DNA from: Geobacteraceae bacterium
GTDB taxonomy: Bacteria > Desulfobacterota > Desulfuromonadia > Geobacterales > DSM-12255
Direction of reading: 5' to 3'
DNA: 37,544 nucleotides
Assembly: GCA_013377075.1 (NCBI GenBank)
Contig: JACABD010000020.1
Span: 25,283 to 62,826, forward strand
Part shown: positions 1-37,544 of the stretch, in pieces
Layout of the letters: each line of letters opens with the position of its first letter
Numbering within the stretch: the first letter of the stretch is position 1
Notes under the pieces: generated by a model
Databases searched by the model: none
What the model was told of the DNA's origin: nothing
Seen by the model: the letters and a program-made list of their open reading frames with translations, nothing else
Translations under genes and position numbers: made by a program

Positions 1-325
1 CGGCTTGACTAAACAGCTTGCAGAGCCGCTCTGAATGGTGAGGTACAGGATTTTTGCGTTTTGGTGAACTTAAAATCAGAGGGGAAGCCTCGTAACTACC
101 TTATTTATCTTAATAACCTGTAAAGCCCCATTGCATGCGGCAAAGCAGGTTATGTGCCCAGTGCGGTACTCCAAAAGCGGTCAAAACCTTGTAACTGCCC
201 GATTTATCTTAATAACCCGCAGAACCGCTCTGCATACGGCGGGACAGGTTGCGTGTGATTCACCGAAACTAAAACGGAACAGTATGCCAACTCAATAAAG
301 TAGCCCGTCCCATTGATTTTTTTGA
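1..325. repeat. Gene-free stretch with about three diverged ~99-nt hairpin-forming tandem repeats
   Basis: No convincing gene lies here. The blocks at about 88-156 and 187-255 align along their whole length with an offset of 99 nt, sharing ATTTATCTTAATAACC and GCAT-CGG-ACAGGTT-type segments. A partial third copy starts near 20, where GCAGAGCCGCTCTG resembles GCAGAACCGCTCTG at 219. Each unit can fold. Copy two has AACCTG at 115-120 against CAGGTT at 146-151. Copy three has CCCGC against GCGGG around an inner GCAGA/TCTGC hairpin. The array lies just past the 3' end of the NERD gene. I do not recognise the repeat family, and it may continue left of the window. Confidence 0.6.
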
Positions 326-1240
326 TTAGATTTCCGGAATCTGCTGACAATCACGACAGAGAATCATACCGTTGAATTTATCCTTTTTGAGCCTGCAAAA
401 GAAGACAACTTTCTTGTCGACTTCAGCTCCGCACTCCTGACATTTTGCACCACCAGCATACTGCGGAGCTGGACTCTCCTGCACAACTGCTACTGCCTCA
501 ACAGGTTCTGGTTTCTCTTTGATACCGAACTTGGCCACGTAATCGATAGTGATTGGCTTATGCATTCTCACAAGTTTCCGGCCGATTCCTGTAATGGTTT
601 CAAGTGAGACTGTGCGAGCAATATTTGCAAACGTATCAACCACGCCATTTTTCTCAAACTGATCCTGAAATGTCTTCAAGAGGACATCGGCTTTGATAAT
701 GTGACTGGCATCAAACTTTTTCGGACGGTCAATCCTTGCCTTGGGCGAAATCAGTACATAGGAATGAAATGATGGTGACAACGTTATCCCAGCGCGGCTT
801 GGCAATTCAATGCGGGCGACGGCATCTTTTAGGACAGCAATATGCCGTTCATTCTGGGCAAGCGGAGACGCCATCCCTTCATAGGTTTTCTTGAAATCAT
901 TCCACTGCTTGAACTCCCCTTCTTCTGTAATCTGCATTCCAGCATGAAGATGTTTTGTCTCCAGAACAAAGAAATTCATAGAACAATGAATCAACAAGTG
1001 GTCAATCTGCGCGACCCTGCCGTTTATTTCAAGTCGCAGATCGTGGATAACAACTGTTCGTTGAGCATCTTTAAAATCAAAATCTATCAGGTACGCAGAC
1101 TCCTGTTCACCCTTGGCCCCTGCGCGAACAGCTCGTAGCTCTTGCTCTATTTTTTGTCGGGCAGTTTTAGGAGCAATCAGCAGCAGACGTTCAAGCTCTG
1201 CAATATCACGCTCTCTACTATCAGCATTTTTCAAAATCAT
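326..1240 (-). CDS. NERD-domain nuclease-like protein with C-terminal zinc ribbon
   Basis: This 304-residue protein has a NERD (nuclease-related) domain, a PD-(D/E)XK relative, at about residues 40-160. The putative catalytic set is visible: AKGE at 42-45, D80 in QIDHLLI, and ETK at 94-96. The C-terminus carries C267-x2-C270, C282 and C295-x2-C298, a probable zinc ribbon for nucleic-acid or protein binding. The ATG has GGAG seven bases upstream. It is the last gene of a minus-strand cluster and follows the HNH endonuclease gene by 26 bp, so co-transcription is likely. NERD proteins are often found in mobile or defence contexts. The target and any nuclease activity are unproven here. No clear terminator follows; only a T/A-rich tract is seen at 316-327. 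Confidence 0.8.
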   Translation of the reverse strand: MILKNADSRERDIAELERLLLIAPKTARQKIEQELRAVRAGAKGEQESAYLIDFDFKDAQRTVVIHDLRLEINGRVAQIDHLLIHCSMNFFVLETKHLHAGMQITEEGEFKQWNDFKKTYEGMASPLAQNERHIAVLKDAVARIELPSRAGITLSPSFHSYVLISPKARIDRPKKFDASHIIKADVLLKTFQDQFEKNGVVDTFANIARTVSLETITGIGRKLVRMHKPITIDYVAKFGIKEKPEPVEAVAVVQESPAPQYAGGAKCQECGAEVDKKVVFFCRLKKDKFNGMILCRDCQQIPEI

Positions 1241-1266
1241 AAATCACTCCAAATAATTCAATTTAA

Positions 1267-2247
1267 CTACAGCCGCCACGCTTTCCGGTGTTCGGCAAGA
1301 TACTCGCGAGCCGGCCATTGATCTTGGTCTACAGGCGGAATGATGCCGCAGCCGGAGAGGGTTTGGAGGAAACCGGGGACGTTGGGATCGGCTCCGATCT
1401 GGCGGGAGGTGATGACGGCGTAGGAGTCGGACACCCCCATCATCCCTTCGTCAAAGGCCCAGTGGCAGAGCTTGCATAGGGCCATGCCGTTGCGGATGTC
1501 GTCGTTCTTGCTCCTGCTCCATGGGACTATATGGGCGGCATCCACGACGGTGTGCTGTTCCGGCGTGATGATCCGCACCCCGCAGAGGGCGCAGCGGTGG
1601 TCGTAGGCTTTGACCACTATCCGGCGGAAGCCCTGATCACGGGCCGCGGGGCGATAGTTGTCCGCCTCGATGATCTCCTGCACCAGCGGCAGGTGGGATT
1701 TCTCTTCCAGCAACTGGCTATAGGCAAATGCCTCGCGGTTGATGACCGACTGTTCCCTGAGCAGCGCCGCCGCCTCCGGTGAGAAGCAGGACTGGAGAAG
1801 CGCTTCCCGCAGCGCCTCCCTCCCCTCCCCGCTCTGCATGACCCGAAAGAGCCCTTCGTCCAGCTTTGCGCCCAGGGCGTGCTTGCGCAGGTAGGTGACG
1901 GAGGAGGTGTTGTTGATGATCGCCGGGGTTATGGTCGTGCCCGGTTGCGACACCAGCTCCCAGAACGGCTCCCGGTCGAGTCGGGAGAAGGGAAAAGCGA
2001 TACTGCTGGTCTGGCCAAGAGGGATGATCCGCCGCCAGTAGAGGTTGAACAGTTCGTTCAGCTCCACCAGATCGCCGCTGACGGCGATAAAGGGCGTAGT
2101 GATGACGCCGCGATGCACCAGGTCCAGCACCGCCAGCAGCAGGAGCGGCTTGTGCGGGGCCTTGCGCTTGGTGGCTTCGGTCCATGTTGGGCCGGGGGCG
2201 CGGTTGAGAGAGGCGAAGTTTTTGATAGAGGTGCTGAGGTCGGTCAT
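1267..2247 (-). CDS. HNH restriction-type endonuclease (McrA-like)
   Basis: This 326-residue protein ends in a clear zinc-bound HNH nuclease domain: C219-x2-C222, D237-A-A-H239 as the metal/base pair, N253, then C258-x2-C261-H262. The N-terminus has KRKAPHKPLLLLAVLDLV at 27-44, a motif I associate with the head domain of McrA-type (ScoMcrA/TspMcrA) enzymes that recognise modified, including phosphorothioated, DNA. That specificity is only a family-level guess. The gene starts 15 bp after the stop of the nuclease-helicase gene and is read in the same direction. It looks much more GC-rich than that neighbour: the 60 bases at 1801-1860 are 70% G+C, against 37% at 3301-3360. This suggests the cluster was assembled from different sources. 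Confidence 0.8.
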   Translation of the reverse strand: MTDLSTSIKNFASLNRAPGPTWTEATKRKAPHKPLLLLAVLDLVHRGVITTPFIAVSGDLVELNELFNLYWRRIIPLGQTSSIAFPFSRLDREPFWELVSQPGTTITPAIINNTSSVTYLRKHALGAKLDEGLFRVMQSGEGREALREALLQSCFSPEAAALLREQSVINREAFAYSQLLEEKSHLPLVQEIIEADNYRPAARDQGFRRIVVKAYDHRCALCGVRIITPEQHTVVDAAHIVPWSRSKNDDIRNGMALCKLCHWAFDEGMMGVSDSYAVITSRQIGADPNVPGFLQTLSGCGIIPPVDQDQWPAREYLAEHRKAWRL

Positions 2248-2261
2248 TGGTTTAAATGCCC

Positions 2262-4238
2262 TTATTCTAAAACAGAAAAACCTATTTCTCTTAAATAACT
2301 GAAGGTTGGATTATAAAACTCAGGACTTCTAGTTTGATCCTCACAATCTCCGAGAGGAACAACGATTACCATTCCCTGACGAGCGCGTGTCAGGAGGACT
2401 CTATAGGCGTTCTTGAGATAGACTTTTCTCTCTTCTTTATTGATATTGTTCCAGCGACTTCCGCAAAACGACTTATATTCCCACCCTTTTTGTGAATAGC
2501 GAAAATCTGCATCCCACGCCACACAAGCCCAGTCAAGCTCAAGACCTTGAACGTGAAACTCCGTTGCCACATCTTCGAGATAATATGATGAACGAACATC
2601 ATTTTTGCCATCGAGGAACCAATGGACAGGGTCCATAGGTGTTTTGACGTCAATAGCATGGGGCTTTAAACGTTCCGCTTGCGATGACACCACAATCCCG
2701 AAGCGTTCAGAACCCCGAGCCTTCTCCTTAAGCCATCGCTTCGCGCTATTCAGATCACGAGTAATGACTATCGGATATTTATCTCGAACGCTGTTTAGCG
2801 TTGTGCGTGCTGCATCTATATCTTGATCAAGCAGTTGTTTGATCAAGAGAGAAACATTTTCCGCTCGGAAAGAACGCATAGATACTGAAAGGTGAAGATA
2901 GTCGTTATAGGTCACATTCGGCCGAGAGGAAATCTGTTGCAGCACGCTGCCTGCCCCATATTCGCTATCATGCAAGTGACTTGAAATATGAATGCGCCAT
3001 TCCGAAAAGTGACGATTCAACGATTCTATCCATTCACTAATACCGGCCTCTCCGGTGTTTATTTCTTGCCCACCGCCAACAAGACAGACGATAACAGCCC
3101 AATCAGCATGACGATCAAGACATGATATTAGGAACTCTGGTTCAGATTGATTGAAGCCGGAAGTATTCTTTTTCCGCTTCATAAACGAGGACGTTTGCTC
3201 TACATTCCAAGCTCGCTGGGCTTCATCAAATAAAGCAACATGCTCGATTGGCGGGTTATTGTCATTAAGACATGCATCTCGAAAGTGATGTACATTTTGG
3301 ATGAACAATTTTACTTCACTAAGTGCAGAGGTTTTTTTGAAGCGGTTGCCTTTCTCTTTCTCACGTCTCACTTTATCACGTGCCAGAGCCTCTCGGAGGA
3401 TTGCCACAAGAGGGCCATTTCCAGAAAGGAACACGCTGTAAAGATCATCCTCTTTGTCAATATGCTTGGTGGCAATATTAAGCCCAACGAGTGTTTTCCC
3501 GGCCCCAGGCACTCCGGTTATAAAGCAGATTGATTTACATGAGTTTATTTTTGATGAGCGAATCACTTCTGAAATTGCATCTGTCGTTTGTTGCAAATTG
3601 ACTGCACTGGCATCTTTTCGAGAAATATCTTCGACAGTATGGTCATGATACAGCGCCATTGCAGCCTCAATAATAGTCGGCGTCGGGCAATAACGTCCAT
3701 TCTCCCACTCAAGTTGATCGACCGAATCGCCGTCGATAAGAGCGAGAGCGCTTTCTATAGCGCTTCCGAGTTGCTTGGCATTCGTTTTGACAGGATTGAA
3801 AAGGAGGTCATTTTGTGGCGTAAGTGTAGCTGAAATAGCGAGGTTATCTGCGTCAGTAGCAATCAAGATCGGCACTATATACCGCTCATGACTTGTATCG
3901 TGGAAGTTTTTCAAGTCAAGGGCGTAATCCCAAACTTGATCAGCTCCATAAGCGGTAAAATCCTGCTCCCCCACCTTAAACTCAAGTACAAAAATTGCAG
4001 GACCTAGCAAAAGGACAACGTCAATGCGCCGCCCCATACGTGGGATATCAAATTCGAAATAAATGGCACCGTCATAGGTTTTAAGTATCGTTTTTAGAAG
4101 CTTGATTTGATAAAGCCATGCCTGTTTTTGGGATTGTAGATCAGAAAACTGACTTACCCGTGTAAGCTGGCCGAGAATTTCATCTGATGACTTTTTTTGA
4201 AAAGTTGCAATTAAATCAGAGTAGTAAGCACGACTCAT
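2262..4238 (-). CDS. PD-(D/E)XK nuclease fused to DUF2075-type helicase
   Basis: This 658-residue protein has two parts. Residues about 55-130 form a PD-(D/E)XK-like nuclease: E62, R71-I-D73 and E86-x-K88 in VLEFKVG. Residues about 235-658 form a superfamily I-like helicase/ATPase of the DUF2075 type, with Walker A GVPGAGKT (242-249), Walker B LFDEAQ (336-341), the [10 protein letters not shown] strand near 385-394 and an [12 protein letters not shown] motif near the C-terminus. I chose the ATG at 4238, which overlaps the upstream stop as ATGA and has AAAGGA about eight bases before it. A TTG 21 bp further upstream is the alternative. Nuclease-helicase fusions of this class (compare staphylococcal Nhi, from memory) act in phage defence. 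That role is inferred here. Confidence 0.8.
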
Positions 4239-4447
4239 AGAATGCTGTCCTTTTTGCAATCAGCAAGGAACTGGTCAAATTTATTCATGCAATGCGAGCA
4301 GAAATATTCCCATTCAGAATCATCATCTATACGAAATCCGCACAATTCCGAATCGATAGAGCCTCGTGTCAAACCATACAGATTTAGCCCTTCCAAAAGT
4401 TCTATTCCACATCCAGCACATGAACAATTATCCTTTGTCATTACCAT
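4235..4447 (-). CDS. Small Cys-rich zinc-ribbon-like protein
   Basis: This 70-residue acidic protein has seven cysteines. Two knuckle-like pairs, C10-x2-C13 (with C8 just before) and C50-x2-C53, could bind one zinc; C36 and C64 are extra. I recognise no family. The ATG at 4447 has AAGGA six bases upstream, and the stop overlaps the start of the nuclease-helicase gene by four bases (ATGA), so the two are translationally coupled and probably act together. Possible roles are a specificity, sensor or inhibitory subunit for the nuclease-helicase. This is the first gene of the four-gene minus-strand cluster. Confidence 0.7.
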
Positions 4448-4548
4448 TTAGTGTCCTTAAGTTTTTTCGTAACCAAAACAAAAAGTTGCTCCACTGAACA
4501 TTCACTGCGATGCAGAGGAATTCCAGGGACAGTTTACAAAATCCCCTC

Positions 4549-4858
4549 TCACTCCACCTTCTTCCGTCCCGGCGGCAGTAAATTCTCCCCGGTCACCACA
4601 CTCCGACCGCTCTCCTCTTACAGCTCAACCCTCGTCTTCAGCGCTCATTTTCAACCGGTTACAATTTGTAACCGGTTCACTCCCTTCCTTATTCAAGCGG
4701 TTCTTCAAGACTTTCCAGTAGTTCCGCGCAGCCTGAAAATCCGGCTGCTGTAGCAGTGCACGGATAATATCGACCACCGAGAAATACCAGACTTCGGCCT
4801 TCTCATCGTAAATCCTGCGGATGGTGAACTCTTCGAATATCGCCGGTTTGCTGTCCAT
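4549..4858 (-). pseudogene. Remnant of a Bro-N (phage antirepressor-like) gene
   Basis: The frame at 4625-4858 starts MDSKPAIFEEFTIRRIYDE and continues through WYFSVVDIIRALL and ARNYWKVLKNRL, the first ~70 residues of a Bro-N domain. It then stops after 77 residues, whereas proteins of this type usually run to 200 or more. About 10-75 bases further on, in a different frame, 4549-4617 reads SGRSVVT followed by a Pro/Arg/Lys-rich tail ending in E-stop. This resembles the C-terminal tail of such proteins, although an in-frame TAA precedes it. I infer that an internal deletion removed the middle of the gene. An intrinsic terminator ends 30 bp upstream of the ATG, so expression is doubtful. Confidence 0.55.
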
Positions 4859-4890
4859 AAAAACCTCGCTTCACTCTTTTTCAAAATACT

Positions 4891-4929
4891 AAAAAAGCCG
4901 CGCCGCGGGTCTGATCCCGGCGGTGCGGC
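4891..4929 (-). terminator. Intrinsic terminator of the PhnA-like/RNase H operon
   Basis: Read on the minus strand, the arms at 4916-4929 and 4897-4909 form a GC-rich stem (GCCGCACCGCCGGG against CCCGCGGCGCGGC, with one bulged base) around ATCAGA, followed by six or more T. It lies about 170 bp beyond the RNase H-fold gene's stop. It also insulates the Bro-N remnant from upstream transcription. Confidence 0.8.
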
Positions 4930-5100
4930 CTGTTGTCATTTCTTGTTCAAGTCAAGTTCCACTCACAACTCCATAACATCAAAATTTTCACTAATTAATA
5001 CATGCTCCTTATCCATACGTCAACACGTTTATGACTATCTGTAAACGCCTGTCAACAGGCACTTCACAGCACATTACAGGCAGCCGAAGGCCGTAGCAGC

Positions 5101-5694
5101 TTAATGAAATCTTGTGGCTATTTCTACGTCGCTCGAATTTCCGACTGCACGGGCTTCACCCAGCCAGTGCCCAAGCTCGCGGCGCGCGTACTGGTCGACC
5201 ACCGCAAAGATCTGCTGCACTTTGTCGCGGTCAGCCTTACGGCAGTGGCCGACCAGCTTGACGACCTCGAAACCGAGCTCATCACTGGCGGCGAAGAAAG
5301 CGCGGTAGAGGGGAGCGTTGGCCAGGATCTTGCCGGAGCGTGCCGCTGAGAACCCCTGCACCTCCAGACGTTCCCTGCGACCGGCCAGGCCGGTGATGCA
5401 CTGGGAATCGCTATAAAGACGCAGGCCGCCACAGTCCGCCGGCACAACCTGCTCGCGGTAGATTGACAGCCCCCAGAGTAGCGTCTGCAGTTCCAATTCT
5501 GTTGATGACGTATCAGAAAAGCGCCGGTAAAGGCAGCCCCTGGTGAGTTCACTGCGGTCAATCTCCCCGGCGGAGTCGGCCAGGAACGAAGCAGGCAGCA
5601 GCAGGCAGGCACCGACACCGAGCCGCTGCTCCGGATTGACACTACCGTCGGTAAAGAGAAGATGACTGACCAGTGGAAGACCTCGGGTAGTCAT
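5101..5694 (-). CDS. RNase H-fold protein (RNase HI-like)
   Basis: This 197-residue protein keeps the acidic residues of an RNase H active site in order: D16 in LFTDGS, E66 (or E68) in STELEL, D96 in LYSDSQ, and D167 in AVVDQYARRE. H150 lies in the LVGHC segment, where RNase HI has its catalytic-loop histidine. It is somewhat longer than E. coli RNase HI (155 aa), with an insert at about 35-60. It may cleave RNA in RNA:DNA hybrids, but the insert and atypical sequence make it a distant family member rather than an obvious rnhA. Its ATG overlaps the stop of the PhnA-like gene by four bases (ATGA), so translation is coupled. Confidence 0.8.
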   Translation of the reverse strand: MTTRGLPLVSHLLFTDGSVNPEQRLGVGACLLLPASFLADSAGEIDRSELTRGCLYRRFSDTSSTELELQTLLWGLSIYREQVVPADCGGLRLYSDSQCITGLAGRRERLEVQGFSAARSGKILANAPLYRAFFAASDELGFEVVKLVGHCRKADRDKVQQIFAVVDQYARRELGHWLGEARAVGNSSDVEIATRFH

Positions 5695-6086
5695 TTCCAG
5701 ATCCGGTCACCGGAAAGCAGCTCCGCTTTAAGGCTGTCATCGATGAGACTCTGCTCTATTGCGTCCTTAACCCAGGCTTCACGGCACCTGGAGAGCACTT
5801 TGGCAGCCCCTTCGGCGACTGCCGGAACATCGCTCCACAGTGCGTTGCGAATAGACCTCAGTTCATTGGAGTCTGCCTTTTTCCCATCGGCCAGATCCCG
5901 GCATTGGCTGCAGAGCAGGGCCAGTGTCTCCGGCTCCGGCGGCAGGTCCGGTTTATTGTCCCAAAGCCTGAGATCCTCCTTGCTTTCACACCATTCACAC
6001 TTGAAACCGGCCCTCTTGCCGACACTCTTCCCGAAGCTGTTAACCGCTTCAAGCCTCTCTTTATTGGTGTTGTATCCTTTTGCCAT
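5691..6086 (-). CDS. PhnA-like zinc-ribbon protein
   Basis: This 131-residue protein has KCEWCESKEDL at 29-39 and, near residue 60, LLCSQCRD, giving a C-x2-C...C-x2-C zinc ribbon. The downstream segment ALWSDVPAVAEGAAKVL closely resembles the WSEVPAVQV region of the proteobacterial PhnA/YjdM N-terminal domain. The usual C-terminal PhnA domain is absent. The name PhnA comes from a neighbouring phosphonate operon in E. coli and does not imply phosphonate metabolism; its function is unknown. The ATG has GGAG eight bases upstream. The gene is translationally coupled to the RNase H-fold gene and divergent from lexA. Confidence 0.65.
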   Translation of the reverse strand: MAKGYNTNKERLEAVNSFGKSVGKRAGFKCEWCESKEDLRLWDNKPDLPPEPETLALLCSQCRDLADGKKADSNELRSIRNALWSDVPAVAEGAAKVLSRCREAWVKDAIEQSLIDDSLKAELLSGDRIWK

Positions 6087-6217
6087 AAAGTGTCTCCGTG
6101 AACCGGGCCATCAAAAATAGCCATAAAGATCATAATCAAACAACCATTTCTACAGGTAAATTAGAGGCTAGCAAAATAAATAATTATTTGTGGCTGTTTC
6201 TGCGCCACACTTCATCA

Positions 6218-6246
6218 TTGACATCCCGTTGCCAGACACATACCAT
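6218..6246 (+). promoter_or_regulatory. Probable sigma-70 promoter of lexA
   Basis: A consensus -35 TTGACA (6218-6223) is followed after exactly 17 bp by TACCAT (6241-6246), matching the -10 hexamer at four of six positions. A start near 6253 would leave a leader of about 30 nt before the lexA ATG. It also rules out the longer in-frame start at 6190, which lies upstream of this promoter. Confidence 0.65.
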
Positions 6247-6268
6247 ACAGTAACCATATCAAACAGTA
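6247..6268 (+). promoter_or_regulatory. Possible LexA operator (ACAGTA direct repeats)
   Basis: ACAGTA occurs at 6247-6252 and again at 6263-6268, a 16-bp offset (about one and a half helical turns), directly over the predicted transcription start. LexA usually represses its own gene from such a position. The site does not fit the E. coli CTGT-N8-ACAG box or the Geobacter-type GGTT...ACC box as I recall it, so the assignment rests on position and repetition only. Confidence 0.4.
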
Positions 6269-6282
6269 TACACAGGCCCCAT

Positions 6283-6885
6283 ATGAAAGATCTATCCCCC
6301 AGGCAAAAGCAGGTTCTCGAATTCATAAACAGCTATCTCTCCGGCCATGGCTACCCGCCATCATTCCGCGACATATCGGCCCATCTTGGCATCAGCGGCA
6401 ATGCGGCAGTACTTGTTCACCTGCAGGCACTTGAGAAAAAAGGGTATATCCGCAGAGATCAAGGGAGTTCCAGGAGCATTGCGGTTATCGGTGAAAAGCC
6501 GCCGGAGATGGTGCAGGTTCCCATACTGGGGGTGGTAAGGGCAGGTCTGCCGACCCTTGCGGTGGAAGATATCGAAGGGTATCACCCCCTGGAGAAGATG
6601 CAGCTGCGCGGCGGCTCGTTTTTTTTGAGAGTCAAGGGGGACTCCATGATCAATGATGCCATCATCGACGGCGACCTTGCCCTGATCCGCTCCCAGAGCA
6701 TGGCTGACAATGGCGACATTGTTGTTGCCATGATTGACGGAGAGGCAACCCTGAAGCGCTTCTATCTGGAAAACGGCCATATCCGCCTGCAGCCCCGCAA
6801 CCCGAACATGGAGGCCATCATTGTCCCGGCAGGAGAACCTGTCTCCATAATCGGCAAGGTCATAAAGATTGTCCGCGACATATAA
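6283..6885 (+). CDS. lexA: LexA, SOS repressor and self-cleaving serine protease
   Basis: This 200-residue protein has the full LexA layout. A winged helix-turn-helix spans 1-65, with SPRQKQVLEFI at 5-15 and PPSFRDISAHLG at 25-36. The autocleavage site is A87-G88 in VVRAGLP, and the S24/LexA peptidase domain has S121 in GDSM and K158 in TLKRFY. It represses DNA-damage genes until RecA filaments trigger self-cleavage. I chose the ATG at 6283 because it gives the family's normal length and N-terminus and lies downstream of a good promoter. No strong Shine-Dalgarno is visible. dinB, a classic SOS gene, follows downstream in the same direction. Confidence 0.93.
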   Translation: MKDLSPRQKQVLEFINSYLSGHGYPPSFRDISAHLGISGNAAVLVHLQALEKKGYIRRDQGSSRSIAVIGEKPPEMVQVPILGVVRAGLPTLAVEDIEGYHPLEKMQLRGGSFFLRVKGDSMINDAIIDGDLALIRSQSMADNGDIVVAMIDGEATLKRFYLENGHIRLQPRNPNMEAIIVPAGEPVSIIGKVIKIVRDI

Positions 6886-6893
6886 ACTTGCTA

Positions 6894-7076
6894 CGGCAGC
6901 TGGAGGTGTCCTTCAGCGCTCCAAATGACCGAATTCTGTAATGCTAAGCTCATTACGCTACAGCCGATCAACTCGCCCTGCGGGCTCAGACAAGATCGGC
7001 TATTGACGCTCCATTTCGCCAAGCATTACGACGAATTGCGGTCAAGTCGCTTCTTCAGGACACCTCCAACCGCCGA
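6894..7076 (+). repeat. Structured intergenic repeat, copy A (about 183 nt)
   Basis: The core at 6957-7036 is near-identical to a second copy on the minus strand at about 12092-12170; both contain CAGCCGATCAACTCGCCCT and GACGCTCCATTTC. Outer arms are diverged but each copy has terminal inverted sequences. Here GGAGGTGTCCT (6902-6912) pairs with AGGACACCTCC (7057-7067). The core contains a GCCC-loop-GGGC hairpin. The copy starts eight bases after the lexA stop and ends about 20 bp before the next gene. Confidence 0.75.
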
Positions 7077-7095
7077 ATCCGGGATAAGAGAAACA

Positions 7096-7350
7096 ATGCT
7101 CCAGAGAATCAGGGAACATATCAGGGTTGCAGTGATCCATGGCCCGGGCAACAGGCTGAGGCCGGTCTGGTTTGACTGGAAACAGCACAAGCACGAGATC
7201 AGGGAGATAACCTACCACTGGCAGCACAGCGCCGGTAAAGAGCTCCTCCTGCACTACTCGGTCTCGGACGGCAGAGCGCTTTACGAGCTTGTCTACAACA
7301 CAACACAACTGGTCTGGATGCTGGAAAGCATCGACCCGGACAAAGTATGA
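7096..7350 (+). CDS. Small hypothetical protein between lexA and dinB
   Basis: This protein of 84 residues starts MLQRIREHIRVAVIHGPGNR and includes a WFDWKQHKHEIREITYHWQ segment rich in aromatic and charged residues. I do not recognise the family. The start at 7096 is preferred over one at 6925 because the upstream 57 codons are entirely repeat sequence. Its TGA overlaps the dinB ATG as ATGA, so the two are translationally coupled. This position suggests a helper or regulator of the translesion polymerase, or simply a co-expressed SOS gene. It is too short to be ImuA/SulA-like, and it lacks a P-loop. Confidence 0.7.
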   Translation: MLQRIREHIRVAVIHGPGNRLRPVWFDWKQHKHEIREITYHWQHSAGKELLLHYSVSDGRALYELVYNTTQLVWMLESIDPDKV

Positions 7351-8594
7351 ACAGCTCTCCAAGAATCATCCTCCATCTGGACATGAACGCTTTTTTCGCT
7401 TCGGTCGAACAGCAGCACAACCCCGAACTGCGCGGCAAGCCGATTGCGGTCGTCGGCTCGGCAAAACGGACCGTCATCACCACAAGCTCCTACGAAGCAC
7501 GGGCCTTCGGCGTGAAGACCGGCATGAACAGCTGGCAGGCAAAGCAGGTCTGCCCGGAACTTATCTTCGTTGTCGGCGACAACAGGAAATACAGCCACAC
7601 CTCCAAAGAGATCGTAAAGCTGATGAAGCAGTTCACCCCCATGGTTGAGGTCTTCTCCATTGACGAGGCATTCCTCGACATTACCGGCTCAATGAAACTT
7701 TACGACTCCCCGGAAAATATCGCCTATCTTCTCAAGGCCCAGATAAGACACCACTTCGGCATCACCTGCTCCATCGGCATTGCCCCGAACAAGCTCCTGG
7801 CAAAACTTGCCAGTGACATGCAGAAACCTGACGGCCTCACTGTTATCAAAACAGATGAGATTGAAAGGAGGCTGGAACGAATTCCGGCCAAAGACCTCTG
7901 CGGCGTTGGCAATAAGACCGCACGGCAGCTCTCCCTTTTAGGAATCACCACCTGCGGGGAGCTGGGAAGGTTCCCGACAGCGATTCTGAAGAAGAAGTTC
8001 GGCATAATCGGTGAACGGCTCAGCCTCATGGGGCGCGGCATTGATGACTCCCCGGTCACCCCGTCAGAGGAGGCCGATGAAGTAAAGACGGTCGGTCACT
8101 CCATGACCCTTGAGCGTGACATTGAAGAGCGCCAGGAGATTTTGAAGTTCCTGTTGCAGCTCTCGGAGATGGTCGGACAAAGAGCCAGAAGGTACAGCGT
8201 CTGGGGGAAGACCGTGACGCTCTCAATCCGCTATGCCGATTTTGACACCTGGGCAGGCAAGCAGGTGACCCTGACCAGATACATCAACCAGAGTGATGAC
8301 ATCTACAAGTCAGCAGTCAGCATTCTCGACACCCTGGTACTGACACAGCCCATAAGACTTTTGGGGGTCAGGCTGAGCAATCTCAGGTACGAGAGCAACC
8401 AGCTCCCCCTGTTTGCAGAGGAGCGAAAAAAACTGCTCCTTGCCAGCGCCATGGATTCAGTCAATGACCGGTACGGCGGCTTTACCGTTACCTACGGCAG
8501 CCTTCTGGACAGTGAGAGCAGCAAGGATAAGGGGAGCCATGTAATATCTCCGGCATGGCGGCCCGAAGGGATAAGGAATATCGATGTAAAGTAG
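7347..8594 (+). CDS. dinB: DNA polymerase IV (Y-family, translesion)
   Basis: This 415-residue protein is full length. The palm acidic residues are D12 in LHLDMNAFFASVEQ and D106-E107 in FSIDEAFLDIT. The TSSYEARAFGVKTGM segment (46-60) and the helix-hairpin-helix region KDLCGVGNKTARQL are typical. QLPLF at 352-356 is a good beta-clamp binding motif, followed by about 60 further residues. It copies past damaged bases with low fidelity. The ATG overlaps the preceding stop (ATGA), and lexA lies upstream, so SOS control is likely. Confidence 0.95.
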   Translation: MNSSPRIILHLDMNAFFASVEQQHNPELRGKPIAVVGSAKRTVITTSSYEARAFGVKTGMNSWQAKQVCPELIFVVGDNRKYSHTSKEIVKLMKQFTPMVEVFSIDEAFLDITGSMKLYDSPENIAYLLKAQIRHHFGITCSIGIAPNKLLAKLASDMQKPDGLTVIKTDEIERRLERIPAKDLCGVGNKTARQLSLLGITTCGELGRFPTAILKKKFGIIGERLSLMGRGIDDSPVTPSEEADEVKTVGHSMTLERDIEERQEILKFLLQLSEMVGQRARRYSVWGKTVTLSIRYADFDTWAGKQVTLTRYINQSDDIYKSAVSILDTLVLTQPIRLLGVRLSNLRYESNQLPLFAEERKKLLLASAMDSVNDRYGGFTVTYGSLLDSESSKDKGSHVISPAWRPEGIRNIDVK

Positions 8595-8623
8595 CCGGGC
8601 AATCTACCTGCAATGCGCCGAAG

Positions 8624-8641
8624 CGGAAGAAATTTCTTCCG
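8624..8641. promoter_or_regulatory. Perfect 18-bp palindrome in the dinB-rluB gap
   Basis: CGGAAGAAATTTCTTCCG is an exact palindrome with no central loop, located 29 bp after the dinB stop and 63 bp before the rluB start. The lack of a loop and of a following T-run argues against a terminator. The symmetry suits a dimeric DNA-binding protein, possibly controlling rluB. No binding protein can be named. Confidence 0.4.
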
Positions 8642-8703
8642 TATCAGGCAACGATTTGGTACTGTCACCCATATAAGAATCAGATATTTAAAGGATAACC
8701 ACC

Positions 8704-9483
8704 ATGCAAGAAAGACTACAGAAGATACTCTCCGGCGCCGGGGTAACATCAAGGCGCGCGGCAGAAGTAATGATAACCGAAGGGAGAGTCAGCGTAAACG
8801 GTGTGACCGTTACGGAACTCGGCAGCAAGGCTGACCCTGAAAAAGACAAAATTGCCGTTGACGGCAAACCTGTATCAATGCAGAAAAACAAGATTTACCT
8901 GCTGCTGAACAAACCGGCAGGCTACGTCACCACCATGTCCGATCCTGACGGAAGGCCGGTTATTACCGAACTGATCAAGGGGATACCTGAGCGGCTCTAC
9001 CCGGTCGGCCGGCTTGACTTCAACACCGAGGGGCTGCTTCTGCTCACCAATGACGGTGACTGGGCAAACAAGCTTGCCCACCCGAGCCATGAGGTGGAGA
9101 AAGAGTATCTGGTCAAGATCCGCGGCGTTCTGGGAAGCGACAAGATAGCCCTTCTTTCCGGTGGGATCCAGCTTGAAGACGGCATGACCGCACCGGCAAA
9201 GATCGAGCTGATCAGGGCTCTTGAGAAAAACGTCTGGTTCACCATGACAATCCATGAGGGGCGCTACAGACAGGTAAGACGGATGTGCGAAGCAGCGGAA
9301 CTCCCCCTGGTGAAACTCAAAAGGATCAGATACGGCAACATCCTCCTCGGCGACCTCAAAACAGGTGAATACAGGCTTCTTGACCCTGCTGAAGCCAGAA
9401 TGCTGGCCGGTGTAGAGAAAAAACCGCGGGGCGAGCAGATGACAAAAGCTGCCCCCGTGCGCAAAAGACCCAAATCAAGGTAA
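8704..9483 (+). CDS. rluB: 23S rRNA pseudouridine synthase, RsuA/RluB family
   Basis: This 259-residue protein starts with an S4 RNA-binding domain (about 1-60: MQERLQKILSGAGVTSRRAAE) and continues with the RsuA/RluB catalytic domain. The signature GRLDFNTEGLLLLTNDG at 102-118 contains the catalytic D105. RluB makes pseudouridine 2605 in E. coli 23S rRNA; the exact site here is inferred. The C-terminus ends in a short basic tail. AAGGA precedes the ATG by about eight bases. RluE/RluF/RsuA are alternative family members, but the S4 domain and length favour RluB. Confidence 0.88.
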   Translation: MQERLQKILSGAGVTSRRAAEVMITEGRVSVNGVTVTELGSKADPEKDKIAVDGKPVSMQKNKIYLLLNKPAGYVTTMSDPDGRPVITELIKGIPERLYPVGRLDFNTEGLLLLTNDGDWANKLAHPSHEVEKEYLVKIRGVLGSDKIALLSGGIQLEDGMTAPAKIELIRALEKNVWFTMTIHEGRYRQVRRMCEAAELPLVKLKRIRYGNILLGDLKTGEYRLLDPAEARMLAGVEKKPRGEQMTKAAPVRKRPKSR

Positions 9484-9530
9484 AAAGTTCTTGCAGGCAG
9501 CGCTCTCTTCATGCTAAAAAATGAGTCCGT

Positions 9531-9617
9531 GCGGATGTGGTGGAATTGGTAGACACGCAAGATTCAGGTTCTTGTGCTCGCAAGGGTGTGCTGGTTCGAG
9601 TCCAGTCATCCGCACCA
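9531..9617 (+). tRNA. tRNA-Leu (CAG)
   Basis: The 87-nt sequence folds as a class II tRNA. The acceptor arms are GCGGATG and CATCCGC, and the CCA end is encoded. The anticodon stem CAAGA/TCTTG closes a TTCAGGT loop with anticodon CAG at 9565-9567. A long variable arm and a GGTTCGAGTCC T-arm follow. It reads CUG leucine codons. It stands alone between rluB and a ParA-like gene. Confidence 0.97.
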
Positions 9618-9690
9618 TTTAAGGAAAAGCAGGGCATCCATTCAAAGAGGATGCCCTTTCTATTTTCATGAACTCTATGGAGAGCCACCC

Positions 9691-11100
9691 ATGCAAAGTT
9701 CTGAACCCCAGCCCGGAAATTTCCCCTATGTAATAACCATATCATCTGAAAAAGGTGGGGTCGGCAAGACCACTCTTGCCACAAATCTGGCTATCTTCCT
9801 CAAAGCCATGAATGATGATATACCCGTATCCATCTTCTCTTTTGACAACCACTTCACCATTGACAAGATGTTTACCATCAGACCGCAGCAGGCTGGAACT
9901 GTCGCAGATCTGATAACAGGCACTAAAGGGACTGATCTTCTCCAGACCGGCCAGTATGGAGTCAACTTCATCCACTCATCGGCAAACCTGACGAAAGAGA
10001 AGAGCCTCATAAAAAGCCCAATGGATATAGCGCGGGCAATTGCCCTCTCCGACATCCCCGGGATACTGATAATCGATACACGGCCTGACCTGGAAACCCT
10101 TACGGAAAACGCCCTTTATGCCGCAGACCGGGTGCTGATTCCGGTCAAGGACATGCCAAGTCTTGAAAACTGCAAAAACATCTTTGCCCTTTTTGACAAG
10201 CGGGGACTGGACAAAAAAAGCCTGGTGCTCCTCCCCTGCCTGATTGATGAGCGGATAAAGTTTGACGGCATGTTTGTTGACCAGAAGACCCTGCTGCGCG
10301 CTTTTGCCATAAACCGTGGGTACAAATGCCACGATGTATTCATCTCAAAAAGCCCGAAGGTCGAAAGTCTCAATACAAACCCGGATGGCAAGATTTACCC
10401 TATCCTCACCCATGGCCGTGGCACCGATGTTCATGGCCAGTTCGTAGCACTTGCACAAGAGATTCTCAAGGAGTACAAATCCACAAAGGAGCCGAGATCA
10501 CTGCTCTTCCACCAGTGGATGTCATCTGAAACCCAGAGGGAAAAGGATGCATTTGTGGCAAGGATGGGTGGTACGAGAAAGGACTGCCTCTTCTGCGGAA
10601 AAGAGATTCTGGGGACGGATACGAAAAGCGCCGGTTACTACTTCGAGACCGCTGACGGCAGTCAGGCCGGTTTTCTGGAGAGCGACTGCTTTTTAAAACT
10701 GCTCTCTGCTTCGGTTTTCAATATGAAGGGTGAAGTCAGATATGATGATCCGACCTTCATGCTGCTGGTTGAGTCGGCGAGAAAATCATTTTTTGCCTTC
10801 AGGGTAATCGAAGAGAATTCAAAAAACAGGGTGGAATTCAGAAGACTGGATAATGGTGGAAATCTCCTTACCGGCAGAACTATTGATTTCCTGGAAAACG
10901 CAGGATCAGCGCCAGGTGGCAGGAGTTGCCCGCTCTTCACATTCGCATCGGAGTCCCTTTCCGGTTATGACGGCAGCTTCAGAGATTCTTTTGTTCTTGT
11001 TCAGCCAGTAAATCCTGAAAACCCGGAAGACATCCTGCAAAAGGAGCATTACCGGGGATTCGCCTCAATGAAGGCCAAGGCTGCAGCAACCTTTATCTGA
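9691..11100 (+). CDS. ParA/MinD-like ATPase with an unrecognised C-terminal domain
   Basis: This 469-residue protein has an N-terminal deviant Walker ATPase: KGGVGKTTLATNLA at 21-34 (signature lysine K21) and LIIDTRPD at 126-133. Residues about 270-469 are not part of any ParA domain I know. They contain DCLFCGKEI (C299-x2-C302), further cysteines near 326 and 406, and many aromatic residues, suggesting a small metal-binding or ligand domain. No ParB-like gene or parS-like site is adjacent, so plasmid or chromosome partition is unlikely. A role in positioning or regulating another complex is possible. GGAG lies just upstream of the ATG. The stop overlaps the convergent deacetylase gene by 8 bp. 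Confidence 0.75.
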   Translation: MQSSEPQPGNFPYVITISSEKGGVGKTTLATNLAIFLKAMNDDIPVSIFSFDNHFTIDKMFTIRPQQAGTVADLITGTKGTDLLQTGQYGVNFIHSSANLTKEKSLIKSPMDIARAIALSDIPGILIIDTRPDLETLTENALYAADRVLIPVKDMPSLENCKNIFALFDKRGLDKKSLVLLPCLIDERIKFDGMFVDQKTLLRAFAINRGYKCHDVFISKSPKVESLNTNPDGKIYPILTHGRGTDVHGQFVALAQEILKEYKSTKEPRSLLFHQWMSSETQREKDAFVARMGGTRKDCLFCGKEILGTDTKSAGYYFETADGSQAGFLESDCFLKLLSASVFNMKGEVRYDDPTFMLLVESARKSFFAFRVIEENSKNRVEFRRLDNGGNLLTGRTIDFLENAGSAPGGRSCPLFTFASESLSGYDGSFRDSFVLVQPVNPENPEDILQKEHYRGFASMKAKAAATFI

Positions 11101-12025
11101 CAAGCTCTGCCGCTGGAACAAACGTGATACCGCCTGCCTGAAGTTCAGGCATCGCCTCCTTGAGTGCAGCTATGGTGGCTGCATGGGGATGACAGATTGC
11201 AATCACCCCTCCCTTTCTTTTCGCCATCTCGGCAGCAGCAACAAGCTGCCTTTTTATGGCCGCCACATCCTGCTCGTTATCAAGAAATACATTTCTGGTC
11301 CCACTTTTCACGCCAAGCCTCTCTGCCACTGCCAACCCTTTTGACTTCGGAGAGGTACGGCTGTCAATAAAGAAGAGCCCCTTATCACGCAGAACGTTCA
11401 AAACAGGAATCATCTTCTCCTCATGTTCGGTAAACCGCGAACCCATGTGATTGTTGGCTCCAATGGCATGGGGAACTCCGTTTATCAGATCAACGGTTCT
11501 GCTAACAATTTCATCCTCTGACTGCGAAATCAAAAGGCCGTTTGCCTCAAGTTTCTGTTTCGGATAACCCTGTGGCTCCATTGGCAGATGAACCATTACC
11601 TGCCGTCCGGCTGTATGAGCAGCTTCAGCTACTGCCTTTGATTTTGCCAATCCGGGGATTACAGCAAAAGTGAGCGGAATATTTATGGAAACAAGTTCCT
11701 TCAACTCGCCCATGCTACTCCCCATATCATCGACAATCACAGCCATTGTGCCGGAAATATTTTTGTGGGCTGCCTGCCGGGGTTTGGCCGGAACGGGTGG
11801 TGGGGTAGATGTATAGGCCTTCTGCAGATACTCCTGTTGAACCTTTGCTTCCGGCGGGGCACCAGCAACAGGGGTTACTGGAGGCTCATGCCTGAACTTT
11901 GACTTGACCCCCTCAAGAAGCAGGAACAGTGCGCCGATACAGACAACAACAAGAGCGACATGCCACCATTTTAGCGACGGAGCCGACTTTGGGCTGCTTT
12001 TCTTACTGAATGTTTTCTTTGCCAC
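11093..12025 (-). CDS. Divergent polysaccharide deacetylase family protein (YibQ/DUF610)
   Basis: This 310-residue protein has a basic cytoplasmic start, one membrane segment at about 22-39, a Pro/Ala-rich linker to residue ~88, and a periplasmic domain of the YibQ/DUF610 family. Motifs seen are IVDDMGSS (97-104), MVHLPMEP (144-151), a downstream NNHMGSRF, FIDSRTS, and ICHPH near the C-terminus. The NodB-like fold suggests hydrolysis of a polysaccharide N-acetyl group, but the family's activity is poorly established. It is convergent with, and overlaps by 8 bp, the ParA-like gene. A structured repeat separates it from ettA. Confidence 0.85.
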   Translation of the reverse strand: MAKKTFSKKSSPKSAPSLKWWHVALVVVCIGALFLLLEGVKSKFRHEPPVTPVAGAPPEAKVQQEYLQKAYTSTPPPVPAKPRQAAHKNISGTMAVIVDDMGSSMGELKELVSINIPLTFAVIPGLAKSKAVAEAAHTAGRQVMVHLPMEPQGYPKQKLEANGLLISQSEDEIVSRTVDLINGVPHAIGANNHMGSRFTEHEEKMIPVLNVLRDKGLFFIDSRTSPKSKGLAVAERLGVKSGTRNVFLDNEQDVAAIKRQLVAAAEMAKRKGGVIAICHPHAATIAALKEAMPELQAGGITFVPAAELVR

Positions 12026-12051
12026 AGAAGTCTGTACCTATATGTGAGTGT

Positions 12052-12236
12052 ATCGGCAGTTGGCAGCTGCCGTAGAGAGTGCTCAGGCTCTATTTCGTCG
12101 TATTTCTTAGTGAAATGGAGCGTCCAGAGCTGATCCTGTCTGAGCCCGAAGGGCGAGTTGATCGGCTGTAGCTCCATGAACTTAGAAATACAGAAATTGA
12201 GTCGTCACACGAACGAAGGCAGTTGCCAACTGCCGA
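12052..12236 (-). repeat. Structured intergenic repeat, copy B (about 185 nt)
   Basis: This is the second copy of the element at 6894-7076, on the opposite strand. Each end is itself nearly palindromic: CGGCAGTTGGCAGCTGCCG at 12053-12071 and GGCAGTTGCCAACTGCC at 12219-12235. The core, read on the minus strand, carries CGCCCTTCGGGCTCAG, a hairpin with a TTC loop. It begins 13 bases after the ettA stop, so like copy A it follows a gene directly in the sense direction. Confidence 0.75.
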
Positions 12237-12248
12237 ATGATGGCTGAT

Positions 12249-13925
12249 CTAGCGAGTAAGGGAACGGTATCTGATACGGTGCGGCTGATCTGCTGCTGAG
12301 CCGAGCCGCTTTTTCCTGTCCTCTTCGTACTCGGAAAAGTTCCCCTCGAACCAGACAGCAGAGCTCTCCCCTTCAAAGGCAAGGATATGGGTCGCAATAC
12401 GGTCAAGGAACCATCTGTCGTGGCTGATGACAACTGCGCAGCCGGTAAAGTTCTCCAGAGCCTCTTCCAGGGCTCTCATGGTGTTGACGTCGAGATCGTT
12501 GGTCGGTTCGTCAAGCAGAAGTACATTGCCACCGGATTTGAGCATCTTGGCGAGGTGAACCCTGTTGCGCTCCCCCCCTGAAAGCATGCCGACCTTCTTC
12601 TGCTGGTCAGAACCGGAGAAGTTGAATCTGGAAACATAGGCACGGGAGTTTACGGATATCTTGCCAAGCTGGATGATATCCGCCCCTTCTGAGATCTCTT
12701 CCCAGATATTTTTATCCGGATCAAGGGATTCTCGGCTCTGATCAACGTAGCCGATGCTCACGGTCTCGCCGACCTTGAATGTGCCGCTATCTGCTGTTTC
12801 CTGGCCGGTGATCATTCTGAAAAGTGTTGTCTTTCCGGCGCCGTTCGGGCCGATGACACCGACAATGCCACCTTTGGGGAGCCTGAAGGAAAGGGATTCA
12901 AAGAGAAGCCTGTCGCCGTACCCCTTGGAGATGGCATCCGCCTCAATGACCACATCACCGAGCCTTGGCCCGGAAGGGATATATATTTCGAGATCCTTTG
13001 CCAGCTTCTCGGTCTCCTGGGAAACGAGCTGGTCATAGGCGCTGATACGTGCCTGGGACTTTGCATGGCGCCCTTTGGGGGACATCCTGATCCACTCAAG
13101 CTCCCTCGAAAGAGTCTTTTGACGCTCGCTCTCCTGCTTCTCCTCATGTGCCAGCCGGTTCTGTTTCTGTTCCAGCCAGGAAGAATAGTTCCCTTTCCAC
13201 GGGATCCCCTCGCCACGGTCCAGTTCCAGAATCCAGCCAGCCACATTATCAAGGAAATAACGGTCGTGGGTTACGGCGATGACAGTCCCTTCGTAGCGCT
13301 GCAGGTGCTGTTCAAGCCAACCGACAGTCTCGGCGTCGAGGTGATTGGTCGGCTCGTCAAGAAGGAGTATGTCAGGCTTCTGGAGAAGCAGTCTGCACAG
13401 AGCAACGCGCCTCTTCTCCCCTCCTGAGAGCACTTTGACAACCGTGTCCCCCTCAGGGCAGCGCAGGGCATCCATAGCCATCTCAAGCCGTGAATCGAGA
13501 TTCCAGGCATCAAGGTGATCAAGCTTTTCCTGCAACTCTGCCTGACGGTCACAGAGCTTCTCGAAATCCGCATCGGGTTCGGAAAACTTGTCGGTAATGG
13601 CGTTAAACTCTGCGAGAAGATCAACCGTTCCCTGGGCCCCCTCCTCGACGATCTGCCGGACTGTTTTTGTCTCATCGAGCTTTGGCTCCTGCTCAAGGAA
13701 ACCGACTGTATATCCCTGTGACAGGACTGCCTTGCCATTATAATCGTTATCAACCCCTGCCATTATCCGCAAGAGCGAACTTTTACCAGATCCGTTCAGA
13801 CCGAGAACGCCGATCTTGGCACCGTAGAAATATGAAAGGGAAATATCCTTGATTACCGGTTTTTTGTCATAGAATTTTGAAACTCTCATCATCGAATAGA
13901 TAATTTTGTTCGGATCGATACTCAT
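12249..13925 (-). CDS. ettA: Energy-dependent translational throttle protein EttA (ABC-F ATPase)
   Basis: This 558-residue protein is a full-length ABC-F with two ABC domains. The first has Walker A GLNGSGKS at 42-49, LSGGEKRR and LLLDEPTNHLD. The second has GPNGAGKT near 358, LSGGERNR and LLLDEPTNDLD. Between them the P-site tRNA interaction motif includes LEWIRMSPKGRHAKSQAR. The C-terminal QPHRIRYRSLTR tail matches EttA closely. EttA binds the ribosomal E site and gates entry into elongation according to the ATP/ADP ratio. AGGAG lies eight bases before the ATG. An intrinsic terminator upstream separates it from the dehydrogenase gene. Confidence 0.94.
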   Translation of the reverse strand: MSIDPNKIIYSMMRVSKFYDKKPVIKDISLSYFYGAKIGVLGLNGSGKSSLLRIMAGVDNDYNGKAVLSQGYTVGFLEQEPKLDETKTVRQIVEEGAQGTVDLLAEFNAITDKFSEPDADFEKLCDRQAELQEKLDHLDAWNLDSRLEMAMDALRCPEGDTVVKVLSGGEKRRVALCRLLLQKPDILLLDEPTNHLDAETVGWLEQHLQRYEGTVIAVTHDRYFLDNVAGWILELDRGEGIPWKGNYSSWLEQKQNRLAHEEKQESERQKTLSRELEWIRMSPKGRHAKSQARISAYDQLVSQETEKLAKDLEIYIPSGPRLGDVVIEADAISKGYGDRLLFESLSFRLPKGGIVGVIGPNGAGKTTLFRMITGQETADSGTFKVGETVSIGYVDQSRESLDPDKNIWEEISEGADIIQLGKISVNSRAYVSRFNFSGSDQQKKVGMLSGGERNRVHLAKMLKSGGNVLLLDEPTNDLDVNTMRALEEALENFTGCAVVISHDRWFLDRIATHILAFEGESSAVWFEGNFSEYEEDRKKRLGSAADQPHRIRYRSLTR

Positions 13926-13945
13926 TAAAAGGTCTCCTTTATACG

Positions 13946-13974
13946 AAAAAAAGGACAGCCGTCACAGACTGTCC
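13946..13974 (-). terminator. Intrinsic terminator between dehydrogenase gene and ettA
   Basis: On the minus strand GGACAG (13969-13974) and CTGTCC (13953-13958) pair around a ten-base loop that allows extra pairs, followed by a run of seven or more T. It lies about 27 bp past the dehydrogenase stop, so ettA needs its own promoter or depends on read-through. Confidence 0.85.
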
Positions 13975-14000
13975 CTGATAGATTTCAACAGATCAGTAAA

Positions 14001-14867
14001 TTATTTTCTAAGTACCTTGATAACTGCGGAAAAATCCTCTTCGCCCCTGCCATCCTTGTCAGCCTGCTCGTAGAGACGGCATGCACAGGCAGCGCCAGGC
14101 AGCTCCAGGCCCAGCTTCTTAGCCTGGTCAAGAACAAGCTCAAGCTGCTCGTGAACATACTTGAGAGCAAGATTGCGGGTAAAATCACCCCGTGCCATGG
14201 TACGCCCCTTTGAATGAAAGAGCGGTGAAGCAACTCCACCGGAGTCGAGCACCTCAAGAATCTTGTCAGCAGAGAATCCCATCTTCTCGCCGAATACCAG
14301 CCCTTCGGAGAGAGCCTGAAGCAGCTCGGCCTGAACAAGGTTGACAAGAAACTTCATCTTTGTGGCATCACCTACGGCACCGACATGGATAACGTTAAGT
14401 CCGAAAAGCGAGAAAATCTCACGACAGCGTCCAACCGTAGCAGAGTCGCCCCCTGCCAGGATGGTGAGAAGCCCGTTTGCAGCGTGCTCCTTGGTACCCC
14501 AAACAGGTGCATCGAGGAAGAGAACCCTGTGTTTTGTCGCCTCTTCGGCAATTTCAAGGGTGCTTTCAAGGGAGTGGGTCCCCATATCCACAAGAATCGT
14601 ACCTGGGTCAATCCCTGCAAAAATCCCGTCGTCACCATAGATATCCGGCCTCAGGCGCTCTTTTTCAGGGCGGATATGAAGCACTATATCCATCCCCTTT
14701 GCCGCCTCTCTGGGGCTGTCGGCAAACTTTGCACCCAGTGCGACAAGTTCTGCGGCAACAGTCCTGTCTGAATCATAAACAGTCAGTTCATATGAGCCTT
14801 TAAGAAGATTGAGTGCCATATACTTTCCAACTGTTCCAAGTCCGAGAAAACCAACTTTTTTCAACAT
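14001..14867 (-). CDS. NAD(P)-dependent beta-hydroxyacid dehydrogenase (GLYR/HIBADH family)
   Basis: This 288-residue protein has a Rossmann domain (GFLGLGTVGKYMALNLL, 6-22) and an all-helical C-terminal domain. GDATKMKFLVN at 166-176 carries the catalytic lysine (K170 or K172). This pattern fits glyoxylate/succinic semialdehyde reductases (GLYR type) better than classic 3-hydroxyisobutyrate dehydrogenase. Oddly, the nucleotide-site strand reads IRPEKERL where most relatives have a smaller, less charged segment. The substrate cannot be fixed from sequence. TTGGAGG precedes the ATG by about eight bases. The gene is single, ended by a clear terminator. Confidence 0.82.
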   Translation of the reverse strand: MLKKVGFLGLGTVGKYMALNLLKGSYELTVYDSDRTVAAELVALGAKFADSPREAAKGMDIVLHIRPEKERLRPDIYGDDGIFAGIDPGTILVDMGTHSLESTLEIAEEATKHRVLFLDAPVWGTKEHAANGLLTILAGGDSATVGRCREIFSLFGLNVIHVGAVGDATKMKFLVNLVQAELLQALSEGLVFGEKMGFSADKILEVLDSGGVASPLFHSKGRTMARGDFTRNLALKYVHEQLELVLDQAKKLGLELPGAACACRLYEQADKDGRGEEDFSAVIKVLRK

Positions 14868-14962
14868 GGATCAACCTCCAAAAAGTGATGTGTTAAATAT
14901 ATGGCAAAATGAACTGCCAAAGCAATACTATACAGGTTTGACAGAAGAATGCAACAGAGCGT

Positions 14963-15628
14963 TCATCGATTTTTAACAACATTTTTCCGTTTGCAGAAGT
15001 CGTAAAGAGGACAGATTGAACAGAAGGGAGAAACGGGCCTGCAGAGGTTTTGACCAAACGTTACCAGCAGATCATTTATTCGGAGCCAATACTTATGCGG
15101 AAGGATTTCGCGCAGTCTGAATTCAGTCTCATCCGGAGTCTTTGTTGACAGGTAACCCCAGTGATTGCAGATCCGGTGGACATGCGTGTCCACGCAGATA
15201 CCTGGCTTTGAGAAGCCGAGGGTGACAACCAGATTTGCAGTTTTACGCCCGACCCCCTTGAATCTGAGCAGCTCTTCGATTGAATCAGGAACCTTGCCAT
15301 CGTACTTTTCAACAAGTTCACGACATATTTCAAGAATCTGCCCCGCCTTGTTACGGTAGAAGCAGACCGGGTAGATCGCCTCTTCTATCTGCTCAACACT
15401 CAGTCCAAGCATCTTTTGCGGCGAATCGGCAAGCGAAAAAAGCCTTAAGGATGCAGGCCCGGTTGTGGTATCTTTTGTTCTCAGAGACAGGATACAGGAG
15501 ACAAGAACCTTGAACGGATCGCCGTCACGCTGGGAGATGATTGTCACGGCAGGCGTATCCCAGGCAAGAACCGCATCTTCCAGAAGCGCCATTACCAAAT
15601 CGATGTCAAACGTCACAACCACCCCCAT
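14963..15628 (-). CDS. nth: Endonuclease III, DNA glycosylase/AP lyase
   Basis: This 221-residue protein has the helix-hairpin-helix FKGVGRKTANL (123-133) with catalytic K129, and D147 in CVDTHVHR. The C-terminal [4Fe-4S] motif is C196-x6-C203-x2-C206-x5-C212. It removes oxidised pyrimidines in base excision repair. LSLRTKD at 48-54 replaces the more common LSAQTTD, marking a subfamily typical of anaerobic deltaproteobacteria and archaea. The start could also be M13 (MALLEDAV), which fits family N-termini about as well. It is divergent from the PHP gene with only 24 bp between starts. Confidence 0.92.
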   Translation of the reverse strand: MGVVVTFDIDLVMALLEDAVLAWDTPAVTIISQRDGDPFKVLVSCILSLRTKDTTTGPASLRLFSLADSPQKMLGLSVEQIEEAIYPVCFYRNKAGQILEICRELVEKYDGKVPDSIEELLRFKGVGRKTANLVVTLGFSKPGICVDTHVHRICNHWGYLSTKTPDETEFRLREILPHKYWLRINDLLVTFGQNLCRPVSPFCSICPLYDFCKRKNVVKNR

Positions 15629-15652
15629 ACACCAAGGATTACAGGAATCATC

Positions 15653-16510
15653 ATGTCAAAGCTGATAGATCTTCACATACACTCTACATCATCGGACGGC
15701 ATTTTCAAACCTGCAGAACTGCTGAAAATAGCCAGTGAAGCCGGATTGTCCGCCATCGCCCTGGCTGACCACGACTCGGTTGACGGCGTTGATGAAGCCA
15801 TAGCCGCAGCAGCAGAGTTCAATATAACCGTAATTCCAGCAGTCGAACTGTCAGTTGAGTACGGCAACTACCATGATGTCCACATCCTCGGCTACTTCAT
15901 TGATCATAAGGATCCGGAGTTTGTCAGTATGCTTGACCGGTTCTGTCAGAGCCGTGAAAGCAGGGGTTTGAGGGTTATTGAAAAAATCAATCTCAAACTC
16001 GCCGACCAGGGGCGCGAACCTGTCGCGGTTGCTGAAGTCATGGCTCTTGCAGAAGGGGCACTGGGGCGACCCCACATTGCCCGGATACTGATTGAAAAGG
16101 GGTACTGTTCGGATATGCAGGATGCGTTCAACCAGTACCTTCTACCGTGCAATGTGCCAAAAGAGTATCTCCCCTTTGATGAGGCAATAAGGGAAATTGT
16201 CCGCATCGGCGGCGTCCCGGTGCTGGCCCATCCGCAAAGCATAACCCGCAGCAGGGAAGAGTTGACAAAGATCATCTGCGACATGAACAGAAGGGGACTT
16301 GGCGGCATAGAGGCTTTCAACACCATGGGGATTGAAGGAGAGGATGGCTTTTTACGCAGCCTTGCCAACACCCTCGGCCTTGCGGTGACAGGCGGCTCTG
16401 ACTTCCATGGCACTGAGGAAGGGCAGTTCATGGGCAAAGGGAGAGGAAATCTCTACATAACCGATGAGCTGATTGACCCTCTTGACAAAAAAAGACCTCC
16501 GAAGGGATAA
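15653..16510 (+). CDS. PHP-domain phosphoesterase (RNase AM/YciV-like)
   Basis: This 285-residue protein carries the PHP metal-site motifs in order: DLHIHSTSSDG (6-16), ADHDSVDG (38-45), E65 in PAVELS, a conserved HPQ (VLAHPQ), and GGSDFHG near 256. This fits the YciV/TrpH family: 3',5'-nucleotide phosphatases or 5'-3' exoribonucleases maturing RNA 5' ends (Rnm/RNase AM in E. coli). AGGA lies eight bases before the ATG. The start is 24 bp from the divergent nth start, so the two share a very compact promoter region. Its stop codon lies inside the loop of an intrinsic terminator. Confidence 0.87.
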   Translation: MSKLIDLHIHSTSSDGIFKPAELLKIASEAGLSAIALADHDSVDGVDEAIAAAAEFNITVIPAVELSVEYGNYHDVHILGYFIDHKDPEFVSMLDRFCQSRESRGLRVIEKINLKLADQGREPVAVAEVMALAEGALGRPHIARILIEKGYCSDMQDAFNQYLLPCNVPKEYLPFDEAIREIVRIGGVPVLAHPQSITRSREELTKIICDMNRRGLGGIEAFNTMGIEGEDGFLRSLANTLGLAVTGGSDFHGTEEGQFMGKGRGNLYITDELIDPLDKKRPPKG

Positions 16511-16526
16511 GTTCCGGAGGTCTTTT
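16489..16526. terminator. Bidirectional intrinsic terminator (PHP gene / cohesin-dockerin gene)
   Basis: AGACCTCCG (16493-16501) and CGGAGGTCT (16515-16523) form a perfect 9-bp stem. There is TTTT on the plus-strand 3' side and a run of seven A before it, which is a T-run on the minus strand. It can therefore stop transcription from both convergent genes. The PHP stop codon (16508-16510) is in the loop. Confidence 0.9.
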
Positions 16527-16549
16527 GAAACAGAACAGAACTGGTTACA

Positions 16550-17869
16550 TCAGGGTTTCACCGGTTGTTTCTCTTTCGATTTGGCATCGCCCTTTGCGTC
16601 AGGCTTTACAGCCTCTTCCTTTGCTGCTTTTTGCGGTTTTATCTTCATGGCAGCAATGTAGTTCGCCGTATAGATGTAATCATCAACAGCATCAAACTTG
16701 CCATCCTTGTTCAGATCAAACTTCCCGGCAAGATAAGTATTAAAATCTGCCTCTGACAGAGCTTTACCCTTTGTCATAACCGGACTTACAGATGGCACCA
16801 CTGTCAGCGGAAACTCCATGACAGCCTTGCCGTCAATGACCGTCAACACCGCCTCTACAGCACCCTTTTTGGGAAGCGCCTCGATTGTCCAGGTGATTAC
16901 ATCCTCACCTTCACCGCTCAGATTTAATGTTTTTGCCCCATTCAGCATAAACTTTGGCGACTCATTCTCGGTCTGTCTCATCACCAGAGTAATCTTCACA
17001 GGTGTCTCGCCGTCAGCTATGACGATCGGCGGATTTTGCGCAAAACCGGGCATGGAGACCTCGGCAAAAAGAGCAATCAGGCTCTTTGGCGTTTTCTCCT
17101 CCTTGAACTCCCTGAAAAGCTGCAGCGTACTCTTGTAGGCCACAGATTTCTTTTCCGGAGCCTTTTCCCGCTCAGACTTCTGTTCAGCAGCCATCTGCTG
17201 CCCTGCTGAATCGCCAAGCGGCAGGGTCATATCCTTACGCAGATCGGTAACAAGCGGCTGGCTGTCAGACTTTCGCTCCGTAGAAGGGGTAGACGGAGAT
17301 GATGTCAGATCCTGGGGCAAGGTAAGTGAGCCTATTGATGGTGTCGAGCCGTATGGATTTGTCTGTGGGTTCACAGTCGGATTCACAGTCGGATTCGAAG
17401 ATGGATTTGTCGTCTGATTATTCGTGTCGGTATTACTGGTATTGCCTGAGATTGTTGCAGCTGGTGTTTCAAGAGGTACATTGGCAGCAGTAACGGTCGC
17501 AAGCTTTTTCATTGTGATATAAGGATCAGGAGGATTATCACCCTTCACGTCAAAAGTAATGGTAGCAAGATCACCGCTCTTGATCGGAGAGAGCGTGGCA
17601 GCCACAATCTTCACAGACGATGCGCTATACTTCGCATTCGGGAAGAACATTGTCGAGGCAAGTGAAGATCCTGCTGCTACCCGCGGGTTTGAAAGGGCTG
17701 ACGTATCATACTGAATCACAATCTCTACCCCGCCGATATCAACAAAATCGAATCCCTTGAGATAGTAGACTCCACTGCCACCGGAAACAACCTGAACAGA
17801 AGCGCAATAGGCATTGATAGCAATCTGCAAGATGAAGATCATTAATGCTGCGATGAATACTCTTTTCAT
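16550..17869 (-). CDS. Secreted cohesin-like/dockerin-type protein
   Basis: This 439-residue protein has a Sec signal peptide (1-23, MKRVFIAALMIF...). A cohesin-like beta-sandwich follows at about 24-140 (VVSGGSGVYYLKGFDFVDI, VEIVIQYDTSAL, LATITFDVKG). Next come an Asn/Thr/Pro-rich linker with short NPTVNP-type repeats at about 155-190, a second beta-rich region at about 255-370, and a single Ca-binding dockerin-type loop near 388-399 (DLNKDGKFDAVDD). The tail is Lys/Glu/Ala-rich. I took the ATG at 17869, preceded by AGAGG, rather than a start 66 bp upstream. It is the last gene of the long secretion operon, 26 bp after ctpA. It may bind the cohesin-bearing secretin upstream; this is inference. 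Confidence 0.7.
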   Translation of the reverse strand: MKRVFIAALMIFILQIAINAYCASVQVVSGGSGVYYLKGFDFVDIGGVEIVIQYDTSALSNPRVAAGSSLASTMFFPNAKYSASSVKIVAATLSPIKSGDLATITFDVKGDNPPDPYITMKKLATVTAANVPLETPAATISGNTSNTDTNNQTTNPSSNPTVNPTVNPQTNPYGSTPSIGSLTLPQDLTSSPSTPSTERKSDSQPLVTDLRKDMTLPLGDSAGQQMAAEQKSEREKAPEKKSVAYKSTLQLFREFKEEKTPKSLIALFAEVSMPGFAQNPPIVIADGETPVKITLVMRQTENESPKFMLNGAKTLNLSGEGEDVITWTIEALPKKGAVEAVLTVIDGKAVMEFPLTVVPSVSPVMTKGKALSEADFNTYLAGKFDLNKDGKFDAVDDYIYTANYIAAMKIKPQKAAKEEAVKPDAKGDAKSKEKQPVKP

Positions 17870-17895
17870 AAACACCTCTTTTGCCTGTAAATAGA

Positions 17896-19221
17896 CTATG
17901 AAGATGTAACCATTACCTTCTTGAGAATCTCCCACCCTTTGAGAAGATCAAGGGCCCTGAGGAGCTGGTAGTCGTTCTTGACCTGCTCATCGGTCTTGTA
18001 AAGCGGCAGTACTTCGGCCTTTTCGGCCGGCTGATCCTTCTTGTCGTTCTCGAAGTGATTTTCCAGATCCTTCTCACGCAGATGCATCGACTCTTTCTTC
18101 TCGGTTGAAGCCAGCTCGACTCGTTCTACGACGATATCAGGTGTAATCCCCTTGGCCTGGATGGAGCGGCCACTTGGTGTGTAGTAGCGGGCGGTTGTCA
18201 GCCTCAGACCGGAGTTGTCGGAGAGCGGAATTATTGTCTGCACCGACCCCTTGCCGAAGCTCTGTACGCCCATGACAACGGCACGTTTGTGATCCTGAAG
18301 TGCACCGGCAACGATCTCGGACGCACTGGCACTGCCACTGTTTATAAGAACTACTATGGGATAGTTGGCCTGCTTTGTCCCTTTTTTGGAAGAGAACTTC
18401 ATCTGCGCGTCCTTTTCTCTCCCTTCTGTATAAACAATCAGTTTCCCTTCCTCAAGGAAATGCTCGGAGACCTTGACAGCCTGATCAAGAAGACCGCCCG
18501 GATCATTTCTCAGGTCAAGAACCAGACCATTAAGCTTACCCTTGGAGGTTTCATTGAGGCTTGCCAGAGCCTTTTGAAGATCATCATTGGTCTTCTCCTG
18601 GAACTGGGCAACCCTTACATAACCGTAGCCGTCATCAAGCATCTTGAACTTGACACTCTTCACCTGGATAATATCTCTTGTGAGCGGGAAATCCTTTGGC
18701 TTCTCGAACCCCTCTCTCATGATCGTCAGGGTGACTTTTGTCCCCTTGACCCCTCTCATCCGCTTGACCGCGTCCATGATGCTCAGGTCCTTGGTGAACT
18801 TGTCGTCAATCTTGAGAATCTGATCGTTGGACTTGAGACCGGCGCGGTATGCCGGAGTATCTTCAATCGGCGAGATGACCGTCAGTATCCCGTCCTTGAT
18901 GGATATTTCGATACCGAGACCGCCAAACTCACCCTTGGTATCTGATTTAAGCTCCTTGTAGGTTTCAGGAGGCATGAACGAGCTGTGGGGATCGAGCGCT
19001 GTCAGCATTCCGTTGATAGCACCGTAGATGAGCTTCTTGGTATCAACCTCTTCTACATAGCTCTTCTTGACGATGGCAAGCACATCGGTAAAAAGCTCTA
19101 TTGATTCATAATCGTTTCCTGCGGCTGTGGCACTGCGATAGGCAGTAGCAGAGGCAAGGGATACAAAAACCGCCACCAGCGAGATCAATACATACCTACG
19201 TACCCTGTTGTTACGAAACAT
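17896..19221 (-). CDS. ctpA: S41-family C-terminal processing peptidase (CtpA)
   Basis: This 441-residue periplasmic protease has an N-terminal signal/anchor (8-30), a PDZ domain at about 95-170 (GEFGGLGIEIS... SNDQILKIDDK), and the S41 catalytic core. LRNDPGGLL lies at 238-245, the SASASE motif at 297-302 holds the nucleophilic serine, and K324 in SFGKGS is the general base. These enzymes trim C-termini of periplasmic proteins and, with partners, regulate peptidoglycan hydrolases. The ATG at 19221 follows GGAGG closely; a GTG 18 bp upstream is possible. It follows envC by 41 bp, fitting a role in envelope remodelling. Confidence 0.92.
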   Translation of the reverse strand: MFRNNRVRRYVLISLVAVFVSLASATAYRSATAAGNDYESIELFTDVLAIVKKSYVEEVDTKKLIYGAINGMLTALDPHSSFMPPETYKELKSDTKGEFGGLGIEISIKDGILTVISPIEDTPAYRAGLKSNDQILKIDDKFTKDLSIMDAVKRMRGVKGTKVTLTIMREGFEKPKDFPLTRDIIQVKSVKFKMLDDGYGYVRVAQFQEKTNDDLQKALASLNETSKGKLNGLVLDLRNDPGGLLDQAVKVSEHFLEEGKLIVYTEGREKDAQMKFSSKKGTKQANYPIVVLINSGSASASEIVAGALQDHKRAVVMGVQSFGKGSVQTIIPLSDNSGLRLTTARYYTPSGRSIQAKGITPDIVVERVELASTEKKESMHLREKDLENHFENDKKDQPAEKAEVLPLYKTDEQVKNDYQLLRALDLLKGWEILKKVMVTSS

Positions 19222-19262
19222 TACCCCTCCGGATTGCACTAATTTGAAGTAACTTCTAAAAA

Positions 19263-20453
19263 CTATCTGAACCAGGGGCCCGGATCAACCGGTTTCCCCT
19301 GATACCTGATTTCAAAATAAAGCTTGGCTCCATCTGTCGAGTCTGAATCACCCACATGGCCAATCACCTCGTTTTTACGAACTGCAGATCCTGCCTTCTT
19401 GCTGACAGTTGAGGTGTGGGCATAGAGGGTAAAAAAGCCCCCTCCATGATCGATTATCAGCATATTGCCGTAACCCTTGAACTTCTCTGCAAAAATAACC
19501 TCTCCATCATATACAGCCTTTATGTCGGCGTTCATGGGAGCGGCAATGGTTATGCCATTATTAAAGGTAAAGGAGTTGAACTCCGGATGCTTATGCTTGC
19601 CGAATCGGGCTTTTATCTCGCCAGGGGCAGGGAGTGACAGCCTGCCGCGCTGGGAACCGAACCCCTTGTCGGCAAGTGGCGGCTGCTGATAGTCGCCGCC
19701 CGGCACCGGCCTCTTCCTGTCATCTTTGGGAGTATAGCTTTTTCTGCTCCTGGCTTCAAGCCTTTCAACCATTGCCTGAAGTCGCCGTGAATTTGCTAAA
19801 AGCTCCTTGAGAGAGCTCTGGTGCTCCTTTTTTTCCATCCTCACCTGGGAGAGCAGCGCCGACTTCTTTGATTTCTCGCTCTCGATCTCCTGCTTTTTGG
19901 CCTTTACCTTCTCGGAAAGTTTCTCCTTGCGGGCGGCCTCCTGCTCCAGAGACTCTTTCAGCCCTTTCAGCTGGGTGACCCTGTTCTGATAGTCGAGAAA
20001 AAGTTTTTTGTCATTTTCAAGGATCGACTTCATGTAACGGCGATTCTCAACGGCCTGAGGAATAGATCCCGATGAGAAAAATATCCTCACATTCCCCATC
20101 TCTCCGGCCTTATAAAGGGAGGATACACGGCGTGTTATCTCCTGCTTCTTCAATTCGATTTCGGCAAGTGTAAGCTGTATCTGCTTCTGCGTAGCAACAG
20201 TCTTGTTCTCTACGCTCATCAGCTCTTTATTCAGATGGAGGAGATTGTTTTCTTTGTCTTTGAGATTTTTTTCAATGCTGACAAGCTCGGAAGAGACCTT
20301 GGACTCAACCTTTTTAGTCTGCTTGAGAAGCTGCTGCTTCTCCTTTATCTGGCTGTTTACCCCTTTAAGATCGTCACGAACATCAGCATAAGCAGATGTT
20401 GCCAGAAAGATCAGAAAGAGTGCCTTAATCACTGTTTCACTAGACATGGTCAT
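19263..20453 (-). CDS. EnvC-like murein hydrolase activator (M23/LytM domain)
   Basis: This 396-residue protein has a signal peptide ending near ATSAYA (19-24), a long coiled coil at about 25-235, and a C-terminal LytM/M23 domain at about 280-396. The zinc ligands are degraded: the usual HxGxD is NNGITI and the usual HLHFE is LYFEIRY. AHTS keeps a histidine. EnvC in E. coli lost the same ligands and acts as an activator of amidases, not as an enzyme. It starts directly after the ftsX stop with no spacer, matching the FtsEX-EnvC partnership, in which FtsX recruits the coiled coil in the periplasm. Confidence 0.87.
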   Translation of the reverse strand: MTMSSETVIKALFLIFLATSAYADVRDDLKGVNSQIKEKQQLLKQTKKVESKVSSELVSIEKNLKDKENNLLHLNKELMSVENKTVATQKQIQLTLAEIELKKQEITRRVSSLYKAGEMGNVRIFFSSGSIPQAVENRRYMKSILENDKKLFLDYQNRVTQLKGLKESLEQEAARKEKLSEKVKAKKQEIESEKSKKSALLSQVRMEKKEHQSSLKELLANSRRLQAMVERLEARSRKSYTPKDDRKRPVPGGDYQQPPLADKGFGSQRGRLSLPAPGEIKARFGKHKHPEFNSFTFNNGITIAAPMNADIKAVYDGEVIFAEKFKGYGNMLIIDHGGGFFTLYAHTSTVSKKAGSAVRKNEVIGHVGDSDSTDGAKLYFEIRYQGKPVDPGPWFR

Positions 20454-21398
20454 CTATATGGTAATCAGTTTTTTCAAAGAGACCAGGCTGCCGATGAATC
20501 CGAGTGCAACTCCGCCAATCACCAGAGCAACCATGTATGGGAGCGGCAGAAATGTCAGGCCGGCTTCAGCAGGGTTGAAAGAGAGGAAGTTTACTGCATT
20601 GGCAAGCAGGGCGAAGTAGCCGCCGGTGAGAAGCGCAAGTGCGGTGATGCCGCCGACAGCCCCCTGCAACATACCTTCAATCAGAAACGGCGCTTTTATG
20701 AAGAACGGTGTCGCACCGACCAGGGCAAGGATCTCGATCTCATCCTGACGGGCAAGAACAGTCAGTTTAATTGTATTGGAGACGATAAAGAGCACTGCCA
20801 TGACCAGAAAAACCGCTATCATCAGTCCAAGAACCCTTATGACCTGGAAAAAGGTAAGGAACTTTTTCACCCACTCCTCACCGTACTGCACCTCGCCAAC
20901 ACCCTGAAGATGCTTGAGCCTGCTAACATACACATTGACACTGTCAGTGGCGCGGAACTCCTTTTTCAGGGAGATTTCAAGGGATGACGGCAGGATATCT
21001 GCCGAGACACCATCAAGAAGCGACTCCTGACCTTTAAGCCTTGAGCGGAACTTTTTCAGAGCATCTTCCTTTGATACATACTGGACAGATTCGGTGCCCG
21101 GAAGGGCCGCAATACGGCTTTTCAGCGAGGCAAGCTCCGGCGATGACGGCTCCCTGTCAAAATATACAGTTACGGCAACCTTTCTGCTCCACTGCTCGAT
21201 TGTCCCTTCCATGTTGAGATAAATCAGCATGAACAGTGAGATGATGAGCAGTGCCAGTGTTATGGTGCAGACTGTAATAAGAGTTACGAGCCGGCTTGAG
21301 GCGAGATTTGCCAGAGCCTTTCTGGTGAAATATCCAAGCCTGCCGCCTGCCCCTTTTGCCGAAGCCTGTGGCCTGACATTCTGTCTGTTAAGGGACAT
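20454..21398 (-). CDS. ftsX: FtsX, cell-division ABC transporter-like permease
   Basis: This 314-residue membrane protein has four predicted transmembrane segments, at about 37-60, 185-210, 235-258 and 283-308. A large periplasmic loop lies between the first two (about 62-180; VAVTVYFDREPSSPEL, SVQYVSKEDALKKF). This is the standard FtsX topology. With FtsE it transmits ATP hydrolysis to periplasmic murein hydrolase activators such as EnvC, encoded next. Its start overlaps the ftsE end by 11 bp. The cytoplasmic N-tail of about 35 residues is basic. Confidence 0.93.
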   Translation of the reverse strand: MSLNRQNVRPQASAKGAGGRLGYFTRKALANLASSRLVTLITVCTITLALLIISLFMLIYLNMEGTIEQWSRKVAVTVYFDREPSSPELASLKSRIAALPGTESVQYVSKEDALKKFRSRLKGQESLLDGVSADILPSSLEISLKKEFRATDSVNVYVSRLKHLQGVGEVQYGEEWVKKFLTFFQVIRVLGLMIAVFLVMAVLFIVSNTIKLTVLARQDEIEILALVGATPFFIKAPFLIEGMLQGAVGGITALALLTGGYFALLANAVNFLSFNPAEAGLTFLPLPYMVALVIGGVALGFIGSLVSLKKLITI

Positions 21399-22056
21399 TT
21401 ACGGCCTCCTGCATGACCCCTTTTTCAAGACTGACCACCCTGCCCTGAAGTGAATGGAGCACCCTTTTGTCATGGGAGGCAATTAGCACTGTTGTGCCGC
21501 GTATGTTGGCTTCTTTAAATATCTTCAGTATCTGATCCTTGTTTGACGCGTCAAGATTGCCGGTAGGTTCGTCAGCGAGAAGAATCTTCGGATCATTCAC
21601 CAAAGCCCTTGCAAGGGCAACGCGCTGCTGTTCGCCGCCGGAGAGGCGAAGGGGGGCTGCATCCTTTTTGTGCTCGATGCCCAGGCTTTTGAGCACATGG
21701 TAAACCTTCTTGCCGATGTCTCTGCTCTCCCAGCCGAGAACCTCAAGGGTCATGGCGACATTGTCAAATACCGACCTTGTATTGAGTAGCTTGAAGTCCT
21801 GGAAAACCACGCCGATGTTGCGGCGAAGATAAGGGATCTGCTTGCGCGGCAGGCGGGTGAGATTCTGTCCGTCAACGACAACGTGGCCGCGAACCGGCTC
21901 CACTGACCCATAGACGAGCTTGAGGAGCGTAGATTTGCCGGCACCCGATGGCCCTGTCAGAAAAACAAAATCCCCTTTGGGGATAATGAGGTTGATGCTT
22001 GAAAGTGCGGGAGTATCCTTTTGATACTGCACCGTTGCGTTATGAAACTCTATCAT
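21388..22056 (-). CDS. ftsE: FtsE, cell-division ATPase
   Basis: This 222-residue ABC ATPase has Walker A GPSGAGKS (36-43), signature [15 protein letters not shown] and Walker [13 protein letters not shown], all intact. The length is normal for FtsE. The gene overlaps ftsX by 11 bp. It follows the pseudopilin gene by 8 bp, so the division module is embedded in the secretion operon, which is unusual. Confidence 0.94.
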
Positions 22057-22064
22057 TTAAATAG

Positions 22065-22469
22065 TTACCATTCGTTATAGGATTTTTTATCAGAGCCGAT
22101 AAGGTTTGATCCGCTATGGACATCGTAAACAGAGCCTTCAACCTTGCTGCCATCTGTTGAAGCAGCGGGCGCAACGGTGATCCAGCTATCCTTTGCTCCG
22201 GTAAACGGGTCTTTAGGGATTTCCCGCAGATAGTGCTTGTCAACCAGCTCGGTCAGACTCTCCGGAAATTTCCCCTGGTCCGCATAAAACTGATCGATTG
22301 TAGATCTGAAGGAATAGAGATTCTCTTTAAGCACTGACTCTTTGGCCTTGATTAGCCCCCATCGGTAATTTGGCGCCGCAATTGAGGCAAGAATGCCGAT
22401 TACAGACATGACAATCATCAGCTCTATGAGGGTAAAACCTGATCTTCCCGGTTTCTTGAAAAATCGCAT
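22065..22469 (-). CDS. gspG: Type II secretion major-type pseudopilin (GspG/OxpG-like)
   Basis: This 134-residue protein has a class III prepilin signal. Cleavage is expected between G11 and F12 (GRSGFTLIELMIVMSVIGIL), with E16 as the essential Glu5 of the mature protein. A hydrophobic helix and a GspG-type head (LREIPKDPF near 80-88) follow. The Ca-site region is short. It would form the periplasmic pseudopilus. In Geobacter sulfurreducens a related pseudopilin, OxpG, is needed for secretion linked to insoluble Fe/Mn oxide reduction (Mehta et al., from memory). It follows the other pseudopilin gene by 3 bp. Confidence 0.88.
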   Translation of the reverse strand: MRFFKKPGRSGFTLIELMIVMSVIGILASIAAPNYRWGLIKAKESVLKENLYSFRSTIDQFYADQGKFPESLTELVDKHYLREIPKDPFTGAKDSWITVAPAASTDGSKVEGSVYDVHSGSNLIGSDKKSYNEW

Positions 22470-22472
22470 CGA

Positions 22473-22982
22473 TTACCAGTCCTTGTACTTTGTACCGTCA
22501 ATTGCCGTCTCTTCGCTCATGGAACAGACATCGTAAATATCGCCAGTGCCCGGCTTGTCCGAACACTCTTTGTCACTATATGATCTTGCGCCCCAACTCT
22601 TGTCGCAGGTAACCTGTGTGTCCCTGAAAAACGGGTCACAGGGAACTCTTCGCAGAAACTTTTTCTTTTCAGTATAAACACCGCCGAAAGTATCACCCTC
22701 CAGCAGTTTTTCGAAACTTTCCGGATAGCCGCTTTTATTCATGGTGGTCATCATTCTTACACCATTGAGACCTTCGGTGGTCGCCTTGTCATAGGTCTTC
22801 TTGTAGTCATCAATCGCATTTCTGATGACCCTGAGATTCCTTCTCAGTTCAACCTCCCTGGTTCTTTTGGCCATGAGCTGTGCAGAAGGAAGAATCAGCG
22901 CAGCCAGAATTGAGAGAATCGAAAGGGTCATGACCAGCTCAACCAGACTGAGACCGGCTTTACAGGCAAAGGCTCTGCTCAA
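22473..22982 (-). CDS. Pseudopilin with prepilin-type cleavage motif
   Basis: This 169-residue protein starts with a prepilin signal, cleaved between G10 and L11 (CKAGLSLVELVMTLSILSI), with E15 as Glu5. The head carries five cysteines after residue 110 (RVPCDPFF, QVTCDKS, KECSDK, DVCSMS among them), so disulfides are likely. The DPF motif and the dipeptide-rich end resemble GspG-type heads, so this may be a second GspG-like rather than a GspH/I subunit. Its start overlaps the secretin stop by four bases. Confidence 0.8.
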   Translation of the reverse strand: MSRAFACKAGLSLVELVMTLSILSILAALILPSAQLMAKRTREVELRRNLRVIRNAIDDYKKTYDKATTEGLNGVRMMTTMNKSGYPESFEKLLEGDTFGGVYTEKKKFLRRVPCDPFFRDTQVTCDKSWGARSYSDKECSDKPGTGDIYDVCSMSEETAIDGTKYKDW

Positions 22983-25501
22983 GGCTGTTTGACCTCAATA
23001 ACAGCATTGTACGGTGTTGACTCGACCGGTTTGTACCCCTGCCCTGTCAGTTTTATGCCGGTAAAACCGATACTGGCAAGGCCTGGCGCCCTGGCTTTGA
23101 AAGTTGCCGAAAAAAGCTTGCCTGCGCCTGAAATCCCGCCATTTTCAGCCTCTCTGAAGAACCTTATCTCAAGGGCTCCGACAGTTTTATCGATCTTGCC
23201 GGTAAAGTTTGAAGGTTTGCCGTCTTTTTTGAACATATCCCCTTCAGTCAACAGAACAGCCTCGATAAAAGCTGGATCGTAAATTATTTTGAATGGGGCT
23301 GAGAAAAGATTGTTCGCCTCGGAAATCATGATGTCGGCACTGAACTGCTCACCAACCTTGACAACAGTCGGAGCTGAAATACTCAAGGAGACTCTCCGCA
23401 CCTGGGCCGGCGGGAGATTTGCTGCCAGATCCGGAGCCTTGGCTGCTGCAGGATCCGCAACAGCTTGTGGATCGGTAACCTGAACAGCAGATTGCGGAGC
23501 TACCGGCGTTACCACTACCGGCTGTGCCGCAGCCTGAGCAGGTTGCTGAACGTTCTGCGTCGGTACTGCTTGTGGCAAAGAAGCAGAAGGCTGCGCCTTG
23601 GGCTGAGGTTGAGCAGGCGGGGCAGACACGCTCTTTGCTGCCGGAGCGTTGAACTCCGGCTCCTGTGCAAATGAGGCGTATTGCTTGGCAACAGACGGAT
23701 CATCTTCGACTCCTGACCAGAACGAGGCGACTTCAGGATCGGATACAGTTATGCCGCGAACAATCCTTGGAGTTATTGCCAGTATCAGCTCTGTCTTATC
23801 CTGGGAATTATCCTTGTTGGAAAGCAGGTTGCCGATGATCGGAATATCGCCGAGGAGAAATATCTTACTGGTGTTATTCCCTTTCGTATCCTGGATAAGC
23901 CCGCCGATTACGCTTGTCTCGCCGTCTTTCAGTGACAGCACCGTATCCATGTTGCGTGTACCGATGGTTGCAACAGTCGTGTTGCCATCGGTACCGACTT
24001 TTTCCTTTGATAAAATGGAACTGACCTCAAGTCCTAGCTTGATATTAACATCATTGTTGAGCTGGATGGTCGGCTCAGCATTAATCTTGACACCGACATC
24101 AACATACTGGACGTTGACATTGTAATTGCCGACACCATTACTTGAAGTCGTTGTGATCGGCACCCTTGTACCCACATTGAACTTGGCCTTCTCCCTGTTT
24201 TTTACACGGATTTTAGGATTGGATAGTGTTTCGGCATTACCCAGGGTCTTGCCGAAGTTGAAGGTGGCATTTGGGACAGTAATGTAATTGCGGTAATCGC
24301 CCCAGCGGAAGAGGTTAAGCAATTGGGTATTAGTGGCAGCAGTTGTAGTGGTTGTAGTAGTAGAAGAGGTTGTGGAAGTTGTTGCAGCAGTAAGAGTATC
24401 GCTAAAAGCCCCGTTTGGCCCGTACAGACTTGCACCAATTGCGTATTTGCTCAGGGCCAGCCCGAAACTCTCGGCATTTTTCTTGGCAAGCTCGATGACC
24501 TCAACCTCAAGCACCACCTCGGCATCAGGGACATCATTGGCATCAAGTATGCGCCGTGCAACCTCGATAACATCAGCTGTATCCCTTAAAACAAGGGTGT
24601 TCATCTCTTCATTGACATAGATCTTTTTGACCTGAAGCATGGTTCTGATCAGGTTAACCGCCTTTTTTGCATCCAGTTTGTTGAGAAAAAAGGTCTGAAC
24701 GTAAAGATCTTCATACTGTTTTGTCTTGTCAGGAGTTTTTGGATAAACAATCACCGTGCTTTCGTTAAGCACTTTCTTGCTCAGTTTATGCATGCCGCAA
24801 ATGATGTCGAGAGATTGCTGAAAGGTTGCGTTTTCGAGGTAGACGGTAACAGCTGCATCCTTGACGCCTTCGTCAAAAACAAAATTGATCCCGGAAAGCT
24901 GCGAAATGATGTTGAAGACATCCTTTATCTTGGCATCCTTGAATTTCAGCGTGATTGGCTTCGTTGATTTAAGGTTCAGCTCGAACCCTTCTGCCCTTAC
25001 CTTCTTTGTCTTTAACAGGCGTTCTACAGATTCAGCAGCCTCCCTGTTGTTGGGGTTGAAGTTAAGAGCTTTCTGGAATGAGCGTACAGCCTCCTTTGTC
25101 TTGTTCTCCTTCTCAAAGGCGACACCTTCATTATAGAGCTGCAAGGAGCTTCTATGCTTTCGCAGTGTGTCAAGCTGCTGTTTTGCCCGCCCCTGCGCCG
25201 GATCAAGTACCATAGCCTTGGTGTACTCGTTAAACGCCTCATCAAGACGCTTTTCTGCAAACAAATCATCTCCGGCTTTAAGATGTACCCTGGCAGCATT
25301 TTCACTTGCCTTGAGAAAGGCAAGCCTGTACTCGCTCTGCTCCGGATTATTCGAAACAGCCTCGGCATACTTGAGCACGGCCTCGTCAAACTTGCCGCTC
25401 CGCTCGTACTGCTGGCCCCTGTCAAAGGCCGAGCGTCCGACAGTACAGGCGGTCAGGGCTGCAAAAGCAGATAAAAGTGCTATTTTCATTACGATTTTCA
25501 T
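22979..25501 (-). CDS. gspD: Lipoprotein secretin with N-terminal TPRs and C-terminal cohesin domain
   Basis: This 840-residue outer-membrane channel has a lipoprotein signal with lipobox LTAC (C19), TPR-like repeats at about 24-165, a secretin N0/STN-like domain (183-253) and an N1-like domain (265-325). A Thr/Ser-rich loop (371-392) precedes the secretin barrel region (420-585; VPITTTSS, LKDGETSVIGGLIQD, FLLGDIPIIGNLLS, ELILAITPRIV). Then come a Pro/Gln/Ala-rich linker (612-700) and a cohesin domain (703-838; SISAPTVVKVGEQFSADIMI, FKIIYDPAF, GKLFSATFKA). The cohesin fusion is absent from classic GspD/PilQ. I used the ATG at 25501 with AGGAG upstream; a TTG lies 21 bp further up. It follows PilP-like and overlaps the next gene. 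Confidence 0.9.
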   Translation of the reverse strand: MKIVMKIALLSAFAALTACTVGRSAFDRGQQYERSGKFDEAVLKYAEAVSNNPEQSEYRLAFLKASENAARVHLKAGDDLFAEKRLDEAFNEYTKAMVLDPAQGRAKQQLDTLRKHRSSLQLYNEGVAFEKENKTKEAVRSFQKALNFNPNNREAAESVERLLKTKKVRAEGFELNLKSTKPITLKFKDAKIKDVFNIISQLSGINFVFDEGVKDAAVTVYLENATFQQSLDIICGMHKLSKKVLNESTVIVYPKTPDKTKQYEDLYVQTFFLNKLDAKKAVNLIRTMLQVKKIYVNEEMNTLVLRDTADVIEVARRILDANDVPDAEVVLEVEVIELAKKNAESFGLALSKYAIGASLYGPNGAFSDTLTAATTSTTSSTTTTTTTAATNTQLLNLFRWGDYRNYITVPNATFNFGKTLGNAETLSNPKIRVKNREKAKFNVGTRVPITTTSSNGVGNYNVNVQYVDVGVKINAEPTIQLNNDVNIKLGLEVSSILSKEKVGTDGNTTVATIGTRNMDTVLSLKDGETSVIGGLIQDTKGNNTSKIFLLGDIPIIGNLLSNKDNSQDKTELILAITPRIVRGITVSDPEVASFWSGVEDDPSVAKQYASFAQEPEFNAPAAKSVSAPPAQPQPKAQPSASLPQAVPTQNVQQPAQAAAQPVVVTPVAPQSAVQVTDPQAVADPAAAKAPDLAANLPPAQVRRVSLSISAPTVVKVGEQFSADIMISEANNLFSAPFKIIYDPAFIEAVLLTEGDMFKKDGKPSNFTGKIDKTVGALEIRFFREAENGGISGAGKLFSATFKARAPGLASIGFTGIKLTGQGYKPVESTPYNAVIEVKQP

Positions 25502-25527
25502 CGCCGGTTCTCCTATGGACAATCAGG

Positions 25528-26142
25528 TCATTTTCTGGGGGCAGCCAGCGGTCTGTTTTCAACAAGAGGTATGACTATTTCGCCACCATCATTGATGCTT
25601 GATATTGTGATCGCTTCATCAGTAACTAAGGTTACATCGTATTTCCCGGAGATTTTATCTCCTTTTTTCACAAGGAAAATCTCTCTGCCGTTAGAGAGGA
25701 AAATAGTTTTCCGGCTATCCTTTTTCAAAAAACCCAGAAATGTGAAGGTAGCCATGTCGCGCTGAAGCGGTGTCTGCTCGACAACGGCCGGTGCAGTCGG
25801 CAGCTGAACAGGAGCAGGTGGCGGTGGCTTTTTTTCAGGTGGCGGCGGAGGTGGTGGCAGCGGAATCGACACTTTTTTCAGAGCAGAACCCGATTCAAAC
25901 AGGGGCTGAAAGATATTTCGACCGCCACCAGGAGCTGTTCCGGGATTCTTCTCCAACAGATCAAGTCTCACCCTGACCTCATCGGAAACAGCCTGCCCCT
26001 TTCTTGTGGGCTGGACAGTCATACCAGGCCTGAAGGTAAGTTTGTCAACCCGTTCCTGTTTCGGCATGCGCATAAAACTGTAGATGATCGAACATACTAA
26101 AAGTGCTGCCAGTGCGGCAAGTATGGCCTTTTGCCTGTTCAT
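25528..26142 (-). CDS. PilP/GspC-like inner-membrane assembly protein
   Basis: This 204-residue protein has one N-terminal membrane segment (5-24). A linker contains a poly-proline tract (about 94-112), and a C-terminal PilP/GspC homology-region domain follows (TFTFLGFLKKDSRKTIFLS, REIFLVKKGDKI). Such proteins link the inner-membrane platform to the secretin's N0 domain. It precedes the secretin gene by 26 bp and overlaps the PilO-like gene by four bases, consistent with direct partnership. Confidence 0.8.
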   Translation of the reverse strand: MNRQKAILAALAALLVCSIIYSFMRMPKQERVDKLTFRPGMTVQPTRKGQAVSDEVRVRLDLLEKNPGTAPGGGRNIFQPLFESGSALKKVSIPLPPPPPPPEKKPPPPAPVQLPTAPAVVEQTPLQRDMATFTFLGFLKKDSRKTIFLSNGREIFLVKKGDKISGKYDVTLVTDEAITISSINDGGEIVIPLVENRPLAAPRK

Positions 26143-26699
26143 TTAGCCTCCATTGCAAACCAGGAGGTTATTGAAAGCTTTAGCTCAACCGTATCAGGAA
26201 CTACACCTGAGGCAGATGACATACCGATCGAGTCAATTACCAGGATGTTACTCTTTCCTGAGCCGAGATCGTAAATAAATCTTTTGAGCTGAGGGTATTT
26301 CCCGCTGACCTTCAGGGTAAGGGCATAGTTGACAAGGTTCTCTTCCTTTTCATTTGTCGGCTTATAGGAAATAGCACTCAGGTCAAGATTGTTTCTTGAC
26401 GCCATTTCGTACAGTTCGCCAATAAACCTGGCAAAGTGAACCTTCCCATAGATCTTTTCATGAAATTTAGCAAGATCCAGCTGGCCGTTTCGGTACAGAG
26501 TGTCCCTGTCAAGGAGCGCAGCACCGCGCCCCTCCTGTTCCCGCAGCTTCAACCAATCTGACTGGAGTTTATCCACTTTAGGTTTCTGGTAGAAATTGAT
26601 GAAAAGCTGCAATGTCAGCGCACTTACAAACAGTATGGCAATCGCCAGGGATGTCTTTTTACGAAGAGTCAGTATCTGTTTTACAATTGAAAGGTTCAT
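26139..26699 (-). CDS. PilO/GspM-like assembly platform protein
   Basis: This 186-residue protein has one membrane segment (about 16-35), a coiled-coil region and a ferredoxin-like periplasmic domain (NLDLSAISYKP, VNYALTLKVSGKYPQLKRFI). These features match PilO. In type IV pilus and type II systems PilO pairs with PilN on the periplasmic side. Both ends overlap neighbours by four bases (ATGA), so expression is tightly coupled. Confidence 0.78.
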   Translation of the reverse strand: MNLSIVKQILTLRKKTSLAIAILFVSALTLQLFINFYQKPKVDKLQSDWLKLREQEGRGAALLDRDTLYRNGQLDLAKFHEKIYGKVHFARFIGELYEMASRNNLDLSAISYKPTNEKEENLVNYALTLKVSGKYPQLKRFIYDLGSGKSNILVIDSIGMSSASGVVPDTVELKLSITSWFAMEAK

Positions 26700-27226
26700 G
26701 ATGCTGACACCTTGCAGACGACTGTGAAGTTAAGCCCCTTCTGGGTTCCCTCTTTGACCGTAGTCTGGTCAGTCAGGTAAACTTCTTTGAAGACTTTTGA
26801 ACCTTCAAGGTTTTCGATGAATCTGCGAACAGCGGCAAAGTTTCTGGCGCTTGCAGAAAGTTTCAGGGTTGCTCCCTTGTCTGACGGCTCAAGCGCCCGC
26901 AGTGAAACCCCTTCAGGAATGAGTCTCTCCAGGTTTGACAGTAGCAAAAGCCAGTCATAAGACCTTTTGTAAAGTATCGAATTAACAGTTTTGACGCTGG
27001 CCTGAAAAGCAGAGTACTGACTGTCACTGACCTTACTCTTGGCTGTGCCACGGTTTAAGCGGTCACTGTACTGCGCCAGTTTTTCCAGCTGTGCAGCATT
27101 ATCGACAATCATGTAGATCGAGAAGAAGAGCCAGATCGAGAGGAGTAACCCTGCAGCAAGGAAACCGATGTTTACCTTTCTGAAGTCTACATAAACCCTT
27201 GTTGCAAGGTTAATGCTGAAATTCAT
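26696..27226 (-). CDS. PilN/GspL-C-terminal-like assembly platform protein
   Basis: This 176-residue protein has a short cytoplasmic start (INLATRVYVDFRKVN), a membrane segment at about 20-42 and a periplasmic domain with the PilN pattern (LLLLSNLERLIPEGVSLRAL, TLKLSASARNFAAVRRFIENL). The INLA motif at 5-8 resembles the PilN N-terminus that binds PilM, which is encoded just upstream with a four-base overlap. Confidence 0.8.
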   Translation of the reverse strand: MNFSINLATRVYVDFRKVNIGFLAAGLLLSIWLFFSIYMIVDNAAQLEKLAQYSDRLNRGTAKSKVSDSQYSAFQASVKTVNSILYKRSYDWLLLLSNLERLIPEGVSLRALEPSDKGATLKLSASARNFAAVRRFIENLEGSKVFKEVYLTDQTTVKEGTQKGLNFTVVCKVSAS

Positions 27227-28149
27227 CGAAGACTCCTTGAAGCTGCGCCAAGTGAAGAGAGTATCTCGGGAAGTTCAAGGCGATCTATCCTCTGTTTCGA
27301 AGTTGAGATGAGGGCATCCGTATCGGCGAGGAAAGGCTCCATACCTGTCGCTTCGAAAAGTACACTCCTGAAAAGCCCGCGTTCCGAAGGAGATACAGAG
27401 TAAAAGAACTTCTGCGGCTTCCAGCCCCCCCTTGAATCGGAATAGACCAGAAGGGAGCTGTTAACCTCCCGGTAGAGCCTCACAGGATCGGAGAGAGAGG
27501 TGCCGATATATTTGCTCCGGTGAAAATCAAGAATACCGTCCTGGAATACCATGACTGTCAAGAGGCCTCGATGACAGATCAGAAAAGCCAGATTGTCATT
27601 GACCTCCAACCGGCTGGAAAAAAGCCGGTAAAGATTCAAAGATGCGAAATCGATTTGTGCCGGTTCCAGTGATATTGAGAGGAGCAGCTCCTCATACTCG
27701 CTTATTACGCTTTTCGAAGCAAGCGCAACAAGGAGGAAAGATTTCCCTTCTGCATCCACTTTTAACAGGTGATAATCAAGATGCAGCTCGCTCAGCTCAA
27801 CAGGAAAACTCTTTTTAAGCTTCCACTTGATCTGATCTATCCCTTCCGCCTTGCTCTTAATGGGGGAGTCCATCTCAAGCACCATGACCCTTCCGGAGAG
27901 ATCAGGCAGAGAGATTGAAACTCTCTTTATATCGGTTGAAAGCTTGTTCCACCCTTCAGCAATCTGCCTTGACAGAAGAGCAGGGTCAAAGATATTCCCC
28001 TCCTTGATGGAGGTTTTCAATATCTCCTCTGAACCGGTAGTAACCTCGAACCGCTCTATCACCGGAGAGTCGGCGCGGCCTGACGCAAGCGTCCAGACAA
28101 AGCCGTGCTGATGTATTTCCAGTCCAAGTGAATTACTCTGAAATAACAT
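27223..28149 (-). CDS. PilM/GspL-like cytoplasmic actin-fold protein
   Basis: This 308-residue protein resembles PilM: LGLEIHQHGFVWTLA at the N-terminus, VSISLPDLSGRVMVLEMDSP at about 85-104, IKWKLKKSFPVELSELHLDYHLL near 112-134, and the later LAFLICHRGLLTVMVFQDG. The actin-like nucleotide site looks degenerate compared with canonical PilM (the phosphate-binding DxG motif is weak). It would bridge the GspE ATPase (encoded 2 bp upstream) and the PilN-like protein. Confidence 0.75.
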   Translation of the reverse strand: MLFQSNSLGLEIHQHGFVWTLASGRADSPVIERFEVTTGSEEILKTSIKEGNIFDPALLSRQIAEGWNKLSTDIKRVSISLPDLSGRVMVLEMDSPIKSKAEGIDQIKWKLKKSFPVELSELHLDYHLLKVDAEGKSFLLVALASKSVISEYEELLLSISLEPAQIDFASLNLYRLFSSRLEVNDNLAFLICHRGLLTVMVFQDGILDFHRSKYIGTSLSDPVRLYREVNSSLLVYSDSRGGWKPQKFFYSVSPSERGLFRSVLFEATGMEPFLADTDALISTSKQRIDRLELPEILSSLGAASRSLR

Positions 28150-28151
28150 TT

Positions 28152-29873
28152 CTACTCCACAAAAGTGACACGATTGATCTCTTTCACCGTGGTCTCACCG
28201 GCAAAAACCTTTTCAACGGCAGATTCCCGCAAAAACATTGTACCTGCCTCTCTGGCAGCCTTTTTCAGTACAGCGGCGGGCGCCTTGGAAACAATCAGCT
28301 CGCGAAGCTCGTCATTCAGGTCAAGCAGCTCGACAATAGCTGATCTGCCGCGATAGCCGGTATTGTTGCACTCATCGCACCCTTTTGCCTCATAAAAAGT
28401 GATGTCTCTGCACAATTCAGGATTAATGGCTGATTCAATAAGGTACTCATCGGTATGTTTGACCGCCTGTCTGCACTTCGGGCAGACCTTACGCACCAGT
28501 CGCTGCGCCATGACACAGTTGAGACAGGAGACAAAGTTGTAAGGATCTATCCCCATATGGATGAAACGGCCGATAACGTCAAAAACGTTGTTGGCATGAA
28601 CTGTCGTAAAGACAAGATGCCCTGTCAAGGCAGATTGAACGGCTATCTGCGCAGTTTCAGGATCGCGGATCTCACCGACCATGATCTTGTCAGGGTCGTG
28701 CCTCAAGATGGAGCGAAGTCCCCTCGCAAAGGTGAGTCCCTTCTTCTCATTTACCGGAATCTGCACAATCCCTTTGAGGAGGTATTCAACAGGATCCTCT
28801 ATCGTAATAATTTTCTCTTCGCCGGTGTGGATTTCGGTAAGGGCGGCATAGAGGGACGTCGTTTTACCGGAACCTGTCGGCCCGGTGACAAGAACCATTC
28901 CGTAAGGCTCACGAACCATTTTCCTGAACCGTTTTATCTCGTGCTGGGACATGCCGAGAACATTCAGGGTAAGTCCCTTCATATCGCTGGCAATGCTCTC
29001 CTTGTCGAGAATACGAATGACCGCATCCTCGCCGAATGCGCTCGGCATAATGGAAACACGGAAGTCTATGGCCTTGTTGTTGATGCGCAACTTGAAGCGG
29101 CCATCCTGCGGAATCCTCCGCTCGGAAATGTCAAGCTCGCTCATTACCTTGAGGCGGGAGATTATCGGCCCCTGAAAATGCATGTCAATGGTATCTGTCG
29201 CCTTATAGAGAACGCCATCTATCCTGAACTTGATGACTACCCCTTCCATGGCGCATTCGATATGGATATCGCTTGCCCTTCTGGTAAGCGCATCCATAAT
29301 TGTCGAATTGAGGAGCTTGATGATAGGGCTTGTGTCAGAGGAAATTGCCTCGACGGAGAGAACTTCTTCCCCCTTCTCCGTCTCGGTGACAAGCTGGAGC
29401 ATGAAGTCTTCAGAGACCTCTTTAAGCACCCTGCTTGTACCGTCTCCTTTTTTGAGAAGCAGATGAATTGCCGAGGGAGAGGCAATTTTAAGAATCAACG
29501 GCCTGTCGAGAATGAGTTCGAGATCGTCGAGTTTGACAACGTCCGTCGGATCCGGAATGGCAATTACAAGAGAGTTGCCGACAAGTTCGAGAGGAACAAA
29601 GGTATAACGATAGGTTATGTCAGCCGGGAAAAGCGCAAGCAGATGTTCGTCGAGCTTATGGGCTGCCAGATCAACAAAATCCAGACCAAACTGCTCGGCA
29701 AGGGCCTGATAGAGGGTGTCTTCAGAGACAAGCCCCTCCTGGATGCAGAGATCGCCAAAACGAAGAGTTGAACTCTTTAGTTTTTCAACAACATAATCAG
29801 ACTGATCCTGCGTCAGATCACCGTGACCAACAAGTATTTCACCTATCATTTTTCTTGCAAAGGAGATGCTCAT
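28152..29873 (-). CDS. gspE: Secretion/pilus assembly ATPase (GspE/PilB)
   Basis: This 573-residue hexameric ATPase has an MshEN/GspE N-domain (about 1-140) and a catalytic domain. Walker A is GPTGSGKT (331-338), the Asp box ITIEDPVEY lies at 356-364, Walker B is RHDPDKIMVGEIRD (391-404), and the His box is TGHLVFTTVHANN (417-429). A zinc-binding insert uses C464-x2-C467 and C499-x2-C502. It powers pseudopilus assembly from the cytoplasm. It follows gspF by 4 bp. Confidence 0.94.
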   Translation of the reverse strand: MSISFARKMIGEILVGHGDLTQDQSDYVVEKLKSSTLRFGDLCIQEGLVSEDTLYQALAEQFGLDFVDLAAHKLDEHLLALFPADITYRYTFVPLELVGNSLVIAIPDPTDVVKLDDLELILDRPLILKIASPSAIHLLLKKGDGTSRVLKEVSEDFMLQLVTETEKGEEVLSVEAISSDTSPIIKLLNSTIMDALTRRASDIHIECAMEGVVIKFRIDGVLYKATDTIDMHFQGPIISRLKVMSELDISERRIPQDGRFKLRINNKAIDFRVSIMPSAFGEDAVIRILDKESIASDMKGLTLNVLGMSQHEIKRFRKMVREPYGMVLVTGPTGSGKTTSLYAALTEIHTGEEKIITIEDPVEYLLKGIVQIPVNEKKGLTFARGLRSILRHDPDKIMVGEIRDPETAQIAVQSALTGHLVFTTVHANNVFDVIGRFIHMGIDPYNFVSCLNCVMAQRLVRKVCPKCRQAVKHTDEYLIESAINPELCRDITFYEAKGCDECNNTGYRGRSAIVELLDLNDELRELIVSKAPAAVLKKAAREAGTMFLRESAVEKVFAGETTVKEINRVTFVE

Positions 29874-29877
29874 TTAG

Positions 29878-31086
29878 TTATCCGACCGTCCCGGCGATTT
29901 TGAATACTGGTAAATACATGGTAACAATAATTGTACCGATGACAACCCCCATGATAACCATTATTGCCGGCTCTATGGCAGTGCTCAGCAAGTGAAGCTT
30001 CTGGTCAAGCTCCTCCTCGAAATAGTCGGAGATCCCTTCCAGCATCTCTTCAAGAGAACCTGTTGATTCGCCAACGCTGAGCATTCGCAGTGCAAGGGTC
30101 GGCATCAGCTTTGCTCCGTCAATGGCAACGCTCAAGGAAACCCCCTCCTCAACACGCCTGATAGCCGCGGTAAGCCTCACTTCAAGGACCTTGTTGTTAA
30201 GGGTTCCGACAGACATCCTCAGCGACTCGACGATGGGAATGCCGCTTTCGATAATCGTTGCAAGAGTTCTGGTAAAGCTTACAATAGCGTATTTGGCAAA
30301 AACATCTCCGATCACCGGAATCTTTAACGTGAATTTATCAACAATCATCCTGCCCGACTCGGTATTAGCCCATCTTCTGAAAAAATAGACCCCGCAAACA
30401 ACAGCACCTATCAGCAGCGGAAAAAACTTTTTCAGGATACTGGTAAAGGCTATAAGCACAAGGGTCGGAGTTGGCAGCCTTGACCCTGCATCAGCATAGA
30501 CCTGACTGAAGGTGGGGACAACGTAGACCAGGAGCAGCGTTATGGCGACAAAAGCAACAGAGAGCAAAATCGCCGGGTAAAAGAGCGCGGTAATGACCTT
30601 TTTTCTAAAACCTTCAGTTTTTTTGAGAAAAGTAATGTAACGCTTGATTGTCTGCGGAAGATCGCCAGTACGTTCACCGGCACGGATCGACGCGATGTAG
30701 AGATGGGAAAATGCGCTCGGATGGCGCTCGAAAGCATCGGAGAGAGAACTCCCCCCCTTGATATCGTCACGAATGATCTCCAGGACCTCGGCAAGCCGCC
30801 CCTTCTCGATCCTCTCAAGAATAGTGTCAAGCGACTGAATGATCGGCAGCCCGGCCTTTATGAGGACAAGCAGCTCCTGATTGAATGTGATCAGTGATTT
30901 AATATCAATCTTCCGGCGTGAGGCCCCTTTGTTCCATAGGAACTGAAGCGGCTTTTTCGATATACTGAAAACAAAGAAACCCTGAGAAGTAAGGTTCTGT
31001 CTGAGAATATCCGAGGACGCAGCCTCAAACTCCTTCTCAATAATCCTGCCGTCAGCAGAGCCGATTTTACAGATAAATAGTGGCAT
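29878..31086 (-). CDS. gspF: Inner-membrane platform protein (GspF/PilC)
   Basis: This 402-residue protein has two GspF cytoplasmic domains (about 68-190 and 270-390) and three membrane segments (about 165-190, 215-235, 370-395). Typical motifs are FNQELLVLIKAGLPIIQSLD (68-87), IRAGERTGDLPQTI and, in the second half, SVGESTGSLEEML. It forms the central platform on which pseudopilins are assembled. It lies 60 bp after the octaheme cytochrome gene, the largest gap in the 19-gene run. Confidence 0.92.
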   Translation of the reverse strand: MPLFICKIGSADGRIIEKEFEAASSDILRQNLTSQGFFVFSISKKPLQFLWNKGASRRKIDIKSLITFNQELLVLIKAGLPIIQSLDTILERIEKGRLAEVLEIIRDDIKGGSSLSDAFERHPSAFSHLYIASIRAGERTGDLPQTIKRYITFLKKTEGFRKKVITALFYPAILLSVAFVAITLLLVYVVPTFSQVYADAGSRLPTPTLVLIAFTSILKKFFPLLIGAVVCGVYFFRRWANTESGRMIVDKFTLKIPVIGDVFAKYAIVSFTRTLATIIESGIPIVESLRMSVGTLNNKVLEVRLTAAIRRVEEGVSLSVAIDGAKLMPTLALRMLSVGESTGSLEEMLEGISDYFEEELDQKLHLLSTAIEPAIMVIMGVVIGTIIVTMYLPVFKIAGTVG

Positions 31087-31146
31087 ATTCCGGTCAGTAG
31101 TACATAGTTAGTAGGTTTTATAAGTGAGCAACCAAATCAGCGAGCA

Positions 31147-32223
31147 TCAGTACGACTTTGGATTATGTTCAACCCCGTGACAGGTGAGATAGCACTCGCC
31201 ACTAAACTTTGCATTCCCCTTCTCAACGAACTTCAACAGCCCCTTGGAATTTGGAGACACAACATTGCGGTTGAATTTTATAAGGTATTTAAACTCTACA
31301 CTACCGTGTGAATTATGACAGGTAAAGCATGAAGTACCGGGATTTTTTATCGACCGGCCCTGAATATGAAGTGAATGATACCTGAAGCTTTCGTCTGCGA
31401 GGATGCTTGTGCGGCTATGGCAGCGGTAGCAGAGAGCATAGGCGTAGGAGCTCTCGGAAGCTCCGTCAATAGTGTCGAAATTATCCTTGAGAATGTATCT
31501 GTACCGTGAGCCGTGAACACCTTTGGGACCGTTACTGTCGTCATTACCGTGACAGTCGCCGCAGGTGATGACAGAAACATCAGAGGAGGAAATCTTCTTC
31601 TCTTTGTAAGGCTTGAGAAGACTGATGACGGTGGAGCTTTTCCCTTCTCCTTCAACAGGGTGAAATGACGGGTTTGTCAAAGAAAACTCGATTCTCTTGT
31701 TGGTGTACCTGCCTGGGAGATTGAGCGAGTCGCCATGGCAGCGATAACAGACCTCAGACTCCCTGCTCACCTGGGTCACCTGGTTTACTATTCTCTTTCC
31801 CTTCAGTCCGGCAAAAAGGTTCTCTCTGGTGACATAGTGAGGGTGATGGCAGTCAACACAGTCGGCATGACGCAACGCCTTTGTGTCTATCTCTGGAAGT
31901 ACCTCAGTTGGGCGATGACGTCCGGGAGTATCAAAAGTCGGATGCCTGAAGGTTTTGAAGAATTCGGCTTCAATATTTTTCATATCAGCCTTGACAACAA
32001 CCGCACCGGCCGGCATTCGTTTTGATCCCTTTCTACGTTGAGGATCGCCGTGGCAGACGATGCATCCTTCCGAGCCGCCGCCGCCTTTGAGACTGGTCTT
32101 GTAATGACATGTGGCGCACCCAAGGGGTAGATTGTTTTTATCCAGATGGACGCCGGCATTAGCAACCGTCGAAAATAAAAGCGTAGATATCAGCAAGGTA
32201 TATATAAAATTCAGCATTTTCAT
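31147..32223 (-). CDS. Octaheme-type c cytochrome, secreted
   Basis: This 358-residue protein has a Sec signal peptide (1-23, cleavage after ANA). It has seven CxxCH heme sites, starting at 36, 54, 122, 159, 221, 265 and 299, plus one CxxxCH site (CYLTCH, 344-349), giving a predicted eight hemes. It is periplasmic or exported and should take part in electron transfer toward the outer surface. Many other histidines (HHPH, HGSR, HSLH) can serve as distal ligands. It lies between a tetraheme cytochrome and gspF, so it may be a T2S substrate or act at the machine. No family name can be given with confidence. Confidence 0.88.
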   Translation of the reverse strand: MKMLNFIYTLLISTLLFSTVANAGVHLDKNNLPLGCATCHYKTSLKGGGGSEGCIVCHGDPQRRKGSKRMPAGAVVVKADMKNIEAEFFKTFRHPTFDTPGRHRPTEVLPEIDTKALRHADCVDCHHPHYVTRENLFAGLKGKRIVNQVTQVSRESEVCYRCHGDSLNLPGRYTNKRIEFSLTNPSFHPVEGEGKSSTVISLLKPYKEKKISSSDVSVITCGDCHGNDDSNGPKGVHGSRYRYILKDNFDTIDGASESSYAYALCYRCHSRTSILADESFRYHSLHIQGRSIKNPGTSCFTCHNSHGSVEFKYLIKFNRNVVSPNSKGLLKFVEKGNAKFSGECYLTCHGVEHNPKSY

Positions 32224-32230
32224 GAATACG

Positions 32231-33001
32231 TTACCATGGGTTAGGTGTCGGGATTACGTTATGACAGCTGCCACAAACTTCGCCATATGTCTTTGACGTC
32301 CAGAACGGTGTCAATGTGCTGGGATTATCCGACTGATCCTGATGGGGATCGTGACATGTTGTGCACTGCATACGCCCCTGCTTGTCAAGTTTGACAGCGC
32401 TCGAAGTCGGACTCCACCAGTAATCTGTCTTGTTGTATGGAGGGGCCTTAAGAAGGTCGATAACTGCCTGACTGTAGCGAAAAGAGACCGGATGATGAGA
32501 AGAGAATGTCTCAAAGCCTATGGCAACGCCGGTACCCGTTTGGCCTGTTCTTACATTAGTAAAAGTGATCCCCGCTGGATTGGCATTTGTCGGAGTTGTA
32601 AAGACTGCGCCAAGGGCCGTCACACCATCATGACAACTCAGGCAGAGCCTTGAAGAACCGGTAGGTTGACCGTAATCCGCTGCGGATTTCAATGGTTCGC
32701 CCGCATCATCAATGGCAAGAGAGCCGGATGAGAAGTGCTTGAAAGTTTTGGTGACAGCCTTCCTGTTCCAGAGTGGCCCTTCACTGCTGGCGCGGTGCGG
32801 AGTGTGGCAAAAGACACAAATCTGGGAGCTGCGGTCATTACCGGACGTATCACCACCCTGCACAGCCCTGAAATTGACAGAAATATTAGTATAAGCGAAA
32901 TTATGCTTGTTTCCGTTTTGAGAGATCTTTCTGCCAGCCCCTTCAGAAAGGCCGGTCATGATAACAAAAACGAAAGCAGCTGTAATTATCAGGTATCTCA
33001 T
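32231..33001 (-). CDS. Tetraheme c-type cytochrome, secreted
   Basis: This 256-residue protein has a signal peptide (about 1-20) and four CxxCH sites starting at 62, 120, 213 and 243. The CxFCHTPH...CLSCHDG pattern and the wide spacing resemble doubled-CXXCH-domain cytochromes in Geobacter. Aromatic-rich segments (YNKTDYWWSP) lie between hemes. Its ATG overlaps the last base of the NHL-protein stop, and the octaheme gene follows after 7 bp, so the three are co-expressed. Confidence 0.87.
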   Translation of the reverse strand: MRYLIITAAFVFVIMTGLSEGAGRKISQNGNKHNFAYTNISVNFRAVQGGDTSGNDRSSQICVFCHTPHRASSEGPLWNRKAVTKTFKHFSSGSLAIDDAGEPLKSAADYGQPTGSSRLCLSCHDGVTALGAVFTTPTNANPAGITFTNVRTGQTGTGVAIGFETFSSHHPVSFRYSQAVIDLLKAPPYNKTDYWWSPTSSAVKLDKQGRMQCTTCHDPHQDQSDNPSTLTPFWTSKTYGEVCGSCHNVIPTPNPW

Positions 33002-34047
33002 TAGTTTGACTTTTGTTCCTTCAGGTACTGAAATATCTGAACCCGCTGATTATACGAGTCAGATATGTATATCCTGTCATCGCTATCTATGAAGATGCCG
33101 TTTGGCATGAAAAACTGGCCCGGTTTTTTGCCGGTTCCGCCGACATAGAGGAGCAGTTGCCCCTGCTGACTGAAGATCTGGAAATTATCGAAATTGGCAT
33201 CGATAATGTAAAGGTGTGACTCGCTATCGATGGCAATCCCTTTGGGCCGGGCTAAAGTACCGGGGCCGTCTCCTGGTGAACCGATACTCCGGATCAGGTT
33301 TCCGGACTGGTCAAAAATCTTTACTGCAAAATTGAACGCATCGGTCACATAGACAAAACCTGCCGGATCAACCGCCACATTCACTGGCCTGTTGAGCTCT
33401 TTTGCGTGCTCCGGATCTGGAAAGTCCCTCAGAAACCTGTCTTTGCTATCGAAGATCTGAATCTTGTTGAGCAGAACATCCGCTACATACTTGTGATCGT
33501 TTTTGCCGATAGCAATCCCGGCAGGCCTTTGAAACTCTACGGTTCCGTTGCCCAGTACCCCAAGATACTCACCCTTAGGGCTGTACTTGTACACCTTTGC
33601 CTTGACCGAATCTGTCACATAGCAGTTCCCCAGAGAGTCAAGCGCCACACCAACCGGGCTTGCAAGGGGCTCTATGCCGGAATGGGTCAGATAAGTAACT
33701 TCATTTGTGATAAAATCGACCTTGTGAACAAGACGAGCCGAAGGATCAGCAACGTAAATGTAACGTTCGCCATCGGAGACAATTCCTGAAGGAGCAATGA
33801 ATCCAACCGGCTGCGGAGTCTCACCGGTGATCACCTCAAAAAGGGTATTGAAAGCGCTTTTAGGGGCGACAAACTCATCTGCACCGGTAAAAACCTTGAG
33901 GAGCTTGACCCTTGGCTGCTCAGGTGCAGGTGGCCAGACAACAGATGTTGTTGACTCCTTGAAGAAAGCAGCCTTGGCAGCCTCGTGCGAACAGCCGGCA
34001 AGCATTGATAACAAAAGCATTATAAGACAGAGTAGTCGCAAGTGCAT
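33001..34047 (-). CDS. NHL-repeat (beta-propeller) lipoprotein
   Basis: This 348-residue protein has a lipoprotein signal with lipobox LAGC (C19). About six NHL repeats follow from residue ~85, each reading like GIAIGKNDHKYVADVLLNKIQIFD, with repeated D-S-x-N-x-R-V-Q-I-F endings. NHL propellers are protein-protein interaction or sugar-binding platforms. Here the protein is probably anchored in the outer membrane and partners the two cytochromes encoded immediately downstream. No catalytic residues are evident. Confidence 0.87.
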   Translation of the reverse strand: MHLRLLCLIMLLLSMLAGCSHEAAKAAFFKESTTSVVWPPAPEQPRVKLLKVFTGADEFVAPKSAFNTLFEVITGETPQPVGFIAPSGIVSDGERYIYVADPSARLVHKVDFITNEVTYLTHSGIEPLASPVGVALDSLGNCYVTDSVKAKVYKYSPKGEYLGVLGNGTVEFQRPAGIAIGKNDHKYVADVLLNKIQIFDSKDRFLRDFPDPEHAKELNRPVNVAVDPAGFVYVTDAFNFAVKIFDQSGNLIRSIGSPGDGPGTLARPKGIAIDSESHLYIIDANFDNFQIFSQQGQLLLYVGGTGKKPGQFFMPNGIFIDSDDRIYISDSYNQRVQIFQYLKEQKSN

Positions 34048-34056
34048 GGTTCCTTT

Positions 34057-34239
34057 TCAGGCTAAAAGCATACCGGTAACCCAGAATATAAAGAAACAGA
34101 TGGAGATTCCACCCCACTTAAATGCAGCCTTTGTAACAAACCTGTCGCTGTCGGGAAATGAATAATGTATGAAAAAGAGGATCGTAACAATCCATCCCCA
34201 CAGACCTATCTGCGAAAGAAGCGCTCCGTACTCGTTCAT
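34057..34239 (-). CDS. Small membrane protein coupled to the glycosyltransferase
   Basis: This 60-residue protein has two hydrophobic segments (about 10-26 and 41-59) separated by a charged loop (SFPDSDRFVTKAAFKW). I recognise no family. Its ATG overlaps the glycosyltransferase stop (ATGA), which supports it as a real, translationally coupled gene. It could help the glycosyltransferase or move its lipid-linked product across the membrane; it is too short to be a GtrA-type flippase (about 120 aa). Confidence 0.65.
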   Translation of the reverse strand: MNEYGALLSQIGLWGWIVTILFFIHYSFPDSDRFVTKAAFKWGGISICFFIFWVTGMLLA

Positions 34240-34970
34240 CGCTTGCGTCCCTTACCGGTAAGTGCCCTGAGGATACTTCCGAATTTCAGTTTCCAGACCA
34301 TAAAAACCGCTTCCCTGACAATCTGCTTTGACATCTTGGAGCTCCCTGCGTGACGGTCGACAAAGATAATAGGCAGCTCGCCAATACTAAAGCCCAGCTC
34401 GTTGCACCTGAAGTTCATCTCTATCTGGAAAGAGTATCCATCTGATTTTACAGAAGCAAGATCAATCGATTCCAGGACCTCTCGCTTGAAGCACTTGAAG
34501 CCACCGGTGCAGTCAGAGAGACGAAGCCCGGTTATAAGCCTCGTATAAACACTGGCGCAGTAGCTGAGGATAAGCCGCCTGATCGGCCAGTTTACAACGC
34601 TGACACCGTTTGCATAGCGCGAGCCGATAACAACATCAAAAGCCGACATCTTTTCGATGAAGAGAGGAAGCATGGCAGGATCGTGGGAAAAATCGGCATC
34701 CATCTCAATGATAAAGTCTGAACCCTCCTTGATCGCAATGGCAAAGCCTTCACGATAGGCAGAGCCAAGACCAAGTTTTCCGGCTCGGTGAAGGACCTTT
34801 ACACGGGAGGTTTCAGCTGCGAGCCTGGCTGCGATCTGGCCGGTTCCATCGGGAGAGTTGTCATCGACAAAAAGAATATTTATCCGCTCATCCTGAGAGA
34901 GAATGAGTGAAGAAAGTTTGCCGATGTTTTCGGACTCATTATATGTCGGTATGACAACAGTAATTTTCAA
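34236..34970 (-). CDS. Polyprenol-phosphate mannose synthase-like glycosyltransferase (GT2)
   Basis: This protein of 244 residues starts LKITVVIPTYNESENI and has the DPM1/GT2 motifs FVDDNSPDGT, then EMDADFSHDP (the DxD metal site) and GSRYANG, with a conserved TGGFKCFKRE segment. It transfers a sugar from a nucleotide to polyprenyl phosphate at the inner membrane. The bacterial-length form has no C-terminal membrane anchor; the adjacent 60-aa membrane protein may supply one. I chose the TTG at 34970. A longer frame to 35078 begins inside a terminator's T-run, and a plausible promoter lies just upstream of the TTG. GGAA lies about eight bases before it. Confidence 0.85.
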   Translation of the reverse strand: MKITVVIPTYNESENIGKLSSLILSQDERINILFVDDNSPDGTGQIAARLAAETSRVKVLHRAGKLGLGSAYREGFAIAIKEGSDFIIEMDADFSHDPAMLPLFIEKMSAFDVVIGSRYANGVSVVNWPIRRLILSYCASVYTRLITGLRLSDCTGGFKCFKREVLESIDLASVKSDGYSFQIEMNFRCNELGFSIGELPIIFVDRHAGSSKMSKQIVREAVFMVWKLKFGSILRALTGKGRKR

Positions 34971-34992
34971 GAATTTATTCCGTAAAGGAGTT

Positions 34993-35021
34993 TTTATGTT
35001 GGCAATAATAGTCCAAGACAA
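34993..35021 (-). promoter_or_regulatory. Possible promoter of the 19-gene secretion/cytochrome operon
   Basis: On the minus strand TTGTCT (35016-35021) and CATAAA (34993-34998) are spaced by exactly 17 bp; each hexamer matches the sigma-70 consensus at four positions. It would start transcription about 16 nt before the TTG of the glycosyltransferase gene. It lies just downstream of the phosphatase terminator, as expected for an independent operon. Confidence 0.4.
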
Positions 35022-35076
35022 GAGATGATGCAAGGGAAAGGGGATTTTTGCTGCCCGGAAAAGGCAGTTTTTGCAC

Positions 35077-35102
35077 AAAAAAAAGCCCCCGGCAAGGGGG
35101 GC
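35077..35102 (-). terminator. Intrinsic terminator downstream of the phosphatase gene
   Basis: On the minus strand GCCCCC (35097-35102) and GGGGGC (35085-35090) pair around a 6-base loop and are followed by eight T (35077-35084). It ends phosphatase transcription and marks the upstream border of the secretion/cytochrome operon. Confidence 0.9.
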
Positions 35103-35150
35103 GATTACAGGTAAGCAGATAACAATACATTCCAGACATCATCAGCAGGA

Positions 35151-35762
35151 TCAGGCTGAGCATGATCCGGGCATGGCATAACATCTTGAAGCTATCTTTT
35201 CAGAAGGCTCGCAAGGGGAAAGGGTATAACAGTACTCTTCATGGGAGTTGAGGATAAGGCTGCCGGGTCTTGCCTTTCTGACCGCCCGGAGTGCAGTTTG
35301 GTGGTCAATACCCGACTCAATGAGGAGCCTGGCAGCAACGATACCAGATCTACCGATACCTTCCTTACAGTGAATCAAAATCCGTTTACCATCCTTCAAA
35401 AGATTCAGAAGCCTCGGGCCGATCCACTTCCAGCTCTCTTCAAAAACTTCATCGGGGAGCCCCATATTCCTGATCGGCAGGTGGAGCCAGAGAAGGCTCA
35501 TTGAAAGCGCCCGGTCAGGGAGATCAGATACCCCCAGAAGCGCAAGTTCGCGCAGCTCAACAAGAGTGAGGACAACAGTAGCGCCCCATTTGCGTATGCT
35601 CTCAAGGTCACTGGACATCCGCTCTTCATAGATATCCACAGTACTGAGTGTCTTCATGCCGGGGCAGGACGATATACCGATGGCACCTGATAATCCGGGC
35701 ACAGTAATCGTATCAATCATTAAAGGGAGAGACTTTATTTCAATTGAATAGTCATCGTTCAT
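35151..35762 (-). CDS. Dual-specificity/tyrosine phosphatase-like protein (CDKN3-like)
   Basis: This 203-residue protein has the cysteine phosphatase loop HCKEGIGRSG at 131-140 (C132 nucleophile, R138). Acidic residues in the loop after PIRNMG (D104 or E105) could be the general acid. The N-terminal half has LPDRALSMSLLWLHLPI, like CDKN3-type protein phosphatases found scattered in bacteria. It might dephosphorylate proteins or small phospho-compounds. It appears monocistronic, with a strong terminator after it and 284 bp of AT-rich DNA before it. A Cys-containing tail (CEPSEK, RCYAMPGSC) is unusual. Confidence 0.83.
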   Translation of the reverse strand: MNDDYSIEIKSLPLMIDTITVPGLSGAIGISSCPGMKTLSTVDIYEERMSSDLESIRKWGATVVLTLVELRELALLGVSDLPDRALSMSLLWLHLPIRNMGLPDEVFEESWKWIGPRLLNLLKDGKRILIHCKEGIGRSGIVAARLLIESGIDHQTALRAVRKARPGSLILNSHEEYCYTLSPCEPSEKIASRCYAMPGSCSA

Positions 35763-36046
35763 GATTGTAAGCCTCCGCCATACACAGAAAAGGATTATTC
35801 ACATAACATGCCAATATGTAATTTGTTCTAAAAACCCTGCAAACAGGTGCTATTCATGTTAATTCAAACTAAGGGAGATGGGTCAAGGCAGGAGAATATG
35901 AGGTTTTCTGTTGTAAACAGAGTTCTAACAAAAATAGTTTTGTTTAAATTTAAGGGAGTTACAAATTTAAAAGAAACTTTACACTAAGCTGTGAAGCAGC
36001 TGTTTACGCGGATTCACAGCTTAGTAAAATTTCTTTCAATCAAAGA
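35763..36046. other. AT-rich intergenic region upstream of the phosphatase gene
   Basis: No gene is seen. It holds the radical SAM gene's terminator at 35983-36025 and a 9-bp inverted repeat, TTTAAATTT (35943-35951) with AAATTTAAA (35963-35971). The phosphatase promoter must lie in 35763-35940, but no pair of hexamers stands out. Confidence 0.5.
35983..36025 (-). terminator. Stem-loop terminator of the radical SAM gene
   Basis: ACTAAGCTGTGAA (35983-35995) and TTCACAGCTTAGT (36013-36025) form a perfect 13-bp stem with a 17-base loop, 22 bp past the radical SAM stop. The following minus-strand sequence is T-rich (GTAAAGTTTCTTTT) but not a pure T-run, so termination may be partial or the hairpin may protect the mRNA end. 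Confidence 0.7.
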
Positions 36047-37336
36047 TCAACTGGTGGCTTTCTTATGAAGATTCTGCAAAACCAGCGTCTCAAGGGTAGC
36101 GTCGAAAAAATCGCGCCGACAGTCGAGACCGCTGATGCTGCCGGTCTGCAGGAGGGGGTTGAGGCGGCAGCCGCCGAAGCATAAGGGGAGATAGGGGCAC
36201 TCCATGCATTCGTCATTCTGCCATATTCCGAGGCGGTGGGATTCGCTGTAATCACTGATGCCCTCTGCCAGTGTACCGACAGAGAGTTCCGACCACCCCA
36301 TGAAGGCCGGGCATTTGTAGAGGGTGCCGTCATAGTTGATGACCAGATCATGGTCAAACTCGATCACACAGGCTGACATGGTCAGTTTTGACGTTTTAAA
36401 GCCTTTCGCCATGATCTCGCCTTCCAGATAGGGGACAGCCGCAATGATCCACGGCTCGCTACTGGAGATGCAACCGGCACTGATATCCACCCCTGCCCCG
36501 GACTTTGGTGTTACAGGGGAAAAATGCACAAGACCAAGCTTCTCCGGTGTGATCCCTTCTTCAAGGAGATAATCAAGCAACAGCGGATACTGCCGGTAAT
36601 TATCCTGCGTATAATTTCCACCCAGATCGATCCTGACAAGATCACAGACATCCTTGATATTGGTGACAATGGTGTCAAAGCTCCCCTTTCCGGAGACATA
36701 GGGGCGCTGGATATCATGAACGGACTTTGGCCCGTCCAGAGTCAAAATCGCCTTGGTAAAATTGTACTGAAGAAGCTGCTGTACAACGGCGCGGGTCAAA
36801 AGGGTGCCATTGGTGGTCATGGTGATTGAAAATTTTCTTCCACGGTTTGCAGCCTCATCCTGAAGCTGTCTGGATATACTGTGCACAAGAGGAAGTGAAA
36901 GAAGCGGCTCCCCACCGTAGAACTGCATCTCCACGTCTCGCCCATGCTCAAGATGGTTGGTCACAACCCAGTCGACAAGGCTCTCGGCGACACTGGCAGA
37001 CATCCGCTGTCCCTCCCTGAACCCCTCTTCATAGCAGTAGCTACAGGCAAGATTGCACTCAAGATTGAGCACTGCCGTCCCCCTGAAAAGGGTGCTACGG
37101 GAGTTTGTCCTTTTAACAAGAGCTGACATCTCCCGTTGCTCAAGGACTGGATCATCGACATACATCCCCAGGCGGGTCAGGGTCTGCCTGTTGTTATCGG
37201 AAAGAGTATCGTCAAGGGCCGCTGCAAGCAGCTTCTCCGGGAGCCGGACGCTTGAGCCTTTTTTTGTGGAATAAAGAATGACGTGACCGGCGCGGCTTTT
37301 GTCAGGATAAATCTTAAGGTAGCGGGAGATGGGCAT
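36047..37336 (-). CDS. Radical SAM/SPASM peptide maturase (geopeptide-type)
   Basis: This 429-residue protein has the radical SAM motif C94-x3-C98-x2-C101 in NLECNLACSYCYEEG, the QFYGGEPLL segment at 138-146 and the TMTTNGTLL motif. A C-terminal SPASM domain has many cysteines (SACVIEFD, YKCPAFM, ECMECPYLPLCFGGC, LDCRRDF) for auxiliary Fe-S clusters. Such enzymes modify a small precursor peptide, typically forming thioether or carbon-carbon links. The first ~85 residues resemble a peptide-recognition region. A 32-codon Cys peptide gene lies 62 bp upstream. I chose the ATG at 37336, with GGAG about ten bases before it; a TTG 15 bp upstream sits on the terminator. The family matches what I recall as the geopeptide maturase of Geobacter. 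Confidence 0.88.
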   Translation of the reverse strand: MPISRYLKIYPDKSRAGHVILYSTKKGSSVRLPEKLLAAALDDTLSDNNRQTLTRLGMYVDDPVLEQREMSALVKRTNSRSTLFRGTAVLNLECNLACSYCYEEGFREGQRMSASVAESLVDWVVTNHLEHGRDVEMQFYGGEPLLSLPLVHSISRQLQDEAANRGRKFSITMTTNGTLLTRAVVQQLLQYNFTKAILTLDGPKSVHDIQRPYVSGKGSFDTIVTNIKDVCDLVRIDLGGNYTQDNYRQYPLLLDYLLEEGITPEKLGLVHFSPVTPKSGAGVDISAGCISSSEPWIIAAVPYLEGEIMAKGFKTSKLTMSACVIEFDHDLVINYDGTLYKCPAFMGWSELSVGTLAEGISDYSESHRLGIWQNDECMECPYLPLCFGGCRLNPLLQTGSISGLDCRRDFFDATLETLVLQNLHKKATS

Positions 37337-37349
37337 TTTTAGTTTCTCC

Positions 37350-37377
37350 AAAAAAAAGGGGGAGCCAAGGCTCCCCC
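37350..37377 (-). terminator. Intrinsic terminator/attenuator between peptide and maturase genes
   Basis: On the minus strand GGGGGAGCC (37369-37377) and GGCTCCCCC (37358-37366) form a perfect 9-bp stem with a 2-base linker (TT), followed by eight T. It lies 22 bp past the peptide stop and overlaps the leader of the maturase gene. Most transcripts should end here, making the peptide in excess over its enzyme. Confidence 0.92.
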
Positions 37378-37398
37378 TTCAACGGCTTCAATCATTTG

Positions 37399-37497
37399 TT
37401 ACTTTTGGGCACTCGCCCCCTTGCAACACGGAGCGAGTTCCTCACTATCTGCACACCCCTCGTCAAGCACCTCAATCTCCATTACATCCTGTTCCAT
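37399..37497 (-). CDS. 32-residue Cys-containing precursor peptide (geopeptide-like)
   Basis: This small gene encodes a 32-residue peptide with a strong GGGAGG ribosome site eight bases before its ATG. The first 14 residues are acidic (MEQDVMEIEVLDEG) and suit a leader. The rest carries Cys15 and the pair Cys24-Cys25, then a short KGASAQK tail. It is immediately upstream of a radical SAM/SPASM gene, separated by a terminator. Peptide first and maturase second is the normal order for ribosomally made, modified peptides. The modification and the final function are unknown. Its promoter lies at or beyond the window's right edge. Confidence 0.82.
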   Translation of the reverse strand: MEQDVMEIEVLDEGCADSEELAPCCKGASAQK

Positions 37498-37544
37498 CGT
37501 TAATACCTCCCTTTGATGAAATACACCCCGAAGGATGGTTGAAC

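What the first reader, a model, noticed from the sequence alone, without database searches (positions are those of the whole stretch)
22979..25501. Secretin carrying a C-terminal cohesin domain
After the secretin barrel (to about residue 585) there is a Pro/Gln linker and a module at 703-838 with cohesin-like strands. Secretin C-termini are at the outer membrane, so the cohesin could sit on the cell surface or just inside it and act as a dock for dockerin-bearing cargo. Cohesin-dockerin pairing is known from cellulosomes but not, to my knowledge, as a built-in part of a T2S secretin.
Basis: partly seen in the sequence, partly recalled or inferred. Interest (0 to 1): 0.75.

Follow-up and report, generated by a model that had tools for sequence, protein, structure and literature searches.

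The report
Secretion pore carrying a cohesin dock
A bacterial outer-membrane secretion pore in Geobacter-like bacteria ends in a real cohesin module, the socket half of a plug-and-socket pair best known from cellulose-degrading machines, and matching dockerin plugs sit on its operon partner and on likely cargo, which suggests how the pore might choose what it exports.

Summary
Pfam Cohesin covers residues 705-821 (E 2.9e-11). An AlphaFold2 model of 699-840 has pLDDT 95.2, and all 50 PDB matches shown are cohesins (best Z 18.6). The fusion is not an oddity: it is in nearly all intact homologues examined across 141 genomes of the order, and in other families of the class. The genome's other two secretins lack it. 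The same conserved operon, by layout the Geobacter 'Pul/OxpG' atypical type II system, ends with a secreted cohesin-X-dockerin protein (16550-17869). Five more proteins of this genome end in a two-repeat dockerin. OmpB-like multicopper oxidases (OmpB is the literature cargo of this system) end in such a dockerin in six loci and sit near an X-dockerin gene in six others. The five genomes whose secretin lacks the cohesin also lack X-dockerins. Best reading: the cohesins form a ring of docks, probably periplasmic, that recruits dockerin-tagged cargo directly or through an X-dockerin adaptor. Binding, sidedness and sorting are untested. No paper describing the fusion was found.

The parts
22979..25501 (-). 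Secretin lipoprotein with C-terminal cohesin (840 aa); 'Pul/OxpG'-type atypical T2SS secretin
   Evidence: ORF and translation; Pfam; order-wide homologues
25445..25447 (-). Lipobox cysteine (Cys19 of LTAC)
   Evidence: Sequence; lipobox-like motif in most homologues
25037..25429 (-). TPR region, residues 25-155 (pilotin-like by resemblance only)
   Evidence: Pfam TPR_2, E 4.9e-15
24521..24949 (-). N0/STN and Secretin_N domains, residues 185-327
   Evidence: Pfam
23756..24244 (-). Secretin barrel domain, residues 420-582
   Evidence: Pfam PF00263, E 2.3e-39
23651..23755 (-). Conserved post-barrel segment, residues 583-617 (FWSGxEDxP), in the position of an S domain
   Evidence: Conservation over 50 homologues
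23396..23650 (-). Variable Pro/Gln/Ala-rich linker, residues 618-702
   Evidence: Low conservation and variable length
22982..23395 (-). Cohesin module, residues 703-840
   Evidence: Pfam PF00963 E 2.9e-11; hmmsearch of PDB best 3l8q E 1.6e-8; AF2 pLDDT 95.2; Z 18.6 to 4uyp and 2xdh
16550..17869 (-). Secreted cohesin / Ig-like X / dockerin protein ('CohDoc', 439 aa), last gene of the conserved order
17471..17800 (-). Cohesin of CohDoc, residues 24-133
   Evidence: Pfam E 1.2e-5; model matches 2xdh, Z 14.0
16796..17137 (-). Ig-like X-module-like domain of CohDoc, residues 245-358
   Evidence: AF2 model; fold not searched on its own
16640..16762 (-). Dockerin-like module of CohDoc, residues 370-410, with EF-hand DLNKDGKFDAVDD
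   Evidence: single-repeat Pfam Dockerin_1 13.6 bits, below cut-off
29878..31086 (-). GspF-like inner-membrane protein
   Evidence: Pfam T2SSF
28152..29873 (-). GspE/PilB-like ATPase with MshEN domain
   Evidence: Pfam T2SSE
27223..28149 (-). PilM-like protein
   Evidence: Pfam PilM_2, E 4.3e-6, 26.3 bits just under the 27 cut-off
26696..27226 (-). PilN-like protein
   Evidence: Pfam PilN
26139..26699 (-). PilO/GspM-like protein
   Evidence: Pfam T2SSM_b
25528..26142 (-). PilP/GspC-like protein (no Pfam match; by position and Pro-rich layout)
   Evidence: No family; syntenic in homologous loci
22473..22982 (-). Pseudopilin
   Evidence: N-terminal methylation motif, weak GspG
22065..22469 (-). 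Pseudopilin, GspG-like
   Evidence: N_methyl; GspG partial
17896..22056 (-). ftsE, ftsX, M23/EnvC-like peptidase, S41/Ctp peptidase: conserved cell-envelope genes between the pseudopilins and CohDoc
   Evidence: Pfam/NCBIfam; synteny

Best explanation
The gene encodes the secretin of the Geobacter-type atypical ('Pul/OxpG') type II secretion system, with a genuine cohesin attached by a long flexible linker after the barrel. SHOWN here: the cohesin's sequence and predicted fold, its conservation, the operon, the X-dockerin partner gene, and the dockerin-bearing candidate cargo. INFERRED: the multimeric secretin (about 12-15 subunits in solved relatives) carries a ring of tethered cohesins, most likely on the periplasmic side of the outer membrane. 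They bind dockerins and so hold cargo at the mouth of the channel before the pseudopilus pushes it out. Cargo may be caught directly by its C-terminal dockerin, or through the adaptor CohDoc / X-dockerin proteins (dockerin into the secretin, cohesin or X module towards the cargo), much as an adaptor scaffoldin works in a cellulosome. The OmpB-like multicopper oxidase is the best candidate cargo.
For: Cohesin fold: AF2 pLDDT 95.2; Z 18.6, rmsd 1.8-1.9 over 127-134 residues to 4uyp and 2xdh; all 50 rows cohesins. Conservation: cohesin in 119 of 141 genomes of the order; of 120 genomes with a readable homologous secretin, 115 have a cohesin and 5 do not; fusions also in other families of the class and in a few more distant lineages. 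The genome has three secretins and two cohesins, and only this secretin has one. Operon partner CohDoc has signal peptide, cohesin, X-like domain and dockerin-like EF-hand, with two full repeats in relatives such as L049 and L067. Five other own-genome proteins carry a two-repeat dockerin at the extreme C-terminus; in 39 dockerin ends checked, it stops 0-3 residues before the end and 36 end in W or F. Distribution: X-dockerin in 103 of 115 genomes with a cohesin secretin and 0 of 5 without (p 3e-5); C-terminal dockerin in 94 of 115 against 1 of 5 (p 0.007); C-terminal dockerin and X-dockerin co-occur 98/3/9/31. Cargo: literature says this Pul system is needed for OmpB secretion and lies by cell-division genes (PMC3543383, PMC10599522, citing Mehta 2006). 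OmpB-like oxidases end in the dockerin in L193-L198, end in a Pfam Dockerin_1 just over cut-off in L207, or lie near an X-dockerin gene in L155 (own genome), L201, L202, L204, L205, L206. The S region binds pilotins (PMC6532946).
Against: No binding data, and no complex could be modelled. The secretin cohesin persists where no partner was found: 21 cohesin-positive genomes have no C-terminal dockerin of this kind and 12 have no X-dockerin, so the pairing is not strict. Four OmpB-like loci show neither dockerin nor X-dockerin neighbour (L199, L200, L203, L208). The co-occurrence tests ignore phylogeny: the five losses fall in two genera. OmpB homology rests on the multicopper-oxidase domains and a MofC-like neighbour, not on the GSU1394 sequence. 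Dockerins could instead bind CohDoc's cohesin outside the cell. The order survey profile was built from five own dockerins that all end in W/F, so the terminal aromatic is partly ascertained. Periplasmic placement is taken from other secretins, not tested.
Confidence: 0.5

Rival explanations
1. Surface anchor: the cohesin is exposed outside the cell, and after secretion it holds dockerin-bearing proteins (OmpB, Ig-like giants) on the cell surface rather than selecting them for export.
For: OmpB is an outer-membrane surface protein (PMC5566968, citing Qian 2007); dockerins sit on large extracellular-looking proteins; cohesin-dockerin pairs elsewhere act outside cells; an 85-residue linker could reach far.
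Against: The secretin C-terminal S region is where periplasmic pilotin lipoproteins bind (PMC6532946), so a C-terminal extension should start in the periplasm; no export path for the tail is known.
Confidence: 0.2
2. Built-in machine part: the cohesin only holds CohDoc as a fixed accessory subunit (assembly, pilotin-like or peptidoglycan-linking role), with no part in choosing cargo.
For: CohDoc lies at the end of the conserved gene order behind ftsEX, envC-like and ctp genes; CohDoc-type X-dockerins and cohesin secretins co-occur.
Against: X-dockerin genes also occur away from the operon and near OmpB-like oxidases, and dockerins are fused to those oxidases in other species.
Confidence: 0.2
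3. The module keeps the cohesin fold but not dockerin binding, and has another ligand (glycan, peptidoglycan, lipopolysaccharide) or is a spacer.
For: A shared fold shows no function; identity to known cohesins is only about 13-22%; cohesin-positive genomes exist where no such dockerin was found.
Against: Dockerins are present in most of the same genomes, and X-dockerin is absent from all five genomes whose secretin lacks the module.
Confidence: 0.1

Closest known systems
Cohesins of cellulosomes and the non-cellulosomal cohesin of Archaeoglobus fulgidus (2xdh)
   Same: Same profile family and predicted fold (Z 18.6); dockerins in the same genomes
   Different: Attached to an outer-membrane secretin; only two cohesins in the genome; the neighbouring genes are for secretion, cell envelope and cytochromes, not a cellulase scaffold
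Geobacteraceae 'Pul/OxpG' atypical type II secretion system (PMC3543383; Mehta 2006)
   Same: T2SS-like gene set with pseudopilins next to cell-division genes; OmpB as known cargo
   Different: In the passages read, no cohesin or dockerin is mentioned for it
T2SS secretin GspD and type IV pilus secretin PilQ
   Same: Secretin domain, N0/STN and Secretin_N domains
   Different: Below both NCBIfam cut-offs; N-terminal TPR lipoprotein part and C-terminal cohesin added
Cohesin/dockerin proteins of syntrophic sulfate reducers and ANME archaea (PMC10553843)
   Same: Non-cellulosomal cohesin and dockerin proteins in anaerobes with extracellular electron transfer
   Different: Proposed there as adhesins; no secretin fusion described in the passages read

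Membership tests
Cohesin (PF00963) | Profile match over the curated cut-off | tested here: met
   44.2 bits against 24.1
Cohesin (PF00963) | Cohesin beta-sandwich fold | tested here: met
   AF2 pLDDT 95.2; 50 of 50 listed matches are cohesins, Z up to 18.6
Cohesin (PF00963) | Binds a dockerin | not testable with these tools
   No complex prediction or binding assay available
Secretin (PF00263) | Secretin domain and N0/Secretin_N domains | tested here: met
   Secretin E 2.3e-39 and Secretin_N over cut-off; N0 23.4 bits, below its 27 cut-off
GspD equivalog (TIGR02517) | Score over the curated cut-off | tested here: not met
   164 against 351 bits
PilQ (TIGR02515) | Score over the curated cut-off | tested here: not met
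   168 against 284 bits
Geobacter Pul/OxpG T2SS | T2SS gene set with pseudopilins beside cell-division genes | tested here: met
   GspE, GspF, PilMNO-like, secretin, two pseudopilins, then ftsEX; description in PMC3543383
Geobacter Pul/OxpG T2SS | Sequence orthology to G. sulfurreducens pul/oxpG genes | not tested
   That genome was not identified among the searched genomes
Dockerin (PF00404), CohDoc at 16550-17869 | Profile match over the curated cut-off | tested here: not met
   13.6 bits on one repeat, cut-off 22.9
Dockerin (PF00404), CohDoc at 16550-17869 | Two EF-hand-like calcium repeats | tested here: inconclusive
   Second repeat intact; first is degenerate here but complete in L049 and L067
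Dockerin, C-terminal type (alignment A3) | Similarity to solved dockerins | tested here: met
   Best PDB match is a group I dockerin, 5m2o_B, E 1.9e-5; several other dockerins listed
Cellulosome | Scaffoldin with several cohesins and dockerin-bearing cellulases | tested here: not met
   Two cohesins in the genome, in separate proteins; of the own dockerin proteins, the two run through Pfam over their full frames (L099, L103) gave no cellulase match; the rest were only read by eye

The most novel reading that the evidence does not exclude
A type II secretion system that picks its cargo by a portable tag: a C-terminal dockerin (on the cargo or on an adaptor) is recognised by a cohesin built into the secretin itself. 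That would be a modular, transferable export signal for a T2SS, of which I know no earlier example.
Probability: 0.4. Interest if true: 0.92.

Novelty: new variant of a known kind. Interest (0 to 1): 0.77.

Why it matters
How type II secretion systems recognise folded cargo is a long-standing open question, with no common export signal known (general knowledge). A secretin with a built-in cohesin, an operon partner with a dockerin, and the documented cargo class carrying or neighbouring dockerins makes the question directly testable in Geobacter, where this system serves reduction of insoluble metal oxides. If right, fusing a dockerin might direct proteins to the surface of electroactive bacteria.

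Tried and rejected
Chance or artefact: rejected (same place in dozens of species, high-confidence fold). Lone recent fusion: rejected (order-wide and beyond). The own-genome dockerin search with Pfam alone misled: PF00404 found only sub-threshold single repeats, two of which (C50 places) did not look like dockerins in the frames I read; a query made from the C79 protein found the real set. A sixth place (C74, E 0.12) was left aside. PDB profile search with the X-dockerin alignment gave only weak dockerin hits. VIA search with the whole CohDoc model covered only its cohesin, so X and dockerin folds were not judged by it. Foldseek/VIA can only list what they find; no family was excluded by absence. 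A frame break between barrel and cohesin in G018 (L039) was not used, as it may be a sequencing error. No paper on a cohesin-bearing secretin was found in the searches made; subscription papers are mostly missing, and automatic database annotation may well list the architecture. The W/F background rate is inflated by homologous genes and was not used.

Full report
1. The observation. The reading frame is on the minus strand, ATG at 25501 to stop at 22979, 840 residues. Pfam gives TPRs, N0/STN, Secretin_N, Secretin (420-582) and Cohesin (705-821, E 2.9e-11, well over the cut-off). The N-terminus has a lipobox (LTAC, Cys19), as do most homologues. Over 50 homologues, a segment just after the barrel (583-617, FWSGxEDxP) is conserved, residues 618-702 are a variable Pro/Gln/Ala linker, and the cohesin is conserved again.

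2. The fold. An alignment of 39 modules (A1) gave an AlphaFold2 model with pLDDT 95.2 and pTM 0.87. Foldseek's listed PDB matches are all cohesins, best the non-cellulosomal cohesin of Archaeoglobus fulgidus, 2xdh, E 2.6e-10. VIA-align gives Z 18.6 with rmsd 1.8-1.9 over 127-134 residues for 4uyp and 2xdh, and all 50 rows are cohesins. A profile search of PDB sequences agrees (best 3l8q, E 1.6e-8; 34 of 36 rows cohesins).

3. Distribution. The genome has three secretins (648, 1051 and 847-residue frames) and two cohesins; only this secretin has one, the other cohesin is in the protein at 16550-17869. In 141 genomes of the order, 119 have a Pfam cohesin. Of 120 genomes with a readable homologous secretin, 115 have a cohesin and five (G017, G124, G127, G132, G133) do not (that the cohesin lies in the same protein was read directly for the loci, and from matching places and frames for others). 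In a sample of 395 genomes of the phylum, the fusion appears again in other families of the class and in a few more distant lineages; for ten of these loci a secretin stretch next to the cohesin was confirmed by tblastn. Named relatives with the fusion include Geobacter argillaceus, Geobacter sp. OR-1 and Geomesophilobacter sediminis.

4. The operon. The gene order GspF, GspE, PilM, PilN, PilO, PilP-like, secretin, two pseudopilins, ftsE, ftsX, EnvC-like M23, S41 protease is strongly conserved, preceded in the close relatives by two multihaem cytochromes and an NHL protein. Papers describe two T2SSs in Geobacteraceae, and place the 'Pul' system (PulG, OxpG, TklG), needed for secretion of the multicopper protein OmpB, beside cell-division genes (PMC3543383; PMC10599522; both citing Mehta 2006). 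I take this locus to be that system by layout; sequence orthology to G. sulfurreducens was not tested. The secretin falls below the NCBIfam cut-offs for GspD and PilQ, in line with 'atypical'.

5. The operon partner. The protein at 16550-17869 (439 aa) has a signal-peptide helix, a cohesin (24-133; Pfam E 1.2e-5; Z 14.0 to 2xdh), a disordered linker, an Ig-like domain directly before the dockerin (an X-module-like layout), and an EF-hand dockerin-like module. In the window the first calcium repeat is degenerate; in L049 and L067 both repeats are complete. In many genera the gene follows the S41 protease or lies a few genes further on; in others it lies elsewhere in the genome. The X-dockerin part occurs in 107 of 141 genomes, in some cases without a cohesin, as on own contig C121.

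6. More dockerins. A PF00404 search of the own genome gave only sub-threshold single repeats, but reading them showed true two-repeat dockerins. A search with one found five proteins: a 177-aa and a roughly 97-aa secreted protein, and three large ones of 990, at least 1756 and about 3346 residues. All five carry it at the extreme C-terminus and end in W or F. In the PDB the closest matches of their profile are mostly dockerins. 101 of 141 genomes have such dockerins, up to 18 per genome. Of 39 ends checked, all dockerins stop 0-3 residues before the C-terminus and 36 end in W or F; the profile came from five proteins with that ending, so this figure is partly ascertained.

7. Link to known cargo. 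Own contig C121 encodes a cytochrome plus periplasmic-binding protein (MofC-like layout), an X-dockerin protein and a multicopper oxidase cut by the contig end. OmpB of G. sulfurreducens is a multicopper oxidase in a cluster with a MofC homologue (PMC5566968). Across the order this oxidase ends in the C-terminal dockerin in six loci (L193-L198), carries a Pfam Dockerin_1 just over the cut-off in L207, lies within about 5 kb of an X-dockerin gene in six loci (L155, L201, L202, L204, L205, L206), and shows neither in four (L199, L200, L203, L208). The literature cargo class is thus repeatedly tied to dockerins, either fused or as a neighbour gene. That these oxidases are OmpB orthologues is an inference.

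8. Co-occurrence. X-dockerin occurs in 103 of 115 genomes whose secretin has the cohesin and in 0 of 5 whose secretin lacks it (Fisher p 3e-5); the C-terminal dockerin in 94 of 115 against 1 of 5 (p 0.007). C-terminal dockerins and X-dockerins go together (98 both, 3 and 9 one only, 31 neither). These tests ignore relatedness; the five losses fall in two genera, and incomplete genomes blur the picture. Twenty-one genomes have a cohesin but no C-terminal dockerin of this type.

9. How it probably works. The S region at the secretin C-terminus is where periplasmic pilotins bind (PMC6532946), so an extension after it should start on the periplasmic side of the outer membrane. With the secretin being a multimer, this makes a ring of tethered cohesins around the channel entrance. 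I infer that dockerin-tagged cargo, or an X-dockerin adaptor that holds cargo, binds there and is then exported by the pseudopilus. Which cohesin takes which dockerin (secretin or CohDoc) cannot be told from the data. Shown: anatomy, conservation, genetic links. Inferred: binding, side of the membrane, role in sorting.

10. Verdict. The architecture is a new variant of a known kind; the docking idea, if shown, would be a new principle for T2SS cargo choice.

Noticed in passing
G000 contigs C79, C32, C1 (two places), C24 (loci L093-L103): Five secreted proteins with a two-repeat dockerin at the extreme C-terminus ending in W or F, including a very small one that is little more than signal peptide plus dockerin.
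   Followed up: partly
L155 (G000:C121:1-6612): A MofC-like cytochrome/periplasmic-binding protein, an X-dockerin protein without cohesin, and an OmpB-like multicopper oxidase cut by the contig end form one cluster.
   Followed up: partly
G102:C471, G116:C1:117820-119823, G114:C1:542812-545010: Proteins with one or more cohesins and a C-terminal dockerin in the same frame, as if an extracellular scaffold network exists in another family of the order.
   Followed up: no
L046 and L077: Two homologous secretins lie in one locus, one with and one without the cohesin, in the genus where other members lack the cohesin.
   Followed up: no
window 25037-25429 (-): The secretin starts as a lipoprotein with TPRs, as if a Tgl/PilF-like pilotin were fused to its N-terminus.
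   Followed up: no
L055, L063, L065, L067 downstream of the S41 gene: Gly-rich lipoproteins whose C-terminal part looks cohesin-like by eye, between the S41 gene and CohDoc or in its place.
   Followed up: no
L042, L050, L063-L065, L067, L069 and others, downstream of the S41 gene: In several genera a roughly 210-240 aa protein with a conserved sequence (AFGGLSIYY...) follows the S41 gene; nature unknown.
   Followed up: no
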